This document shows, one piece after another, positions 1-64,000 of a stretch of DNA of 64,000 nt. The position numbers and the translations under genes are program-made. Position 1 is the first letter of the stretch. The number at the start of each line of letters is the position of its first letter. Origin of the DNA: Candidatus Pullichristensenella avicola (GTDB lineage Bacteria; Bacillota; Clostridia; Christensenellales; Aristaeellaceae); NCBI GenBank assembly GCA_018711655.1, contig DVIA01000065.1:62001-126000 (forward strand). Direction: 5' to 3'. The notes beneath the pieces are model-generated. The model was not told where the DNA came from and ran no database searches. It was given only the letters and a program-made list of their open reading frames with translations.

Positions 1-133
1 CGAGCAGCTTCGCGCGAGGCGCGCCGCTTGCGCGGTCAATCTCCACCAGCGCCGCGTCTACCCCGTCCACGGATGTGCCGGAAATCATGCCAAGCACGCG
101 GTGCGTCTTTCTGGCGGCAAGCGCTTCAAACAT
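1..133 (-). CDS. anmK: Anhydro-N-acetylmuramic acid kinase, N-terminal fragment (cut by window edge)
   Basis: Only the first 44 codons are inside the window; the gene continues off the left edge. The translation carries the AnmK signature GMISGTSVDGVDAALVEID, the N-terminal ATPase-fold strand of this kinase family, starting after a 14-residue lead. In the family the enzyme opens and phosphorylates 1,6-anhydro-MurNAc to MurNAc-6-phosphate in cytoplasmic cell-wall recycling. Its ATG overlaps the murQ stop by 8 nt (ATGTTTGA), so it is translationally coupled to murQ, whose product consumes MurNAc-6-P. The pair is therefore a functional module. Completeness cannot be judged. Confidence 0.85.
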   Translation of the reverse strand, partial: MFEALAARKTHRVLGMISGTSVDGVDAALVEIDRASGAPRAKLL

Positions 134-1049
134 GGCCGTCCTCCCCCTTTGCAGTTTCGATGGCCTGGCGCAGCCGGCCCTCGCAGGCGTCGAGCAAACG
201 GCGGGCCTGCGCGGCGTCCCGGCCGGTTTTGAGCATGAGTATCGCCAGTTTCGTATGGCCGTCTGCGGCAGCCAGCGCCTGCGCCGCCGCAGACGGCGAA
301 GCACCCGTGGCGTGGATGATGAGGCGTTTGGAGCGATCCACGAGTTTTTTGTTGCTGGCGCGCAGATCGACCATCAGATTTCCGTAGACCTTCCCCAATT
401 TGATCATGGCGCAGGTGGTGAACATATTCAGAACCATTTTCTGCGCCGTGCCGGACTTGAGGCGCGTAGAGCCGGTGATGACCTCCGGCCCGACGACGGG
501 GGCGACGGTGACGTCGCACACTTCCTCCAGGCGCGTATGCGCGTTGGTGCACAGGCCGATGGCCGTGCCGCCGCGCGCCTTGACGCGCTTCATGGCCCCA
601 AGAACATAGGCTGCGCCGCCGCTTGCGGTGATGCCGACCACGGCGTCGTTCTCCCCCACGTTCAATCCGTCGATCAGCCGTTCGCCGTCCTCAGCGCTGT
701 CCTCGCAGCCCTCCACGGCGTGGCGCAGAGCGACGTCGCCGCCGGCGATAAACCCCTGCACCATCGACGGGTCCACCCCGAAGGTCGGCGGGCATTCGGA
801 GGCGTCGAGCACGCCCAGACGGCCCGAGGTGCCCGCGCCCAAATAGATCAGCCGGCCCCCGCGCCGCAAGCAGGCGTAAATGCGATCGACGGCCTCGGCG
901 ATATGGCCGCATTCGGCGTGCACGGCCCTGGCTACGCGTTCGTCCTCGCGGTTCATCATTTCCACCATTTCCAGCGTGGAACACAGGTCGATATCGCGCG
1001 TCGCCTCGCTGACGCTTTCGGTGGCCAGACCGGCCAGATAGCTATCCAT
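126..1049 (-). CDS. murQ: N-acetylmuramic acid 6-phosphate etherase
   Basis: Encodes about 307 residues, the normal length for MurQ, a cytoplasmic SIS-domain lyase that removes the lactyl ether of MurNAc-6-P to give GlcNAc-6-P and D-lactate. The sugar-isomerase segment LIYLGAGTSGRLGVLDASECPPT and the later GITASGGAAYV and SGTAQKMVLNM stretches are diagnostic. The start was placed at 1049, where the reverse strand has AGGAGAGGAAAGCGG before ATG; an upstream extension of the frame has no such site and no family similarity. First gene of a murQ-anmK operon driven by a promoter at about 1090-1118. Confidence 0.95.
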   Translation of the reverse strand: MDSYLAGLATESVSEATRDIDLCSTLEMVEMMNREDERVARAVHAECGHIAEAVDRIYACLRRGGRLIYLGAGTSGRLGVLDASECPPTFGVDPSMVQGFIAGGDVALRHAVEGCEDSAEDGERLIDGLNVGENDAVVGITASGGAAYVLGAMKRVKARGGTAIGLCTNAHTRLEEVCDVTVAPVVGPEVITGSTRLKSGTAQKMVLNMFTTCAMIKLGKVYGNLMVDLRASNKKLVDRSKRLIIHATGASPSAAAQALAAADGHTKLAILMLKTGRDAAQARRLLDACEGRLRQAIETAKGEDGHV

Positions 1050-1089
1050 CCGCTTTCCTCTCCTGTCGCATGATATGACGGACGGTATA

Positions 1090-1118
1090 AGCGTAACGCA
1101 AATGTCACAATTTGTCAA
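1090..1118 (-). promoter_or_regulatory. Promoter of murQ-anmK
   Basis: On the minus strand a perfect TTGACA (1118-1113) is followed after 17 bp by TACGCT (1095-1090), a moderate -10, about 40 bp before the murQ start. No operator-like palindrome is obvious. Confidence 0.5.
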
Positions 1119-1166
1119 CCGCTTTGTCCGCAATCGCGAAAAAATTGCGCGCGCGTCGGCGCATGC

Positions 1167-1195
1167 TTGACAACGAAACGCCATCGCGCGATAAT
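1167..1195 (+). promoter_or_regulatory. Promoter of the RluA gene
   Basis: TTGACA at 1167-1172, 17-bp spacer, GATAAT at 1190-1195, 38 bp before the start codon at 1233. Divergent from the murQ promoter. Confidence 0.7.
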
Positions 1196-1232
1196 TAAGA
1201 AGTTATCAAGCGGCGTTTCAGGAGGGATCGAC

Positions 1233-1940
1233 ATGGCGCAGAGCGTGCGCGCGGGAAAGTTTGACGTTCCGCTGCTTTACGAGGACAATCACCTCCTGGT
1301 CGCAATTAAGCCGCCGAATCTGCCTACGCAGGCGGATCGCTCGGGCGATAAAGACCTTCTATGCATTCTCAAGGACTATATCGGGCAAAAATATGCCAAG
1401 CCCGGCAACGTTTACCTGGGCCTTGTGCATCGTCTCGACCGCCCAGTGGGCGGCGTGATGGTTTTCGCGCGCACCTCGAAGGCGGCCTCGCGGCTTTCGC
1501 AGGCTTTTGCGCGCCACGCGCAGGATCGCCGCTATCTGGCGGTGCTTCAGGGACGTCTGGAGGCGGAGCGGCGCCTGGAGGACTGGCTGCGAAAGGATGC
1601 GGACGGCATGGTGCGCGTCGTTTCCCCGGATGCGCCCGGCGCAAAGCGCGCGCTGCTGGTAACGCGCCCGCTGGCCTGCCGCGGCGGACGGACGCTGGCG
1701 GAGGTTGCGCTGGAAACCGGGCGTTCGCACCAGATACGCGTGCAACACGCCCATGCTGGTTTGCCTCTGTGGGGCGACGCGCGCTATGGCGGAGGCCGTC
1801 CTGGCGAGCAGATCGCGCTGTGGGCCTATCGCCTCGGCTTTGAACACCCAACGCGGCGCGAGGCGCTGCTGTTCACCGCTCCGCCGCCTCGCGCGGGCGT
1901 CTGGAGCGATTTTGAAGAGGAGATCGGCAAACTTCTATGA
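1233..1940 (+). CDS. RluA-family RNA pseudouridine synthase
   Basis: 235 residues. The core motif HRLDRPVGGVMVFARTSKAA contains the catalytic aspartate of the RluA family (HRLDR), and ETGRSHQIRVQHAHAGLPLWGD is the conserved substrate-cleft segment. Such enzymes isomerise specific uridines in rRNA or tRNA to pseudouridine; the exact target cannot be read from sequence. There is no N-terminal S4 domain, so it resembles the short single-domain paralogues. The start at 1233 follows CAGGAGGGATCGAC, a strong ribosome binding site. It overlaps the next gene by 4 nt (ATGA). Confidence 0.9.
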   Translation: MAQSVRAGKFDVPLLYEDNHLLVAIKPPNLPTQADRSGDKDLLCILKDYIGQKYAKPGNVYLGLVHRLDRPVGGVMVFARTSKAASRLSQAFARHAQDRRYLAVLQGRLEAERRLEDWLRKDADGMVRVVSPDAPGAKRALLVTRPLACRGGRTLAEVALETGRSHQIRVQHAHAGLPLWGDARYGGGRPGEQIALWAYRLGFEHPTRREALLFTAPPPRAGVWSDFEEEIGKLL

Positions 1941-2281
1941 GCAGAACGACCCGCTATGGTTTCATTTTCCTCTGCTGCGTGCTGGCCATTCCGACCTGCG
2001 TATATGGTTTTGGCATCCTTTATGCGCAGGAACCGTATTTTGCGGTGGCGGCGGGTACGCTACTGGGCTGCGCGCATCTGGTGCTGCGGCCGCTGTTGCG
2101 CTTTGTCACCCGGCCCATCGGCTGTCTGACGTTTGGGCTTTCCACATTCGCCATCGACGTTGGTCTGATCTATGGGTGCGATTATCTGCTGGACGGCTTC
2201 GCCGTGCCGGCGCTGATGGACGCGGTGATCGCCGCGGCGCTGGTCAACGCCGTTTGCTGGATCGTCGGCGGCCGGCGCTGA
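1937..2281 (+). CDS. Small membrane protein, phage holin 4-2 / YvlD-like family
   Basis: 114 residues with four hydrophobic segments (about 7-27, 30-50, 62-82 and 88-110). The second to third segments carry LRPLLRFVTRPIGCLTFGLSTFAIDVGLIY-like spacing (RP, then GCLTFGL, then an aspartate-containing helix), which matches the four-helix family annotated as phage holin family 4, superfamily IV. In chromosomes these are not lysis proteins; their role is unknown, sometimes envelope-stress linked. Translationally coupled to the pseudouridine synthase by ATGA. Confidence 0.6.
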   Translation: MSRTTRYGFIFLCCVLAIPTCVYGFGILYAQEPYFAVAAGTLLGCAHLVLRPLLRFVTRPIGCLTFGLSTFAIDVGLIYGCDYLLDGFAVPALMDAVIAAALVNAVCWIVGGRR

Positions 2282-2292
2282 GGAGGAAAGGC

Positions 2293-2805
2293 ATGGGGCT
2301 TGTGCACATCTATTTCGGCGATGGCAAGGGCAAAACTTCCGCCGCGCTGGGGCTGGTTTTGCGCGCCCTGGGCGACGGCCTTTGCGCGTGCGTGTGTCAA
2401 TTTCTCAAAACTGCGCCCACAGGCGAAGTGGCGGCGCTTGCGCGCTTTGAAGGCGCCGTGGTATTGCGTGCGAACGTTGATTCTGGCTTGTTCCTCTGGC
2501 AAATGGGCGCCGCTGAGCGCGCGTCATGCCTCAGGCGCCAGCGCGAACTGCTGCAAATAGCGACCGCGCGCACAGACGAGGTTATCGTTCTGGACGAGGC
2601 GCTTTCCGCCTGCGCGGCGGGCGCGTTTTCGCAGGAGGAACTGATTGAAGCGGTCGAAAGGCTGCGCGGGCGCGCCGAAGTCGTCCTCACCGGGCGCGAA
2701 GCCCCGCCGGCGCTGCTTTTGCGGGCGGATTACATAACGCATATGCAAAAGATCCGCCACCCATGCGACGCTGGCGTTCGCGCCCGCCGCGGCATAGAGT
2801 ATTGA
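2293..2805 (+). CDS. cobO: Corrinoid (ATP:cob(I)alamin) adenosyltransferase, CobO/CobA type
   Basis: 170 residues, typical of the CobA/CobO family. The P-loop-like GDGKGKTSAALGLVLRALG near the N terminus binds ATP in the unusual orientation of this family; VIVLDEALSA is the Walker-B-like strand; the C-terminal YITHMQKIRHPCDAGVRARRGIEY is the family tail. The enzyme transfers the adenosyl group of ATP to cob(I)alamin or cob(I)inamide in the cytoplasm to make coenzyme B12. No other cobalamin genes and no B12 riboswitch are nearby, so this may serve salvage. Start chosen at 2293 after AGGAGGAAAGGC. Confidence 0.92.
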   Translation: MGLVHIYFGDGKGKTSAALGLVLRALGDGLCACVCQFLKTAPTGEVAALARFEGAVVLRANVDSGLFLWQMGAAERASCLRRQRELLQIATARTDEVIVLDEALSACAAGAFSQEELIEAVERLRGRAEVVLTGREAPPALLLRADYITHMQKIRHPCDAGVRARRGIEY

Positions 2806-2820
2806 GCGGAGGGATCCTGC

Positions 2821-4008
2821 ATGATTCGTTTTCTGGCGAAAATCGTCCTCAACAAACCCGGGGAATACGACGACCCCGCCGTGCGCAGAGGCTACGGCAT
2901 GCTCTGCGGCGCGGTGGGCGTTGCTCTGAACATCTTCCTGTTTGCGGCAAAGTATCTGGCGGGGCTGATCTCGCATTCCATCGCCATTACCGCCGACGCC
3001 TTCAACAACCTTTCGGACGCAGGCTCGTCGGTGATCACCCTGCTGGGGTTCAAGATCGCCGGCCGCAAAGCCGACAGCGAGCATCCGTTTGGGCACGGAC
3101 AGGCGGAATATGTGGCGGGGCTGATCGTAGCCATCGTCATCATCTTCATGGGCTTTGATCTGGCCAAGACCTCCGTTCAAAAGATTTTCGCGCCCGAAGC
3201 GGTGGAATTCAGCCTTGTTTCCACCTGTATCCTCGCCGCGTCGATCCTGGTCAAGCTCTATATGTGGTTCTACAACCGCAGCATCAGCAAAAAGATTGAT
3301 TCCGCCGCCATGGGCGCGACGGCCACGGATAGCCTGAGCGACGCCTGCGCCACGCTGGCGGTGCTCGTCTCCACGCTCATCGCCCGCTTCACCGGCTTCA
3401 ACATCGACGCCTATGCCGGCGCGCTGGTCGCGCTTCTGATCCTCTGGGGCGGCTACAACGCCGCAAAAGACACCATTACCCCGCTGCTCGGCCGCGCGCC
3501 GGATCCACAACTGGTGCGCCGCATCCGCAGCATTGTGCATGAATACAAAGAGGTCATCGGCATACACGACCTGATTGTCCACGAATACGGCGCCGGCAAC
3601 CTCATGGTCTCCCTGCACGCCGAGGTGCCTGCCGACGGCGACATGAACGAATTGCACGATGTCATCGACGTCATCGAACAGCGCCTCAAGCGCGAACTGA
3701 ACTGCCACGCAGTCATTCACATGGACCCGCTGGACACCAACGATTCCCTTGTCGGCGAAACGCGCCAGAAGGTCCAGGACGCCATCCGCGCGGCGCTGGA
3801 CGCGCCCGTCAGCATCCATGATTTCCGCATGGTGACCGGGCCGACGCACACCAACGTCATCTTCGACGCCGTGATCCCCAACGAGATTTCCATTTCCGAC
3901 GAACAGGCGCGCAAGGAGATCGTTCAGGCCGTCTCAAGGCTTCCGGGGCACTACAACGCCGTGGTCACCATCGACAAGCCCTATCTGGGCGAGGAGATGC
4001 CCGGATGA
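2821..4008 (+). CDS. Cation diffusion facilitator (CDF) family efflux protein
   Basis: 395 residues. N-terminal membrane domain of about six helices with the metal-site helix AITADAFNNLSDAGSSV and HPFGHGQAEYVAGL, and a cytoplasmic C-terminal domain with repeated ferredoxin-like folds (from about residue 220, HEYKEVIGIHDLIVHEYG, HAEVPADGD, CHAVIHMDP). CDF proteins export Zn, Mn or Fe in exchange for protons; the helix 2/helix 5 residues seen (D-N-D, D-D) do not allow a firm metal call. Longer than the minimal ~300-residue family because of an extended tail that looks like a second small alpha-beta domain. Starts after GCGGAGGGATCCTGC and overlaps the GrpB gene by 4 nt. Confidence 0.9.
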   Translation: MIRFLAKIVLNKPGEYDDPAVRRGYGMLCGAVGVALNIFLFAAKYLAGLISHSIAITADAFNNLSDAGSSVITLLGFKIAGRKADSEHPFGHGQAEYVAGLIVAIVIIFMGFDLAKTSVQKIFAPEAVEFSLVSTCILAASILVKLYMWFYNRSISKKIDSAAMGATATDSLSDACATLAVLVSTLIARFTGFNIDAYAGALVALLILWGGYNAAKDTITPLLGRAPDPQLVRRIRSIVHEYKEVIGIHDLIVHEYGAGNLMVSLHAEVPADGDMNELHDVIDVIEQRLKRELNCHAVIHMDPLDTNDSLVGETRQKVQDAIRAALDAPVSIHDFRMVTGPTHTNVIFDAVIPNEISISDEQARKEIVQAVSRLPGHYNAVVTIDKPYLGEEMPG

Positions 4009-4568
4009 AGCCTTTGGAAGCGCTGTCATATGCGGAACGGATGGCGCTGTTCCCCATCGTTCTTGTACCGCATCGCTATGAATGGCGACAGCAGTTTGCG
4101 CGGGAACGCGCGCGCTTGCTGTCGCTTCTGCCCGACAATGCCGTCCTCCGGCTTTCGCATGTAGGCAGCACGGCCATCAACGGCATCTGGGCCAAGCCCA
4201 CGGTAGACATGGTGCTCGAAGCGGTCGATGCGGAGGCGTTTGAGCGCCTTGACGCTGCCTTCCCCGGTTGCGGTTACATCCGCATGCGAAGCGCGGAACG
4301 GCGCGTTTCCTTCAACCGCGGCTATACGCCGCAGGGGTTTGCCCGGGAGGTGTTCCATCTTCATCTCAGGTTGTCGGGCGACGCCGACGAGGTATTCTTT
4401 CGCGATTGCCTCAACCTTCGTCCCGATCCGGCCGCCGCGTACGAACACCTCAGGCGTTCGCTGTGGAAGCTCTATGAGCGCGACCGCGACGGCTATACCG
4501 CCGCCAAGGGCGATTTCGTGCGGCGCGTGACGGCGGAAGCAAAGCGGCATTTCGCAACGAAAAAATGA
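4005..4568 (+). CDS. GrpB family protein (nucleotidyltransferase fold)
   Basis: 187 residues. VLVPHRYEWRQQFARERARL, RLSHVGSTAINGIWAKPTVDM and the terminal block FRDCLNLRPDPAAAYEHLRRSLW are the hallmark segments of the GrpB/UPF0157 family: a beta-polymerase-like fold with the H-x-GSTA-x-xI and KP-x-x-D motifs. The family is linked to nucleotidyl transfer and in some members is fused to CoaE, but no activity is established for stand-alone copies. Last gene of the plus-strand run, followed by a strong terminator. Confidence 0.85.
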   Translation: MKPLEALSYAERMALFPIVLVPHRYEWRQQFARERARLLSLLPDNAVLRLSHVGSTAINGIWAKPTVDMVLEAVDAEAFERLDAAFPGCGYIRMRSAERRVSFNRGYTPQGFAREVFHLHLRLSGDADEVFFRDCLNLRPDPAAAYEHLRRSLWKLYERDRDGYTAAKGDFVRRVTAEAKRHFATKK

Positions 4569-4604
4569 CCGGCGCAGTTTGAACGCTGCGCCGGTCACGC
4601 TTTT
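4566..4604. terminator. Intrinsic terminator between converging genes
   Basis: TGACCGGCGCAG (4566-4577) pairs perfectly with CTGCGCCGGTCA (4586-4597), followed by CGCTTTT on the plus strand. It overlaps the GrpB stop codon and also lies just beyond the minus-strand ABC permease stop, so it may work in both directions. Confidence 0.8.
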
Positions 4605-4613
4605 GGGAAAGCG

Positions 4614-5579
4614 CTACCGCTCCTCGCGGTCGTAATTCACGCCGCAGCCCTTGGGCTGCACCTTTTCGCGCGACATGCGGATGGAGGTAATGACCAGCAC
4701 GATGGCCGTCACCAGGAAGGGAAGCATGGAGAAAATGGGCGCGCTCACGTCGCGCAGGAAATCCGGCTTGTAGAACTGCAATACGCTCAGGGCGCCAAAA
4801 ACCAGCGAACCAATGATGGCTCTGTAAGGGCTCCAACAGGCGAAAATGACCAGCGCTACGGCGATCCAGCCGAGGCCGTTGACACAGTTCTGCACCCAGG
4901 CGCCATTGCAGGTGACAAAGCAGACGTAACCGCCGCCCAGGCCGCAAATGCCGCCGCCCAGAAGGATGTGCACATACTTGTACAGCGTCACGTTCACGCC
5001 CGCGGCGTCCGCAGCGCCGGGATTCTCGCCCACGGCGCGCAGATTGAGGCCGCGGCGGGTGTGGTTGAGGTAAAGCCCCATGGCCACGGCGCAGATCACG
5101 CCGATGATGACGAAGATGTTGTTGGAAAACAGCAGCGGCCCGACATAGGGAATCTCCGACAGCACCGGAATGCGCAGGCTGCCGAAAGCCGCCTTCAGTT
5201 CGTCTGAAAAGGCCACCGAAACGCTGCCCCCGGCCAGCAGATTTTCGCCAATGAGCGCGGCAAGGCCAGTGCCGAAAATGGTCAGCGTCAGGCCGGTCAC
5301 GTTCTGATTGGCCTTGAGGGTAACGGTCAAAAAGGCATAAATGAGCGCGCCGAGCAGACCGCCGCCAAAGGCCATGAGCAGGGCGACGACGGCGCTGTTC
5401 GTATAAAAGCCGCCGAGAAAGCCGAAAATGGCCCCCATGTACATCATGCCCTCGACGCCAAGGTTGAGGTTGCCGGCCTTTTCGGTAAGGATCTCGCCCA
5501 GCGTTCCCAGAAGCAACGGCATGCCTGCGGGGATCGCCGCCAGAATAAAATTGAACCAAATGCCCTCAGCCACGTTCAA
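4614..5579 (-). CDS. BMP/nucleoside-type ABC transporter permease (NupQ/YufQ-like)
   Basis: 321 residues, about eight to ten membrane helices, with the family block GTLGEILTEKAGNLNLGVEGMMYMGA near the N terminus and NHTRRGLNLRAVGENPGAADAAGVNV in the middle. This is the second permease of transporters of the BMP (basic membrane protein) family that import purine nucleosides or related compounds. It overlaps the first permease by 14 nt and is the last gene of the operon. Confidence 0.88.
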   Translation of the reverse strand: MNVAEGIWFNFILAAIPAGMPLLLGTLGEILTEKAGNLNLGVEGMMYMGAIFGFLGGFYTNSAVVALLMAFGGGLLGALIYAFLTVTLKANQNVTGLTLTIFGTGLAALIGENLLAGGSVSVAFSDELKAAFGSLRIPVLSEIPYVGPLLFSNNIFVIIGVICAVAMGLYLNHTRRGLNLRAVGENPGAADAAGVNVTLYKYVHILLGGGICGLGGGYVCFVTCNGAWVQNCVNGLGWIAVALVIFACWSPYRAIIGSLVFGALSVLQFYKPDFLRDVSAPIFSMLPFLVTAIVLVITSIRMSREKVQPKGCGVNYDREER

Positions 5580-6648
5580 CGCCCCCTTCCAATTTGCTCG
5601 CCCGGCAGACGCGGTGCGTCAGAAAGAACTCGCTGCCAAGCACAAAAAAGAGGATGATGCCCTGCAAAACCTCGGCGGTCGCCGCCGAAAGGTTGTAAAC
5701 CGACTGCACCGAGGCGCAACCCTTTTCAAGAATGCAGAACAGCGCCGAGACGATCAGCATGCCCACGGGGTTGAGCCGCGCCAGCCACGCGACGGTGATG
5801 GCCGTAAAGCCCACGCCGCCGGCCACGGTGTCGTTGAGCGTCCTGTCCGCGCCAGAAGCCTGCAGCATACCCGCCAGGCCGCACACGCCGGCGGAGAGAA
5901 ACATGGTGCGAATGATAACGCGCTTGACCGGCATGCCGGCGTAGCGGGCCGTGGCCTCGTTTTCGCCGACAACGGTCAGTTCGTAGCCCTGCTTGGAGTG
6001 GCGCAGGTAAACATAGAACAGCGCCACAAGAACGAGCGCCACAATCCACCCCGCATGCACGCCCAGAACCTCCGGCACGCGCGCCGCAGAAGAGAAGCGG
6101 GCGATCTTGAAAAAGCCGAGTTGCGAAGGATCGCGCCACGGCCCCTGTTGCAGCGCCTGAATGGCGTAAAGCGCGACATAATTGAGCATCAGGGTCAAAA
6201 GCGTTTCGTTGGTGCCAAAGCGGCACTTGAAATAGGCCGGGATCATGCCGTAAAGGCCGCCGGCCAGTATGCCCGCCAGCGCCATGACGATGAGCAGTAT
6301 CCACTGCGGCCAATCGTCATGGAAAAGGGCGAAATAGGTCGCCGCGATGGCGCCGACGCAAATCTGTCCCTCGGCGCCGATGTTCCAAAAACGCATTTTG
6401 AACGCCAGCGTCACGCCCAGAGAGGTGATTAGCAGCGGAATGACCAGGCGAACCGTCAATTCAATGCTCATGCGCGAACCGAGCGAGCCGGCGATCATCT
6501 CCTGGTAGACGGCCAACGGGTCGTAGCCCAAAACCGCCACGAACACGCCGCCGGTGATCAGCGCCAGCGCAATGGCGCACAAGCGCACCAGCCACGCCTT
6601 GCCCTGAGAAATATCGTCGCGCCGCACAACGCGGATGCCGTCAGACAT
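5566..6648 (-). CDS. BMP/nucleoside-type ABC transporter permease (NupP/YufP-like)
   Basis: 360 residues. GSRMSIELTVRLVIPLLITSLGVTLAFKMRFWNIGAEGQI is the conserved first transmembrane block of this permease, and RHSKQGYELTVVGENEATARYAGMPV is the loop contacting the ATPase. Longer than its partner because of an extra N-terminal helix. Overlaps the ATPase gene by 8 nt and the second permease by 14 nt, so the three subunits are translationally coupled. Confidence 0.88.
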   Translation of the reverse strand: MSDGIRVVRRDDISQGKAWLVRLCAIALALITGGVFVAVLGYDPLAVYQEMIAGSLGSRMSIELTVRLVIPLLITSLGVTLAFKMRFWNIGAEGQICVGAIAATYFALFHDDWPQWILLIVMALAGILAGGLYGMIPAYFKCRFGTNETLLTLMLNYVALYAIQALQQGPWRDPSQLGFFKIARFSSAARVPEVLGVHAGWIVALVLVALFYVYLRHSKQGYELTVVGENEATARYAGMPVKRVIIRTMFLSAGVCGLAGMLQASGADRTLNDTVAGGVGFTAITVAWLARLNPVGMLIVSALFCILEKGCASVQSVYNLSAATAEVLQGIILFFVLGSEFFLTHRVCRASKLEGGVERG

Positions 6649-8167
6649 TTTCCATCGCCTCCTCCATGGATGAACCCGTCATCATCAGCCCGATCTGCTC
6701 TTTGGTAACCAGGTTCGCATCGACGATGCCGGTCACCCTGCCGCCGCAAAGCACCATAATGCGGTCGCACAATTCCAAAAGCACGTCCAGATCCTCGCCG
6801 ATGTAAAGAATGGCGACGCCTTTCTGCTTTTGTTCGTTGAGCATGCGGTAGATGGTCATGGACGAATTGATGTCCAGGCCGCGCACCGGGTAGGCGGTAA
6901 TGAGAATGCGCGGGTTGGAAGCGATCTCGCGCCCGAGCAGCACCTTCTGCACATTGCCGCCGGAAAGTTTGCGAACGGGCGTGTAAACGCCGGGCGTGGA
7001 GATGTTCAGTTCTTTCACCAGGCGGTTGGCCAGATCGCGCGCGGGCGCGCGATCCACCAGCGCGCCGGGCTGGTTCTGGTATTCCTTGAGAAGCATGTTG
7101 TCCACCATGCCCATGGAGGCGACCAGGCCCATACCCAGCCGGTCCTCGGGGATGAAGGACATCGACACGCCGCGGCGGATGATCTCCCGCGGGGAAAGGC
7201 CCTCCAGCGATATGTGTTCGCAGAGGATCGCGCCCCCGGCGATGGGCTGCAGCCCGGCGATGGCCTCGCAAAGCTCCTTCTGGCCGCTGCCGGCTACGCC
7301 CGCCACGCCGAGGATTTCCCCGGCGGCAATGGAGAAGTTGACGTCGTCAAGCGCCTTGACGCCATCCTGATTGACGACGGTGAGGTGATGCACGTCCAGC
7401 ATCGGCGCGTTGCGCAGCGGCTCGGGGCGATGAATCGACAAATCCACCGCCGCGCCGACCATGCGCTCGGTCAATTCCCGGGCGCTGGTTTCGCGGGTGT
7501 TCACCGTGCCGATGCACCTGCCGCGGCGCAGAATGGTGACGCGATCCGAAATTTCCAGAACTTCGTTGAGTTTATGGGTGATGATGATAATGGCGCAGCC
7601 CTCGTCGCGCATCTTGCGCAAAATTGCAAACAGGCGTTCGATCTCCTGCGGGGTAAGCACCGCCGTAGGCTCGTCCAGCACCAGCGTGCGCGCGCCGCGG
7701 TAAAGCACCTTGAGGATTTCCACAGTCTGCTTTTCGCTGACGGAAAGCGTGTAGACCTTGCGCGAAGGATCGATGTGCAGGCCGAAGCGATCGCACAGGT
7801 TTCGAATCTCGCGGGCGAGTTGCCTGCGGTTGGCATAGTGGCCTGTGGTGCCCAGCACAATGTTGTCCTGCACGGAAAGCACGTCCACCAGCTTGAAGTG
7901 CTGATGGATCATGCCGATGCCCAGAGCGATGGCGTCGTGCGGAGAACGGATGTTTACTTCCCTGCCGTTTACGAGGATTTTGCCCGCGTCTGGCTTGTAG
8001 ATGCCGGAAAGCATGTTCATCAACGTCGTCTTGCCGGAGCCGTTTTCGCCCAGCAGCGCCAGTATCTCGCCGTTGTAGACCGTCAGATCAATATCCTGAT
8101 TGGCAACAATCGAACCGAACGTCTTGGTCAGTCCCAACAGTTCGATCGCCGGATGCGCGCTTGACAT
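6641..8167 (-). CDS. BMP/nucleoside-type ABC transporter ATPase, two tandem domains (NupO/YufO-like)
   Basis: 508 residues with two ABC domains. Domain 1 has GENGSGKTTLMNML (Walker A), LSVSEKQTVEILKVL in place of a canonical LSGGQ, and VLDEPTAVLTPQE (Walker B). Domain 2 has GVAGSGQKELCEAIAG, a degenerate Walker A, and LSGGNVQKVLLGREIASNPRILI, where the Walker B segment lacks the usual DEP. This asymmetry is normal for sugar/nucleoside-type fused ATPases. The ATG at 8167 sits 8 nt after AAGGAG; an in-frame GTG nine bases upstream would overlap that site. The substrate-binding BmpA-like lipoprotein normally next to this operon is absent here. Confidence 0.9.
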   Translation of the reverse strand: MSSAHPAIELLGLTKTFGSIVANQDIDLTVYNGEILALLGENGSGKTTLMNMLSGIYKPDAGKILVNGREVNIRSPHDAIALGIGMIHQHFKLVDVLSVQDNIVLGTTGHYANRRQLAREIRNLCDRFGLHIDPSRKVYTLSVSEKQTVEILKVLYRGARTLVLDEPTAVLTPQEIERLFAILRKMRDEGCAIIIITHKLNEVLEISDRVTILRRGRCIGTVNTRETSARELTERMVGAAVDLSIHRPEPLRNAPMLDVHHLTVVNQDGVKALDDVNFSIAAGEILGVAGVAGSGQKELCEAIAGLQPIAGGAILCEHISLEGLSPREIIRRGVSMSFIPEDRLGMGLVASMGMVDNMLLKEYQNQPGALVDRAPARDLANRLVKELNISTPGVYTPVRKLSGGNVQKVLLGREIASNPRILITAYPVRGLDINSSMTIYRMLNEQKQKGVAILYIGEDLDVLLELCDRIMVLCGGRVTGIVDANLVTKEQIGLMMTGSSMEEAMENV

Positions 8168-8196
8168 GGCCTTCACTCCTTGAAGAGGATGACACT

Positions 8197-8202
8197 ATTA
8201 TA
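8197..8202 (-). promoter_or_regulatory. -10 box of the BMP-type ABC operon
   Basis: On the minus strand TATAAT lies at 8202-8197, about 30 bp before the ATPase start. No convincing -35 is seen 17 bp upstream, so activator help is possible. Confidence 0.4.
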
Positions 8203-8301
8203 CCGTGTTTTCCCGGTTCTGGATAGCGGTTTTCGGCAAATTTCGGCAAAAAAGCGGAGATTTTACGTTTTTTTCGAGAAAACATTCGCCCCATGAGCCG
8301 C

Positions 8302-8330
8302 TTGACAAGCCGCTTTGCTGCCCCTATAAT
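8302..8330 (+). promoter_or_regulatory. Consensus sigma-A promoter of scpB
   Basis: TTGACA at 8302-8307, 17-bp spacer, TATAAT at 8325-8330: a perfect consensus. The start codon follows at 8364. Confidence 0.85.
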
Positions 8331-8363
8331 GAAATTTGGAATTGGAAAATGAGGTGCGTTTGC

Positions 8364-8894
8364 ATGAAGGAACTGTGCGCGGTCATCGAAGCCATCCTGT
8401 TTGTTTCCGGCGATCCGGTCCGCGTGGAGGACCTGGCGCATTCGATGAACCTGACGTCTATGGAGATGGAAGCGGCGCTGAGCGAGCTTGCCGACCATCT
8501 TTCTCTGGAGAGCCATGGCCTGCAACTCAACCGCTCCGGCGGCGAGGCGTTTTTGTCCATCCGCCCGGAGTATGCGCCGCAGGTGGAGGCGTTTTTGCAG
8601 CCTCTGGAAAAGCGGCCGCTCTCGCAGGCCGTTCTGGAAACGCTTTCCATCATCGCCTATCGCCAACCGGTGACAAAGGCGGACATCGAACAGGTGCGCG
8701 GCGTAAAATGCGACTATTCCGTACAGGCGCTGCTTTCCAAAGGGCTGATCGAGGAAGCCGGACGCCGCGAAGCGCTGGGGCGGCCGATCCTCTACCGCAC
8801 GACAGACGCGTTTTTGCGCCATTTCGGCATTTCCACGCTGGAAGAGTTGCCCCAGGTGGACTTCTCTGCGCCCGCGCGCGAGATGGAGACCTGA
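8364..8894 (+). CDS. scpB: Segregation and condensation protein B
   Basis: 176 residues, the usual ScpB length. ScpB is the tandem winged-helix kite subunit that bridges ScpA and SMC in the bacterial condensin. The family core ETLSIIAYRQPVTKADIEQVRGV, followed by LLSKGLIEEAGRREALGRPILYRTTDAFLRHFG, is clear. A start at 8364 is favoured because MKELCAVIEAILFVSGDPV matches the family N terminus; the upstream GAGGTG is a weak ribosome site. ScpA, usually the preceding gene, is not here; scpB has its own consensus promoter. Confidence 0.93.
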   Translation: MKELCAVIEAILFVSGDPVRVEDLAHSMNLTSMEMEAALSELADHLSLESHGLQLNRSGGEAFLSIRPEYAPQVEAFLQPLEKRPLSQAVLETLSIIAYRQPVTKADIEQVRGVKCDYSVQALLSKGLIEEAGRREALGRPILYRTTDAFLRHFGISTLEELPQVDFSAPAREMET

Positions 8895-8943
8895 GGCGGC
8901 AAAAACAGGGCGCGCCATTGTCCCTGCCGCGCCGGTGGGGATA

Positions 8944-9000
8944 TTGACAAAACAGCAGACAGGCGAAGCGTTGAGAAAACCTGCAGGCAAAGCGTGCGAG
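8944..9000 (+). repeat. Dispersed intergenic element, copy 1 (5' block)
   Basis: The block begins TTGACAAAACAGCAGAC and continues through AGCGTTGAGAAA and CTGCAGGC. The same order of words occurs at 40996-41052 (copy 2). Both are followed downstream by a GCGATTTTTgCG word (here 9185-9197), so this copy appears longer, about 260 bp, with extra internal sequence. The shared core can fold with CAGAC/GTCTG-type pairing in copy 2. No coding capacity. Confidence 0.5.
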
Positions 9001-9157
9001 CTTTCAGCCGGGGAGTCTGCACAGACATAAGCGACCGCCGGTTGCCCGTGCGGCTTGCATGAAAATTTTGCCGCCGCCAGCGTTTGTCGCAAGGTCGAAC
9101 CCTGCGAGCGGATTCGGCGCTCTCGCGGATCCTGGCAAATTCATCGCCGGGAAGCAA

Positions 9158-9198
9158 AAATCGCTACTGATTTTTTACATCAGAGCGATTTTTTTGCG
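9158..9198 (+). terminator. Intrinsic terminator-like hairpin
   Basis: AAATCGCT (9158-9165) pairs with AGCGATTT (9184-9191) over an 18-nt loop and is followed by TTTTTG. It lies about 260 bp after scpB and inside the dispersed element. Confidence 0.55.
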
Positions 9199-9482
9199 AT
9201 TGCAGGCGGCGTTCCGAGCGGCTTCGCAAACCGCGCAGTGCCGGTCGTTTGGATGGAGCGATCGTCCCGCGTCAACGCTTCGCCCGCAGGGACGACCGTA
9301 GCGGGAGACCGCCCGCCTTGCTTTTCCCTTGCGCGGTCGCCCTTTGCAGCCCCAGGCGCGGTACGCGCGCCCCTGACCTGAGCAGGCAAGGATTTGAACG
9401 CGGACGCCGCGATGCGCCGGGGCGGCCGATCCCCTATCGCGGCGTGAAGCCGTTTGCGGCGTTTTGCCAACCGCGGCGCAGC

Positions 9483-10295
9483 TTAGGGCATGGCCGCAAT
9501 GTTGTCGCGCAGTGCCTCCGCTTCCGCGCGGGAAACGGGACAGATAGAGGAAAAACTCCCCTTCATCGCCGCGCCGATAAACTGTTCTGCGCGCTCTTTC
9601 TGCCCGTCCTCATAGAGCATTTTCGCCAGATAATACAGCGTTGTGACCTGCCGCGGCCTGATCTTGTGGGCGCGGGTAAAAAAGTCGTAGGCCTGTTTGC
9701 GCTCGGCCCTGGACTTCTCCGCATCGCCGTCCGCGCGCGCCTTTTCCGCCATGGACATATGCAGATAGCCAATATTGTCCAAAATGGCGGCGTCCTCATC
9801 GTCATAATCGTATGCTTCGGCGTTGAAGGCGACGGCTTCGGCAAAATCGCCGCTCTCACGGGCCTTGAGGATGAGGAACAGCCCCAGCGTCGTATAGACC
9901 AGCGTCGTCTTGTTGTCCGCCGCGGCGCGCTTGATGGTGGCGATGGCCTCGTCCAGTTTGCCCAGCCTCCACAGGCAGATGGAGTAATTGTTGCGCAAAT
10001 CAAAGCGGTCCTCCTTGGAAAGACCCGACTTATAGTGCACGCGCAGATAGACCTCCCTGGCTTTCTCGTATTCCCCGTCCCGCATGAGCAGAACGCCGTA
10101 AGACATAAGCATGCCGACGCGGTCCAGCCCCGCCTCGTAGGCCTCTGCGTAATATTTAAGCGCCTCGTCGTGCTTTGCGCGCGCTTCGGCAAATTTGCCC
10201 GCCTCCAGCAACTTGTTGCCGTCCACATGGCAGCGATAGGCATGATTGGCCGCTTTCAGCGCTTTGTTGCCTGCGAATCCTCCAAAGATGCTCAC
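9483..10295 (-). CDS. Tetratricopeptide repeat protein
   Basis: 270 residues made almost entirely of TPR-like helix pairs, for example GNKLLEAGKFAEARAKHDEALKYYAEAY, GVLLMRDGEYEKAREVYLRVHY and SICLWRLGKLDEAIATIKRA. No signal peptide or membrane segment, so it should be cytoplasmic. TPR proteins are interaction scaffolds; the partner is unknown. It overlaps the upstream YprB-like nuclease gene by 4 nt, and that protein also ends in TPR-like helices, so the two may act together. Confidence 0.8.
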   Translation of the reverse strand: MSIFGGFAGNKALKAANHAYRCHVDGNKLLEAGKFAEARAKHDEALKYYAEAYEAGLDRVGMLMSYGVLLMRDGEYEKAREVYLRVHYKSGLSKEDRFDLRNNYSICLWRLGKLDEAIATIKRAAADNKTTLVYTTLGLFLILKARESGDFAEAVAFNAEAYDYDDEDAAILDNIGYLHMSMAEKARADGDAEKSRAERKQAYDFFTRAHKIRPRQVTTLYYLAKMLYEDGQKERAEQFIGAAMKGSFSSICPVSRAEAEALRDNIAAMP

Positions 10296-11389
10296 GATTG
10301 TTTTCCTCCTCCGGTCTGTTTGCGTTCCAGACGCGCAAGGCGGCGCTCAAGGGCCGCTTTATCGCGTTCGTCGCACATCGCCAGGGCGATCTTCGTATAC
10401 AACGCGGCCCGGCGGTAATTGTGTTCGCGATGTTCATAGATTTTCGCCAGTTCAACGTGCGGCAGATATCCCATCTGATTTTTGCGCACCATGGCCTCCA
10501 GCACGGCGCGGGCCCTGTCCCACTCGCCGGCGCGCCGGTAAAGCGTATAGAGGCGAAAGCTCCCCTCCGGCACGTCGCGCGAAAGGGCGTACAATTCCGT
10601 CGCCTGCGCGTCTCCCTGCTTTTCCAGGACGCGGCCGATGCTGTAAAGATCGCGGCTGTCGCGCGCGGTCATGGGTTGATCCAGAAGGCGCGCAAGCCGC
10701 GTCAACAGCGTTGATAGCGTCAATACGTCCTGCAGGTTGTGGGCAATCACGTCCTCCAGCAGGGAAAAATCGCCGCTTTGCAGGTAGCGGAAAAAGCGCT
10801 CGGGCGCTTCGCTGCCCGGCAGGTCGTTTTCGCGGCGCACGCCCAGCACGCGCTCTTCAAGGTTTGCCAACCGGCAGGACTGCAGACGCAGTTTCCATAC
10901 GCGCCGGGCGGGATAAAGCAGATCTAGTTGCTCCAGTTCCCGCCAGTGGCCACGCAACCGGCAGAGCGTATAGCGCGATTCCAACAGCGGCATATCGAAC
11001 GTCTTGCCGTTGAAGGTCACCGCCGTATCAAAGCGCGCCAGAAGCGCGCCCAGGCGCAAGAGCATCTCCGGTTCGTCGCCGTAATCGCGCAGCACATACT
11101 GCTCTGTGACCAGGTCCTCGCCATCGACATAAGCCGCGCCCACCAAAAAAGCCAGCGTGCCTGCGCCGCCGGAGAGGCCTGTGGTCTCCGTATCCAGGAA
11201 CAGACACCTGCGCACATCGAACGCCTCTCCCGCGCCCAGGCGCGCAAGCCCGCGCCGCGGCAGGGCGAGCAGGCCCGGCGGCGCTTTGCGACGGTCTGTG
11301 CGCACAACAAGACCGCCCTCCGCCAACCGCATCCGCGCAGCCGGCCCGGGGGCGATCGCTTGCAGTTTTGCGCGCAGGCCCGAAGCCAT
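10292..11389 (-). CDS. YprB-like ribonuclease H-fold exonuclease with C-terminal TPR-like region
   Basis: 365 residues. Residues about 60-235 form an RNase H-like/DnaQ-type exonuclease domain: FLDTETTGLSGGAGTLAFLVG has the DxE active-site pair, TFNGKTFDMPLLESR supplies the second motif and HNLQDVLTLSTLLTRL the last aspartate. This matches the YprB family (RNase_H_2) in Firmicutes. The last 130 residues are helical repeats. The ATG at 11389 was chosen because AAGGTGG sits 5 nt upstream. It forms an operon with the TPR gene; target nucleic acid is unknown. Confidence 0.82.
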   Translation of the reverse strand: MASGLRAKLQAIAPGPAARMRLAEGGLVVRTDRRKAPPGLLALPRRGLARLGAGEAFDVRRCLFLDTETTGLSGGAGTLAFLVGAAYVDGEDLVTEQYVLRDYGDEPEMLLRLGALLARFDTAVTFNGKTFDMPLLESRYTLCRLRGHWRELEQLDLLYPARRVWKLRLQSCRLANLEERVLGVRRENDLPGSEAPERFFRYLQSGDFSLLEDVIAHNLQDVLTLSTLLTRLARLLDQPMTARDSRDLYSIGRVLEKQGDAQATELYALSRDVPEGSFRLYTLYRRAGEWDRARAVLEAMVRKNQMGYLPHVELAKIYEHREHNYRRAALYTKIALAMCDERDKAALERRLARLERKQTGGGKQS

Positions 11390-11407
11390 ATATACCACCT
11401 TGAAACC

Positions 11408-11436
11408 ATTTTAGACGCATCGCGCGCACTTGTCAA
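11408..11436 (-). promoter_or_regulatory. Promoter of the YprB-like/TPR operon
   Basis: Minus strand TTGACA (11436-11431), 17-bp spacer, TAAAAT (11413-11408), about 20 bp before the start codon. Confidence 0.75.
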
Positions 11437-11611
11437 GCCCGGCGGCGATGGACCCCGGCCCGCCCGGTCGCGCCCACGCGGCTGCGCGCTTTGAAGGCAT
11501 GGACGCGCATCCGGAGGCGTCCGGACGCCCGGGCGGGCCTACTCGCTGAAACAGGCGAACCAACCGGCTGAGGGGCAGGCGGCCGGCCGCGATATCCTTC
11601 AATGTATCGCA

Positions 11612-11742
11612 GAGCGCAAAAAGGCGCTTAGGGCCGCACTCGACAAAGTGACCTAAGCGCCAAGGCCCCGGAAGCGGGGGACGGTTGTTTTCCTGCCTTT
11701 ACCCGTCCCCTACATCATACCACAAGGCGGCGCGGAAATCAA
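11612..11742 (-). ncRNA. Candidate small RNA (~95 nt) with promoter and terminator beside array 1
   Basis: On the minus strand TTGATT (11742-11737) and TATGAT (11719-11714) are 17 bp apart. About 45 nt of transcript with an 8-bp GGGGACGG/CCGTCCCC stem is followed by a perfect 10-bp hairpin GGCGCTTAGG/CCTAAGCGCC (11661-11652 and 11632-11623) and TTTTT. No start codon with a ribosome site lies between. It reads away from CRISPR-like array 1. It could also be an independent terminator plus an unrelated promoter. The loop portion contains an inner CACT/AGTG stem. I cannot assign it to a known RNA class. Confidence 0.45.
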
Positions 11743-11855
11743 GCGCGCGGCGCGAAAGGGACAGACCTTGCGGGCGGTATTTTAATGATCCTCCCGCCCA
11801 TTCGAACTCTGGCTGGGCGCATGCGCCCGGCGAAGCTCAATCGCCCGGACGCCGA

Positions 11856-12716
11856 CCGCACCTCGCGCCCGCGCGGAGGGGGCGAATTGCTGCTTGCGGG
11901 CTGCGTGGTAAGCAACCGCCGCACCCGCGCTCGCGCGGGGGAGACGCGACGGCGTGCGCCTCAACCAGGTGCTGCTCAACGCCGCACCCGCGCTCGCGCG
12001 GGGGAGACGAAACCGTCCAGCGGCTACACGGCCTCGCCGACCGCCGCACCCGCGCTCGCGCGGGGGAGACAGGCGCGATGGAGTACACGACCTGCCTGCT
12101 GGGCAGCCGCACCCGCGCTCGCGCGGGGGAGACGGACAGACTGGCTCGGCAGCTTAGATAATGCTATGCCCCCACCCCAGCGCGGAGGGGGCCCGATCTA
12201 CCGTCAGACGCTCATGTTCCCGCCGCCCCACCGTTTTGTTCGTTGGTGCGTGGCTCCCCACCCCCTGCGCTCGCGCGGAGGGGGCCAGCGCCGGCAGCAG
12301 GTAAGCGTCCTCATAGATTCCCACCCCCGCGCCCACGCGGAGGGGGCGAAGTATTTGCGGTTGCCGCCCTGCGTGTAGCTCCCATCCCCGCACCCGCGCG
12401 GAGGGGGCCTACATCAGAGTTGCTGTATTCGGTCGCCATAAACCCCACCCCCGCGCCCACGCGGAGAGGGGCTGGGCAACTGACTTCCGGGTTTTCGGCG
12501 GATCACCCCCACCATGCATCCGCGCGGAGGAGCGTCTGAGTATATTTACCGTCATGCAGTGTCCGCCGCCGCACCCGCGCCCGCGCGGAGGAGGCGTGTC
12601 ATGCGCGTCACCAATTCCATGATACATAAGCGTACCCCTATGCCCGCGCGGAGGACGCGTTGGCTATATTGCTCATCAGCGCGGTTCCTTCCGCACCCCA
12701 CGCCCGCGGGGCGCGC
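11856..12716. CRISPR. CRISPR-like array 1: ~14 degenerate I-E-like repeats, period 61-63 bp, no cas genes
   Basis: Repeats of 28-30 bp end at about 11884, 11945, 12008, 12070, 12133, 12194, 12286, 12348, 12409, 12472, 12534, 12596, 12659 and 12716. Four copies (11918-12133) are identical with core CCCGCGCTCGCGCGGG and tail GGAGAC; the rest share a second core, CGCGCGGAGGGGGC or close variants. Spacers of about 32-35 bp are all different and of lower GC. Several read as open peptide fragments (for example DGVRLNQVLLN, ETVQRLHGLAD, AMEYTTCLLG), as expected for captured phage or plasmid genes. Repeat size, palindrome and period fit type I-E. The interval 12195-12255 is a double-length spacer or a lost repeat. 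Orientation and leader are unclear. Confidence 0.75.
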
Positions 12717-12789
12717 TTCCGGCGTTTGCCGCAATGCACATTTTCAGTTTCATTTTTGGTAAATTCGCCGAATATCGCCCCGCACATGC

Positions 12790-12817
12790 TTGCTTTTCGC
12801 GGGAATATTGCTATAAT
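12790..12817 (+). promoter_or_regulatory. Promoter of fba
   Basis: TTGCTT (12790-12795), 16-bp spacer, TATAAT (12812-12817), 34 bp before the start at 12851. It sits in an AT-richer stretch immediately right of array 1. Confidence 0.65.
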
Positions 12818-12850
12818 AAGGATAGGTCTTAAGGAAAAGGAGTGTGTCTT

Positions 12851-13834
12851 ATGGCGATCGTTACCACTACCGAGATGTTTAAGAAGGCCTACGACGGCGG
12901 CTACGCCATCGGCGCTTTCAACGTCAACAACATGGAGATCATCCAGGGCATCACCGAGGCTGCCATCGAGGAGAAGGCTCCCCTCATCCTGCAGGTTTCC
13001 TCCGGCGCGCGCAAGTATGCCAAGCACGTCTATCTGATGAAGCTGATCGAAGCCGCCATCGAGGACGCCGAGCAGAGCGCGGGTTTCGACCTGCCCATCG
13101 CGGTGCACCTGGATCATGGCGATAGCTTTGAACTGTGCAAAAGCTGCATTGACGGCGGTTTCTCTTCCGTCATGATCGACGGCAGCCATCTGCCCTTTGA
13201 AGAGAACATCAAATTGACCCGTCAGGTCGTCGAGTATGCGCACGATCACGGCGTTGTGGTCGAGGGCGAACTGGGCCGTCTGGCCGGCATTGAGGATAAA
13301 GTGAACGTCTCCGCCGAGGACGCCTCCTACACCCGTCCCGAAGAGGTCGAAGAGTTCGTGACCAAGACGGGCGTCGATTCCCTGGCCATTGCCATCGGCA
13401 CTTCGCACGGCGCTTACAAGTTCACCGCCGCGCAGTGCACCCGCAACGAAAAGGGCATCCTCGTGCCCCCGCCGCTGCGCTTCGACATCCTTGAGGAAGT
13501 TTCCAAGCGCCTGCCCGGTTTCCCGATCGTGCTGCACGGTTCTTCCTCCGTGCCGCAGGAGTTTGTGAAGATGATCAACGAAAACGGCGGCAAGATGCCC
13601 GACGCCGTCGGCATCCCCGAGGAACAGCTGCGCAAGGCCGCCAGCATGTCCGTTTGCAAGATCAACATCGACTCTGACCTGCGCCTGGCCATGACCGGCA
13701 CCATCCGCCAGTACTTCAACGAGCACCCGGATCACTTCGACCCGCGCCAGTACCTCAAGCCCGCGCGCGCCAACATCAAGAAGCTGGTCCAGCACAAGAT
13801 CGTGGATGTGCTCGGCTGCAACGGCAAAGCCTGA
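12851..13834 (+). CDS. fba: Class II fructose-bisphosphate aldolase
   Basis: 327 residues. A zinc-dependent aldolase of glycolysis/gluconeogenesis. The metal- and substrate-binding motifs are visible: VHLDHGDSFELCKSCIDGGFSSVMIDGS (with the catalytic Asp and first His), VEGELGRLAGIEDKV, AIAIGTSHGAYKF (second His) and LHGSSSVPQEF (third His). Family-typical start at 12851 after AAGGAG; codon use is much more regular than neighbouring genes, as for a highly expressed gene. Monocistronic with its own promoter and terminator. Confidence 0.96.
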   Translation: MAIVTTTEMFKKAYDGGYAIGAFNVNNMEIIQGITEAAIEEKAPLILQVSSGARKYAKHVYLMKLIEAAIEDAEQSAGFDLPIAVHLDHGDSFELCKSCIDGGFSSVMIDGSHLPFEENIKLTRQVVEYAHDHGVVVEGELGRLAGIEDKVNVSAEDASYTRPEEVEEFVTKTGVDSLAIAIGTSHGAYKFTAAQCTRNEKGILVPPPLRFDILEEVSKRLPGFPIVLHGSSSVPQEFVKMINENGGKMPDAVGIPEEQLRKAASMSVCKINIDSDLRLAMTGTIRQYFNEHPDHFDPRQYLKPARANIKKLVQHKIVDVLGCNGKA

Positions 13835-13848
13835 GCCAAGACGGTTCG

Positions 13849-13880
13849 CGCCGCCTCACGCAACGTGGGGCGGCGTTTTT
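13849..13880 (+). terminator. Terminator of fba
   Basis: CGCCGCC (13849-13855) pairs with GGCGGCG (13869-13875), followed by TTTTT. Confidence 0.85.
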
Positions 13881-14192
13881 GTGCGCATACGCGGCCGCAT
13901 GCCGGATATGGTTTGAAGCGAACGCCTTTGCAGCGTGTAAAGTCAATTCTTCAACGGCTTTGCGCATGCGTTGAGCAAACCGACTGCGGATGACAGACGT
14001 CCGCATTCTCGCATCCCACCGTCCGCCAGGCGCCGGCGGCTTGGCGCCTGCGTCAACGACGGGCTGGCGGATACACTCCTTCAAGTGCGCTATGGCGACT
14101 GTTCGAATCGCACCTGCCGCAACCATTTTTCGCGGATATGCGAACCTGCCGGCAAGGCGTCCGGGCGTGGGCGCGCCGCTGTCTGGGCGCGC
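13881..14192. other. Gene-free interval between fba and dapA
   Basis: About 310 bp without a supportable gene. A GCGTTGAGcAAACCgaCTGC word at 13969-13990 recalls the dispersed element core and may be a decayed copy. A GTTCGAATC word at 14102-14110 followed by CCA resembles a tRNA T-arm, but no cloverleaf can be closed. Confidence 0.4.
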
Positions 14193-15080
14193 TCACGCCT
14201 CCACCAGTTTCAGCGCCGCCATCGCCTTGCGCAGCGCAGCGCGTTTTCTGTCCTCCAGTGGCGCCAGGGGCAGGCGCAGTTCTTCTTCGATCTTGCCCAT
14301 CATGGAAAGCGCCGCTTTTACGGGAATGGGGCTGACCTCGCAAAAGAGCGCGTCGGCAATGTCCAGCAGCGCGAACTGCATCTCGCGGCTCAGGTCGATA
14401 TCGCCGCGCAGATAGCTGGCGGCCATCTCGTGCACGGCCATGGGCAGTATATTGGCCACGACAGAGATCACGCCGCGAGCGCCCAGGGCCATCATTGTAT
14501 AGGTCTGATCGTCGTTGCCGGCGTAGAGCGCGGCGCCCGGGCAGAGCGCCGCCAGGCGGTTCATCTGGCGGATGTCCCCGGAAGCCTCCTTCACGCCGCG
14601 GATCATCGGATGCTTGAGAAGCTCCCCCGCCACCTCCGGCGGCAGGTTCAGCCCCGTGCGGGAAGGCACGTTGTAGGCGATGACGGGAATCTCCACGCGG
14701 TCGGCGATCGCATAGAAATGCTCGATCAGGCCGGTGCGGCTGGCCTTGTTGTAGTATGGCGTTACCACCAGCAGCCCGTCCGCGCCCAGGGCCTGCGCCT
14801 CTGCGGCGTAGGCAACCGCCGTGCGCGTGTCGTTTGCGCCCGCGCCCACAATCAGCGGCACGCGGCCCGCTACGGTGGAAACGGCGCACTCGATCAGCGC
14901 CGCGCGTTCCGCAGGGGCGATGGTACACGGTTCGCCCGTGGTGCCCAGAACGACGATCGCGTCGGTCAGGCTTTCGATCTGCCAGTCGATCAGGCTTTCG
15001 AAGGCGCGTATGTCGATTCTGCCGCCGCGAAACGGCGTAACCAGCGCCACGCCGCTGCCGTAAAAGAGCGCGTTCCGCAT
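14193..15080 (-). CDS. dapA: 4-hydroxy-tetrahydrodipicolinate synthase
   Basis: 295 residues, the normal DapA length. A TIM-barrel class I aldolase that condenses pyruvate and aspartate semialdehyde in lysine/meso-DAP synthesis. LGTTGEPCTIAPAERAAL carries the threonine pair, VIAYNVPSRTG contains the catalytic tyrosine (Y136), and GVKEASGD the Schiff-base lysine (K164). Related N-acetylneuraminate lyases share the fold, but the ASGD and YNVPSRT context favours DapA. A terminator-like hairpin lies immediately upstream and overlaps its ribosome site. Confidence 0.92.
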   Translation of the reverse strand: MRNALFYGSGVALVTPFRGGRIDIRAFESLIDWQIESLTDAIVVLGTTGEPCTIAPAERAALIECAVSTVAGRVPLIVGAGANDTRTAVAYAAEAQALGADGLLVVTPYYNKASRTGLIEHFYAIADRVEIPVIAYNVPSRTGLNLPPEVAGELLKHPMIRGVKEASGDIRQMNRLAALCPGAALYAGNDDQTYTMMALGARGVISVVANILPMAVHEMAASYLRGDIDLSREMQFALLDIADALFCEVSPIPVKAALSMMGKIEEELRLPLAPLEDRKRAALRKAMAALKLVEA

Positions 15081-15081
15081 G

Positions 15082-15126
15082 AAAAATCCTCTCCCTTCCG
15101 AAACAATCTATGCCGGAAAGGGAGAG
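15082..15126 (-). terminator. Terminator/attenuator hairpin covering the dapA ribosome site
   Basis: On the minus strand CTCTCCCTTTCCG pairs with CGGAAGGGAGAG (15126-15114 and 15100-15089), followed at once by ATTTTT (15086-15082) and the dapA ATG at 15080. GGGAGAGG, the only plausible dapA ribosome site, is the 3' arm. The hairpin may end the guaA-GNAT transcript and/or gate dapA translation. Confidence 0.6.
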
Positions 15127-15143
15127 GAATACGCGCGCGCCGT

Positions 15144-15953
15144 TCAGCCGATGTCCTCGCCCGGATAGCGCATCAAAAGGCTGGTCTGGCAAAAGCCGGC
15201 CGATTCCAACGTGCGCAAAAGCAGCGGAATGCGCGCCCGCGCGTCGGCCACGACTACGCCGATGCCCGCGTCCTCAAAATACTCGCCCGCCAACCGCAGC
15301 AGATGCCGCGCCACGCCCATGTTGCGCCATCGGCGCGCCGTATGGACGTAGCCCACGCGGCCGACGCCGCCATCTTCGCGCCAGCAGGTAAGTTCTCCGG
15401 CCAGCCCCGTCGGCGCCACGCAAAGGATGCGCCGGAAGGCGTCGGCGGAGGTGTAAGCGTCCAGCCAGGCGGCGTCGCGCTCTGCCTGGAAAAGCTGATT
15501 GTAGCGCTCCAGAAAAAACCGGCGCTCTTCGGGATCGGTCAATTCGTCCTCCACCAGCACGCAGCCGGCGGGCATGCGCGTTTCCGGCATGCGTTCAAAG
15601 TCCAGTTCCATGCGCACCAAGCCGTCGTTGTCCTCAAAGCCATACTGCTCAAGCGCCGCCAGGAGCAGATCGTCCTCCGGCGGGCAGGCGGCGTAGATGC
15701 GCGCCGGCTTTTTTTCCTGCGCCGCAAGCGCGCGCGAAAGCGCCATCGCCGCGCCCAGCGTCTTGCCAAACGCAGAAAATTCGCCGGCGAATTCCAGGCG
15801 GAAGTTGTTCGGGCGCGCAGGAAACAGAACCGGATTCGGCTCGGGATGCACCACGCAGCAGCCCAATTGTTCTCCGGTTCGTTCATCGATGGCCTCAAAG
15901 CCGTTTTCCACCGGCTCGCCAAAGAGCGGCTCTCTTGGATTGCGAAGGATCAT
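15144..15953 (-). CDS. GNAT-family N-acetyltransferase, two-domain
   Basis: About 269 residues. The C-terminal half contains the acetyl-CoA loop region VGYVHTARRWRNMGVARHLLRLAGEYFEDAG (a degenerate R/Q-x-x-G-x-G/A) and the end-strand DARARIPLLLRTLESAGF typical of GNATs. The N-terminal 130 residues (MILRNPREPLFGEPVENGFEAI onward) look like a second, diverged GNAT lobe. The substrate is unknown. A start at 15953 is preferred (GAGGTACGAAAG upstream); an alternative ATG at 15980 would overlap the guaA stop. Probably co-transcribed with guaA. Confidence 0.75.
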   Translation of the reverse strand: MILRNPREPLFGEPVENGFEAIDERTGEQLGCCVVHPEPNPVLFPARPNNFRLEFAGEFSAFGKTLGAAMALSRALAAQEKKPARIYAACPPEDDLLLAALEQYGFEDNDGLVRMELDFERMPETRMPAGCVLVEDELTDPEERRFFLERYNQLFQAERDAAWLDAYTSADAFRRILCVAPTGLAGELTCWREDGGVGRVGYVHTARRWRNMGVARHLLRLAGEYFEDAGIGVVVADARARIPLLLRTLESAGFCQTSLLMRYPGEDIG

Positions 15954-15970
15954 CTTTCGTACCTCTGTTG

Positions 15971-17446
15971 TTACTCCCATTCGATGGACGAGGACGCCCT
16001 CCCCGTCACGTCGTACAAAACGCGGTTAACGCCCACGACCTCCCGGGTGACGCGTTGGGTGACGCGTTCGAGCAGATCGTAGGGCATGCGGTAGGCGTTG
16101 AAAGACAGCGCGTCCTGCGAACTGACCGCGCGCAGCGCCACGGCGTATTCCTGACAGGCGACGCCGTCGCGCAGCGTAAGCGTGCGGATGTCGGTCAGCA
16201 CGGCAAAATACTGCCAGATACGGCGGTCAAGGCCGGCGTCGGCAACCTCTTCGCGGAAAATCGCATCCGCCTGGCGCAGCATATCCAGCTTTTCGCGCGT
16301 CACCTCGCCCACAATGCGCACCGCAAGGCCGGGTTCCGGGAAGGGCTGGCGCTGCGTCAGTTCCCTGGGCATGCCCAAAACTTCGCCAAGCTGGCGCACC
16401 TCATCTTTAAACAGCAGGCGCAACGGCTCGACACAGCGGTCAAACCCCGGAGCGCAGCGCGTCGCGCCGGAAAGCACGTCCGGATAAATGGTGCCCTGGC
16501 ACAGGCAGTCCACATGCCCAAGGGCGCGCGCTTCTTCCTCGAACACGCGCATTACTTCCTGCTCTACCACCTCGCGCTTGGCCGATGGCGCGATGACGCC
16601 CTCCAGCCGCTTCAAAACGCGTTCGCCCGCGTCCACGCAGATCAATTCCATGCCCAGCGCGTCGCGGAAGGTGGAAGTCACCAGGGCCGTTTCGCCCTTG
16701 CGCATCAGGCCGGTGTTGATGTACAGGCATTTGAGTCGATCGCCGATGGCGCGGTGCATCAGCGCCGCGCACACCGCAGAATCCACGCCGCCGGAAATGG
16801 CGATCAGGGCGCTGCCGTCGCCCACCTGGGCGCAGATATCCGCCTGCGCGCGTTCAAGAAACGCCTCCATCGACCACCATGGCTCGCAGCCGCAAATGCC
16901 GCCGGCGAAATTGGCGAGAATCTGCAGGCCGTCCGGGTCGTTGTTTTCCGCGTAGAACTGCAGCGCGTAGAGGCGCTTTTCCTCGCTGGCGAAGGCCGGC
17001 ACCAGCCCGCCGCCGGCATAGGCGACGGCGCAGAACCCCTCGGGCAGTTCGATGGAATCCACGCGCGAGAAAAAGCGCTCCGACTCGCCCAGCCCCTCGA
17101 ACAGCGGCGACTGGGAAAAAGAGATTTGGGCGCTGCGGCCGCTGATCTGCGTATCGAGCAATTTGCCGCCCAACGCCAGGGCCATTTCGCGCGCTCCGTA
17201 GCCCATGGCAAGCACGGGTATGCCCAGCGCGAACACTTGCGCGTCCGCGTGGCGCGCGCCGGCGTCGTCCGGATCGCCCGCGCCGCCCGCCAGCACCAGG
17301 CCGCGCGGCGCGCGCGCAGCAACGCAGGCCGCCGCCGTTTCGCAGGGCAGTATTTCGCAGAAAAAGCGCTCGCCGCGCAATTTGCGCGCCATCAGTTGCG
17401 CCTGCTGGCCGCCGAAATCCAGAATGAGAATCTGATCGTTGTCCAT
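15971..17446 (-). CDS. guaA: GMP synthase-like protein with inactivated glutaminase domain and shortened synthetase lid
   Basis: 491 residues with the layout of GuaA: class I GATase (1-185), ATP pyrophosphatase (about 205-380; SGGVDS at 218-223, NTGLMRKGE) and the C-terminal dimerisation domain ending VLYDVTGRASSSIEWE. Known GuaA takes NH3 from glutamine and aminates XMP. Here the nucleophile elbow reads VLAMGYGAREM instead of GICYGMQ, so Cys is Gly82, and QFHPE is QFYAE, so the catalytic His is Tyr165. The usual KSHHNVGGLP lid between YPDV and VEPL is absent; that stretch is about 17 residues shorter than in the E. coli enzyme. It may be ammonia-dependent or repurposed; another guaA may exist elsewhere. 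Start at 17446 follows AAGGAGACGGTT. Confidence 0.8.
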   Translation of the reverse strand: MDNDQILILDFGGQQAQLMARKLRGERFFCEILPCETAAACVAARAPRGLVLAGGAGDPDDAGARHADAQVFALGIPVLAMGYGAREMALALGGKLLDTQISGRSAQISFSQSPLFEGLGESERFFSRVDSIELPEGFCAVAYAGGGLVPAFASEEKRLYALQFYAENNDPDGLQILANFAGGICGCEPWWSMEAFLERAQADICAQVGDGSALIAISGGVDSAVCAALMHRAIGDRLKCLYINTGLMRKGETALVTSTFRDALGMELICVDAGERVLKRLEGVIAPSAKREVVEQEVMRVFEEEARALGHVDCLCQGTIYPDVLSGATRCAPGFDRCVEPLRLLFKDEVRQLGEVLGMPRELTQRQPFPEPGLAVRIVGEVTREKLDMLRQADAIFREEVADAGLDRRIWQYFAVLTDIRTLTLRDGVACQEYAVALRAVSSQDALSFNAYRMPYDLLERVTQRVTREVVGVNRVLYDVTGRASSSIEWE

Positions 17447-17474
17447 AACCGTCTCCTTGAGTCGAAGGATGTCC

Positions 17475-17852
17475 CTAGCGCCTGGGCTCGTTTGGCTTCG
17501 GCTGACGCCGATCCACAATGTCGATCTTGCGCAGAATCTGCTGCGTTACGTCTATATTCAGGGCGTCGGCCAGTTGCAGGCCGTACATCATCACATCCGC
17601 GAATTCCTCGCCGATCAGCGCCACGCGCTGCGGATCGCCGCCGTTCAGCAGCGCGCGCACATCCTCCGGCCCCAGCCACTGAAAGTGTTCGAGCAGTTCG
17701 CTCATTTCCACCGTCATGGCCATGGCCACATGTTGCGGATCCTGAACGCCGTTTTCATCGCCCCAGCCCTTGCGTCTGCACATGGCCAGCACCTGTCGCT
17801 TCAGTTCGGCGATGGGCGTATTGCTGTCGTCCGGCAAGCCCTGCACCCCCAC
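17475..17852 (-). CDS. MazG-like nucleotide pyrophosphohydrolase
   Basis: 125 residues, all-alpha NTP-PPase (MazG/dCTPase-like) fold. The metal-binding pattern is visible as EMSELLEHFQW (ExxE) and, after the loop, EEFADVMMYGLQLADALNIDV (ExxD). Such proteins hydrolyse noncanonical or excess (d)NTPs to monophosphates. It is the first gene of the guaA-containing minus-strand run, 28 nt upstream of guaA, which suggests a shared theme of purine nucleotide handling. Confidence 0.85.
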   Translation of the reverse strand: MGVQGLPDDSNTPIAELKRQVLAMCRRKGWGDENGVQDPQHVAMAMTVEMSELLEHFQWLGPEDVRALLNGGDPQRVALIGEEFADVMMYGLQLADALNIDVTQQILRKIDIVDRRQPKPNEPRR

Positions 17853-17872
17853 GTTAACAGTTTATGCCTGAA

Positions 17873-17901
17873 ATTATACCATATAACCGTTTTTTATGCA
17901 A
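17873..17901 (-). promoter_or_regulatory. Promoter of the MazG-guaA-GNAT run
   Basis: Minus strand TTGCAT (17901-17896), 17 bp, TATAAT (17878-17873), about 20 bp before the MazG start. Confidence 0.65.
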
Positions 17902-17947
17902 ATCCGTTTTTGGCCCCGTTCCCGGAGGGGAGCGGGGCCACGCGAAG

Positions 17948-19807
17948 TTACTGCTCGATCATACGCGTCAAAAGCGCGTTGCTGCGCCTGAGAAACTCCA
18001 CCATGCGGTCGGCCACCAGGGGCTGACGGGCCATTTCCGCCAGATCGAACACCTGGGCGCACATCTGCTGCGCGCGCTCGTCCTCTCCCTGTTTTTCCAG
18101 CCACTGCACCACAGGATGCTTGCTGTTGAGCACCAGCGTGCGTTTTTCGGGCAGGTTCAGATCGCGCCCCCACTGGCGCGACATATCGCTGAAGCGGCGG
18201 GTCTGCTCATCGACGGTGATCATGGCGATAAGGTCGTCGGCCTTGAAGGGCTTGACCTCTACGGCAAGCTCGGCATCGCCCGTCGCCTTCTGGAACATCC
18301 CGGCCAGGCGCTTGAGATCGTCCTCCGACAGAGCTTCGCCCTCGTCGGTCAGGCCGTCGGCGGCCGCGTCCACGCGCAGGAACTTGATCTTCTGCTCGCG
18401 CTCGGTGAATTCGAGGAAGCTGATGAAGTTGGCGTCGATCAGCGTATCCAGCAGCGCCACATCCTTGCCCTGATCGGTATAGAGGCGGATCATCTGCGCC
18501 TGACGTTTCTCGTCGTTGGCGTAGTAGACGATCGTTTCCTCGCCCGGGCAGTTTTTGTTTTTGTACTCCTCCAGCGTCATATACTCGCCTGCGGAGGTCT
18601 TGTAAAGCAGCGCCGGCTTGACGCGTTCATAGAATTTCTCGTCGCGGATGCAGCCGTATTTGACGAAGGGATGGATGTCGTCCCAGTACTTCTGATAGTC
18701 CTCGCGGCGGGTGTTGAATTCCGTAAGCAGGCGGTCGGCGACCTTGCGGGTGATGTACGCGGCCATTTTTTTGACGTAGCCGTCGTTCTGCAAAAACGAG
18801 CGGGAGACGTTCAAGGGCAGATCCGGGCAGTCGATCGCGCCCTTGAGCAACATGAGGAACTCGGGAATAACTTCCTTGATGTTGTCGGCCACGAACACCT
18901 GGTTGTTGTACAGCTTGATGACGCCCTCGTTGGCCGTAAACTCGTTTTTGAGCTTCGGAAAATAGAGAATGCCCTTGAGATTGAAGGGGTATTCTGCGTT
19001 CAGGTGTATCCAGAACAGCGGCTCGTCAAAATCGTGGAATACCTTGTGGTAAAATTCGCGGTATTCCTCGTCGGTAACATCCGCAGGACGCTTGAGCCAG
19101 AGGGGCTGCGTGTCGTTGATCTGTTCAGGCTTGGGCGGTTCTTTCTCCGCTTCACCTTCCTTGGGCGCCTTCACTTCCGAAACATAGATGGGCACCGGCA
19201 TGAACTGGCAGTGTTTTTCCAGCGTCTGCCGCAGCGTCCACAGGTTGGAAAACTCCTTGTCCTCGTCGTTCAAATACAGCGTAATGGACGTACCGCGCGC
19301 GGCGCGATCGGAATCCTCCAGGTCGTACTGCATGCCGTCCTCGCTGGTCCAGCGCACGGCCGGCGCGCTTTCCAGGTAGCTCTTTGTGTCGATCACGACC
19401 TTTTTGGAAACCATGAACGCCGAATAAAAGCCCAGGCCGAAATGGCCGATGATGCCGCTTTCGCCATCCTCGGGCTTGTACTTTTTCAGAAACTCCTCCG
19501 CGCCGGAAAACGCCACCTGCGCGATGTATTTTTTGACCTCTTCGGCGGTCATGCCGATGCCGTTGTCGGTAAAGGTCAGCGTATTGGCGGCTTCGTCGGC
19601 CACCACGTCGATGCGCCACGGCGCCTCGCCCTCGTCCTTGGCGAGATTGGCCTCGCCCACACTGACCAGGCGCTTGATTTTGCTCACTGCGTCGCAGCCG
19701 TTGGAAACCAGTTCGCGTACAAATATATCCTTGTCGGAATACAGCCATTTTTTGATGACCGGCATGATATTTTCCGCATTGATGGAAATCGTGCCTTTTT
19801 CAGCCAT
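17948..19807 (-). CDS. htpG: Molecular chaperone HtpG (Hsp90)
   Basis: 619 residues. The GHKL ATPase domain shows ELVSNGCDAVSKIKRL (catalytic Glu/Asn region), DNGIGMTAEEVKKYI and IGHFGLGFYSAFMV; the middle domain has NEFTANEGVIKLYNNQVFV and NVSRSFLQNDGYVKK. A cytoplasmic ATP-dependent dimeric chaperone. Length is typical of the Firmicutes branch that lacks the long charged linker. The start is at 19807 after GGAGGCGATTAGC; an upstream in-frame ATG lacks that spacing. Its promoter abuts a perfect CIRCE operator, so HrcA repression is expected. Confidence 0.96.
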   Translation of the reverse strand: MAEKGTISINAENIMPVIKKWLYSDKDIFVRELVSNGCDAVSKIKRLVSVGEANLAKDEGEAPWRIDVVADEAANTLTFTDNGIGMTAEEVKKYIAQVAFSGAEEFLKKYKPEDGESGIIGHFGLGFYSAFMVSKKVVIDTKSYLESAPAVRWTSEDGMQYDLEDSDRAARGTSITLYLNDEDKEFSNLWTLRQTLEKHCQFMPVPIYVSEVKAPKEGEAEKEPPKPEQINDTQPLWLKRPADVTDEEYREFYHKVFHDFDEPLFWIHLNAEYPFNLKGILYFPKLKNEFTANEGVIKLYNNQVFVADNIKEVIPEFLMLLKGAIDCPDLPLNVSRSFLQNDGYVKKMAAYITRKVADRLLTEFNTRREDYQKYWDDIHPFVKYGCIRDEKFYERVKPALLYKTSAGEYMTLEEYKNKNCPGEETIVYYANDEKRQAQMIRLYTDQGKDVALLDTLIDANFISFLEFTEREQKIKFLRVDAAADGLTDEGEALSEDDLKRLAGMFQKATGDAELAVEVKPFKADDLIAMITVDEQTRRFSDMSRQWGRDLNLPEKRTLVLNSKHPVVQWLEKQGEDERAQQMCAQVFDLAEMARQPLVADRMVEFLRRSNALLTRMIEQ

Positions 19808-19840
19808 GCTAATCGCCTCCATGTTTTTGATCGCATAAAT

Positions 19841-19869
19841 ATTTTAGTACGGGACAGGGCGCTTGTCAA
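19841..19869 (-). promoter_or_regulatory. Promoter of htpG
   Basis: Minus strand TTGACA (19869-19864), 17-bp spacer, TAAAAT (19846-19841). The CIRCE element begins 8 bp upstream of the -35. Confidence 0.8.
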
Positions 19870-19876
19870 CGATTTT

Positions 19877-19903
19877 TTAGCACTCTTTTGCCTTGAGTGC
19901 TAA
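19877..19903. promoter_or_regulatory. CIRCE operator (HrcA binding site)
   Basis: TTAGCACTC, nine bases, GAGTGCTAA: a perfect match to the CIRCE consensus. It lies between the divergent htpG promoter and the promoter of the CD1871A/FeS/TlpA operon, so HrcA could control both. Confidence 0.92.
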
Positions 19904-19912
19904 AATTAACAC

Positions 19913-19941
19913 TTGGCGAAGGAGAAAAAACATGGTATAAT
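19913..19941 (+). promoter_or_regulatory. Promoter of the CXXC peptide/FeS/TlpA operon
   Basis: TTGGCG (19913-19918), 17 bp, TATAAT (19936-19941). The -35 starts 10 bp after CIRCE. Confidence 0.75.
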
Positions 19942-20009
19942 ACCCCTGCGCGCCGAAGCGAACCATCTCGCGGCGCGACGGCGAATGTTTTTTGCAAAGG
20001 AGGGAAACG

Positions 20010-20147
20010 ATGCGCGCAAAGCTCGCAGGCATCGTCCTGCTCGCGGCGGGCGCGGCGCTGATCTGCGCCGGGCTTGCGGAGGGGCAGGAAATGCGCGTCT
20101 TTCAAAAGGCAATCTTCACCTGCATGGAGTGCATCGGCATCGGATGA
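20010..20147 (+). CDS. CD1871A-family CXXC motif-containing small membrane peptide
   Basis: 45 residues: a short N-terminal membrane helix (LAGIVLLAAGAALICAGLAEG) followed by EMRVFQKAIFTCMECIGIG with the CMEC motif close to the C terminus. This matches the small CXXC family found directly before 4Fe-4S membrane proteins in Clostridia. Function is unknown; the CXXC suggests redox or metal handling with the neighbouring FeS protein and thioredoxin. Starts after CAAAGGAGGGAAACG and its TGA overlaps the next ATG (ATGATG). Confidence 0.85.
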   Translation: MRAKLAGIVLLAAGAALICAGLAEGQEMRVFQKAIFTCMECIGIG

Positions 20148-21109
20148 TGGCGCGTCTGCGCGCCCTGGGCGCGGAGGGCAGGCGGCGTATCGTCCAGGTG
20201 CTGGCGGCGGTGCTTTACAACGCCAACGTCGGCGGTTTTCTCAAGGGAAACATCTACCGGGGAAACAGCAAAAAATTCTGCGTGCCGGGGCTGAATTGCT
20301 ACAGTTGCCCCGGGGCGATCGCGGCCTGTCCGTTGGGATCGCTGCAGGCGTCGCTGAGCAGTTTTCCCACGGCGTTGCCGCTGTACATGCTGGGAATACT
20401 GCTGCTTTTCGGCGCGCTCCTGGGACGTGCCGTATGCGCCTTTTTGTGCCCGTTCGGGCTCATTCAGGAACTGTTGCATAAAATTCCCACGAAGAAACTC
20501 AAAAAAAGCGCTTGGACGAGGCGTTTAACGGTTATAAAATACATAGTGCTGGTGGTGATGGTGATCGCTTTGCCGCTGTACTTCCTCGCGGTCGATGGCG
20601 TGCTCACCCCGGCCTTCTGCAAGTGGCTTTGTCCCGTAGGCACGCTTGAGGGCGGCGTCCCCCTGATGATCGCCGACGAACACCTGCGCGCGCAGGCCGG
20701 TTGGCTGTTTTCCTGGAAGGCGCTGGTAACGGCGGCGGTGCTCGTCGCCTCCGTGTTCATCTACCGGCCTTTCTGCCGCTTTCTCTGTCCGCTGGGGGCG
20801 ATTTATTCGCTGTTCAACCGCGTGGCGATCCTGGGCGTGCGGCTGGACAGAAAGAAGTGTACGCATTGCGGCGCCTGCGCCCGTGCCTGCAAGATGGACG
20901 TGCGCATTGTCAACGACCGCGAATGCCTACGCTGCGGCGAATGCGTTTCCCGCTGCCCGACGGGGGCGATCACCTGCAAATTCATCGCATCCAAAGGAGG
21001 AAAGACCCATGAAGAAACTGTTCGCACTCGCGCTGGTGCTGGCGCTTCTCACATCTGCGGCGCTGGCGACGCAACTCAGCCCAGTCGCAGAGGGCCAGGA
21101 AGCCTCTGA
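20144..21109 (+). CDS. Membrane 4Fe-4S binding protein (NapH/CcoG-like)
   Basis: 321 residues. Several membrane helices alternate with cysteine pairs CxxxCP (CYSCPGAIAACPLG, CAFLCPFG, CKWLCPVG, CRFLCPLG), and two cytoplasmic ferredoxin clusters lie near the end (CTHCGACARACKMD and CLRCGECVSRCPTG). This is the NapH/YccM-like electron-transfer architecture. It sits between the CXXC peptide and a TlpA thioredoxin and may move electrons across the membrane for extracytoplasmic thiol reduction. Oddity: the frame runs 101 bp into the TlpA gene, giving an Arg/Gly-rich tail unlike the family; a natural or assembly frameshift near 21000 is possible. Confidence 0.88.
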   Translation: MMARLRALGAEGRRRIVQVLAAVLYNANVGGFLKGNIYRGNSKKFCVPGLNCYSCPGAIAACPLGSLQASLSSFPTALPLYMLGILLLFGALLGRAVCAFLCPFGLIQELLHKIPTKKLKKSAWTRRLTVIKYIVLVVMVIALPLYFLAVDGVLTPAFCKWLCPVGTLEGGVPLMIADEHLRAQAGWLFSWKALVTAAVLVASVFIYRPFCRFLCPLGAIYSLFNRVAILGVRLDRKKCTHCGACARACKMDVRIVNDRECLRCGECVSRCPTGAITCKFIASKGGKTHEETVRTRAGAGASHICGAGDATQPSRRGPGSL

Positions 21110-21545
21110 TTTCGAAGTGACCCTCTCCGACGGCGCGACCTTCCGTCTCTCTGAACAGCGCGGCAAGGTGGTGCTGGTCAACCTGTGGGCCACCTGGTGC
21201 CCGCCCTGTGTGGCGGAGATGCCCGACCTGCAGAAGCTCAGTGAGGACTACGCCGACACGCTGGTCGTTCTGGGCGTCAACGTCGGCGACACTGCCGAGG
21301 ACGCCGCCGCGTTTATGGAGGAGAACGGCTACACCTACCCCATGTATGTGGACGCGGACTATTCGCTGGCTCTCGGCATGTTCCCCTCGCCCTACATCCC
21401 CTTTACGGCGATCATCGACCCGAACGGCGTGGTGACGGCCATCCACAGCGGCCTGGCCACCTATGAGCAGTTCCAGGAATACGTTGACGCCGCGCTATCC
21501 AACGCCCCGGAGCAAACCGAGGCGGAGCCCGCGCAAGACGCCTGA
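21009..21545 (+). CDS. TlpA/ResA-family extracytoplasmic thioredoxin
   Basis: 178 residues with an N-terminal signal/anchor (KKLFALALVLALLTSAALA) and a thioredoxin fold of the AhpC/TSA-Redoxin class: NLWATWCPPCVAEMPDLQKL has the WCPPC active site, and YIPFTAIIDPNGVV the cis-proline strand. It should act outside the membrane as a thiol-disulfide oxidoreductase, likely receiving electrons from the preceding membrane proteins. Starts after AAAGGAGGAAAGACCC. A terminator follows the stop. Confidence 0.92.
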   Translation: MKKLFALALVLALLTSAALATQLSPVAEGQEASDFEVTLSDGATFRLSEQRGKVVLVNLWATWCPPCVAEMPDLQKLSEDYADTLVVLGVNVGDTAEDAAAFMEENGYTYPMYVDADYSLALGMFPSPYIPFTAIIDPNGVVTAIHSGLATYEQFQEYVDAALSNAPEQTEAEPAQDA

Positions 21546-21565
21546 TTTGGATATCCCAAACGCCC

Positions 21566-21600
21566 AAAAGAGCCCCTCGGCCAGAGAGGCTCTTTTGCTT
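21566..21600 (+). terminator. Terminator of the TlpA operon
   Basis: AAAAGAGCC (21566-21574) pairs with GGCTCTTTT (21588-21596), followed by GCTTT. Confidence 0.8.
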
Positions 21601-21648
21601 TGGAAAACCAACGGCCCGGAGGCGGAGAAGGCAGCCGCGAACCGACTG

Positions 21649-22226
21649 GGCGCTCCCGCGCGCACGGGGAGTTCTGGAGCATAAATCAGCAGATAAAACA
21701 GGCTGAGGCGCGGCGCTCCCGCGCGCACGGGGCGTTCTGGTTTTTTCAACGTTCTCCCTGTGGGATCTTTCGGGCACTCCCGCGCGCATGCGGAGTTCAG
21801 CGGGTTCATCAGGGTCACGATCATGTTCGTCAGCGGCGCTTCCGCACGCACAAGGAATTCTGCGACGTAGGGCGGCTATTACCCCATCTATGTGTGCGGA
21901 TACTCCCGTGCATACGGGAAGTTCTGGCGTGAAAACCGTCTTTCGAGCCCGTCAGGCATTCGGCACTCCCGCGCACGGGGCGTTCTGTGTTGAGCCTGAC
22001 GAGAACTTTGACACCGACACGGCGCCCCGCGCACGGAAATTCCAGGCGAAGGATTTCGCCTCGCGCATCGTGCGCACCCGGCGCTCCCGCGCACGGGGCG
22101 TTCGTTTTGATTGACGCAATAGGCCTAATTTAATGTACGGTGCTCCCCCGCGCACGGTGAGTTCTGGCGCAGGCGGCGGTGGATGAGATCGCCGCCGAAC
22201 GGCGCTCCCGCGCACGAGACGTTCTA
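21649..22226. CRISPR. CRISPR-like array 2: 10 degenerate I-E-like repeats, period 59-64 bp
   Basis: Repeats begin at 21649, 21712, 21773, 21835, 21898, 21962, 22021, 22080, 22139 and 22201. The best copies are 29 bp with core CTCCCGCGCGCACGGGG flanked by GGCG and GTTCTGG; others carry one to seven changes or a 2-4-bp deletion of the central GCGC. Spacers (about 32-36 bp) are unique and less GC-rich, and several read as protein fragments (VEPDENFDTD, AKDFASRIVRT). The two least mutated repeats are at the left end. In the opposite orientation the repeat resembles the I-E consensus. A strong plus-strand terminator follows at 22311. No cas gene, and no leader that can be defended. Confidence 0.75.
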
Positions 22227-22310
22227 CTGCCGCATGCCAGGACGCAGGAAACGAAAATTGTCCCGCGTTTGCCGTCAGGACAATTCTCGCATCCAAGGGC
22301 ATAAAATTTT

Positions 22311-22342
22311 GGAGCCTCTCCAATCGAGAGGCTCCCTTTTTT
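22311..22342 (+). terminator. Terminator between array 2 and hpf
   Basis: GGAGCCTCTC (22311-22320) pairs perfectly with GAGAGGCTCC (22326-22335); the plus strand continues CTTTTTT. On the minus strand it is followed by AAAATTTT, so it may also serve hpf. Confidence 0.8.
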
Positions 22343-22351
22343 GCGTCTGCA

Positions 22352-22885
22352 TCATTCCGGCTGCAGAAGGCCATAGCTTCCGTCAGAGCGCAGGTAGAGG
22401 ACGCACATGCTGTCCGTTTCCTCGTTCAGGAACAGGAAGAACGTATGCCCCAACAATTCCATCTGTGCGATGGCGTCGTCCACATGCATGGGTTTGACGG
22501 GGAATTTCTTGACGCGCACGAGGTTGTAGGAGGCGACTTCTTCCTCCTCGGCCTCTGGCTGCTCCTCGGCGACCGGCTCGAACGCGCCCGCGCGCAGGCG
22601 TTTTTCCAGCTTCGTGCGATGGCGGCGGATCTGGCGGTTGAGCTTGTCCACAGCGCGGTCGATGGACATATACATGTCGTTGGAAACTTCCTCGGCGCGC
22701 AGAATGACGCTGCCGACGCTGATGGTGATTTCAACGATGTTGCGATTGCCGCGCTCCTGGGAAAGGCGAACCTGGGCCTCGACGTCGTCCTGGAAGTAGC
22801 GTTCAAGCTTGGCGAGCTTTTTCTCCACGCGCGCCTTGAGGCTGTCGGTGACTTCCATGCCCTTGCCGATATATACAAATTTCAT
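22352..22885 (-). CDS. hpf: Ribosome hibernation promoting factor, long form
   Basis: 177 residues with both HPF domains: the N-terminal RaiA/YfiA fold (MKFVYIGKGMEVTDSLKARVEKKLAKLERYF, then VEITISVGSVILRAEE and DMYMSIDRAVDKLNRQIRRHRTKLEKRL) and the C-terminal dimerisation domain (VRVKKFPVKPMHVDDAIAQMELLGHTFFLFLNEET). An acidic linker separates them. Long HPF drives 100S ribosome dimer formation in stationary phase. Starts after AAAGGAGAGAGCCGG. Confidence 0.96.
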   Translation of the reverse strand: MKFVYIGKGMEVTDSLKARVEKKLAKLERYFQDDVEAQVRLSQERGNRNIVEITISVGSVILRAEEVSNDMYMSIDRAVDKLNRQIRRHRTKLEKRLRAGAFEPVAEEQPEAEEEEVASYNLVRVKKFPVKPMHVDDAIAQMELLGHTFFLFLNEETDSMCVLYLRSDGSYGLLQPE

Positions 22886-23100
22886 CCGGCTCTCTCCTTT
22901 GTCGGTTACTTGACGGTATCCCGTCTTACATTCTATTCTGCACGCAACACGGATTTTCCTGCCGCGTTTTTTAAAAAATTTCACATATTTTCCAAAAAAC
23001 CGAAACGCTTCTCTTCGTTCGCGCCCTGCGCGCATATTTTCCGTGGGGCGGCGGAAGCTATATGCCTGGACGCGCGCAAATCTATTTCCAGGAGGACGGC

Positions 23101-24780
23101 ATGACGCTGATTTTAACGATTTTGCAGGTTCTGCTCAGTCTTGTGGTTGGGCTGTATTTTTTCCGGCAGTTGCGCAAAGACCGCGCTGCGCGGCCGGGCG
23201 GCGGCCGCCAGGCCGATATTGAAGGCGAGCATGTGCGCCGCTTGCGTTCCATATGTCTTTCGCAGCCGCTCAACGAAGCTGTGCGGCCGCGCGCGCTGCA
23301 CGAAATCGTCGGCCAGGAGGAGGGCGTGCGCGCGCTCAAGGCCGTGCTATGCGGGGAAAACCCGCAGCACGTCATCATTTACGGTCCGCCGGGCGTCGGC
23401 AAAACCTGCGCCGCCCGCCTGGCGCTGGAGGCCGCGAAGCGCTCGGAGGGAACGCCGTTTCGCATGGACGCGCCCTTTGTGGAAATGGACGCCACCTGTC
23501 TGCGCTTTGACGAGCGCGCCATCGCCGATCCTCTCTTTGGCAGCGTGCACGATCCCATTTATCAGGGCGCGGGCCCGCTGGGACAGAACGGCGTGCCCCA
23601 GCCCAGAGAGGGCGCCGTCACGCGCGCCCATGGCGGCGTGCTGTTTCTCGATGAAATCGGCGAAATGCACCCCGTGCAGATGAACAAGCTGCTCAAGGTG
23701 CTCGAGGATCGTCTGGTGCGCTTTGACAGCGCTTATTACGACCCCGCGGACGCCCGCACGCCCGCCTATATCCACGATATTTTTCAAAACGGCCTGCCCG
23801 CCGATTTCAGGCTTGTAGGGGCGACGACGCGCAGCCCAGCCGATCTTCCCCCTGCCCTGCGCTCGCGTTGCATGGAAATCTTCTTTCGTCCCCTGGAGCG
23901 CGAGGAACTTGCAGTGGTGGCCGAAAATGCCGCGCGACGCGCCGGCTTTTCCCTCTCCCGCGAGGATGCGGCTCTGACGGCCGCCTATGCCGACAGCGCG
24001 CGCACCGCCGTCAATCTCGTGCAGCTTGCGGCGGCCGCGGCGCGTCAGGAAAAGCGCTCCGCCATCACCCGCGCGGATGTAGAATATGTAGCCGCCTGTT
24101 CGCGCCGCACGCTTTTGCGCGAAGAGAGGCCTGTACAGGCCGGCGTGCCGGGCCAGGTGAACGCCCTGGCCGTCGGCGGCGCGGACACAGGCAGCATCCT
24201 GCGCGCCGAGGCCGCGGCCAGAGCCGGCGCGGGGCGCCTTCGCGTCACGGGCATCGTGGACCAGGAGGAGGTTTGCGACGGACGCGGTCGCACGCTGCGG
24301 CGCACAGGCTCGGCGCGCGATTCCGCCGAAGCGGCGCGCACGGCGCTGGCGGCGTTGGGCGTACCCGTGGAACGCTTTGACCTGCACGTCCATTTCCCCG
24401 GCGGCGCGATTGTAGACGGGCCTTCGGCGGGACTGGCCATGGCCGCGGCAATGGAATCGGCCATCTCCGGCGCGCCCGTCGCCGCCGACGCCGCCATGAC
24501 CGGCGAAATTTCCGTACACGGCGACATTCTGCCCGTAGGCGGCGTTCGCGCCAAAGTACGCGCCGCCAGACGCGCCGGGCTGCGGCGCGTACTGGTTCCC
24601 TGGGACAACCGCGCTGAAGCCGAGTGCGCGGGCATCGAGATCGTTCCCGTGCGCACGCTTCGGGAAGCGCTGGCGCATTTGAACGCTGAGACGGCGCGCC
24701 CCCTTCCCGCCGCCTGCGGCGATGGCTTGCTCGCCGCCGCGCCGGAGCGCGGGAGCGCGAATCTGACGAACAACGCCTGA
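23101..24780 (+). CDS. lonB: ATP-dependent protease LonB (membrane-associated)
   Basis: 559 residues. One N-terminal membrane helix (LILTILQVLLSLVVGLYFF), then RPRALHEIVGQEEGVRALKAVLCG and Walker A GPPGVGKT, Walker B LFLDEIGEMHPVQMNKLLKVLED, and a Lon protease domain with GPSAG (Ser442) and the lysine in GGVRAKVRAARRAG. Colinear with B. subtilis LonB, which acts in the forespore under sigma-F; sporulation control is not visible here. Starts at 23101 after CAGGAGGACGGC. A full-length LonA is encoded 13 kb away. Confidence 0.95.
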   Translation: MTLILTILQVLLSLVVGLYFFRQLRKDRAARPGGGRQADIEGEHVRRLRSICLSQPLNEAVRPRALHEIVGQEEGVRALKAVLCGENPQHVIIYGPPGVGKTCAARLALEAAKRSEGTPFRMDAPFVEMDATCLRFDERAIADPLFGSVHDPIYQGAGPLGQNGVPQPREGAVTRAHGGVLFLDEIGEMHPVQMNKLLKVLEDRLVRFDSAYYDPADARTPAYIHDIFQNGLPADFRLVGATTRSPADLPPALRSRCMEIFFRPLEREELAVVAENAARRAGFSLSREDAALTAAYADSARTAVNLVQLAAAAARQEKRSAITRADVEYVAACSRRTLLREERPVQAGVPGQVNALAVGGADTGSILRAEAAARAGAGRLRVTGIVDQEEVCDGRGRTLRRTGSARDSAEAARTALAALGVPVERFDLHVHFPGGAIVDGPSAGLAMAAAMESAISGAPVAADAAMTGEISVHGDILPVGGVRAKVRAARRAGLRRVLVPWDNRAEAECAGIEIVPVRTLREALAHLNAETARPLPAACGDGLLAAAPERGSANLTNNA

Positions 24781-24917
24781 AGGCGGTCTCCCAGCCGTCT
24801 GACCGGCGCGCTTTCCGCGCTGGAGCGTCCCTCGCCCTTCCTTGTCGCGGCGCGTCGCCAAAAACAAGGCCGGCCCGGCGGATATCTCCGCGGGCCGGCG
24901 CGGCGCGTTTCCGCGCG
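24781..24917. other. GC-rich hairpin between converging genes
   Basis: A long self-complementary stretch, GCCGGCCC near 24872 with GGGCCGGC near 24891, around TATC; lacks a T-run. Possible bidirectional stop for lonB and the small minus-strand gene. Confidence 0.35.
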
Positions 24918-25082
24918 CTAGCGGCTGCTCCTCCAGCGCTCCTTCGCCCGGCGTTTCAGACGTGCGCGGGGCTTTGGGGCATCGTTTTTGTTTGCGTCCA
25001 GCGCCGGCAGCGCGCCTGTGCATTCGTTGGCGGAGGCCATGGCGTCCAAATCAGGCATGCTCCGGGGCGTTTGTTTGCGCAT
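24918..25082 (-). CDS. Small hypothetical protein (54 aa)
   Basis: 54 residues starting 8 nt after AGGAGGGA on the minus strand. The first half, PRSMPDLDAMASANECTGALPALD, recalls a recurrent small clostridial protein type with an NDCTGL-P-like centre; the second half is basic (PRARLKRRAKERWR). No signal or membrane segment. No function can be given. It lies downstream of the EndoQ-UvrD gene and may share its transcript. Confidence 0.55.
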   Translation of the reverse strand: MRKQTPRSMPDLDAMASANECTGALPALDANKNDAPKPRARLKRRAKERWRSSR

Positions 25083-25234
25083 ATGCGTCCCTCCTGTCTT
25101 TTCGCCTATTCTGCCCCGAAAAGGGAGAGTCATTCCCGCAAAAAACCCTCGTTGGATGCAGCCTGCGCAAACGCTGCGGGCGCGCATTGCAGGCGCGAAG
25201 GCAAACACTTCCACGTCGCACGGGCGATCGCCCC

Positions 25235-28200
25235 TTAAAACAGCGAAAGCTGCTCCACTTTCGGCGGACGCGCGCGAGACGGAACGCGCTCGGCGCGCAG
25301 CCCCTCGCCCATCTCCGCCACAAAACGCGACGGCGCGCCCGGACAGGAAACGATCAGTTCTTCCCTTGCCCGGGTCAGCCCCACGAAAAAGAGGCGGCGC
25401 TCTTCTTCGATATCCGCATCCTTCCCGGGGCGGATCAGCGGCAAAAGGCCCTCCCCTGCGCCTACGAGGAACACAACGGGAAACTCCAGGCCCTTGGCGC
25501 CATGCAGGGTCATCAGCGTCACCGCGCCCGCGGCGCGCGCCTTGCCGTTGCGGCGGCGCAGGTCGGCCTCTTCGCCCACATCCAGCGTTGCGAGAAACGC
25601 GCGCATCGTATCCTGAAAGGACGCGGCGCTGGCCAGGCGTTCCAACGCCTCGCTCGTTCCGCGCAGGCCGATCCAGCGGCGCAGCAGCCGTTCGGGCTTC
25701 TCCTTTTCAAGCCTGGGCGCGATCAGTTCCATGGCGCGGACGCATTCCTCCGCGCCCGGCATATCGCGCAGAATTTCAACGCGCCCGGCGGCGTCTTTGG
25801 CGGCGACGCGCCGCGAAACATCGGCGGGAAGATCCCAGTTGAGGCGCAGCGCTGCTTGCAGCGCGGACGTATCCCCGGGCACGCACAGAGCGCGGAAAAA
25901 GGCGATCGCGCCGCGCGCGTCCCTGTCCTCCAGATAGTCCTCGCGCCCGGCGACCATGCACGGAATGCCGTCGTGCGCAAGGCATTCTTCGATCAGATCC
26001 AGTTGCCGATGCGTGCGCGCGAGCACCGCCATTTCCGAAAAGGCGCGCATACAGCCCTCGGTCGCCGTCGCATGCAGCATGTCCACGCCGCCGGCAAGGC
26101 GGGAAATTTCCTTTGCGATCCACACCGCTTCGGAAAACGGCGTATCCGCGCGCGCAAGGCGCACCGGCGCTCCAGACGCCGCCGCTGCGCGCAGCCTTCG
26201 CGCCGGGCCCGGGTTGTGGGAAATGCAGGCGGAGGCGCGGCGCAGTATATCCGGCGCGGAGCGATAGTTGACCCGCATTTCGACCGTTTCCAGTTCCGGA
26301 AGCTCCGCGCGCAGGCGCTCGAAACACGCAGCGTCCGCGCCGCGGAAACCATAGATGGACTGATCCGGATCGCCGATGACGAATAGGCTCTCGCCCCCGG
26401 CGCTCCAATGGCGCACAAGGGCGCGCTGCGCGGCGTTGATGTCCTGAAATTCATCTACCAGCAAATGGTCGAATCTCCCGTCTGAGGGCGGCTCCACGCG
26501 AAGGGCGTCGAGCAACAAATCGTCAAGGTCGCGCGCCCCCAACGCCCTCAGGCGCGCCTGATAAGCGGCGACCAGCGCCTCGTCAACGCCCACCTCCAGA
26601 CAGCTTTTGCCGTTTTTGACCTCGGAAATGGCGCGCAGCGCGGCGCGCGGCGGCCGGCCCGCCAACTCCGGCAAACCGCGCAGCGCTTCCAGCGCGCTTT
26701 CCTCGCCCAAAAGCGGGCGATCGTCCAGCATCTCCAGGCAAAGCGCATGAAAAGTGCCGATGTGCAATTTCTTCGCCACGCGCGCGCCAAGGCGCTTTTC
26801 CAGGCGCTCGCGCAGTTCCCGCGCCGCCTGATTGGTAAACGTCGCCGCCGTGATGCGCGCGGGACGGACGCCTCGTTTAATCAGCTGCACAATGCGCTCC
26901 ACCAGCGTAAAAGTCTTGCCTGTGCCCGGCCCGGCGACAACTGCCAAAGAGCGCGCGGCGGACTCCACGGCGCGCCTCTGGTCGTCGTTGAGGCCGGGCG
27001 CAGCGGGAACGGCCGTTTGCGGCGCGGGCGTTTCGGCCTGGCGGATCGCCTCCGGCGCAGGCGTCGCCCTGGCCGGCGCGCTGGTCATGTCGAACATCGC
27101 CGTTTGGCCGCCGAGCACTTCCATCTCGCCCGGCGCAAACAGGGAAATGACGCCATATTCGCCATCGTAACCGCTTTTGCGCAGCACCTTCCCCGCCCGC
27201 AGGCGGCGGATCGCCTCCTCCAGCGCCCAGCCGCCCGCCGCCCGCACGTCGCCAAGCGGCGCTTCGCGCAGGATATACATTTCGTTCCCAAGTTCCGAAA
27301 GCAGGTGGAAATAGCGCTCCGCGACCCGTTTTGACGCGGCGGATACGCCCATGCAGGAAGCGAGCACCTCGCAAAGCGGCATCAGGCTTTCAAACGGCCT
27401 GCCGCTTGCGGGCATCGCGCAGCCCTCGGGCCGGTCGGCCAACGCCTCGACGCGGTGCTTGACGCCGATGGTCAATTTGCGTCCGCAGACCGGGCACCTT
27501 CCCTGCAACTGCGCTGTCTGCGAAGGCTCCAGACAGACCTCGCAGGCGCGGTGCCCGTCGAGGTGATACTTGCCCTCCTCGGGAAAGAATTCGATGGTGC
27601 CCTCAAACCCCTCGCCGCTCTCAACAGCGCGCCGGAGCGCAGGGTAATTCGCCTGCGTGGAAAGCAGGTTTGCTTCGCGCGCCAGTTTTGCCGGCGAGTG
27701 CGCGTCTGAATTGGAGAGCAGAATACGCCCGTCAAGATTGGAAACGCGCCAGTTCATGGGCGGATCTGAAGAAAGGCCTGTTTCCAGCGCGCGGATGTGC
27801 CCGGAAAGATCGTCGAAGCATTCCTCGATGGAATCAAAGCCGGAAAAAGCGCCCAACAGAGAAAAGTGCGGCGTCCAGATATGCGCCGGGATAAAGACGG
27901 CCTCGGGGCAGGCCTCAAGCGTCATTTCCAGAAGATCGCGGCAGTCCAGGCCGAGGATGGGACGGCCGTCGGAATGAAGATTGCCGACGCGCTCCAGGCG
28001 CGCGCAGAGGCGCTCCGCCGCCTGAAACGAGGGCATGAGGATAACGTTGTGCACCTTGCGCGTCCGGCCGTCTTTTTTGTAAATGGAACTGATTTCGGCG
28101 CTGAGGACAAACCGCGGCTCGCCTGCGACCTCGCAGGGCAGACGCAGCGCGTCCTTCAGCGCGAACACGCCCTGATCCGCTTCTTCCAGCGCCTCGCCAA

Positions 28201-28351
28201 GCTCCGCGCGCCATACAGGGTGGGTAAAATCACCCGTGCCCAGAAGGCCGACGCCCTTGCGCCTTGCCCACAGGTCCAGGTGCGGCGCGTCGCATTCACG
28301 GCTGGTGGCCCTGGAAAATCGGGAATGGATGTGCAGATCGGCGATCAACAT
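25235..28351 (-). CDS. Fusion of EndoQ-like PHP nuclease with UvrD/Rep-type helicase, ending in a clamp-binding motif
   Basis: 1038 residues. Residues 1-~400 are an EndoQ-type PHP phosphoesterase: ADLHIHSRFSRATSR, GTGDFTHPVW, PAHIWTPHFSLLGAFSGF, SNSDAHSPAKLAREAN and a zinc-ribbon CEVCLEPSQTAQLQGRCPVCG. From about 465 a superfamily 1A helicase follows: AGPGTGKTFTLVERI (Walker A), TFTNQAARELRERL, LVDEFQDINAAQ (Walker B), GDPDQSIYGFRGAD, VTLMTLHGAKGLEFP and VGLTRAREEL. EndoQ in archaea nicks 5' of deaminated bases. The last five residues, QLSLF, fit the beta-clamp binding pentapeptide. It is probably a replication-linked repair enzyme for uracil or hypoxanthine. Start at 28351 follows GAGGTACGA. 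Confidence 0.9.
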   Translation of the reverse strand: MLIADLHIHSRFSRATSRECDAPHLDLWARRKGVGLLGTGDFTHPVWRAELGEALEEADQGVFALKDALRLPCEVAGEPRFVLSAEISSIYKKDGRTRKVHNVILMPSFQAAERLCARLERVGNLHSDGRPILGLDCRDLLEMTLEACPEAVFIPAHIWTPHFSLLGAFSGFDSIEECFDDLSGHIRALETGLSSDPPMNWRVSNLDGRILLSNSDAHSPAKLAREANLLSTQANYPALRRAVESGEGFEGTIEFFPEEGKYHLDGHRACEVCLEPSQTAQLQGRCPVCGRKLTIGVKHRVEALADRPEGCAMPASGRPFESLMPLCEVLASCMGVSAASKRVAERYFHLLSELGNEMYILREAPLGDVRAAGGWALEEAIRRLRAGKVLRKSGYDGEYGVISLFAPGEMEVLGGQTAMFDMTSAPARATPAPEAIRQAETPAPQTAVPAAPGLNDDQRRAVESAARSLAVVAGPGTGKTFTLVERIVQLIKRGVRPARITAATFTNQAARELRERLEKRLGARVAKKLHIGTFHALCLEMLDDRPLLGEESALEALRGLPELAGRPPRAALRAISEVKNGKSCLEVGVDEALVAAYQARLRALGARDLDDLLLDALRVEPPSDGRFDHLLVDEFQDINAAQRALVRHWSAGGESLFVIGDPDQSIYGFRGADAACFERLRAELPELETVEMRVNYRSAPDILRRASACISHNPGPARRLRAAAASGAPVRLARADTPFSEAVWIAKEISRLAGGVDMLHATATEGCMRAFSEMAVLARTHRQLDLIEECLAHDGIPCMVAGREDYLEDRDARGAIAFFRALCVPGDTSALQAALRLNWDLPADVSRRVAAKDAAGRVEILRDMPGAEECVRAMELIAPRLEKEKPERLLRRWIGLRGTSEALERLASAASFQDTMRAFLATLDVGEEADLRRRNGKARAAGAVTLMTLHGAKGLEFPVVFLVGAGEGLLPLIRPGKDADIEEERRLFFVGLTRAREELIVSCPGAPSRFVAEMGEGLRAERVPSRARPPKVEQLSLF

Positions 28352-28418
28352 TCGTACCTCGCTGAAACCGGCAAAGCGCGGTCGCTTTGCGGAAATCCGG
28401 CCGTTGAAAACGCGCCAT

Positions 28419-28459
28419 ATACAAAAATTGCCCTCTGTTTGCAAAGGCAATTTTTGTAT
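28419..28459. terminator. Bidirectional terminator
   Basis: ATACAAAAATTGCC (28419-28432) is a perfect inverted repeat of GGCAATTTTTGTAT (28446-28459), giving a T-run on both strands. It separates murA from the EndoQ-UvrD gene, both on the minus strand, and so ends murA transcription. Confidence 0.8.
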
Positions 28460-28487
28460 GCGCGGAACGTACCGCAATGAAACTTTG

Positions 28488-29762
28488 TCAAACCGGGGCG
28501 TAACTGCGCGAGGAAACGCGCTCCACACAGGCGCCCAGTGCGCGCAGTTTTTCATCGAAACGCTCGTAGCCGCGCAGTATATACTCCACGCCGCCGATCT
28601 CCGTTTCGCCCTCGGCCATCAACGCGGCGATGACCATGGCCGCGCCGGCGCGCAGGTCCGTGGCGTTTACGCGCGCGCTGACCAGATTGTCCACGCCGGA
28701 AATGATCGCAGAGCTTTCAATAACGCGCACATTCGCGCCCATCTTGCGCAATTCGTCAAGAAACCGGAAGCGGTTTTCAAAAATCGTTTCCGTGACGATG
28801 CTCGTGCCCCGCGCCACGGTCAAAAGCGCGGAAAGCGGCTGCTGCAGGTCCGTCGGGTAGCCGGGATACCCCTGCGTTTTGACGTTCACGGCGCGGAAAA
28901 CGCCATTGGAACGCACATGGATCCAGTCGTCCTCGCTTTCAACGCGCACGCCCATTTCCAGCAGTTTTGCCGAAAGCGCTTCCATATGCGCGGGAATGGC
29001 GCCGGTGATGACCACATCGCCCGCCGTGGCGGCGGCGGCGATCATCAGGGTTCCGGTTTCGATCTGATCGGGAATGATGGTGTAGTTCGCGCCGTGCAGA
29101 TGGCGACCGCCGCGCACGCGGATAACGTCCGTCCCGGCCCCCTTGACCCACGCGCCCATGGCGGAAAGGAAGTTGGCCAGATCGACGATGTGCGGCTCCT
29201 TTGCGGCATTGTGGATGCAGGTAGTGCCGCTGGCGCTGACGGCGGTGAGCATGCTGTTCACCGTCGCGCCCACCGAGGGCATGTCCAGGAAAATGTCGTT
29301 GCCGATCAGTTCCTCGGCGCTGACTTCAAGATTGCCGCCCAGCGTATCGGCGCGCGCGCCCAGGGTGCGCATGGCCTTCAGCGTCTGGTCGATCGGGCGG
29401 GCGCCGATATCGCAGCCGCCGGGCAGCGGCACCTGCGCGTGGCCAAATACGCCCATCAAAACAGGCGCGAGATAATAAGAAGCGCGCATGCGGCTGGTCA
29501 GTTCGTAAGGAGGATTGCACTTGTTTACCGGCCGCGGATCGACGCGCAGGACGTTGTCCTGAAACGATACCTCCGCGCCCAGCCAGCGCATCATTTCCAG
29601 CAGCACATGAATGTCGTTGATGTCAGGCAGATTTTCAATGACCGACGGCGAATCCGCCAGCAGCGCCGCGGGCACGACCGCAAGCGCGGCATTCTTTCCG
29701 CCGCTGACCATGACCTCCCCTTCGAGACGGCGACCGCCCCGAATCACCAGCTTTTCACCCAT
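28488..29762 (-). CDS. murA: UDP-N-acetylglucosamine 1-carboxyvinyltransferase
   Basis: 424 residues. First committed step of peptidoglycan synthesis: transfers enolpyruvate from PEP to UDP-GlcNAc. The N terminus GGKNAALAVVPAALLAD, the catalytic loop PLPGGCDIGARPIDQ (Cys117, so fosfomycin-sensitive type), and EGETEIGGVEYILRGYERFDEKLRALGA are all diagnostic. The start at 29762 matches the family N terminus MGEKLVIRGG; the ribosome site is weak (GGAG is about 30 nt upstream). Firmicutes often have two paralogues; only one is here. Confidence 0.95.
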   Translation of the reverse strand: MGEKLVIRGGRRLEGEVMVSGGKNAALAVVPAALLADSPSVIENLPDINDIHVLLEMMRWLGAEVSFQDNVLRVDPRPVNKCNPPYELTSRMRASYYLAPVLMGVFGHAQVPLPGGCDIGARPIDQTLKAMRTLGARADTLGGNLEVSAEELIGNDIFLDMPSVGATVNSMLTAVSASGTTCIHNAAKEPHIVDLANFLSAMGAWVKGAGTDVIRVRGGRHLHGANYTIIPDQIETGTLMIAAAATAGDVVITGAIPAHMEALSAKLLEMGVRVESEDDWIHVRSNGVFRAVNVKTQGYPGYPTDLQQPLSALLTVARGTSIVTETIFENRFRFLDELRKMGANVRVIESSAIISGVDNLVSARVNATDLRAGAAMVIAALMAEGETEIGGVEYILRGYERFDEKLRALGACVERVSSRSYAPV

Positions 29763-29794
29763 ATCGTATGAAACCCGGCAGCAGCCGGCTCCTT

Positions 29795-30001
29795 TCAATG
29801 ATGACAACCGGAGCAGCAGCCGCAATTTCCGCTGCAGCCCCCGCCGCCCGCGCGCTTCGAACCGAAGGCGCAGGAACCCGTATAATCGCGCACAGCCTTG
29901 GCGCCGCATTTTTCGCACACGGCCTCTGCGCGCTTGTCCATGGAGGCAAGCACCTCAAAACGATGGCCGCACTGAGGGCATTTCCACGCGTACAACGGCA
30001 C
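29795..30001 (-). CDS. FmdB-family zinc ribbon protein
   Basis: 68 residues with a GTG start (30001) after GGAGGCGACGTTT. It opens PLYAWKCPQCGHRFEVLASMDKRAEAVCEKCGAKA, the CxxC...CxxC zinc ribbon of the FmdB/CxxC_CxxC_SSSS family, and ends in a Gly/Cys-rich tail GGGGCSGNCGCCSGCHH that could hold further metal. The regulator role named for FmdB is not proven for the family. Probably leads the murA transcript, 32 nt upstream of murA. Confidence 0.85.
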   Translation of the reverse strand: MPLYAWKCPQCGHRFEVLASMDKRAEAVCEKCGAKAVRDYTGSCAFGSKRAGGGGCSGNCGCCSGCHH

Positions 30002-30055
30002 AAACGTCGCCTCCGAATCATTTCGATTTGATAAACATTTCCTGCCGCATCTTTT

Positions 30056-30084
30056 ATTATACATGACAATTCCGTTTCAATCAA
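30056..30084 (-). promoter_or_regulatory. Promoter of the FmdB-murA transcript
   Basis: Minus strand TTGATT (30084-30079), 17 bp, TATAAT (30061-30056). Confidence 0.7.
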
Positions 30085-30169
30085 GCCCGTTACGGAAGAT
30101 TATCACAAATATTACCGCCAATTTCTCCCAAATATGCCAAAAACGGGCAAATGTCTCTGCCAAACGCGA

Positions 30170-30198
30170 TTGCCAAACGCCCGCGGGTATGCTAAAAT
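30170..30198 (+). promoter_or_regulatory. Promoter of the alpha/beta-hydrolase-like gene
   Basis: TTGCCA (30170-30175), 17 bp, TAAAAT (30193-30198), about 50 bp before the start. Confidence 0.65.
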
Positions 30199-30246
30199 TT
30201 TCTGCGTGCGCAAACTGCGCGCGAAATCTGACCGCGGAGGGGAACG

Positions 30247-31077
30247 ATGTCCCGCGAAAACCGCGCGTTGACCTTTCGGGGCCAGCGCGTCAACTTCAGC
30301 ATTGAGTGGCCCGAGGCGCACCTGCGCCATCGGCTGCTTTTGCTGTGTTCTCCGTTGCTGAGCGGTTTTCACTGGCGAAAACTCCTGCCGGAACTCTCCG
30401 AGCTTGGTTGCCTGTGCGTGCTTGCGGAACTGCCGGGCTTTGGGGCGGGCGTTTCGCCTGTCGCGCCGCCGCGGGAAAGCGGCGTGCGCGCGCAAATGCT
30501 GTGGGGCGTGCTGGACGAGGTAGACGCGCGCCTGGGCGGCGACAGCGCTCTGTGGCATTTGTCGGCGCACGGCGCGGCCTGGACGACGGTATTGGCCATG
30601 CGCGCTGCGCAGCCAAATTCGGTGCGCTCCCTCATTGGCATTTCCCCATTGAATCCGCCGCGCGCCCGGCGCCGTTTCTTTGGCGGCCACGGCGGCGAAG
30701 CAGAGCGCTTTGTGGAACGCACGCTGTCCACGCCGGCGGCGTTTACGCAGTTCGTGGCCCGCGCCGCGCGGCGCCCGCTGCCCGATTATGTCGTCGAGCG
30801 CATGTGGGCCGGTCTTGACCGCCCCGGCGCGCGCGGCGCGCTCCTTGCCCTGCTCGAGGGCGCCGACGAGCCGACCCCGCCGGCAGACTTTTGCCCCTCC
30901 ATCGCCATCTGGGGCGGCAGCGACCCGCTCATGCCGGCGGATACGCGCGAGCGCCTCGCCGCGCAGGCGCCTGACCTTGAAGCGCACATTATACGGCCTG
31001 CCGGGCACTTCCCCATGGAGACCCACAGCCGCGCCCTGCGCGATTATTTGCGCGGCTGGCTTAAATACGTCGGTTGA
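30247..31077 (+). CDS. Alpha/beta hydrolase fold protein lacking the nucleophilic serine
   Basis: 276 residues with a canonical alpha/beta-hydrolase layout: LLLCSPLLSGFHWRKLLPEL (oxyanion strand), LAELPGFGAGVS, the elbow region ALWHLSAHGAAWTTVLAMRAAQP, an Asp loop AIWGGSDPLMPADT and the His segment IRPAGHFPMETHS. In active enzymes the elbow reads G-x-S-x-G; here the nucleophile position is Gly109 (SAHGAA), so the protein is probably not a serine hydrolase unless Ser106 substitutes. The Asp and His remain. Cytoplasmic, single gene with its own promoter; starts after GCGGAGGGGAACG. Role unknown. Confidence 0.78.
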   Translation: MSRENRALTFRGQRVNFSIEWPEAHLRHRLLLLCSPLLSGFHWRKLLPELSELGCLCVLAELPGFGAGVSPVAPPRESGVRAQMLWGVLDEVDARLGGDSALWHLSAHGAAWTTVLAMRAAQPNSVRSLIGISPLNPPRARRRFFGGHGGEAERFVERTLSTPAAFTQFVARAARRPLPDYVVERMWAGLDRPGARGALLALLEGADEPTPPADFCPSIAIWGGSDPLMPADTRERLAAQAPDLEAHIIRPAGHFPMETHSRALRDYLRGWLKYVG

Positions 31078-31124
31078 CCTTTCGCCTCAGGGCGTCCTTC
31101 CTTCCTGTGAAAAGCGATTTGTCC

Positions 31125-31153
31125 TTGTCCGATTTTCTGAACCGTGCTATAAT
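31125..31153 (+). promoter_or_regulatory. Promoter of the structured leader/ncRNA before TrmH
   Basis: TTGTCC (31125-31130), 17 bp, TATAAT (31148-31153). The next start codon with a good ribosome site is 500 nt downstream. Confidence 0.7.
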
Positions 31154-31159
31154 AGCAGC

Positions 31160-31657
31160 AGAGCAAGGGTTTTGAGGGCGCAGGAGCCATCCGCCTCTTG
31201 TTCCGGACGACGACGCAAAGACCTGCAAGGGCCGAAATCCCCAAATGCAGCAAGAGCGTCGCGTCAACAGCGCATCCTATCCTCTACTCTGAAGAAAGTG
31301 GAGATTTGAAATGCCGCGGGTTTTCAGGCGCGGTTCGCGTTGCGCGTATCCGCAGCGGTTTTGCGGTCGAACGGCCTGAAGGTCACGGCGCTTGCCCTGA
31401 TGCGTTCGATTCTCCGGGCGCTCCCGTCAGAACGCATGAAAATCACGGCAAAACCGTCCATGCGGCGCGCCGGCGGTGTTTTTGCAAGGATTCCGGTTGT
31501 CAGGCGGTTTCCGGCGCGCAAACGCTTTGTTCCGCGATTGCCCAAATCGAACCCGGCGGAGGCGTTCCCGAAAACAATTGCGCATTCGCCGGCGCCCATG
31601 AACCGGACAGACCGCATCGACGCGGTATAGATTTTCAAAGCGATCCGAGGTGAAAAC
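31160..31657 (+). ncRNA. Long structured leader or ncRNA (~500 nt) upstream of TrmH
   Basis: From a clear promoter to the TrmH start no frame has both start signal and plausible protein. The sequence is rich in paired segments: GACGC/GCGTC around CTGCA/TGCAG near 31207-31260, a CTCTACT/AGTGGAG-like hairpin near 31280-31304, a perfect CGGTTTTGC/GCAAAACCG stem (about 31361 and 31447) enclosing a perfect ATGCGTTC/GAACGCAT hairpin, and a CGCCGGCG pair near 31470 and 31592. None of the common riboswitch cores (cobalamin, FMN, TPP, SAM, lysine, c-di-GMP, guanidine) is recognisable. It could be an independent RNA or a 5' leader. Confidence 0.4.
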
Positions 31658-32392
31658 ATGCCCAAATTGGAACCATACGCGCGCGCGCTGCCGTACAGCT
31701 ACGCGCTGGGCCTGTTCCCTTCGCTGACGCTGATCGACGCCCGGCCGGAACTGGCCATGCGTCTGCTTGTACACCCGGATGGAATGGGCGGCGAAGGCGT
31801 GGAAAAACTGCGCGCGCGTTGCCGCGATCTCGGCGTGCGCGAAGAGGAGGCCGCGCGCGTCCTGCGCCGCGAATCGAAAAAGGACAACTGCTATGCCGGC
31901 ATCGTCTTTGAAAAACGGGAGGGCGAGCTGAACGGGAACAGAAATCACGCCGTGCTCTGCCAGATTTCCGACGGCGGCAACCTGGGAACGGCGCTGCGCT
32001 CGCTTTTGGGCTTCGGCTACGAGGATGTGGCGCTTGTCCGCCCCTGCGTGGACGCTTTCGATCCGCATGTCGTCCGCGCCTCCATGGGCGCGTTCTTCCG
32101 CCTGCGGCTGCGCACGTTCGATACCTTTGAAGATTATCGCGCCCTCTATCCCGAGCGCCCGCTCTATCCCTTTATGCTCGACGGGGCCTTGCCGCTGGAC
32201 GAGGTGGCCGCCGCGGCGCGCACGCCGTTTTCCCTGGTGTTTGGCAACGAGCAGAGCGGTTTGCCCGCTGTGTTTCAAACGTATGGACAAAGCGTATTCA
32301 TTCCCCAGAGCGACAAGATCGACTCTCTCAACCTTTCCGTCGCCGTTTCCATCGGCGCGTATGCCTTTCGGCAAAAGGAGGAAACACTATGA
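31658..32392 (+). CDS. TrmH/SpoU-family RNA 2'-O-methyltransferase
   Basis: 244 residues. The SPOUT knot motifs are visible: HAVLCQISDGGNLGTALRSLLGFGYEDVALV (motif 1, N-GT-R), PFSLVFGNEQSGLP (motif 2, FGNE-GL) and VFIPQSDKIDSLNLSVAVSIGAYAFR (motif 3, SLN-S-A). An N-terminal 90-residue extension probably binds RNA. Members methylate 2'-OH of rRNA or tRNA with SAM; the target is not evident. Starts after GATCCGAGGTGAAAAC and overlaps the next gene by ATGA. Confidence 0.9.
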   Translation: MPKLEPYARALPYSYALGLFPSLTLIDARPELAMRLLVHPDGMGGEGVEKLRARCRDLGVREEEAARVLRRESKKDNCYAGIVFEKREGELNGNRNHAVLCQISDGGNLGTALRSLLGFGYEDVALVRPCVDAFDPHVVRASMGAFFRLRLRTFDTFEDYRALYPERPLYPFMLDGALPLDEVAAAARTPFSLVFGNEQSGLPAVFQTYGQSVFIPQSDKIDSLNLSVAVSIGAYAFRQKEETL

Positions 32393-32934
32393 TCTATGAT
32401 GACGCGCGCGAATTGATCTGCGAACTTGTGCGTCTGCAGCGGCCATTTTTCCGCCCTGTGAAGCTCTTGGCGATCGGCTGTTCTTCCAGCGAGATCGCCG
32501 GCGGAACCATCGGCCATGCTTCGACCTATGAACTGGGCGAGCAGGTATGCCGCGCGGCGCTGGATTGCGCGAGCGAGTTGGGCTTCGCCTGCGCCTTTCA
32601 GTGCTGCGAGCATTTGAACCGCGCGCTGGTAATCGAACGCGAGGAGGCCGACCGGCGCGGTTTGCAGATCGTCTGCGCCGTGCCGCGGCCCAAGGCTGGC
32701 GGTTCGCTGGCCACGGCCGCCTACCGCGCCATGCGCGACCCCGTTCTGGTGGAGAGCGTCGCGGCGGACGCGGGCATCGACATCGGCCAGACGCTGATTG
32801 GCATGCACCTGCGCCGCGTGGCGGTGCCGGTGCGCCTTGCGCGCAAAACAGTCGGCGAGGCGCTGGTCACCGCGGCGCGCACGCGCCCCCCGCTCATCGG
32901 CGGCGAGCGCGCACGCTATACGCCGGAGGACTGA
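32389..32934 (+). CDS. UPF0340 / TIGR01440 family protein (YwlG-like)
   Basis: 181 residues. The family blocks LLAIGCSSSEIAGGTIGHAST, AFQCCEHLNRALVIE, IVCAVPRPKAGGSLATAAY and GIDIGQTLIGMHLRRVAVPVRL are all present. It is a widespread Firmicutes family of unknown function, often beside serine hydroxymethyltransferase or ribose-5-phosphate isomerase genes; neither is here. Translationally coupled to the TrmH gene. Confidence 0.88.
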   Translation: MIYDDARELICELVRLQRPFFRPVKLLAIGCSSSEIAGGTIGHASTYELGEQVCRAALDCASELGFACAFQCCEHLNRALVIEREEADRRGLQIVCAVPRPKAGGSLATAAYRAMRDPVLVESVAADAGIDIGQTLIGMHLRRVAVPVRLARKTVGEALVTAARTRPPLIGGERARYTPED

Positions 32935-32957
32935 CCGACCTGTGGAGGGAAGCCGCC

Positions 32958-34523
32958 ATGTTCAGCCAGCATCTCAACGCCATTGTGCGCACGTTCGACG
33001 CCCGCCGCGTGCCGGTTCCCCGCATACCCGCGGCGCTGAAGGCAGCCTTTGCCCATGAAGCGCGGCGCGCGCTTTCGCATACGTTGCGCGTCCCGCCCCT
33101 CTCCGAGCGGCGCGAAAATCCCAGCGCTTATCAGGCGCTTGTGCGCGAACGGCGCCGCGATCTCGAAGCGCTGCTGCTTTCCGACGCGGCCGACGGCGGA
33201 CGCGCGCTCGATCTTGTCTGCGCCATCTGCGAAGAATCGCGCTGGGCCGCGGGGGCGGGCGCAGTTTTTGAGGACGAAGCGCATCCTGAAATCGACCTGC
33301 AGGCGGCGGATACGGCGGCGCTGCTGGCCTGGGCCTGGCTGCTTCGGAGCGAAGCGTTTGGAGCCGACGCGCCCCGCGTGCGCGCGCGGATGCAGTTTGA
33401 AATCCGGCGGCGGATCCTTCGCCCGCTTCTTGCGTGCGAGGACTATCTTTGCACAACGGCGACGCTGTGCGCGGCGGCGACCGCGCTTTTGCTTATTGAG
33501 GACGACCGCGAAGCGCTTGCCGTTTCTCTGCGCCCGCTTTTGCGCCTTCTGGACGCCGCCTATGCCTGCGCCGAGCGCGCGCGCGTGCCGCTTGAAGATC
33601 GCCTCTGCGACGCCTGCGCGGTGGCGGACCTGGCATTTCTGGTGCGAAAGGCGACCGTCGGCGCCGTGGACCTTCTGCGCGAAGCGCCCTTCCCCGCCTG
33701 GCTGGACGAACTGCTCTTCGGGCATATTCAGGACGACTGGTTTTTTACCTGCACGCGCGGCGCGGACCGGCCGGCGCTCTCCGGTGCGGCGTTGTACCGC
33801 CTTGGCTGCCTGTGCGGCGACGGCGCGCTGCGTTGCCTGGGCGCGGCGCTGCATCGCGGACGCGCCCAGGCCTCTCCCACGGCCACGGGCCGCCTGCTGG
33901 ACGCCTCGCTGCGCGAGGAACTTGACGCGGAGTTCTCTCCCGCGCCCCGGCTCAAGCACGCCGCGCTGGAGGACGGGCGCCTCATGGTCGCGCGCGGCGC
34001 GGGATTCTTCTGCGGCGTTACCAGCGGCGGCGATCGCGGCAATGTCGGCGATCTGTGCGTGTTCCTGGAGCGCGCCTGCGTCCTCAGCGGCGGTAACCTT
34101 CCCCTGGAGCAGCTGCCGCGCCCGGAAAGCGAGCCTCTGCCCGATTGGAACTTTTCCGACGAAACGCGCGCCATCATGAGCGTAGACGTTACGCCCGCAT
34201 ACGCGCCGGAGGCAATGGTGCGCGCCCATCAGCGCACGTTGATGCTCTCGCGCGAGGAATACGGCGCGCAGCTGGTGGACGTATTTGATCTGGCCGCGCC
34301 GCGGGCGTTGCGCTACGTCTTTCACACGCCCTTTGCGCCCGAGTTTTTCCGCGGCGGCGCGCGGCTTGGCGCGATGCGCCTGGCATGGGACGGCGCGCCG
34401 GAGACGGACGCCCGTCGCCTTCCCGGCGACGCCGTCTTTTCCGACGGGCTCTGGGAACTGACGCTGACCTATCCCGAGGCGGCGCAGCGCGCCATGTTCA
34501 CGTTCTTTATGCGCCACGCCTGA
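32958..34523 (+). CDS. Uncharacterised protein, possibly heparinase II/III-like
   Basis: 521 residues, rich in Ala/Arg helices for the first 300 residues (an alpha/alpha-toroid-like run with repeated aromatic/leucine helices such as LLAWAWLLRSEAF and LLRLLDAAYACAERA), then a beta-rich C-terminal half beginning near LKHAALEDGRLMVARGAGFFCGVTSGGDRGNVGDL and ending LWELTLTYPEAAQRAMFTFFMRH. This domain order is that of heparinase II/III-like lyases, but I cannot place the catalytic Tyr/His with certainty, and no signal peptide is present. Starts after GTGGAGGGAAGCCGCC, 23 nt after the UPF0340 gene, so it belongs to the TrmH operon. Confidence 0.45.
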   Translation: MFSQHLNAIVRTFDARRVPVPRIPAALKAAFAHEARRALSHTLRVPPLSERRENPSAYQALVRERRRDLEALLLSDAADGGRALDLVCAICEESRWAAGAGAVFEDEAHPEIDLQAADTAALLAWAWLLRSEAFGADAPRVRARMQFEIRRRILRPLLACEDYLCTTATLCAAATALLLIEDDREALAVSLRPLLRLLDAAYACAERARVPLEDRLCDACAVADLAFLVRKATVGAVDLLREAPFPAWLDELLFGHIQDDWFFTCTRGADRPALSGAALYRLGCLCGDGALRCLGAALHRGRAQASPTATGRLLDASLREELDAEFSPAPRLKHAALEDGRLMVARGAGFFCGVTSGGDRGNVGDLCVFLERACVLSGGNLPLEQLPRPESEPLPDWNFSDETRAIMSVDVTPAYAPEAMVRAHQRTLMLSREEYGAQLVDVFDLAAPRALRYVFHTPFAPEFFRGGARLGAMRLAWDGAPETDARRLPGDAVFSDGLWELTLTYPEAAQRAMFTFFMRHA

Positions 34524-34605
34524 CTGCGGGAGGTCGCTTTTCGCCGCGCCCCGGCTCTGTTTGAAAACGAGCTTTTCAAAGCGCGGTCTGGTTTGGGAGA
34601 GTGTC

Positions 34606-35499
34606 ATGGAGATACGCGCCTATGAACGCGGCGACCTGGACGCGCTGCTGAATTTGTTTTACGACACGGTGCACACCGTCAACCTTGGCGATTACACGCA
34701 GGCGCAGGTGGACGCCTGGGCGGACGGCCGCCCCGACCGCTCGGCGTGGGCGAAATCGCTGGCGGCGCATTGCACGCTTGTCGCGGTGATCGACGGCGAC
34801 ATCGTCGGTTTCGGCGATATCGACGAGGACGGCTACCTCGACCGCCTCTATGTACATCACGCGTTTCAGGGACGCGGCGTCGCCACGGCGCTGTGCGACC
34901 GCCTGGAAGCGCATGTCCCGGCAAAGGCGGTGACAACGCACGCCTCCATTACGGCGCTGCCGTTCTTTCTGCGGCGCGGCTATCGGCTTACGCGGCCGCA
35001 AACCGTGCTGCGAAACGGCGTCGCGCTGACAAACTTTGCGCTTGTCAAGCCGCCCGCCGCTATCGAGCACACTTATCTGTTTCGCCCTCTGCGCTGGATG
35101 ATGCAGGGAACGTACTTCGACGCGGAGGGCGCGCCGTCCCCCCTGCGCGGCGAAGCAACGGTAACGCGCGAGGGACAAACCTGGCGTCTGCGCAGTTGTT
35201 TCCAGGCCTGCGGCAAAGCGCCGCGGCGCTCTTGCTGCGACGCCGCCATTGAAAAAGGCGACGCGCCAGGCCGCTTGCGCTGGGCCGGCGTTGACCCCGC
35301 GCTCGGCGCGCTTTGCGGAACGTTTGAGATGGCCGGACCGGCGATCTTTTCCAGTTGTATTTCACAAGATGAAGTATATAGCGGCCGGGAAACGCTGTTT
35401 TTCCGCGACGCGCGCAGGTACGATAGCGCCGGCGTCGTCTTTTGCCGCGGCGCGCGCCTGTTTGGCTGGACGGCGCGTTTGCGCGCGTGCGATGATTGA
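34606..35499 (+). CDS. GNAT-family acetyltransferase with C-terminal extension
   Basis: 297 residues. Residues 1-155 are a GNAT domain: MEIRAYERGDLDALLNLFYDTVHTVN, VGFGDIDEDGYLDRLYVHHAFQGRGVATALCDRLE (the Q/R-x-x-G-x-G/A acetyl-CoA loop as FQGRGVA) and the end strand ASITALPFFLRRGY. It resembles YafP-like GNATs. The remaining 140 residues (LFRPLRWMMQGTYFDAEG onward, with several Cys) are unrecognised and may be a lipocalin- or SRPBCC-like appendage. Starts after GGGAGAGTGTC. Confidence 0.8.
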   Translation: MEIRAYERGDLDALLNLFYDTVHTVNLGDYTQAQVDAWADGRPDRSAWAKSLAAHCTLVAVIDGDIVGFGDIDEDGYLDRLYVHHAFQGRGVATALCDRLEAHVPAKAVTTHASITALPFFLRRGYRLTRPQTVLRNGVALTNFALVKPPAAIEHTYLFRPLRWMMQGTYFDAEGAPSPLRGEATVTREGQTWRLRSCFQACGKAPRRSCCDAAIEKGDAPGRLRWAGVDPALGALCGTFEMAGPAIFSSCISQDEVYSGRETLFFRDARRYDSAGVVFCRGARLFGWTARLRACDD

Positions 35500-35691
35500 T
35501 GCAAGCGGGCCTCCCCGGTGCTGAAAAACCCCGCCCGCAGGCGCAGGTTTCTTTTTGGCGTCTTTTGCAGAAAAACCTTGCCGCCTTCCGCCGCAGGGCG
35601 ACGCCTGCGCGGGCGACCCCGCGACGCGCTTTGCCGTTCCCCGGCGCGCGGGTTTGCCCTGCCCCACGCAAAGCCGCAGAGCAAAAATGAA

Positions 35692-35718
35692 CGAAAAAGG
35701 CCGGCAAATACGCCGGCC
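35692..35718 (-). terminator. Terminator of the XRE regulator gene
   Basis: On the minus strand GGCCGGC (35718-35712), six-base loop, GCCGGCC (35705-35699), then TTTTTC. The stretch 35500-35691 holds nothing recognisable. Confidence 0.8.
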
Positions 35719-35783
35719 ACAAACAACAAAGATGAATTTTGCCTGCAGCGCGAAAACGCGCGCATCCCGTTGCAATTGCGCGT

Positions 35784-36104
35784 TTACGGTATGTTGGGCA
35801 GATCGTGTTCGCGCAGCACGTTGACGATATCGTTGAGAATCGCGCGATTGTGTTCAGACAGATACGCCTCCGTGGGGAACGGCCCGCGCGTGACCACCAG
35901 CGAATCCTGCAAAATTGCGTCCATGGACACGCCCAGCGCGTTGGCGATGCTCACCAGCGTTTCCAGGCTCGCCTTGCGCGAACCGCGCTCGATGTGGCCG
36001 TAAAACGGCAGCGAAATGCCCGATTTTTCCGCCGCGGCCTTCTGCGTCAAGCCCATCAGTTTCCGCTGTTTGCGGATTCTCTGCCCCATTCTTACATAAT
36101 CCAT
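35784..36104 (-). CDS. Small XRE-family transcriptional regulator
   Basis: 106 residues. The HTH is at residues 8-62: GQRIRKQRKLMGLTQKAAAEKSGISLPFYGHIERGSRKASLETLVSIANALGVSMD, a textbook Cro/C1 domain. The 40-residue tail (SEHNRAILNDIVNVLREHDLP) is probably for dimerisation or ligand. Monocistronic with its own promoter and terminator. The target is unknown; it lies next to, and divergent from, lonA. Confidence 0.88.
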   Translation of the reverse strand: MDYVRMGQRIRKQRKLMGLTQKAAAEKSGISLPFYGHIERGSRKASLETLVSIANALGVSMDAILQDSLVVTRGPFPTEAYLSEHNRAILNDIVNVLREHDLPNIP

Positions 36105-36191
36105 TGCAAATTCCTTTCCGCGCCCTTAGGGCAGCGATCCGTAGTTTTGTGAAGCTGCTTCTGGCAAACACGCGCTCCACTATTATAGGTT

Positions 36192-36220
36192 ATTATACAC
36201 CATTCAGCCGGATTTTGCAA
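36192..36220 (-). promoter_or_regulatory. Promoter of the XRE regulator
   Basis: Minus strand TTGCAA (36220-36215), 17 bp, TATAAT (36197-36192). Confidence 0.65.
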
Positions 36221-36358
36221 GAACAAGGACAGACCAAAAACTTGTCAATTTCGCCCAAAATTGCGCGTGACATCTGTGTTTTTTCCCACTTTCCGGCAAA
36301 AAACGCGCCTTTCGCCAGTTCTGTGCAGGGAAGCAAGAAAACACCATGGCTCCGCCTC

Positions 36359-36386
36359 TTGATTCTTAACGGTATGTCTGTATAAT
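36359..36386 (+). promoter_or_regulatory. Promoter of lon
   Basis: TTGATT (36359-36364), 16 bp, TATAAT (36381-36386), 31 bp before the GTG start. No CIRCE or CtsR-like repeat is seen. Confidence 0.6.
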
Positions 36387-36417
36387 AATTGTATCAACAC
36401 CGCAAAGGACGTGCACC

Positions 36418-38787
36418 GTGAGCAAACGCATTGATCAACAGGCCCATCCGGGCGTTTTGCCGCTTCTGCCCCTGCGTGGGCTGCTCGCTTTTCCCAATAC
36501 CGTAATGACGCTCGATCTGGGGCGCAGCCGCTCGGTCGCGGCGCTGGAAAGCGCTCTGGAGGGCGACAAACGCCTTTTTGTCGTAGCGCAGCGCGACGCG
36601 GGCGTGGAATCCCCGCACCTGGAGGACATGCACACCGTAGGCACGGTGGTGGATGTCAAGCAGGTGCTGCGCCTGCCCGACGACAGCGTGCGCATTCTGG
36701 TAGAGGGTCAGTGTCGCGCCATTCTCCTGGGCGTGGAGGAGCGCGGGGATATGCAGCGCGCCGAGGTCATGGTGCTTGATTCGCGCGCGGAAGAGCCCTC
36801 TGACAGCGAAGCGCTTGAGCGCGAAGCCATGATGCGCGCCATCCGCGAAGCGGCCTTCCGCCTCGAAACGGCGCGCGGCGAGCATATGTCCGCCGAGTTG
36901 CGCCAGCAGATCCGCGGAGAAAAGCGCGCCGACGCCCTGTGCGACGTGACGGCGGCAAATCTGCTGGGCAGCGTTGAGGACAAGCAGGCCGTGCTGGAAT
37001 GCATGGACGTGCGTCGCCGCATGGAAACGCTGCTGGTCATGCTCGGAAACGAAGCGGAAATCGCGCGCCTGCAGGAAAAAATCCAGGCACAGGTGCGCGA
37101 AAACATCGACAAGGCAAATCACGAATACTATTTGCGCGAGCAAATACACGTCATCCAGGAAGAACTCGGCGAGGACGAGGACGAGGAACTGCGCGCGCTG
37201 CGAAAGCGGCTGCAAGCCTCCAAAATCTCCGGCGAAGCGCGCGAGCGCACTGAAAAGGAACTTGCGCGCCTGGCGCGCACGTCCATCCACGCCCCCGAGA
37301 GCGCCGTTCTGGAAACGTATATCGAAACCATGCTCGATCTGCCCTGGGGCGTCAAAACCGGCGGGAAGATCGACCTCAAGCGCGCCCGCCGCGTGCTGGA
37401 CAAGGATCACTATGGCATGCGCGATATCAAGGATCGGCTGTTGGAGTACCTGGCCGTGGCGCAGCGGCGCGGCGATTTGAAAAGCCCCATTCTCTGCCTG
37501 GTCGGCCCTCCGGGCGTGGGCAAGACCTCCATCGCCCGTTCCGTAGCGCGCGCTTTGGGGCGGAAATTTGCGCAGATGTCGCTTGGCGGCGTACACGACG
37601 AAGCGGAAATTCGCGGCCACCGGCGCACCTATGTCGGCGCCATGCCGGGGCGTCTGCTTTCCGCCATCCGCTATTGCGGCGCCATGGATCCCGTGTTCCT
37701 GCTCGACGAGGTGGATAAGGTGTCGCGAGATACGCGCTCTGACCCCGCCTCGGCGCTGTTGGAGGCGCTCGACCCGGCGCAAAACGCCGCGTTCCGCGAC
37801 CATTATGTCGAAGCTCCATTCGACCTTTCGGGCGTTTTGTTCATCACCACGGCGAATACCACCGACACCATCGACCGCGCCCTGCTCGACCGCATGGAGG
37901 TTATCGAGGTGCCCAGCTACACGCTGGAGGAAAAAACGGCGATCGCCAGAAAATACCTGGTTCCCAAACAACGCGAGGCGCACGGGCTGGACAGCGCTTC
38001 CCTCAAAATCAGCGATCGGGCGCTGCGCGCGGTGGTGGAAAATTACACGCGCGAAGCCGGCGTGCGCGAACTGGAGCGCGCCATCGCCCGCATCTGTCGC
38101 CGTGCGGTGCTCTCCCTGCAGCAGGACGCCTCCCTTTCCTGCGTGCGCGTGGGGCCGGAAGATCTGCACGCGCTTCTGGGCGCGCCGCGCGTCCCGCATC
38201 GCGGCGGCGCGGGCGCGGCGCGCGTGGGGCGCGTCAACGGCCTTGCCTGGACGAGCGTGGGCGGCGAGGTCATGCCCGTGGAGGCGCTGGCGCTGGAGGG
38301 CAAGGGTGAAATCAAGCTGACCGGCAAGCTGGGCGAGGTCATGCGCGAATCGGCGCAGATCGCCCTGAGCGTTGTGCGCGCCCGCCTGCGCGACTATGGC
38401 CTGGCGCCGGATTTCCTCGAAAAGCACGACCTGCATGTACACGTTCCCGAAGGCGCCGTGCCCAAGGACGGCCCATCGGCCGGCGTGGCGCTGGCCTGCG
38501 CCATGCTGTCGGCGGCGACGGGCGTTCCCGCCCGCGCAGACGTGGCCATGACCGGCGAGATTACGCTGCTGGGCGACGTTCTGCCCATTGGCGGCGTGCG
38601 CGAAAAGCTCCTGGCCGCCTATCGCGCCGGGATCACGGATATCCTCCTGCCGCGCGAAAACGAGCGCGACCTGGAGAAAATTGACGCCGCCATTCTGCAA
38701 AAGCTGCGCCTGACCTTCCTGGAGAACGTAGACGAGGCGCTCGCCCTGGTTTTGCCAAAGCGGCGGGAAATGAAGGTGGCCGTATGA
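36418..38787 (+). CDS. lon: ATP-dependent protease Lon (LonA)
   Basis: 789 residues, complete. N-terminal LAN domain (LPLLPLRGLLAFPNTVMTLDLGR), coiled region, AAA+ module with GPPGVGKTSIARSVA and VFLLDEVDKV, and a protease domain with GPSAG (Ser687) and the lysine in GGVREKLLAAYRAG. A cytoplasmic quality-control protease. GTG start after AAAGGAC. The lon-ysxC order is conserved in Firmicutes; the stop overlaps the ysxC start by 4 nt. Confidence 0.96.
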   Translation: MSKRIDQQAHPGVLPLLPLRGLLAFPNTVMTLDLGRSRSVAALESALEGDKRLFVVAQRDAGVESPHLEDMHTVGTVVDVKQVLRLPDDSVRILVEGQCRAILLGVEERGDMQRAEVMVLDSRAEEPSDSEALEREAMMRAIREAAFRLETARGEHMSAELRQQIRGEKRADALCDVTAANLLGSVEDKQAVLECMDVRRRMETLLVMLGNEAEIARLQEKIQAQVRENIDKANHEYYLREQIHVIQEELGEDEDEELRALRKRLQASKISGEARERTEKELARLARTSIHAPESAVLETYIETMLDLPWGVKTGGKIDLKRARRVLDKDHYGMRDIKDRLLEYLAVAQRRGDLKSPILCLVGPPGVGKTSIARSVARALGRKFAQMSLGGVHDEAEIRGHRRTYVGAMPGRLLSAIRYCGAMDPVFLLDEVDKVSRDTRSDPASALLEALDPAQNAAFRDHYVEAPFDLSGVLFITTANTTDTIDRALLDRMEVIEVPSYTLEEKTAIARKYLVPKQREAHGLDSASLKISDRALRAVVENYTREAGVRELERAIARICRRAVLSLQQDASLSCVRVGPEDLHALLGAPRVPHRGGAGAARVGRVNGLAWTSVGGEVMPVEALALEGKGEIKLTGKLGEVMRESAQIALSVVRARLRDYGLAPDFLEKHDLHVHVPEGAVPKDGPSAGVALACAMLSAATGVPARADVAMTGEITLLGDVLPIGGVREKLLAAYRAGITDILLPRENERDLEKIDAAILQKLRLTFLENVDEALALVLPKRREMKVAV

Positions 38788-39389
38788 TGACCATCCGCAG
38801 CGCGCGCTTTGTGGTTTCTCTGGATCGCCTGCGCCCCTTTCCCGGTCAGGGACTGCCCGAAGTGGCCATGGCCGGCAAATCCAACGTGGGCAAATCCTCC
38901 ATGATCAACAGTTTGCTGGGCAATTCCAAATTGGCGCGCATCTCTTCGGAGCCGGGAAAAACGCGCCTGGTGAACTTCTTTTCCGTCAACGAACGGCTTT
39001 TGCTGGTCGATTTGCCCGGCTACGGCTTCGCCAAGGCGCCAAAGGCCGAGCGCGAGCGCTGGGCGGGCATGATCGAGGGCTATCTGGAGAATTCCAGGCA
39101 TCTGCGGCGCGTTTTGCACCTGGTGGATATCCGCCACGCGCCAACGCGCGACGACCAGACGATGGTGGAATACCTGCGCCACTACGATATCCCCTTCACC
39201 GTGGTGGCCACCAAGGCCGACAAGGTCTCCCGCGCGGCGCGGGGGCGGCTGATCCCCGTCATCTGCCGCGCGCTGGCCGTGCAGCCCTGGGAAATCGTGC
39301 CCTATTCCTCTGTAGACGGCTCCGGGCGCGAGAAAATTCTTGAGATTCTTGAAAACGAAATGACCGCTGAGGATGATCGACATGAATAA
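38784..39389 (+). CDS. ysxC: Ribosome biogenesis GTPase EngB/YsxC
   Basis: 201 residues. G1 GKSNVGKS, G3 DLPGYGFA, G4 TKADK and G5 SSVDGSG are all present. The family assists late 50S subunit assembly. Coupled to lon by an ATGA overlap; its last codons overlap the start of the EamA gene. Confidence 0.95.
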   Translation: MMTIRSARFVVSLDRLRPFPGQGLPEVAMAGKSNVGKSSMINSLLGNSKLARISSEPGKTRLVNFFSVNERLLLVDLPGYGFAKAPKAERERWAGMIEGYLENSRHLRRVLHLVDIRHAPTRDDQTMVEYLRHYDIPFTVVATKADKVSRAARGRLIPVICRALAVQPWEIVPYSSVDGSGREKILEILENEMTAEDDRHE

Positions 39390-40266
39390 ATCGTTTCGCG
39401 GCGCGCTCTGCCTCGCCTTTGCCGCGCTGATCTGGGGCATGGCCTTTTCCGCGCAAAGCGAAGCCGCCAAATCCATGGGGCCGTTCGCCTTCACGGCGGC
39501 GCGCTCGCTGATTACCTTTGCCGCGCTGGGGCTTTTTGTGCTCCTGCGCCGCGGACGCGAGGCGCGGCGCGGCGCGCCGGCGCGCGCATACATAAAAGTG
39601 GGCGTTCCCCTGGGCGTTTTGATGTTTCTGGCCACGGCGCTGCAGCAGATCGGCCTCGGGCATACGACGGTGGCCAAGAGCGGCTTTATCACGGCGCTGT
39701 ATATCGTACTGGTCCCGCTTCTCGGGCTTGTGTGTTTCCGCCGCCGGGTCGCGCCGATGGTATGGGCGGGCGTGGCGCTCTCCGTCGTGGGGCTGGCGCT
39801 TCTATGCCTGAAAGACGACTTCAGCGTCGGTTATGGCGACCTGATCACGCTGGCCTGCGCGCTGATGTTTGCGGTGCACATCGTGGCTGTGGACCGCTTT
39901 GCCGGCGATTTGGGCGCGCCGCAGTTGTGTTGCGCGCAGTTTGGCGTGGCGGGCGTATTGTCGCTTTGCGTCGCGCTTTGTACTGAAACGGTGCGCCCTG
40001 CGGATATGCTCGCCTGCTGGCCGAGCCTTCTATATGTCGGGCTGTGTTCCGGCGCGCTGGGCTATACGCTGCAGATCGCCGGACAGAAGTATACCGAGCC
40101 GACCGTCGCCTCGCTGATCCTCTGCCTGGAAAGCGTGTTCGCCGCCCTGGGCGGCTGGCTGCTATTGGGGCAGACGCTGATGCCGCGCGAAGTTGCCGGC
40201 TGCGCGGTGATGCTCGCCGCCTGCGTGCTTGCCCAGCTTCCCGAACGCCGGCAAGGCCTGGCCTGA
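39382..40266 (+). CDS. EamA/DMT-family transporter
   Basis: 294 residues with ten predicted membrane helices in two EamA repeats (FAALIWGMAFSAQSEAAKSMGPFAFTAARSLI and LCSGALGYTLQIAGQKYTEPTVASLILCLESVFAALGGWLLL). Such permeases export or import amino acids, nucleotides or other metabolites; the substrate is not predictable. The ATG at 39382 was chosen for spacing from GAGG; an ATG nine bases upstream is possible. It overlaps ysxC by 8 nt. Confidence 0.88.
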   Translation: MNKSFRGALCLAFAALIWGMAFSAQSEAAKSMGPFAFTAARSLITFAALGLFVLLRRGREARRGAPARAYIKVGVPLGVLMFLATALQQIGLGHTTVAKSGFITALYIVLVPLLGLVCFRRRVAPMVWAGVALSVVGLALLCLKDDFSVGYGDLITLACALMFAVHIVAVDRFAGDLGAPQLCCAQFGVAGVLSLCVALCTETVRPADMLACWPSLLYVGLCSGALGYTLQIAGQKYTEPTVASLILCLESVFAALGGWLLLGQTLMPREVAGCAVMLAACVLAQLPERRQGLA

Positions 40267-40281
40267 GGGCGAAAGTTCATC

Positions 40282-40310
40282 TTGCGCGTTTTTCCAAAAT
40301 GCGCTATAAT
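40282..40310 (+). promoter_or_regulatory. Promoter of the PH-like membrane protein gene
   Basis: TTGCGC (40282-40287), 17 bp, TATAAT (40305-40310). Confidence 0.7.
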
Positions 40311-40346
40311 ATTTTTTGATTCATGCTGAGTTAAAGGGGCGCGACC

Positions 40347-40964
40347 ATGAAAAAATTCCGACCGCACAACGCCGGGTATATCGTCGTTTATGTAGTGGTT
40401 TTGTTCGCCATCGCCGAATCCATATGGACGATTCTCTCCACGATCCGGCAAATGCAGAACCCGCAAACAAGTTCCATGGCGGATGGCTTCTTCCTATGGA
40501 CGCTGTTGATCCTGCCCGTGGCCATCCTTTACGGCAATCGCTACCGCCAAAGCGTGGTGGAAATCTCCTCCACCCATATGCGCATCGTCCGCCCGGCGCT
40601 GATCACGCCCCGGCCCGGCGAGGCGCGCGCCTCCTTCCTGTTCCGGCAGGGCGAAAACGACAACGTGCTGATCCGGCGCTCGTTCGAACTTGCGCAGCTT
40701 GCCAAGTACGGCTATATCGAAGCTTTTAACCTTCGCAGCGAGGACAAAAGCGGCGCGAAAGAGGAGGCCAAGCTCTTTCCGGTTCACGAAGTGGCTTTCA
40801 TCATGAAGGACGGACGCAACTGCCGCATGAACGCCGCCATCTACAACGCAAAACAGCTGCACGAAATCGTCTGCGCCATCCGCGACGCCACAAATATTGA
40901 GCCCACCGGCAAGCTGGCGGAGGCCCTCGAAGCGCCCGCGAATGCGTCCAAAACGACGAAGTAG
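40347..40964 (+). CDS. Hypothetical two-helix membrane protein with PH-like cytoplasmic domain
   Basis: 205 residues. Two membrane helices (YIVVYVVVLFAIAESIWTIL and GFFLWTLLILPVAILYG) form a hairpin, followed by a soluble beta-rich region (VVEISSTHMRIVRP, LFPVHEVAFIMKDGRNCRMNAAIYNAKQLHEIVCAI) that ends in an amphipathic helix, the pattern of bacterial PH/YdbS-like domains. Starts after AAAGGGGCGCGACC. Function unknown; monocistronic. Confidence 0.6.
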   Translation: MKKFRPHNAGYIVVYVVVLFAIAESIWTILSTIRQMQNPQTSSMADGFFLWTLLILPVAILYGNRYRQSVVEISSTHMRIVRPALITPRPGEARASFLFRQGENDNVLIRRSFELAQLAKYGYIEAFNLRSEDKSGAKEEAKLFPVHEVAFIMKDGRNCRMNAAIYNAKQLHEIVCAIRDATNIEPTGKLAEALEAPANASKTTK

Positions 40965-40966
40965 AA

Positions 40967-40994
40967 AAAGCCGCGGAAATCCCGCGGTTTCAGG
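40967..40994 (+). terminator. Terminator, first copy
   Basis: AAAGCCGCGGAAATCCCGCGGTTT hairpin-type sequence: CCGCGG (40971-40976) with CCGCGG (40982-40987). It ends in TTTCAGG, so its T-run is short. The same 20 bp recurs at 41122. Confidence 0.6.
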
Positions 40995-41121
40995 TGTTGA
41001 CAAAATCAACAGACTGGCAGAGCGTTGAGAAAGTCTGCAAGCCAAAAAAGCGAGAATTGCATCCGATTTTTATTTTAGTGGGGCGATTTTTGCGTTTATG
41101 GGCTTTGTCAGCGTTTTTAAA
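40991..41121 (+). mobile_element. 131-bp dispersed element (copy 2) between duplicated terminators
   Basis: The segment starts GGTGTTGACAAAATCAACAG and ends GCTTTGTCAGCGTTTTTAA. TGACAAA (40997-41003) and TTTGTCA (41104-41110) are inverted, and the whole is bracketed by a 20-bp direct repeat that is the terminator hairpin (40971-40990 and 41122-41141). Its 5' half shares the word order of copy 1 at 8944. Inverted ends, flanking direct repeats and a second genomic copy suggest a small non-autonomous (MITE-like) element, or a structured transcript-end module. No coding capacity. Confidence 0.45.
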
Positions 41122-41146
41122 CCGCGGAAATCCCGCGGTTTTTTTG
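41119..41146 (+). terminator. Terminator, second copy
   Basis: Same CCGCGG-AAATC-CCGCGG hairpin as at 40971, now followed by TTTTTTT, so it is the stronger of the two. Confidence 0.75.
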
Positions 41147-41601
41147 TTGCCAATGGAAGGCATGACGGCGCAGAGCGCTGTGGAAAAAAGCGCAGCGAAG
41201 GGACAAACCAACGGCGGAAGCCAGGACAAAACCGCTCCAGCTCGACGCCTACCGCAAGCGCAACAGGCAAAGGCCCCAACAGGCATGCGTGTTTTGCGCC
41301 GCGAAACGCGTCCGCCCCCGCGCCGCGGCGTGCAATGGACGGCGCTTCGCTTGCCCCCGCGGGCGCCGTTTTCATGCGCCGGGGCGTTCAGCCATATGCG
41401 GGCGGCGGCGAGCGCTTCGGCGCCTGCTTTGGCGCGCAGGGAGTTTTCCTGACAAAGAAGGAGCCACGCCCCTCCCGTGCGGCGCGCAGCCGACTGCTTT
41501 CGCCGGCTCTGCCGGGCTTTTCCGGCGCGAAGATCGTCTCCTTTTGCGTATAGCGGTTTTCGCGGCAAACGGCGCGGCGCGCCTGCGTATCTGCGCGCGT
41601 C
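41147..41601. other. 455-bp gene-free interval
   Basis: Between the terminator and the 3' end of the minus-strand regulator gene. GC-rich; I see no credible start, repeat family or terminator for the converging regulator. Confidence 0.5.
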
Positions 41602-43044
41602 CTATGCGCACGGCCCCTGCCGCAGCCCTTCGACGATGCCGGCAAGATAATCCAGGCTCTGCTGGCCGGACATGACGTTGTTGCGCAGCAGGCCGTCCTC
41701 AAAGCATTCCAGAAATAGGGAGACCAGCCCCGGGTGGCGGATCATCGAGGCCTGAATGTCGATGTCCAGGGCTCCGCTTTCGCCCGATGGAGAGGCGAAT
41801 ATGCCCAGGTCATGAAAGCAGGTCACTTCAAAGACGATTTCCTTCTCTTCCCGCCACAAGTACAGCGAATAATCCCGAGCGTCCTGCGCGGCATGGATCA
41901 AATTTTCCAGAATGCGGATGCGCTCGCGCACCGTGAATGGGCGGATGGCCGGAAAGGGCGTGCTGAATTTCCCCGTGAGCGCAAAAACGCGCACAACCCT
42001 GGGCGACATAACCAGGCGCCTTGTCTTTGCGCCGGAGAATTCCGCCTCGAAACGGCGTTGCTGGAAGTAGAGGAACTCCTCCAGCAGGGCCCGCACGCGC
42101 TTTTCATCCCATCCGGCGAAGCCTCCGAGCACGCCGCCCTCCAGCAGCGCCGCGCGCAAAAACGACGGTTCGACGGCGTTGATGCACAAATCCGGCTTGG
42201 CTGCGCTGATATTGGCGTTTCGCTCCAATTCCGTGCAGAAGCGCATGGAATTGACCAGGCCGGAAGGGCCGGCCAGGGGCGCGTATGCGGAAACGATCGG
42301 GACAAAATCCTGACGCTCGATGGCGCGCTCGAAAAAGTCAAACAGGCCGCGTTCGGCCGGCAGCGTGATTGCGGCGCCATGGTCTCGCCGTGAAAAGAAA
42401 ACAAGCGCATCCCAGCGCGCGCCATCGCGGTCCTGCGCGGTAAAGCATACCGCGTTTACGCCGGAGACGCCGGATGAATCGCCGCCGTCGCGCCACGCGA
42501 AACACGCATACCCCGGAAGATAGGCGCTGCGCAAAAGCGTACACAAAACCGGCATCATTTGCAGCGGCGTATTGCCAATTGTCACAAAGTGCTCCAACGC
42601 GTGCGATGGGCGCGCCTCCAGAATCCCCCGCAGGGCGCACAAAACGCCCGGCCAGCAGCAGTTGAGAACAAGCACACGCGCCGAACGCGCTGAGCGCAAC
42701 GCATTCAGCGCCTCCTCTACTTCCGGCGCAAGCGGCACAGCGCCGTCCTTGCCCGTCAGCGCGTCAAACAGCATGCTGCGCGCCAAAGCGTTCTCCCGGC
42801 CGACGCGGTTGACCTCGATCCCGCTTTGCAGCGCGCGCTTCTCTTCGGCGGTAAGCAGGCCAAGCGCGTCCATGCAGCGCAGCAGGCGCTCGCGCCCGGC
42901 ATGGGCGCTTTCGTCGCGCAGCATGCGCGCAATACTGGTCTTGCTTTTGTAGCCGGTGATCTGCGCAAGCCGTTGAGCGGACAAGCCCTTGGCATGCATC
43001 AGTTCTTCCAGGCATTCTCCAAAAGTCCTGATGGACTCCTTCAT
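41602..43044 (-). CDS. Large XRE-like regulator with unknown C-terminal domain
   Basis: 480 residues. Residues about 5-65 are a helix-turn-helix of the Cro type (TFGECLEELMHAKGLSAQRLAQITGYKSKTSIARMLRDE). The remaining 400 residues have no recognised domain: a central part (RVLVLNCCWPGVLCALRGIL ... HFVTIGNTPLQMMPVL) and a C-terminal part with DYSLYLWREEKEIVFEVTCFHDLGIF. No membrane helices. Similar large XRE proteins are found in Clostridia as ligand- or peptide-sensing regulators, but the ligand is unknown. Starts after GAGGGTGATGACAA. Faces away from the ncRNA gene. Confidence 0.75.
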   Translation of the reverse strand: MKESIRTFGECLEELMHAKGLSAQRLAQITGYKSKTSIARMLRDESAHAGRERLLRCMDALGLLTAEEKRALQSGIEVNRVGRENALARSMLFDALTGKDGAVPLAPEVEEALNALRSARSARVLVLNCCWPGVLCALRGILEARPSHALEHFVTIGNTPLQMMPVLCTLLRSAYLPGYACFAWRDGGDSSGVSGVNAVCFTAQDRDGARWDALVFFSRRDHGAAITLPAERGLFDFFERAIERQDFVPIVSAYAPLAGPSGLVNSMRFCTELERNANISAAKPDLCINAVEPSFLRAALLEGGVLGGFAGWDEKRVRALLEEFLYFQQRRFEAEFSGAKTRRLVMSPRVVRVFALTGKFSTPFPAIRPFTVRERIRILENLIHAAQDARDYSLYLWREEKEIVFEVTCFHDLGIFASPSGESGALDIDIQASMIRHPGLVSLFLECFEDGLLRNNVMSGQQSLDYLAGIVEGLRQGPCA

Positions 43045-43247
43045 TTGTCATCACCCTCAGCCCTTTTGCTTAATTTTACAGTATGACGCCCGTTTTTTCA
43101 ATACCTACTTATGAAAATTCAAACCTGAAGTCCGCACAATCGCAGGTTTAGAAAACGTTTTCTATCTAATTTCCACTGATCGTCCGTATATGCCGTGTGT
43201 TTTTTCAGCATAGCGTAAAAAATTTTGCGTTTTTTGTGATTTGGGTA

Positions 43248-43276
43248 TTGACAAATGCGCCGACGCATGCTATAAT
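43248..43276 (+). promoter_or_regulatory. Perfect consensus promoter of the ncRNA
   Basis: TTGACA (43248-43253), 17 bp, TATAAT (43271-43276). A fully consensus promoter with no coding sequence downstream is typical of an abundant stable RNA. Confidence 0.85.
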
Positions 43277-43282
43277 ACAACC

Positions 43283-43630
43283 AGATCAAGGGAAGAGATC
43301 CTCCCAGGGACCGAGTGGTGACGGAGGAATACGCAAGAATATTCGGCAAGAGGAGGAACGCCGGAAGCGAAAAAGGCGTTAAGGAGGCGATACCGTTGTA
43401 CTACACGGAAATTGGAACAGAAAACATCGCTTGCCTCGTCCGTTTTATAGATGCATAACGAGCACAGAAGTTGAACGTTTTCACCCGGAGATTATCCATT
43501 CAGGACGACCAACAGTATGCTCCTTCCAAGAGTGGAAAGTGGTCTTTTCCGGGCGCGGCAAGCGAACCTTCGGTGAAATCTGAATATTGTACAAAGGGGC
43601 CCGTCAGATATGGCGGGCCTTAAAGTTTTG
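43283..43630 (+). ncRNA. Abundant structured non-coding RNA (~340 nt), class not assigned
   Basis: Between the consensus promoter and the GGCCCG/CGGGCC terminator no protein is encoded. Visible pairings: TCCTCC (43301-43306) with GGAGGA (43323-43328) enclosing ACC-gagt-GGT, a GAATA/TATTC hairpin, AACGCC with GGCGTT (about 43358 and 43376), CCGT-ACGG, and a long-range GCTTGCC (about 43430) with GGCAAGC (about 43557) that encloses a 120-nt branch. TTTCACC and GGTGAAA may add a pseudoknot. It lacks the cores of tmRNA, RNase P RNA, SRP RNA and 6S RNA. A raiA-motif RNA or another large clostridial RNA class is the best guess, unproven. Confidence 0.6.
43598..43630 (+). terminator. Terminator of the ncRNA
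   Basis: GGCCCG (43598-43603), ten-base loop, CGGGCC (43614-43619), then TTAAAGTTTTG. Confidence 0.75.
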
Positions 43631-43655
43631 TACGTCTCTCCTCCAACGCGAGAAT

Positions 43656-43736
43656 TGTCATGCGCGCCCATCGCCTGCGCCTGTTGGCGCGCCTTCCCCG
43701 CAGTGCGATTGTATCGGCGCGCCGCGCGATATAAGC
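43656..43736 (+). repeat. Isolated diverged unit of the 123-bp repeat
   Basis: GCCTGTTGGCGCGCC and GCAGTGCGATTGTAT with CGCGCCGCGCGATATA repeat, with few changes, the second half of the tandem units at 44134-44378. Confidence 0.5.
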
Positions 43737-43824
43737 GCGGTGAGATAAGAAAACAAGCAAAAATCCTTAAATCATCGCGTTTTAAGGACAGCGGGCAAAC
43801 AGGTTACAACTGAATAACCGAGCA

Positions 43825-43856
43825 AAAGGGGCGTTATCGCAAGATAGCGCCCCTTT
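43825..43856 (+). terminator. Strong terminator hairpin
   Basis: AAAGGGGCG and CGCCCCTTT flank TTATC-GCAA-GATAG, an almost uninterrupted stem capped by GCAA. Placed about 200 bp after the ncRNA terminator. Confidence 0.7.
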
Positions 43857-43868
43857 CTGCATATTGCC

Positions 43869-43900
43869 ACGCCACAGATCAAAAGTCTGTGGCGTTTTTT
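43869..43900 (+). terminator. Second strong terminator
   Basis: CGCCACAGA, seven-base loop, TCTGTGGCG, then TTTTTT. Two terminators in 75 bp point to an incoming transcript between 43630 and 43825 or to an inserted module boundary. Confidence 0.75.
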
Positions 43901-43929
43901 ATGCCCGCAGGAAAGGAGGCGCAGCCGGA

Positions 43930-44454
43930 ATGTATTTCACAAACGGCGAAAAACGAGCGTTTGAACTGCTCATGCAGCAGAAGCCGGGATTTGACCGCTT
44001 TCAATCCGGCTGTACGGCAGAGCCGGAACGGAAAGGAACGGAAGCGAAAACCAATAGCGCAGTAGAGATTTATCGGGAAATTATCAAGGACAATACCGTC
44101 CCTTGCTTCAATGTTTTCTTAATTCACCGCCCCTATATGGTGCTGGCCTTTTCGGTTTGCGCGCCTCTCCCCAATGCGAAGATGTTGGGCGCGCCCATCC
44201 CTTACGCCTGTTGGCGTGCCTCCCCCGCAGTGCGATTGCATCAGCGCGCCGCGCGATATATGGTGCTGGCCTTTTCGGTTTGCGCGCCTCTCCCCAATGT
44301 AAAGATGTTGGGCGTGCCCATCCCTTACGCCTGTCGGCGCGCCTTCCGCACGGCGCGACCGTATCATGCGCTGCACGATATATGCTGCGCCGCGTTGTTA
44401 TGCGACGAAAAACCTCCGAATTGCCTTATCACTGCATGGCAAAAGTGGCTTTGA
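43930..44454 (+). CDS. Hypothetical ORF with mobile-element-like N terminus running into tandem repeats
   Basis: 174 codons opening after AGGAAAGGAGGCGCAGCCGG. Residues 1-60 (MYFTNGEKRAFELLMQQKPG, then DRFQSG and NSAVEIYREIIKDN) look like a real protein and recall small ORFs carried on clostridial conjugative elements. From about residue 68 the frame reads through 123-bp tandem repeats (YMVLAFSVCAPLPN twice), and the composition becomes implausible, so the gene is probably truncated and fused to repeat DNA. Likely a pseudogene or a small remnant of a mobile element. Confidence 0.4.
   Translation: MYFTNGEKRAFELLMQQKPGFDRFQSGCTAEPERKGTEAKTNSAVEIYREIIKDNTVPCFNVFLIHRPYMVLAFSVCAPLPNAKMLGAPIPYACWRASPAVRLHQRAARYMVLAFSVCAPLPNVKMLGVPIPYACRRAFRTARPYHALHDICCAALLCDEKPPNCLITAWQKWL
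44134..44378 (+). repeat. Two tandem 122-123-bp units
   Basis: TATATGGTGCTGGCCTTTTC starts at 44134 and again at 44257; the units are about 90% identical. Each contains two related sub-blocks, GTTTGCGCGCCTCTCCCC and GTTGGCGTGCCTCCCCC, 55 and 68 bp apart, so the underlying period averages 61 bp, as in the CRISPR-like arrays. Confidence 0.7.
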
Positions 44455-45257
44455 CGCACACCATCCCTCATACCGTCGCCTCTTTTTCCCTTGTGCATGG
44501 CGCGGCCTTTTGATGAGAACAAACGGCGCTCTCCTGGCCCACCTTTTCTCATGTGCGCGGCGCGGCCCTCTGCGCCTCTCCTCCGCGCATTTTGGCCGCA
44601 ACGGCCCTTCGGCACGCCAATGCATCTCTTTTCGGCATCGCCATGCGCCCGCTAAGTTGCGCCGCATGGATATCGCTGACAGAACAGACAAGCCGCGCGC
44701 GTTCCCGCCCGCGTCAAGCCTTGCCTGCATCCGCTCCCGCGAACATTGCTCTTTCGAGCGGGCACGCTGGTGCAGAGGGCTGCCGATCTGCTTGCCGGCG
44801 GGGCGCTGGCCTCGGCCTCGGGCACGCCGCGCCGTCAAGTCGCCGCCGCATGGGGATCGTTGACAGAACAGACAAGCCGCGCTCGTTCCCGCTCGCGTCA
44901 AGCCTTGCCCGCATCCGGCCGAACGCTTCACCGCGAAATGGCTCCCTCTGCACGGGGCGCGTCGGTGCAGCGCCGGCTTCGCGTATCGGAGTACCGACGG
45001 ATGACTTTGCGCTGTGGAGTACTTTGGATGGCTTTGCGCCGCGGGCAGCGTTCCTCTGCGCGCCAATCCGCATTGCGCGGCTGCGGCGGCGCGCCATGCG
45101 ACCGGCGGCATGCGCCCGTCTCCTGCAGGCCTTTCCGTTTTCTCTCCTGGAGATCGAACGCCGTCATGTCATGCGGCGGCGATATGGCGCTTCGAAAATC
45201 CTCCATATTGTTCGCGCTTTTAGCCCCTCGGCGAACCCTCTGCCGCGCTGAAAGCGC
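44455..45257. repeat. Decayed repeat region with 60- and 184-bp periodicities
   Basis: No gene is supportable over 800 bp. TGTGCATGGCGCGGCC (44492) and TGTGCGCGGCGCGGCC (44552) are 60 bp apart. A 70-bp block starting GCCGCATGGATATCG (44661) and containing GACAGAACAGACAAGCCGCG is repeated at 44845, exactly 184 bp (about three 61-bp units) on. This looks like a badly degraded array, possibly of the same kind as arrays 1-3, but I cannot define spacers. Confidence 0.4.
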
Positions 45258-45300
45258 AAAAAAGTCCCCTTCCCCGCTTCGTTTCTTCGGGAAAGGGGAG
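45258..45300 (-). terminator. Terminator of the CUT1/ThuA operon
   Basis: On the minus strand CCCCTTTCCCG (45298-45288), 12-nt loop, CGGGGAAGGGG (45275-45266) and then ACTTTTTT. Confidence 0.8.
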
Positions 45301-45304
45301 CTAA

Positions 45305-46066
45305 TTAGCCGCGAGGCGAGGGTTTGATCGGGTTCTTCAACGTCTCAATCGAATCCACTTCGCCGCGCCAGCGAACCGGCGGCGTATTGACCGGTTTGAC
45401 ATAGCGAATGATGTTTGCCAGCAAAAGCTGGATTTCCGGAATGTAATACACGGGGAATTCCTCATGTCCCGGCGCCAGATAGAACACCTTGCCGGCCCCC
45501 TTGTGCCAACCGCATACGCTGCGCAGCACTTCTCCGCCTTCAAACCAGCTGATAAACACCAGTTCGTCCGGCTTGGGAATGCAGCCGGGTTCGCCGTACA
45601 TCTCGCTGCACGGAACCTCGATGTATTCCTTTTCCATGCCCGCCAGAATGGGATGGCTCCGATCGACCACCCACATGCGTTCCATCTCGCCCAACTCGCG
45701 GTATTTGCCGATCGGCGACGGCCAGCCCAGCAACTTGCGCGCGGGTTTGCCATGGAAACCGGCGTGCAGCAGGACAAGCCCCATGCCGTTCAAAACCGCG
45801 TTCATGACCCTGTCGGCGATCTCGTCCGGCACCTGATCGTCGTAAAGGTGGCTCCACCACACTAGAACGTCCGTATCGTCGATCGTCTGTTGCGAAAGGC
45901 CGCATTCGGGGTCTGAGAGGCTGGCCGTGCGAATCTGAAGGTCGGCGTTCGTGCCCAGCGCCTCCGCCAGATAGGCGTTGATGTCGTTGGGATACAGGGC
46001 GATCGCGCGGGGTTCAAGCTGCGGATCAATGCCCTCGCTCCAAATGGTGACGCGAATTTTGCTCAT
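45305..46066 (-). CDS. ThuA-like protein (trehalose-utilisation family, GATase-like fold)
   Basis: 253 residues. ThuA domain throughout: VTIWSEGIDPQLEPRAIALYPNDINAYLAEAL, DVLVWWSHLYDDQVPDEIADRVMNAVLNGMGLVLLHAGFHGKPARKLLG and the end segment GWHKGAGKVFYLAPGHEEFPVYY. In rhizobia ThuA helps turn disaccharides into 3-keto derivatives, and the fold resembles class I glutamine amidotransferases without the cysteine. Found with Gfo/Idh/MocA dehydrogenases, as here at 54.8 kb. Last gene of the transporter operon, 30 nt after the permease. Confidence 0.88.
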   Translation of the reverse strand: MSKIRVTIWSEGIDPQLEPRAIALYPNDINAYLAEALGTNADLQIRTASLSDPECGLSQQTIDDTDVLVWWSHLYDDQVPDEIADRVMNAVLNGMGLVLLHAGFHGKPARKLLGWPSPIGKYRELGEMERMWVVDRSHPILAGMEKEYIEVPCSEMYGEPGCIPKPDELVFISWFEGGEVLRSVCGWHKGAGKVFYLAPGHEEFPVYYIPEIQLLLANIIRYVKPVNTPPVRWRGEVDSIETLKNPIKPSPRG

Positions 46067-46095
46067 ATTCTACCTCCTAGAAAGAATCCTTTCGT

Positions 46096-46932
46096 TCAGC
46101 CCTTGACCGCGCCGGAGGTCATGCCGGCGATGATGTATTTCTGCATTGCGATGTACACAATCAAAATCGGGATGAGCGTAAGCACAATCACGGCGCATAT
46201 CTTGCCCCATTCCTGCTGCATAACGCCCCAGTAATTGTATACCATCAGCACCATGGTCCACTTGGAAGAACTGTTGAGCAGGTAAAGCGGAGCAACGAAA
46301 TCGTTCCAGGCGCTGATGAACGTAAGCGTCGCGACGGTAACGGTAACGGGCTTGAGCAGCGGGAAGATGACCTGGAAAAACAACTGGGAAATGTTCGCGC
46401 CGTCGATGATCGCGGCCTCGTCGATCTCCTTGGGAATGGTGCCAATAAAGTTATAATACATAAACGCCGCAAAGGGGACGCCCAACGCCGCATACGTCAA
46501 AATGGTTCCAAAATAGGTGCCGTTCAGATGGAAGAACTTCAAAATCTGCAGCGTCGTGATATAGTTTACCGGGGCGATCAGGCCCGCGAAGAACATGTAG
46601 AAAATAAACCGGTGCAGCTTCGCTTTTCTGCGCTTGATGACGAACATCGCCATGGACGTCACGATCACGCAGACGATCACGCAGCCCGAGGCAATGAGCA
46701 GGCTGTTGAAAAAGGAGCGCAGAATCTGCCCGCCGTCGAGGACTTCAGCATAATTGGAAAGCACCCAGCCATCCCGCGGCCATTCCAGGTTCATCATGGC
46801 CGAATCGCGGGTCGTTTTGAAGGAATTGACCACGATCACCGCGAACGGCACCAATATAATCAGACTGAGCGTCCAACCGATGACCGCGGAAAGAATGGCG
46901 TTTCTTTTGCGTTTTTGTGCCATGGTCAACAT
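46096..46932 (-). CDS. CUT1 sugar ABC transporter permease (MalG-like)
   Basis: 278 residues, six membrane helices. The EAA loop EIDEAAIIDGANISQLFFQVIFPLLKPV and the leading VVNSFKTTRDSAMMNLEWPRDGW are typical of MalG-type permeases that import oligosaccharides. It partners the MalF-like permease immediately upstream. Starts after a purine-rich site in the 3-bp junction region. Confidence 0.92.
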   Translation of the reverse strand: MLTMAQKRKRNAILSAVIGWTLSLIILVPFAVIVVNSFKTTRDSAMMNLEWPRDGWVLSNYAEVLDGGQILRSFFNSLLIASGCVIVCVIVTSMAMFVIKRRKAKLHRFIFYMFFAGLIAPVNYITTLQILKFFHLNGTYFGTILTYAALGVPFAAFMYYNFIGTIPKEIDEAAIIDGANISQLFFQVIFPLLKPVTVTVATLTFISAWNDFVAPLYLLNSSSKWTMVLMVYNYWGVMQQEWGKICAVIVLTLIPILIVYIAMQKYIIAGMTSGAVKG

Positions 46933-46935
46933 ACG

Positions 46936-47802
46936 TCATGCCTCCTTTGGCGCGATCAATTTCAATGCCGCCAGCGCGATCAACATGGTCAGAATGAATA
47001 TAAAGGTCGAAAGCGCGTTGCTCAGGCCGTAGGCGCCCATTCCGTATGTTTTGAACACAAACGTACTGATCACCTGTGTGGTGTTTCCCGGCCCGCCGTT
47101 TGTAAGGGACATGACGATGTCGAAAACCTTCAGGCCGTGGATAATGTTCAGGATCACGTTCGTTGTGATCGAGGGGCGCAAAAAGGGCCACGTTATATAG
47201 CGAAACTGCGCGATTGCGTTTGCGCCGTCCAACTGCGCGGCTTCGTAGTATTCCTTGTCGATCATCTGAAGGCCTGCAAGGAAAATCACCATGTTCAGGC
47301 CGACCGATTTCCAAATCTCCACCGCAATGACCCCGCCGAGCGCCGTGCTGCGGTTGGTGAGCCAGCTTTTGGTAATGGCGTCCAGGCCGATCGCCCGCAG
47401 ACCCGTATTGAGAATGCCATCCGGGTCCAGAATGGAGGTGAAGATCATACCAATGATCAACGATGAAATCGCAAACGGCATAAAGTACACGCCGCGCATG
47501 AGGTTCTGCGTTCTGAACTTGCGGTTGAAAAACAGCGCCAGCGCCAAACCAATGGCGATCTTTCCCACGGAAGCGCAAATTGTAAATGTCAATGTGTTTT
47601 TAATCGCCAACAGATACGCGTTGTCGGGATTGAAGATCTCCAGGTAGTTGCGCAGCCCCACAAATTTGATCTCGGAACTCATGGCGTTCCAGTTTGTGAG
47701 GGAATAGCCGATACCGAAAATGACGGGAATGATGAACAGTACAAAGTACAGTATAAACGCCGGCATGGTGAACCATGAACGGTATATGCGTTTTTTGTAC
47801 AT
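46936..47802 (-). CDS. CUT1 sugar ABC transporter permease (MalF-like)
   Basis: 288 residues, six helices. YLVLFIIPVIFGIGYSLTNWN-type N terminus (seen as FVLFIIPVIFGIGYSLTNWNAM), and the EAA loop EYYEAAQLDGANAIAQFRYITWPFLRPS. Separated from the downstream permease by 3 nt and from the binding-protein gene by an attenuator hairpin. Confidence 0.92.
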   Translation of the reverse strand: MYKKRIYRSWFTMPAFILYFVLFIIPVIFGIGYSLTNWNAMSSEIKFVGLRNYLEIFNPDNAYLLAIKNTLTFTICASVGKIAIGLALALFFNRKFRTQNLMRGVYFMPFAISSLIIGMIFTSILDPDGILNTGLRAIGLDAITKSWLTNRSTALGGVIAVEIWKSVGLNMVIFLAGLQMIDKEYYEAAQLDGANAIAQFRYITWPFLRPSITTNVILNIIHGLKVFDIVMSLTNGGPGNTTQVISTFVFKTYGMGAYGLSNALSTFIFILTMLIALAALKLIAPKEA

Positions 47803-47837
47803 GCGGCACGCACCCTTTCAAAACATGTTCTCTGGCA

Positions 47838-47871
47838 TAAAGGAAGCCGACGGGATGTTGCACCCGTCGGC
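47838..47871 (-). terminator. Attenuator between binding protein and permease genes
   Basis: Minus strand GCCGACGGG (47871-47863), eight-base loop, CCCGTCGGC (47854-47846), followed by TTCCTTT. Such partial terminators let the binding protein be made in excess. Confidence 0.65.
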
Positions 47872-47881
47872 TTGCCGCGGT

Positions 47882-49147
47882 TTATTCTACCGCACCGAAC
47901 ATGATTGCACGATCCTTGTCAATCTGCTGAACCGCTTCCAGCGGGGTCTTGTCGCCGATCCACATTTCGATGTAGGCGCGGCCGATCGCGTCGGCGGTAT
48001 AGAAGGGGATGCGCGTGGTGTAATCGGGGCCTAAGACGTTATTGCAGCTTTCCATCAGCGTTTCGTACTGATACGGCAAATCCAGTTCGACGTTTTTGAA
48101 GGTGATGAGGGGCATGTTGCTCTCATCGTAGATGTACTGCACATTTTCCGGACGGGCGAGGAACTCAAAGTAGGCCAGGGCCTCGGGGATCATGTCCGAT
48201 TCCTTGTTCAGCACCATGCCCATGGAGCCGCCGCTGTTGCTGAAGGTGCTGTTGCCCGCCAGCGGGATGATGGTCAGCGGCCAGTCCTCCGCGCCGGACT
48301 CGGGGTACTGCTCCCAGATCTCGGCCGCGGCGGACATGTGGCAGACCATCATGCCGAATTCACCGGAGGCCATCGCCTCGGCGCGGTCGTTCCACTTCTG
48401 GCTGAGCCAGTCTTCCTCCTCGCCGAAATAGCCGCGCTCGACCAGTTCCATCATCTGCTCGGAGAAGGTGATCACCTCGGGATAGTCCTCAAACTTGCCG
48501 GAGGGATCGCACAGCGTCTCGTACATATCGCCATACTTGCGGTTCAGCCAGTCGCCGGTTTCAAGCAGCCACACGCAGGCGTGCCAGATGTCCGCGCCAG
48601 GCTCGAAGATGGGCGTGACGCCAAGCTCCATCAGGGCGTCGCAGATCTCCAGAAGTTCTTCGTAGGTGGTGGCGGGCTCCATGCCGATCTGCTCGAGCAG
48701 GTCCGCATTGTAAAGGATGCCGTAGCCGTCCAGGCTGCCCGTGGTGAAGAATACGACATTGCCGTCGTACGTCGCGCTTTCCAGCGCCCAGTCGGTATAT
48801 TCGCTGATCCAGGGCTGATCGGAAAGATCATAGGCGTACTTTTCCGGAGAGTATTCCGCCAGGCCGAGGCCGGGGTTGGAGAAGAAGATGTCCACACCGT
48901 CGCCGGAGGCCAGCTTCGCCTTGACGACGTTGCCGTACTGGTCGTTGGGGATCAATTGAAAATCGATGTTAATGCCGGTTTCCGCCGTGAAATCTTCCGC
49001 GAGCTTGCGGTTGTAGTCCTTAATCCAGTCCTGGGAAGCGCAGACAACCAGCGTGGATCCAGCCCTCAACTCCGTTTCCTCCGCCAATGCCGCCGCAGCC
49101 GTGAGGAGCATGCTCAGGCAGAGCAACACCGCCAACAATCTCTTCAT
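47882..49147 (-). CDS. CUT1 extracellular sugar-binding protein
   Basis: 421 residues with a signal peptide (KRLLAVLLCLSMLLTAAAALAEE) but no lipobox cysteine, so it is probably secreted or anchored differently. The mature part has the family-1 solute-binding fold: STLVVCASQDWIKDYNRKLAEDFTAETGINIDFQLIPNDQY and VAKALS-type hinge segments, with many Trp/Tyr for sugar stacking. No ATPase gene is nearby, so a shared MsmK/MalK-type ATPase elsewhere is needed. First gene of the operon with TATAAT at 49220-49215 upstream. Confidence 0.9.
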   Translation of the reverse strand: MKRLLAVLLCLSMLLTAAAALAEETELRAGSTLVVCASQDWIKDYNRKLAEDFTAETGINIDFQLIPNDQYGNVVKAKLASGDGVDIFFSNPGLGLAEYSPEKYAYDLSDQPWISEYTDWALESATYDGNVVFFTTGSLDGYGILYNADLLEQIGMEPATTYEELLEICDALMELGVTPIFEPGADIWHACVWLLETGDWLNRKYGDMYETLCDPSGKFEDYPEVITFSEQMMELVERGYFGEEEDWLSQKWNDRAEAMASGEFGMMVCHMSAAAEIWEQYPESGAEDWPLTIIPLAGNSTFSNSGGSMGMVLNKESDMIPEALAYFEFLARPENVQYIYDESNMPLITFKNVELDLPYQYETLMESCNNVLGPDYTTRIPFYTADAIGRAYIEMWIGDKTPLEAVQQIDKDRAIMFGAVE

Positions 49148-49288
49148 TCCTTACTTCCTCCTTGTCGATTTTTTGGGATGAGCCTTTCAACGCGCAGGTC
49201 TCATCGTTGAAAATATTATAGCACCGACAAAGTTTTTAAATGAATGCAAAAAACAAACCTGATCGCTTGGATATTCCCGACCACCCTC

Positions 49289-51085
<1,797 letters not shown>

Positions 51086-51129
51086 ATTCCTGCACCTCCG
51101 GCTTGGTTTTCGACAACGGAACATTATCA

Positions 51130-51206
51130 GCATAAAATGCGACGCATGCCTTTGTCAAGTTGAAAATTTCTCCGCATTTGCCCAAACGCGAAATCTGTGC
51201 TAGAAT
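51130..51206. promoter_or_regulatory. Divergent promoters of the two-component pair
   Basis: Minus strand (kinase): TTGACA (51158-51153), 17 bp, TTATGC (51135-51130). Plus strand (regulator): TTGCCC (51178-51183), 17 bp, TAGAAT (51201-51206). The -35 boxes are 20 bp apart, so one factor could affect both. Confidence 0.6.
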
Positions 51207-51228
51207 AGGGCTGAAAGGAGGATGCTTC

Positions 51229-52758
51229 ATGGTCGAACCTTTCCGCACACTCGTCGTGGAGGATGAACCCTATATTCTTGCCCATCTTGCCCGGAAAATC
51301 GAGAGCCTTGACAGCCGTTTTCAGGTCGTCGCCAAGGCGCGGCACGGCCTGGACGCGCTGAAAATTGCAACGCAACTCGAACCAGACGTGGTTTTTTCAG
51401 ACGTTTATATGCCCCGCATGGACGGCATTGCCCTTTCCAAAGAACTGCGCGCCTTGCCAAAGCCCCCCATCGTCGTCATCGTCAGCGGTTTCCGCGATTT
51501 TGATTATGCCCGCGAGGCGATGCGCAACGGGGTGCAGAACTATCTGCTCAAGCCGATATCCGATGAAGAATTGCGCGGCGTCCTGCAGGAAATCGCCGCG
51601 AAACTTGCGCTTTCCCAGGCGACGTCTGATTCTGAAGCCGTGCGTCGCGCCGCCATGGTCAACCTCGAGGCCGACGAGGTTCCCGCGCGCTTTGCCAATT
51701 CCACATTTCATCTCTTTTTGCTCAATTTGGGCGCGCTGGCGACGTCTGTACCCGATGTCGAATATGAACGCTCGCTGTGCGAACAGTTGGAGCGCCTGAA
51801 TGCGGCTGATCTGGCCGCCCGCTGCGCGCTGAATGCGCAAAAAGTCTGGATCTGCCGCGCCAACACCTATGCGCAGCGGCTGATCGTCGTGGAGGCGGAC
51901 GCAACCCCGCCGGATGCAGAGGCGATTTTCACCTGTCTGAAGGACTGTATGAGCGCCTTCCCATGCACGCTCTGCGCCGACGCGTCGGTCTGCAGTCTCG
52001 AACAGTTGCACGCGCGCCAGTTGGAATTGAACGCGTTTTTGAACCGGCGCGTATCGCCCGGCAACAGCGCGCTGGTTCGAATGGGCGACCCGTTGCCCGC
52101 GGTCAATACGGTGCTCACCCGCGAAGGCATCAACACATTTTGCGGCTTCCTGCGCATCGGCAAAGGCGGCCAGGCCCGCGCGCTTCTTGCCCAGACGCTG
52201 GAACAGTGGCAGAAAAAGCGCTGCCCGCAGTACCAGATTCACAGCGAACTTTCAGCGCTGATCCAGGCCTGCGCAGGGCTTGCCAACGTTGTGGAAAGCG
52301 AAAATATCTATCTGGCGGAACACTATGCCTCGGCGGCGATCTGCACTGCGGCCCGCCCGCCCGAGGCGCTGGAGGAAATCTGGAAGGCGTTTGACGCCAT
52401 CCTCTTCCACCACAGCGCGCACAGCGACTATTCGAAGAAAACCGCGGACGCCATTGTGGACTACCTGAACGTGCATTATGTGGACGAGATCACCGTGGAG
52501 TCGATTGCGGACGTATTGGGCTTCAACGTCATTTACCTCAACCGCATTTTCAAAAAGCACCATCAGGTCCCTATTTTGCAATATCTGATCAACCTGCGCA
52601 TTGAAAAGGCGAAACAGATGATGCTGGAGCATCCCGATCTCCCCGTCGCCATCGTCGGCAGAAACGTCGGTTACAACGATCCGCACTATTTCAGCCGCGC
52701 CTTTAAAAAGATCACCGGCCTTCCGCCCACCGAATGGCGAACGGAGCATGGCATTTGA
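51229..52758 (+). CDS. YesN-type response regulator with AraC DNA-binding domain
   Basis: 509 residues. Receiver domain 1-125: acidic pair EDE (11-13), phospho-acceptor Asp58 in FSDVYMPRMDG, and lysine in YLLKP. A long unassigned middle region (130-400) and a C-terminal AraC domain: DEITVESIADVLGFNVIYLNRIFKKHHQVPILQYLINLRIEKAKQMM and VAIVGRNVGYNDPHYFSRAFKKITGLPPTEW. Starts after AAAGGAGGATGCTTC. Presumably activated by the divergent kinase; likely targets are the CUT1 operon and the downstream hydrolase operon. Confidence 0.93.
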   Translation: MVEPFRTLVVEDEPYILAHLARKIESLDSRFQVVAKARHGLDALKIATQLEPDVVFSDVYMPRMDGIALSKELRALPKPPIVVIVSGFRDFDYAREAMRNGVQNYLLKPISDEELRGVLQEIAAKLALSQATSDSEAVRRAAMVNLEADEVPARFANSTFHLFLLNLGALATSVPDVEYERSLCEQLERLNAADLAARCALNAQKVWICRANTYAQRLIVVEADATPPDAEAIFTCLKDCMSAFPCTLCADASVCSLEQLHARQLELNAFLNRRVSPGNSALVRMGDPLPAVNTVLTREGINTFCGFLRIGKGGQARALLAQTLEQWQKKRCPQYQIHSELSALIQACAGLANVVESENIYLAEHYASAAICTAARPPEALEEIWKAFDAILFHHSAHSDYSKKTADAIVDYLNVHYVDEITVESIADVLGFNVIYLNRIFKKHHQVPILQYLINLRIEKAKQMMLEHPDLPVAIVGRNVGYNDPHYFSRAFKKITGLPPTEWRTEHGI

Positions 52759-52847
52759 GCGATCTGCAGAATTGTCCACACTTCAGGGTTTGTTTTTTGC
52801 ATGTACTTTCCCCGCCTCACCCGATACAATCGTGGTGAGGTGATTTT

Positions 52848-54824
52848 ATGAACGTACAACGCGGCGATACAACCATCATTCAAGGCGCCAACTATACGCT
52901 TATCCACGACGCGGCCGATCCCCACTATGTCCGTCTTTGCTTCGACAGCGGCATCGGCGCGCGCCTGTTGCTGCCCTCCGGTTGCGACCGCGACGAACGC
53001 ATCGACGAATTCGTGCGCCAGAAATCGCTGTCCGTCCGGGAAACCGGCTCCGCCGTTGAACTGACGGCGGAATACGAAACGACGCTGTGGTCGCGTGCCG
53101 TATACACGTTCCGCTGCGAAGAAGAGCGCGTTTTGTACGGCTATACAGTCTATGGAGACGGGAAAATCGACTCCATTCGCTTCTTTGAGGGCTTCCTGCA
53201 AAACGATCCCGATCGCGACAGGTATTTTTATCCCTACTTTTGCGGCCCCAATCGCCAGCTTTCCTACCACCGCAGTTACAAGGAGTTCGCGCATTCCTCA
53301 ACGCCGGAGTTCACCGACGTATTTACCTTTGCCATCAACTCTTCTGACAGGCGTTGGTTTAAGTATTACCAGGAGGCAAAAATCCGCATCAACAGCGATC
53401 GCCATTACGACGGCGGAGACTGGCTGGCCACGCCGCCGCCCTACCTGTATCTTTTGTCGGACGCGGCGCACAGCGCCTGCGTCACCATGGGCCTGGTCGT
53501 GCGCCCGGGCGAAAACAGTTTCCTCGAATACACTTACCTGGGCGGCGAAGGGTTCGGCCTGAGCCTGGATTACGACGGGTATACCCGCTGCGAGGGCGCG
53601 TGGTCCTCGCCCCGCATCCTCTTTGGCCAATATGCAGCCGACGAATATGCCGCTTTGGACGGCTACTGCGAATATCTGCGCGCCGTGGGCGTCTGCCCGG
53701 ATGTGGATCGGTCGAACACGCCCGATTGGTGGCGCCGGCCCATTTTCGGCGGCTGGGGCGAACAGGTGTATCACTCCAACCGCTGGCCCGAGTTTTTCGG
53801 GCAAAAGGCGCAAAACTGGGACAATGACAACGTGCACCTCTTCTGCACGCAGTCCGCGTATGAAACCATGTTGGCCACGCTTGAGCGCAACGGCGTGGAC
53901 CCCACCATACTGATCGTTGACAACCGCTGGTTCCAGGCGGACTATCAGTTTGATGTAGACGAAACGCTTTGGCCGGATATGAAGGGCTTCATCCAGCGTC
54001 AGCACGCCAAGGGCCGCAAGGTGATCCTCTGGGCCTCTCCCTGGCATTACTGCCATTCCGGAACGGGGCTGGATGTGCCGGTCACCGCGCAGATGATCTA
54101 CGACGAGCGCAACGCCTATACGCTGCGTCTGGATACGGACGTATTTTACAAGGCCTGCAAACTGGACATGGTCAAAAAGCGCGAACCCGTCGTCATTCCG
54201 CCCTCTACGCTCACCGAGCCGACCTTCCGCTTTTTCGCCGACCCGCAAAATCCCGCCTACGAGGCGCTGCTGCGTTCCAAGATTGAATACCTGCTTTCTC
54301 CCGACGGTTTGGATGCGGACGGTTTCGAATTTGACTACACGCATTTCCTGCCCATGCATCGCGGCCTGATGCCTACGGTCGAACGCGACCGGCAGTTGTA
54401 CGGCGCCGAACTTCTGCATGCGCTGATGGAAATCTACTACTCCGCCGCCAAACAGGCCAAGCCGGACGCGCTGATCATTGCGCACACCTTCAACCCCTAC
54501 TTCAACGACGTGGTGGATATGCTTCGCTTGCAGGACATCTATACCGACCGCGCGAGCGTCGTGCCGCAGATGAACCATCGCGCGCAGATCGCCAAGCGCG
54601 TGATGCCGGGCTGCGCCATCCACACCGACCAGCATCCCATGCCGTCCCGCGCGGCCTGGCGGGAATACGCCCGCTTCCAGCCCAGCATTGGCAATCCCTG
54701 CCTTTACTATGTCACCGGCATCGAGACCACGCGCGAGCTTCTCGAGGAAAGCGATTTTGCAATGCTGCGCGAAACATGGTCCGAGTATAACAAATCTCTG
54801 GATGAAGGAGGCAACAGAACATGA
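52848..54824 (+). CDS. Glycoside hydrolase, GH31/GH36-like TIM barrel
   Basis: 658 residues, no signal peptide, so it is cytoplasmic. An N-terminal beta-sandwich (1-270) precedes a TIM barrel: PTILIVDNRWFQADYQFDVDETLWPDMKGFIQRQHAKGRKVILWASPWH resembles the GH31/GH36 strand-3/4 region, and GLDADGFEFDYTHFLPMH has Asp496 at the position of the catalytic nucleophile (FxFD). Arg/Asp in the C-terminal part (QDIYTDRASVVPQM) may provide the acid. Clan GH-D/GH31 enzymes cleave alpha-linked glycosides; the exact sugar is unknown. First gene of a coupled three-gene operon; overlaps the next gene by ATGA. Confidence 0.72.
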   Translation: MNVQRGDTTIIQGANYTLIHDAADPHYVRLCFDSGIGARLLLPSGCDRDERIDEFVRQKSLSVRETGSAVELTAEYETTLWSRAVYTFRCEEERVLYGYTVYGDGKIDSIRFFEGFLQNDPDRDRYFYPYFCGPNRQLSYHRSYKEFAHSSTPEFTDVFTFAINSSDRRWFKYYQEAKIRINSDRHYDGGDWLATPPPYLYLLSDAAHSACVTMGLVVRPGENSFLEYTYLGGEGFGLSLDYDGYTRCEGAWSSPRILFGQYAADEYAALDGYCEYLRAVGVCPDVDRSNTPDWWRRPIFGGWGEQVYHSNRWPEFFGQKAQNWDNDNVHLFCTQSAYETMLATLERNGVDPTILIVDNRWFQADYQFDVDETLWPDMKGFIQRQHAKGRKVILWASPWHYCHSGTGLDVPVTAQMIYDERNAYTLRLDTDVFYKACKLDMVKKREPVVIPPSTLTEPTFRFFADPQNPAYEALLRSKIEYLLSPDGLDADGFEFDYTHFLPMHRGLMPTVERDRQLYGAELLHALMEIYYSAAKQAKPDALIIAHTFNPYFNDVVDMLRLQDIYTDRASVVPQMNHRAQIAKRVMPGCAIHTDQHPMPSRAAWREYARFQPSIGNPCLYYVTGIETTRELLEESDFAMLRETWSEYNKSLDEGGNRT

Positions 54825-55873
54825 AGCGGTTTATTCAGGTGGGTACAGGCGGGTTTGGCGAGTACTGGTGCAGCACGGTGCTTCCGCGCGTCGCCTCGTT
54901 CGCTACGCCCGTTGCGGCGGTAGACGTGCGGCCGGAGGCGCTGCAAAACGCCCGTCACTACCTCGGCCTTCCGCAGGAGCGCTGCTACACGGACCTCGAA
55001 ACGGCGCTGCGCGAAGTGGAGGCGGACTTTGTCAACATCGTCGTTCCGCCGCAGATACACGAAAGCGTCATTGACGCGGCCATTGCGCACAATCTGGATA
55101 TCGTCTGCGAAAAGCCCCTGGGCGGCGACATGGACGCCTGTGTGCGCATCTATCGCAAGGTGAAGGCCGCGGGCAGAAAACTGGCCGTGACCATGAGCCA
55201 TCGGCTGGAGGTCGAAAAACAGACCGTTCAGTCCATGGTCGAATCCGGAAAATATGGCAAGCTGCAGTACATCGTTTCCCGCCTTGCCCTGCGGCGCGGC
55301 GACGTCGCCCGCCGGGAGCCGATGACCGCGGAGAACCTCGTCGCCTCGCTGGTCAACAACGGCCTGATTCATAACCTGGACACGATGCGCGGCGTGAGCG
55401 GCAGCAACGCCAAGTCCGTCTATCTCAACGGCTGGACTTCCTCGCTCGACGGCTATGCCGACGCAGCCTCTTCCCTGGCGATCCTGGAAATGGAAAACGG
55501 CGTGCGCGCGAGCCTGGAATTCAGCTCTGGCAACGCCAGCGCAATGGACGGCTGGAGCGACGAGTATCTGCGCGCCGAATGCGCCTATGGCACCATCGTT
55601 GCCGACCATCGCAAGGTGACCGTCCGCAGCGACTTCGGCTTCCCCTACCCCGAAACCGCCGCCGTTCCCCTGCGCCGCGCCCCCTATTGGGACCATGCCC
55701 TGGTTTTGCACGACTTTGTCCGCTGGCTGGACGGCGGCGAAGCGCCGACGACAAACCTGGAGGAAAACCTCAATTGTTGCGCGCTGACGTACGCCGCCGT
55801 AGAAAGCGCCATGACGGGAACGGTCGTCGATGTCGCTCAATTTCTGGAAAGGCATCTGAACGCGCATGGTTGA
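54821..55873 (+). CDS. Gfo/Idh/MocA-family oxidoreductase
   Basis: 350 residues. Rossmann N terminus IQVGTGGFGEYWCSTVLPRVASF (GxGxxG) and ADFVNIVVPPQIHESVIDAAIAHNLDIVCEKPLGGDMDACVRIY with the EKP lysine. The C-terminal half is the beta-sheet dimerisation/substrate domain. The family oxidises or epimerises sugars with NAD(P). Together with the ThuA protein and the hydrolase, it fits a 3-keto-sugar route for cleaving glycosides. It overlaps both neighbours (4 and 8 nt). Confidence 0.92.
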   Translation: MKRFIQVGTGGFGEYWCSTVLPRVASFATPVAAVDVRPEALQNARHYLGLPQERCYTDLETALREVEADFVNIVVPPQIHESVIDAAIAHNLDIVCEKPLGGDMDACVRIYRKVKAAGRKLAVTMSHRLEVEKQTVQSMVESGKYGKLQYIVSRLALRRGDVARREPMTAENLVASLVNNGLIHNLDTMRGVSGSNAKSVYLNGWTSSLDGYADAASSLAILEMENGVRASLEFSSGNASAMDGWSDEYLRAECAYGTIVADHRKVTVRSDFGFPYPETAAVPLRRAPYWDHALVLHDFVRWLDGGEAPTTNLEENLNCCALTYAAVESAMTGTVVDVAQFLERHLNAHG

Positions 55874-57056
55874 GCGCAGACTGAAGCTGACAACGGCCTA
55901 TCTATTCGCGTTTATGGCCTCCTTTGCCTTGAGCAGTACCATGTTTTCCACGGTGCTGCCCAAGATGATCGAGGAGTTCCATCTCTCGCTGTCCAGCGCC
56001 GGCCTGTTGCCAATGTGCACAAGCATCGGCAACCTGATTTCCATGATGCTGACGGGCGTCGTGGGCGATCGCACGCGAAAATCCGTATTCGTGGGGCTGA
56101 TCGCCCTGGCGATGGGCGTGATGCTGTTGGTGATCGCCCCATCCGCCTCCTTTGCGATGCTTTTGATCGCCATGATGCTTCTTGGGGTGTGCACAAGTTC
56201 CCTCAACCTCATGATCACCGCCTATGTATCGGATATCTATGGGGAGAAGCGCTCAAGGTACATCAACCTGCTGCACGTCTGCTATGGCATCGGTTCTTTG
56301 GTCGGCCCGATGTATCCTTCGCTTCTCAACGCTGCGGGATTGTCCTGGAGGGCCGCGTACTTGGCGCTGGGCGCCGTGGTGTTGCTCCTGGGCGGCGCCT
56401 ATTTCCTGACGCTGCGCCGCCTGGGCGCGCCCGCCTCGCTTGCCGGTTCCGAAACCCCGGCGGCGAAGGAGCCGGCAGGGCTTGCCAGGCTGCTACGCTC
56501 GCCGAGCGTATGGCTTTTGTGCATCCTGAGCTTTTTGTACATGGGCGGCCATCAAAACGCCTTCAGCACATGGTTTCAAACGCACCTGCAGCAGGCGGAC
56601 GCAGCGACCTATTCCGAAGGCCTTACCTCCGCGTGCATGACCATCTACTGGATCGGCATGGTGATCAGCCGCCTGATCGGCTCGATGCTGCCCAGCAAAA
56701 TTTCCTCCCGCAGCGTCATCATGGTCGGTTCCATCATGGGCGTATGCGCGCTCAGCGGCGGCCTGGCGCTGGATTCCCCTGTGAGTTGGATTGTCTGCGT
56801 GGCGCTGCTGGGCGTAGCGACGGGCGTGATCTATCCGCTGACGTTCGCCATCTCCTGCGCGTGGTTCCCCGACAACTCTGCGCTGATCAGCAGCGTCGTC
56901 GGCGTGTTTTCCTCGGCGGGCAGCATGCTCTTTGGCTATCTGATGGGCGTTCTGGAAGATCAAAGCCCCGAGGTCGCCCTGTGGCTCCCGGTCGCCGCGC
57001 TGGCATGCGTCTTTGTCGTGGTAACATTTTGTATGCGACGCCCCGAAAAAACGTAA
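55866..57056 (+). CDS. Major facilitator superfamily transporter
   Basis: 396 residues, 12 predicted helices. MFS motif A-like loop GVVGDRTRKSVFVGLIALAMGV after helix 2 and SMLPSKISSRSVIMVGSIMG after helix 8. The first helices (STMFSTVLPKMIEEFHLSLSSAGLLPMC) resemble the FucP/YfkF-like sugar or drug porters. Last gene of the operon and followed by a terminator. It may take up or release a sugar intermediate of the locus. Confidence 0.88.
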   Translation: MVERRLKLTTAYLFAFMASFALSSTMFSTVLPKMIEEFHLSLSSAGLLPMCTSIGNLISMMLTGVVGDRTRKSVFVGLIALAMGVMLLVIAPSASFAMLLIAMMLLGVCTSSLNLMITAYVSDIYGEKRSRYINLLHVCYGIGSLVGPMYPSLLNAAGLSWRAAYLALGAVVLLLGGAYFLTLRRLGAPASLAGSETPAAKEPAGLARLLRSPSVWLLCILSFLYMGGHQNAFSTWFQTHLQQADAATYSEGLTSACMTIYWIGMVISRLIGSMLPSKISSRSVIMVGSIMGVCALSGGLALDSPVSWIVCVALLGVATGVIYPLTFAISCAWFPDNSALISSVVGVFSSAGSMLFGYLMGVLEDQSPEVALWLPVAALACVFVVVTFCMRRPEKT

Positions 57057-57076
57057 TTTGGCCCCAAAACAGACAG

Positions 57077-57107
57077 AGCGCCGTGCGTTTTTGCAACGCA
57101 CGGCGCT
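57077..57107 (+). terminator. Terminator of the hydrolase operon
   Basis: AGCGCCGTGCGTT (57077-57089) pairs perfectly with AACGCACGGCGCT (57095-57107); short TAAT tail. Confidence 0.7.
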
Positions 57108-57193
57108 TAATATGCCCCGTAAATCTCCGAGATACGGAACCGCAGGATGCGCGCATGATTTGCCAGGCGGCGGGGCGAAATTTCCACACCTGC

Positions 57194-57905
57194 TGTATCC
57201 GCGCGCAGGCCATAGCAGACGCGGAGGGTGCGGAACCGTTCCCCTCGAAGGGCTGCATCCGCATGCGCAGGGCGACGCGGGAGCCTCGGAGAAGGGGACG
57301 CCCGCGCCGTTTTTGCGCTGTATCCGCGCGGGATGACGTAGGACGATGGACTTCAATTCCGTCAGGTCGTCCGCGCTGCATCCGCGCGCGCGGGGCGACG
57401 CGGTATTCGCTGCTTTTTTGCACGCGGACGCCGCTACATTGTACCCGCGCGCGCGGGGCGACGCAGCGCTTATGTTGCCGATCCTGGCGCCGTATAGATG
57501 CGATCTACCCGCGCACACAGGGCATATGGCGCTGCGCGTCGCGCCCTCGGCGGCGCGGGCGAGTTGTACCTGCGTGCACGGAGCGACGCGCAGCAAGAAA
57601 ATCCATAAACACCGAGGCGGAACCGTTGTATCCTCGCGCGCGGGGCGACGTAGTGCTTATGACGCCGATCCAGGCGCCGTATAGATGCGCTCTACCCGCG
57701 CACACAGGGCATATGGCGCTGCGCGTCGCGCCCTCGGCGGCGCGGGCGAGTTGTACCTGCGTGCGTGGGACATGCGTGCTGCTCGTCCCGCCGCTGACCG
57801 GGGTGGACAGGTTGTACCCGCGTGCGCAGGGCATGCCGGCGGCTTCAGGATGCGCGACAATGAATCGCTCGACCGCATTGCATCCGCGCGCAGGGCAACG
57901 GCCCC
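57194..57905. CRISPR. CRISPR-like array 3: 12 degenerate repeats with an internal 187-bp duplication
   Basis: Repeats begin at about 57194, 57254, 57319, 57377, 57440, 57504, 57565, 57627, 57691, 57752, 57813 and 57879 (spacing 58-66). The best copy has core TCCGCGCGCGCGGGGCGAC; others read TACCCGCGCACACAGGG or similar. The block of three units 57440-57626 is repeated at 57627-57813: the spacer before TCTACCC differs at a few bases, and the spacer CGTCGCGCCCTCGGCGGCGC is identical. The same polarity as arrays 1 and 2 relative to the I-E consensus. The last repeat merges with a long hairpin at 57897-57937. No cas genes. Confidence 0.65.
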
Positions 57906-57937
57906 TGCCCTCCTGAAACGAGGAGGCAGGGGCCGTT
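57897..57937. terminator. Long hairpin after array 3
   Basis: AACGGCCCCTGCC (57897-57909) is the exact inverse of GGCAGGGGCCGTT (57925-57937), with an inner CTCCT/AGGAG stem. No T-run. It lies 18 bp beyond the hydrolase stop on the minus strand and could stop transcription from either side. Confidence 0.5.
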
Positions 57938-57954
57938 CGACAGGGCGCTCATCT

Positions 57955-58809
57955 CTAACGCTTGAATGCTTCTTCCAGAAACGCTGCGACGATTTCGAGT
58001 TTTTCATCCTGATAGAAACTCGCATCGCCGTGCCCCGCGCCGTCTACGACGTAGTAATCGGCGCGAACGCCAGCCTTTTGCAGCGCATCGTAGAGGCGTT
58101 CGCTCTGCGCAATGGGCACGCGAATGTCCCGATTCCCATGGAAGATCAGAAACGGCGGCGTATCGGCGCTGACAAAGGAAATCGGGCTGAGGCGCCTGGC
58201 TTCCTCCTGCGTGTAGCCCAGCCCAAGGAAGTCCTCCAGCAGGAAAGGCGGGACATCCCGGCCGTCGGTCAGAAACGGATCGCGTGCGTAGTCTACGATG
58301 CCGTAGAAATCGACGACTGCCTGCACGTCGCTGCCGTATTCCAGAAAATCGCCGCGGTCGAATTCGCTGAAGGCCGGGCATGCGCCGGCGAAGGTGGCGA
58401 GCGTGCCGCCGCCGGATTCGCCCGCGACCGCAATGCGGCCAGGGTCGATGCAGTATTCGGCGGCATGCGCCTTGAGATAGCGAATCGCGGCCTTCACGTC
58501 GCAATAGGCGTCCCGCACGTCGCCCTCTCCCACCGTCCGATACTCGATGCCGGCGATCACATAGCCGCGCCTGGCCAGCGGCAGAAACTGCGGCAGCCAT
58601 ACGGCGCGATCGACGCAGCGGTATGCGCCGCCGCAGATCCACACGATCAGCGGCATGGGCGCATGCCCTTCCCGTTCTTTGGGCGCGATCACGTCCATTT
58701 TCAAATCGCGCCGCGTCGCGCCATACCAGGCGGGTACGTTGGCGAACGCGACGCCTTCGATCAGGGAGAGCATCTCTCGATCCACAAAATTGTTGAGTGT
58801 CCTTTTCAC
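57955..58809 (-). CDS. Alpha/beta hydrolase, BD-FAE/Aes-like carboxylesterase (paralogue 1)
   Basis: 284 residues. Active-site set complete: oxyanion-hole ICGGAYRCVDR, nucleophile elbow GESGGG, Asp in HGNRDIRVPIAQSERLYDAL and His in GAGHGDASFYQDE. Cytoplasmic (no signal). Family members deacylate acetylated sugars or xylan/ferulate esters. About half identical in layout to the adjacent paralogue; its ATG directly abuts the neighbour's stop, so the two are co-translated. Last gene of the CUT2 operon. Confidence 0.88.
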   Translation of the reverse strand: MKRTLNNFVDREMLSLIEGVAFANVPAWYGATRRDLKMDVIAPKEREGHAPMPLIVWICGGAYRCVDRAVWLPQFLPLARRGYVIAGIEYRTVGEGDVRDAYCDVKAAIRYLKAHAAEYCIDPGRIAVAGESGGGTLATFAGACPAFSEFDRGDFLEYGSDVQAVVDFYGIVDYARDPFLTDGRDVPPFLLEDFLGLGYTQEEARRLSPISFVSADTPPFLIFHGNRDIRVPIAQSERLYDALQKAGVRADYYVVDGAGHGDASFYQDEKLEIVAAFLEEAFKR

Positions 58810-59670
58810 CTAAATGCCTCCAAATACCCCATGCATAAAGCGAAGGATTTTTTCCTTGATTGCATCCTGATAGAACGCATCGTCTCCATGGCCGGCGCCC
58901 TGCAGGCGATAGTAGGTAACGGGAACGCCAAGGGCGCGCAGGCGCTCGTAAAAGGCGTCGCTCTGCGTGCGTATATCTACCAGCGCGTCCTCTGTGCCGT
59001 GCAGGATGAGGAACGGCGGCGCCCCGGCGGTTGCCTGCGCCATGGCGCTGGCCGCGCGCGCCGTTTCGGGCGTGTAGCCCGCGCCAAGAAAGGCTGGCAG
59101 CGTCCAGTTGTGCACGTCGCCATCTTCCTCCGGGCGCGCCATATGCTCCAGATCGACGGGACCGTAAAAATCCACGACTGCAGCGACAGAACTGTCATGG
59201 TCAAGATGGTCCCCCTGCTCGTAGGCGCTCTGCGCGGCGGTGGTTCCCACCAGGGCGCTGAGCGTGCCGCCCGCGGATTCTCCCGCAATGACGATGCGCC
59301 TGGGATCAATGCAGAACGCCTGCGCATGCGCCTTGAGAAAACGCACGGCGGCCTTGACGTCGATCAACGCCGCGGGAAAGCACGCCTGGTTGGAGGTGCG
59401 ATATTCAATCGTCGCCACCGTAAACCCGCGGCGCGCGAAATAGAGCATTTCCGGCATCCATACGGCGGCGTTGACAACGCTGTAAGCGCCGCCGCACACG
59501 AACAGCAGGCACGGCTGCGGCGCATGACCTTCGCGCACCTTGGGAAAGATCAGGTTCATCTTCAGGCTGCGGCAACCGCTGCCATACCAGTCCGGCACGA
59601 CGCTGTAGGCAATGTCGGTTGCCAGCGCCAGCACCTCGCGCTCGCGCCGAGCGCACAGTTCCTCTTTCAT
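58810..59670 (-). CDS. Alpha/beta hydrolase, BD-FAE/Aes-like carboxylesterase (paralogue 2)
   Basis: 286 residues. CGGAYSVVNAAVWMPEML (oxyanion hole), GESAGGTLSALVG (Ser), HGTEDALVDIRTQSDAFYERL (Asp) and GAGHGDDAFYQD (His). Start at 59670 after GGGAGATGAGCCG; a longer frame upstream overlaps the ABC ATPase and is not credible. Tandem duplicates of such esterases behind a sugar transporter suggest removal of acyl groups from an imported saccharide. Confidence 0.88.
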   Translation of the reverse strand: MKEELCARREREVLALATDIAYSVVPDWYGSGCRSLKMNLIFPKVREGHAPQPCLLFVCGGAYSVVNAAVWMPEMLYFARRGFTVATIEYRTSNQACFPAALIDVKAAVRFLKAHAQAFCIDPRRIVIAGESAGGTLSALVGTTAAQSAYEQGDHLDHDSSVAAVVDFYGPVDLEHMARPEEDGDVHNWTLPAFLGAGYTPETARAASAMAQATAGAPPFLILHGTEDALVDIRTQSDAFYERLRALGVPVTYYRLQGAGHGDDAFYQDAIKEKILRFMHGVFGGI

Positions 59671-59687
59671 CGGCTCATCTCCCAACC

Positions 59688-61202
59688 TCACACGGCCGCC
59701 AGGGCCATGATCTTCTCCTGCGAAAACTCGTCCCTGTTCAGCGTTCCGGAAATGCGGTTGTTGGCAATGACCATGATGCGATCGGCCATGGAAAGCAATT
59801 CCGGAAGCTCCGAGGAGATCATGATGATGCCCATTCCCTGCCTGGCCAGATCGACCATGATTTTGTAGATCTCGTATTTGGCGGAAACGTCGATGCCGCG
59901 CGTCGGCTCGTCGAGAATCAGGATCAGCGGATTTTGCGCGATCCACTTGGCAAACACGACCTTCTGCTGGTTGCCGCCGGAGAGCTGCTGCATCAGCGTC
60001 TCCAGCGAAGGCGCCTTGATGTGCAGGGCGTCGAAGTACTTCTGGGAAAAGCCGCGCTCCTTTTTCAGGTTCATGATGCCGTGGCGGGAAACCTGGTTGA
60101 GGTTGGGAAGCGTAATGTTCTGCGCAATGGACATGCCCATGAGAATGCCGTCCACCTTGCGTTCCTCGGTAACCAGGCCGATGCCGTCGCGCATGGCGTC
60201 GCGCGGGCTGTGAATCTCCTTCTTTTCACCGCGGATATAGACCTCGCCGGAGAGCTTTGCCGCCTTTCCAAAGATGGCGTTCACCAGTTCGCTGCGGCCA
60301 GCGCCAACCAGCCCGGCAATGCCGAGAATCTCGCCGGCGTGAAGTGTGAAGGAGGCCTCCTCAATGATCTTTCGGCGCGGCACGGTGGGATGCGGCACGG
60401 AAAAGTTGCGCACTTCCAGAATCGCCTCGCCGATGGGTACCTCCTCTTTCGGGTAGAGGTTGGTAATCTCGCGCCCGACCATGTCTTTGATGATCTGGTT
60501 GCTGTCCGTTTCCGACAGGGGCCGCGTGGAGATGGACTTGCCGTCGCGAATCACGGTAACGCGGTCTGCATGCGCGAACACCTCGTCCATTTTGTGGGTG
60601 ATCAGAATGCAGGCGATGCCGCGATTGCGCAGGGAATAGAGAATATCGAACAACTTGTCCGCCTCGCGGCTGGTAAGGGGCGAGGTCGGCTCGTCCAGCA
60701 CGAGAATCTGCGGGTCTTTGCTCAGGGCGCGGGCGATGGAAACAAGCTGCTGCTGGCTCGCGCCGAGCTGACGGAGAATGGCGCTCGGTTCCACATCGGT
60801 AAGGCCGACCATTTCCATGTATTTGCGCGCGTCCGCGTCCAGCTTTTTCCAGTCTACGAAGCGGCCCTTTTTCGGCCAGCGGCCCAGAAAGAGGTTTTCG
60901 GCGATGCTCATATCCAGATGCATGCTGATCTCCTGATAGATCATGCCAATGCCAGCCGCTTCCGAATCCGCGGGGCCTTTGAAGTGCTGTTGCTTGCCGC
61001 CGATCCAGATCTCGCCCTCGTAGGAGCCTTCTTCGTAGGAACCGCTCAGCACCTTCATCAGCGTGGATTTTCCCGCGCCGTTTTCGCCGCAAAGGGCGTG
61101 AATCTCGCCCTTGTAGGCGGTGATGCTCACCTTATCCAGCGCCAGAACGCCGGGAAATTTCTTGGTGATGTTGCGCATTTCCAGAATCGCTTCGTTTGCC
61201 AT
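59688..61202 (-). CDS. CUT2 sugar ABC transporter ATPase (MglA/RbsA/XylG-like)
   Basis: 504 residues, two ABC domains. Domain 1: GENGAGKSTLMKVLSGSY, LGASQQQLVSIARALSKDPQILVLDEPTSPL. Domain 2: GLVGAGRSELVNAIFG, LSGGNQQKVVFAKWIAQNPLILILDEPTRGIDV. The EEGSYEG insertion after the first Walker A is typical of XylG/GguA. Energises uptake of a pentose or similar monosaccharide. It overlaps the downstream end of the permease region by a few bases; the ATG at 61202 is preferred over a GTG at 61211. Confidence 0.93.
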   Translation of the reverse strand: MANEAILEMRNITKKFPGVLALDKVSITAYKGEIHALCGENGAGKSTLMKVLSGSYEEGSYEGEIWIGGKQQHFKGPADSEAAGIGMIYQEISMHLDMSIAENLFLGRWPKKGRFVDWKKLDADARKYMEMVGLTDVEPSAILRQLGASQQQLVSIARALSKDPQILVLDEPTSPLTSREADKLFDILYSLRNRGIACILITHKMDEVFAHADRVTVIRDGKSISTRPLSETDSNQIIKDMVGREITNLYPKEEVPIGEAILEVRNFSVPHPTVPRRKIIEEASFTLHAGEILGIAGLVGAGRSELVNAIFGKAAKLSGEVYIRGEKKEIHSPRDAMRDGIGLVTEERKVDGILMGMSIAQNITLPNLNQVSRHGIMNLKKERGFSQKYFDALHIKAPSLETLMQQLSGGNQQKVVFAKWIAQNPLILILDEPTRGIDVSAKYEIYKIMVDLARQGMGIIMISSELPELLSMADRIMVIANNRISGTLNRDEFSQEKIMALAAV

Positions 61203-61207
61203 GCCGG

Positions 61208-62164
61208 TCACCTGCCTCCGGAAAGGCTCTTGCGCCTGTATGTATCAATGCCCACGGCGAAGATGATGACGATGCCGATGGCCACGCGCTGCCAGTACGC
61301 GCTGACGCGCAGCATGGTCATGGAAACCGTGAGCGTCTCCATCAGACACACGCCGATGAAAGCGCCGAAGATGGTCACATAGCCGCCGAACATACTCACG
61401 CCGCCGATGATCGCCGCCGCAATGCAGGTCATTTCCCAACCCGTGCCCGCGGAGGCCTGCGCCGTGCCCAGGCGCGCGGTGGAAAGTATGCCCGCAAGCG
61501 CTGCAAACACGCCGGAAATGATGAACGAACCGTTGCACACGCGCTTGACCGGTATGCCGCAAACGCGCGCGGTTTCGCGATTGCCGCCCACCGCCAGCAA
61601 CGAACGGCCGAAGGTGGTGTACTTAAACACGAGATAGACCAGAATCGCCAGGATCAGCGCCACATAGACGCTCCAGGGAATGCGGAAAAAGCCAAAGCTG
61701 CCAACGGCATTGAAATCGCTGGGGAAGCCGGTGATGGATTCGCCCTGCGTCACAACGTTGCAGAAACCGCGGGCGATGTACTGGGTGCCCATGGTGGCGA
61801 TGAACGCCGGCAGGCCGAAGCGGTTGACGATGAAGCCGTTGAGCAGGCCCACCGCCAGCCCGACGCACAGGCCAAGCAGAATGGCAACGGGCGTGGGCAG
61901 GCCCAGGAATTCAAACGACACGCCCACGATCATGCCCGCCAGGCCGTATACGGAGCCCGCGGAAAGGTCCATCATGCCGCAGGCAAAAATGAACGTTTCG
62001 CCCAGCGTGCCCAACAGCGTGATGGAGACCGTGCGGAACAACGCCGTCATGTTCATGCGCGAGAAGAAGGAATTGTTGACCGCAAACGTCACGATCCACA
62101 ACAACAGAAGAGGAATCAGAACGCCCGTTTCGCGCATCCTGGTGAGTTTTTTCAAGCGACCCAT
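61208..62164 (-). CDS. CUT2 sugar ABC transporter permease (RbsC-like)
   Basis: 318 residues, eight to ten helices. IFACGMMDLSAGSVYGLAGMIVG, GFIVNRFGLPAFIATMGTQYIARG and GRSLLAVGGNRETARVCGIPVKRV are the conserved RbsC/XylH blocks. Starts after GGAGGTGTCTCA. Located between the binding protein and ATPase genes in the usual CUT2 order reading from the right. Confidence 0.93.
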   Translation of the reverse strand: MGRLKKLTRMRETGVLIPLLLLWIVTFAVNNSFFSRMNMTALFRTVSITLLGTLGETFIFACGMMDLSAGSVYGLAGMIVGVSFEFLGLPTPVAILLGLCVGLAVGLLNGFIVNRFGLPAFIATMGTQYIARGFCNVVTQGESITGFPSDFNAVGSFGFFRIPWSVYVALILAILVYLVFKYTTFGRSLLAVGGNRETARVCGIPVKRVCNGSFIISGVFAALAGILSTARLGTAQASAGTGWEMTCIAAAIIGGVSMFGGYVTIFGAFIGVCLMETLTVSMTMLRVSAYWQRVAIGIVIIFAVGIDTYRRKSLSGGR

Positions 62165-62234
62165 TGAGACACCTCCATACATTCTGACAAGATCGGAAAA
62201 CCGTCGGAAGCGCGCCGCGCGGCGCCCATTGCCG

Positions 62235-62267
62235 TCCCGGCGGCCGCACCGCAGGCAGCCGCCGGGA
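62235..62267 (-). terminator. Attenuator between binding protein and CUT2 permease genes
   Basis: TCCCGGCGGC (62235-62244) pairs perfectly with GCCGCCGGGA (62258-62267). No strong T-run on the minus strand (CGG follows), so it may stabilise the binding-protein mRNA rather than stop transcription. Confidence 0.5.
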
Positions 62268-62277
62268 GAAGTGCTTT

Positions 62278-63210
62278 TTAGCGATAGCTGTCCACGTTGT
62301 CGATCGTCACGGTGATGGTGCCGGTGTCAACATGCTCGTTTTCCACAGAGCCGGTGGTCAGATAATCATAGAGGTTCTTCACGCCGAGATAGCCCATCGT
62401 GTAGGGATCCTGCACGATAATGGCGTCGATAATGCCCTCGCGGATATAGCGCAGCGTCTCCTCCTGATCGTCGTAGCCGATCAGCTTGAGGCCGTCCAGG
62501 CCGTATTCATACTTCACGCGCGCGGCGGCCTGCACATCGTAGGCGGAGGTGCCCAGAACAGCCGTCAGGTCCGGATAGGTCTGCACAATGGCTTCCATCT
62601 TCGTCACGCCCGTGGCCAGGTCGGCGTTGGTTTCCTCGGTGACCACCACTTCCAGGTTGGTGTCGGCGATGGCGTCCATGAAGGCCGCGATCTCTTCCTG
62701 TTCCTTCTCGGAGCCCAGGCTGGAGGTGAGGATGGCGACGGTGCCTTCGCCGCCGGTAGCCGCGATCATGGCCTCGCCGCTGGCGTAACCGGCGTTATAG
62801 GGATCGGTGCCGGCATAGGCGATGCGGTTGGTGGGATCCGAGCAGTCGGAGTCGATCGTCACCACGGGGATGCCCGCATCGGCGGCTTCCTGCAGCAGCC
62901 GCGGCATGGACTCCAGGCCCGCATAGCAGAAAATGCCGTCCGGCTGGGTGGCAATGGCGGATTCCATGTAGGTCACGACTTCCGTCACAAAGTTCGAAGA
63001 GTCGGTCGGACCGACGATCTGCGTGGAAGTGCCAAATTCCGCGTCCGCGGCGGCGATGCCGTCGGCGCACAGGTTCCAATACTCCAGGCCAACGATCGGG
63101 CAGACAAAGATGAATTCATAGTTCTTGTCCGTCTCTGCGGCGGCAAAACCGGAGAAGAGGGACAGCGTGAGCACCAGGACGGTCAGCAGGGCAACGAGTT
63201 TTTTGTTCAT
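62278..63210 (-). CDS. CUT2 sugar-binding protein (RbsB-like)
   Basis: 310 residues with a signal peptide (KKLVALLTVLVLTLSLFSGFAAA), no lipobox Cys. Periplasmic-binding fold type I: FVCPIVGLEYWNLCADGIAAADAEFG, PDGIFCYAGLESMPRLLQEAADAGIPVVTIDSD, YAGTDPYNAGYASGEAMI and LKLIGYDDQEETLRYIREGIIDAIIVQDPYTMGY. Ligand is probably a pentose or related sugar. Starts after GGGAGGTATAAAC; first gene of the operon, downstream of a LacI-family regulator gene. Confidence 0.93.
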   Translation of the reverse strand: MNKKLVALLTVLVLTLSLFSGFAAAETDKNYEFIFVCPIVGLEYWNLCADGIAAADAEFGTSTQIVGPTDSSNFVTEVVTYMESAIATQPDGIFCYAGLESMPRLLQEAADAGIPVVTIDSDCSDPTNRIAYAGTDPYNAGYASGEAMIAATGGEGTVAILTSSLGSEKEQEEIAAFMDAIADTNLEVVVTEETNADLATGVTKMEAIVQTYPDLTAVLGTSAYDVQAAARVKYEYGLDGLKLIGYDDQEETLRYIREGIIDAIIVQDPYTMGYLGVKNLYDYLTTGSVENEHVDTGTITVTIDNVDSYR

Positions 63211-63233
63211 GTTTATACCTCCCGTGTATTTTC

Positions 63234-63249
63234 TACGGATTGCTCCGTA
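63234..63249. promoter_or_regulatory. Short inverted repeat near the binding-protein start
   Basis: TACGGA-TTGC-TCCGTA, 24-39 bp before the start codon. It could be an operator for the neighbouring LacI-type regulator, but typical LacI operators have a central CG without a loop. Confidence 0.3.
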
Positions 63250-63695
63250 AGATTCGCGTTGGGCTGCCGCCGCGCGGCAAAGGGAAGCCGTCCACTACAG
63301 CGGCGAACGCCGTGCAAGGCGCGAAGTGGCGCCCCGCAAAAGCGCCGCGACGCCCACTTCGATCAAAGCGCGGGGCTGCGTCGGCGCCGCAGGGCCAGAA
63401 CAAAGCCCCACCCCGTGTATGCGCCCGCGAAAACTGACCGAAACGCGCGCTCGCGCGATTGTCGCGTTCTTCTCGCCAAAGCAAAGGCGCATATCGCCCC
63501 GAAAGCAGGGGCGCACCCGCAGGCGGCAAACAAACACCCTGCGATCCTCGCGCTGCACACCTGTCGCGCACGATTTGCGGGGGCGCACCCGCAAGTGCTA
63601 AAATATCGCCCTTCCCCCAGGTCGATTCCCCATCTGCAATGCGTCCCATGCGTCTGCGCCAGTGGGGGCGCACCCGCTTTTCCTTACAATAACAC
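63250..63695. repeat. 446-bp gene-free interval with three copies of a GGGGCGCACCCGC palindrome
   Basis: GGGGCGCACCCGC occurs at 63508-63520, 63580-63592 and 63665-63677 (72 and 85 bp apart), embedded in GCGGG/CCCGC-type stems. The spacing is not the ~61 bp of the arrays. No credible coding sequence. Confidence 0.45.
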
Positions 63696-64000
63696 TCAGG
63701 AAAACGCGACGTTTTCGGAAACAACAATGCCGATGCGCGTATGATAATCTTCCATTTCTTCCCCGGCCAACAATTTGCGACAAATTTTCTGTACAGAGAG
63801 ATAGCCCTGATTTTCCGGTTCCTGACTGATGGTAACGTCGATATCTCCGCTATGCAGGTAGTGCACGATCGACGGCGTCAAATCGTGTCCAACGATGCGG
63901 ATACCCGCCCCGATGCCGTTTTCTGCGACGGCCCTGCCGACCACGGCGACGCAGCCGTTGGTGGCGTAAATGGCGTTGATGCCCAATTTGGGCACCTCTT
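63696..64000 (-). CDS. LacI-family transcriptional regulator, C-terminal fragment (cut by window edge)
   Basis: The last ~100 codons only; the frame stays open to the right edge. NAIYATNGCVAVVGRAVAENGIGAGIRIVGHDLTPSIVHYLHSGDIDVTISQEPENQGYLSVQKICRKLLAGEE is the C-terminal lobe of a periplasmic-binding-protein-like ligand domain as in LacI/CcpA regulators (GHD...I, QxPxxQG). A stand-alone binding protein is less likely because the end lacks the usual length and is followed by the CUT2 operon in the same direction, which it probably controls. Confidence 0.7.
   Translation of the reverse strand, partial: EVPKLGINAIYATNGCVAVVGRAVAENGIGAGIRIVGHDLTPSIVHYLHSGDIDVTISQEPENQGYLSVQKICRKLLAGEEMEDYHTRIGIVVSENVAFS

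Follow-up and report, generated by a model that had tools for sequence, protein, structure and literature searches.

The window analyzed here, a stretch of 64,000 nt from Candidatus Pullichristensenella avicola, contains at 11856-12716 a genuine CRISPR array of 14 recognizable GC-rich, partly palindromic repeats and one truncated copy (Table 1). The direct repeats are near-regular, with a period of 61-63 nt, and are separated by unique spacers of near-constant length (33-35 nt); the core CGCG[CG]GG[AG]GG is encountered 10 times in the array as against 0.05 expected occurrences (Markov, composition-matched resamplings). In these respects the initial sequence-only reading of the region, which had reported periodic repeats with unique spacers and, among them, four identical adjacent copies, holds good. 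Upstream of the array, at 11605-11690, we noticed an inverted repeat (GGCGCTTAGGG...CCTAAGCGCC), which has no match in Rfam; a search of the 8-16 kb segment of the window against Rfam likewise returned no match.

The identical copies are the 28-nt repeats R2-R5 (GCCGCACCCGCGCTCGCGCGGGGGAGAC), and R7-R10 constitute a second type of 29-30 nt (CCCCACCCCCGCGCCCGCGCGGAGGGGGC), each member of which displays private mutations. R1 and R12 are mosaics that combine a left arm CCGCACC, as in R2-R5, with a right arm GGAGGxGGC, as in the other copies. Strong alterations mark each of R11, R13 and R14, and the 92-nt interval after R6 contains a truncated repeat, R6b (CCCACCG, ~12227), along with a truncated spacer. 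The division into two consensus forms proposed earlier is hence valid for the identical block, but the remaining copies do not make up a single family. With R1 and R12 as intermediates, there is no need to invoke a joining of arrays from two sources, which had been offered as an explanation. Nor do the identical repeats occupy the end of the array as had been stated, the outermost R1 being a variant.

Table 1. Features of the CRISPR array and its flank (positions in the window; contig coordinates are given for spacer targets)
Feature	Positions	Strand	Remarks
Repeat R1	11856..11883	-	Outermost low-coordinate copy, mosaic of two forms
Repeats R2-R5 with intervening spacers S2-S4	11918..12133	-	R2 11918-11945; R3 11981-12008; R4 12043-12070; R5 12106-12133
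Spacer S2	11946..11980		35/35, host hybrid histidine kinase gene, C13:99232-99266
R6, S6 and start of R6b	12168..12234	-	R6 shortened; start of truncated R6b at 12227-12234
Spacer S6	12193..12226		33/34, prophage tail-region gene (F5/8 type C domain), C66
Repeats R7-R10	12256..12471	-	Second form
Spacer S7	12286..12318		32/33, host family-2 glycosyltransferase gene, C71:25459-25491
Spacer S8	12348..12380		33/33, NlpC/P60 endolysin-like gene, C59:38038-38070
Repeats R11-R14	12505..12716	-	Copies with the most changes; R12 resembles R2-R5
Spacer S12	12596..12626		30/31, start region of phage integrase gene, C54:52894-52924 (outside the window)
A+T-rich intergenic stretch	12717..12841		44% GC, between array and fba; leader side in I-E orientation

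Several features point to a type I-E array read from the minus strand, an assignment drawn from the anatomy of the locus. The repeats are 28-30 nt long with hairpins, the spacers have the length seen in the I-E array that the genome carries on another contig (C19), and R2 fits the layout of I-E repeats, a comparison that we treat as suggestive only. The earlier description of the array as CRISPR-like and I-E-like is thus supported by its length, hairpin and period. On the I-E reading the leader would lie on the high-coordinate side. This candidate leader side carries the most altered copies, and the identical block is situated near, though not at, the opposite end. The fba-proximal part of the A+T-rich stretch is conserved in congeners that have no array; in two of the congeners (G005 and G006) different genes are found upstream of fba and the array is absent in the stretches examined.

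No remnants of cas genes above chance were detected in the window. The genome (2.38 Mb, rated 100% complete, in a draft of 76 contigs), which was covered by searches and by inspection of selected stretches, possesses two Cas1 loci, on contigs C19 and C43. The former is part of a complete I-E operon (cas3, cse1, cse2, cas7, cas5, cas6e, cas1 and cas2), with every gene exceeding the threshold set for its model (core or subtype), and is accompanied by an array of 15 spacers and 16 full repeats, the latter without a difference over 27 nt. This is the sole such operon and its repeat is unrelated to that of the window array; it also includes the only Cas6e of the genome and the only Cas3 match above the curated cut-off. 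On this contig (L017:1-10578) the uniform array runs past the contig start, and the end of cas2 lies only a few bases from the array. The C43 locus (L018:6640-15456) combines an ORF of ~1390 aa, which we term Cas9-like from its size, position and sequence, with a type II Cas1 and an array of 41 repeats at a 66-nt period. The arrays of both loci are uniform and neither repeat resembles that of the window array. The label 'Cas-less' given to the array earlier therefore applies to the locus but not to the genome, and the genome-wide search for type I-E cas genes that had been suggested did recover a complete operon, albeit one with an unrelated repeat. The C19-type repeat ATCTGCCCCACGCATGTGGGGATGAACCG is common to the congener G002. 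The I-E repeats of relatives show no similarity to the window array repeat, which was found nowhere else in the genome, and a paired-repeat pattern, which would miss divergent relatives, retrieved no similar array from 396 genomes of the order. Four matches to the repeat pattern in the GTDB species collection were, upon inspection by eye, not CRISPR arrays.

A search against the host genome revealed that five of the 13 complete spacers match it at 97-100%, i.e. the assembled genome carries the targets of these spacers. The boundaries of the matches fall exactly on the repeat edge, as expected of spacers captured from other DNA, and self-matches are either at least 97% identical or absent, with intermediate ones missing. 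Phage-related sequences account for three of the targets, ordinary chromosomal genes for the other two. Next after the S8 target gene comes a small phage-family gene, and the contig with the S6 target (L080:9510-16826) holds a prophage tail module encoding tail tube, tail terminator and tail fibre-like proteins. Congeners carry three of the target sites at 90-94%, i.e. 6-10% different, which suggests that acquisition was recent relative to species divergence. As a control, none of 18 tested spacers of the type II array matched the genome at 97-100% (one weak match of 29 nt at 86% identity, E=0.03), whereas from the C19 array 15 spacers yielded a single partial 27-nt match to a tandem-repeat region; the excess of self-matches in the window array over the control arrays is significant, if with small numbers (Fisher p=0.006). 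A short degenerate tandem repeat (CCCCGGCACAGGCGG-like) is present on contig C47 near 54-314 (L057), several copies of which match one C19 spacer. The S2 target is flanked by CTT after the match, corresponding to an AAG PAM in the I-E orientation. However, AAG at the S7 target lies on the side opposite to that expected and the S6, S8 and S12 targets have no AAG, so that the PAM is not consistent across the five self-targets.

For the other spacers of the array a convincing source was not found. Phage and plasmid DNA, against which spacer matching had been proposed earlier, gave only weak or GC-driven hits; the informative matches lie in the host genome, which that proposal did not include. Viral contigs contained neither exact 21-mers of S1, S4, S5, S9, S10 and S13 nor the longer S6 and S12 patterns, and the unmatched spacers recovered only short matches to unrelated genes from 70 genomes of the family. 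In the comparison with phage and plasmid DNA, a match to arginine deiminase at 12551-12583 spans a spacer/repeat boundary and was treated as a chance hit.

Taken together, these observations make it likely that the locus is an orphan type I-E-like array, with spacers taken up from its own genome and no link to interference. The I-E-like length, period and hairpin of the repeats, a window devoid of cas genes, the confinement of Cas6e and the strong Cas3 match to C19, beside an unrelated repeat, and the five self-spacers all support this proposal. A Cas1-Cas2 pair able to use the array probably drew on the host genome and its resident phages in the past, and the array would later have lost, or never had, a matching Cascade and Cas3. 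The self-spacers would then persist because no crRNA from the array drives interference, and the alteration of the repeats may at once stem from this inactivity and be one reason why self-spacers are tolerated. With no matching cas operon found, the array probably represents an inactivated relic and not a functioning immune memory.

Two points weigh against this reading. The PAM is not consistent among the self-targets, and repeats and spacers show a contrast that plain decay does not predict. Compared with whichever of two reference repeats fits better, the ten variant repeats show 47 differences over 290 positions (16%), whereas the matched spacers differ from their targets at 3 of 166 (1.8%), a roughly ninefold contrast (p=2.5e-7) whose exact ratio is soft, as the reference repeats were picked by eye and the spacers detected by similarity. 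Given these values and the lack of intermediate self-matches, uniform drift since acquisition is an unlikely cause of the repeat variation, and the excess of repeat over spacer variation is unexplained. The earlier suggestion of an array that has stopped acquiring and is drifting accordingly appears only half right, as the variation of the repeats is not simple drift.

One possible refinement of the orphan proposal, compatible with it but tentative, is that change was specific to the repeats. The GC-rich quasi-palindromic repeats may mutate by template switching or error-prone copying at each spacer insertion, or they may be under selection to break, which would silence self-targeting crRNAs; the spacers would stay intact in either case. 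Apart from the divergence contrast itself, the altered repeats flanking the self-spacers S6, S7, S8 and S12 and the relatively recent acquisition suggested by the congeners favor such a process. However, R2-R5 are identical although the self-spacer S2 is located between the intact R2 and R3, and the sample is small and subject to the same ascertainment. We would regard it as doubtful that the repeats change far faster than the spacers through inaccurate copying per insertion or selection to break them around self-spacers; were this so, the array would record a stepwise, repeat-by-repeat disarming of autoimmune memories. Rather unlikely, too, is a plain fossil, i.e. an old array in which acquisition stopped and neutral drift followed, with R2-R5 as a stretch that escaped. 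The truncated and altered repeats, the missing partner cas genes and the uncorrelated neighboring repeats (Mantel r=-0.15, p=0.20) would fit this scenario, but at the divergence of the repeats the 166 matched spacer bases should show ~27 differences as opposed to the 3 observed (p=1e-9), and the all-or-none self-matches also speak against it. It is very unlikely that faulty assembly or sequencing of GC-rich palindromes, or the mixing of strains, produced the differences among the repeats: despite the fragmented draft and the high GC content of the repeats, the spacers between them agree at 97-100% with contigs assembled independently, the array is interior to a 136-kb contig and the C19 array is uniform. 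Finally, a regulatory array whose crRNAs would repress matched host genes is hardly credible, notwithstanding the five host matches and the proximity of the S8 and S12 targets to gene starts, since the orientation of the match with respect to the gene varies among targets, the S2 and S7 targets are mid-gene, the targets have no common function and the array is not conserved in the congener stretches examined.

The orphan array provides a compact natural case, in which an array rich in host-derived spacers exists in one cell beside two apparently intact, unrelated CRISPR-Cas systems. If the divergence contrast holds in other strains, one could ask whether repeats mutate at insertion or are broken by selection. 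Self-targeting spacers have been reviewed, with tolerance attributed to cas loss, mutation or anti-CRISPR proteins (PMC6990116); one survey cited there found mobile and non-mobile self-targets to be about equal. Orphan self-targeting arrays are a known kind, and this locus is a further case. As described in the same review, Lactobacillus acidophilus NCFM has an inactive self-targeting array in which six spacers target the genome and whose cas cassette has been deleted. Like that system, the array reported here has no cas genes and several spacers from its own chromosome, which would be tolerated since interference is absent; unlike it, as far as described there, this genome retains a type II locus and an intact I-E operon, the repeats of both being unrelated, and in the orphan array the repeats are highly variable. 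Extensive self-targeting is shared with the type I systems of Xanthomonas albilineans, for which 24 self-targeting spacers are reported (PMC10810201); in that account cas genes are present and tolerance is due to anti-CRISPR proteins, whereas here matching cas genes were not found. The I-E systems of C19 and of the congener G002 resemble the window array in subtype-like repeat length, hairpin and the period of 61-63, but differ in their repeat, its uniform copies, the adjoining cas operon and the near-absence of self-spacers. What is unusual in the present case is the coexistence with two other apparently intact systems, together with the contrast between repeats and spacers.
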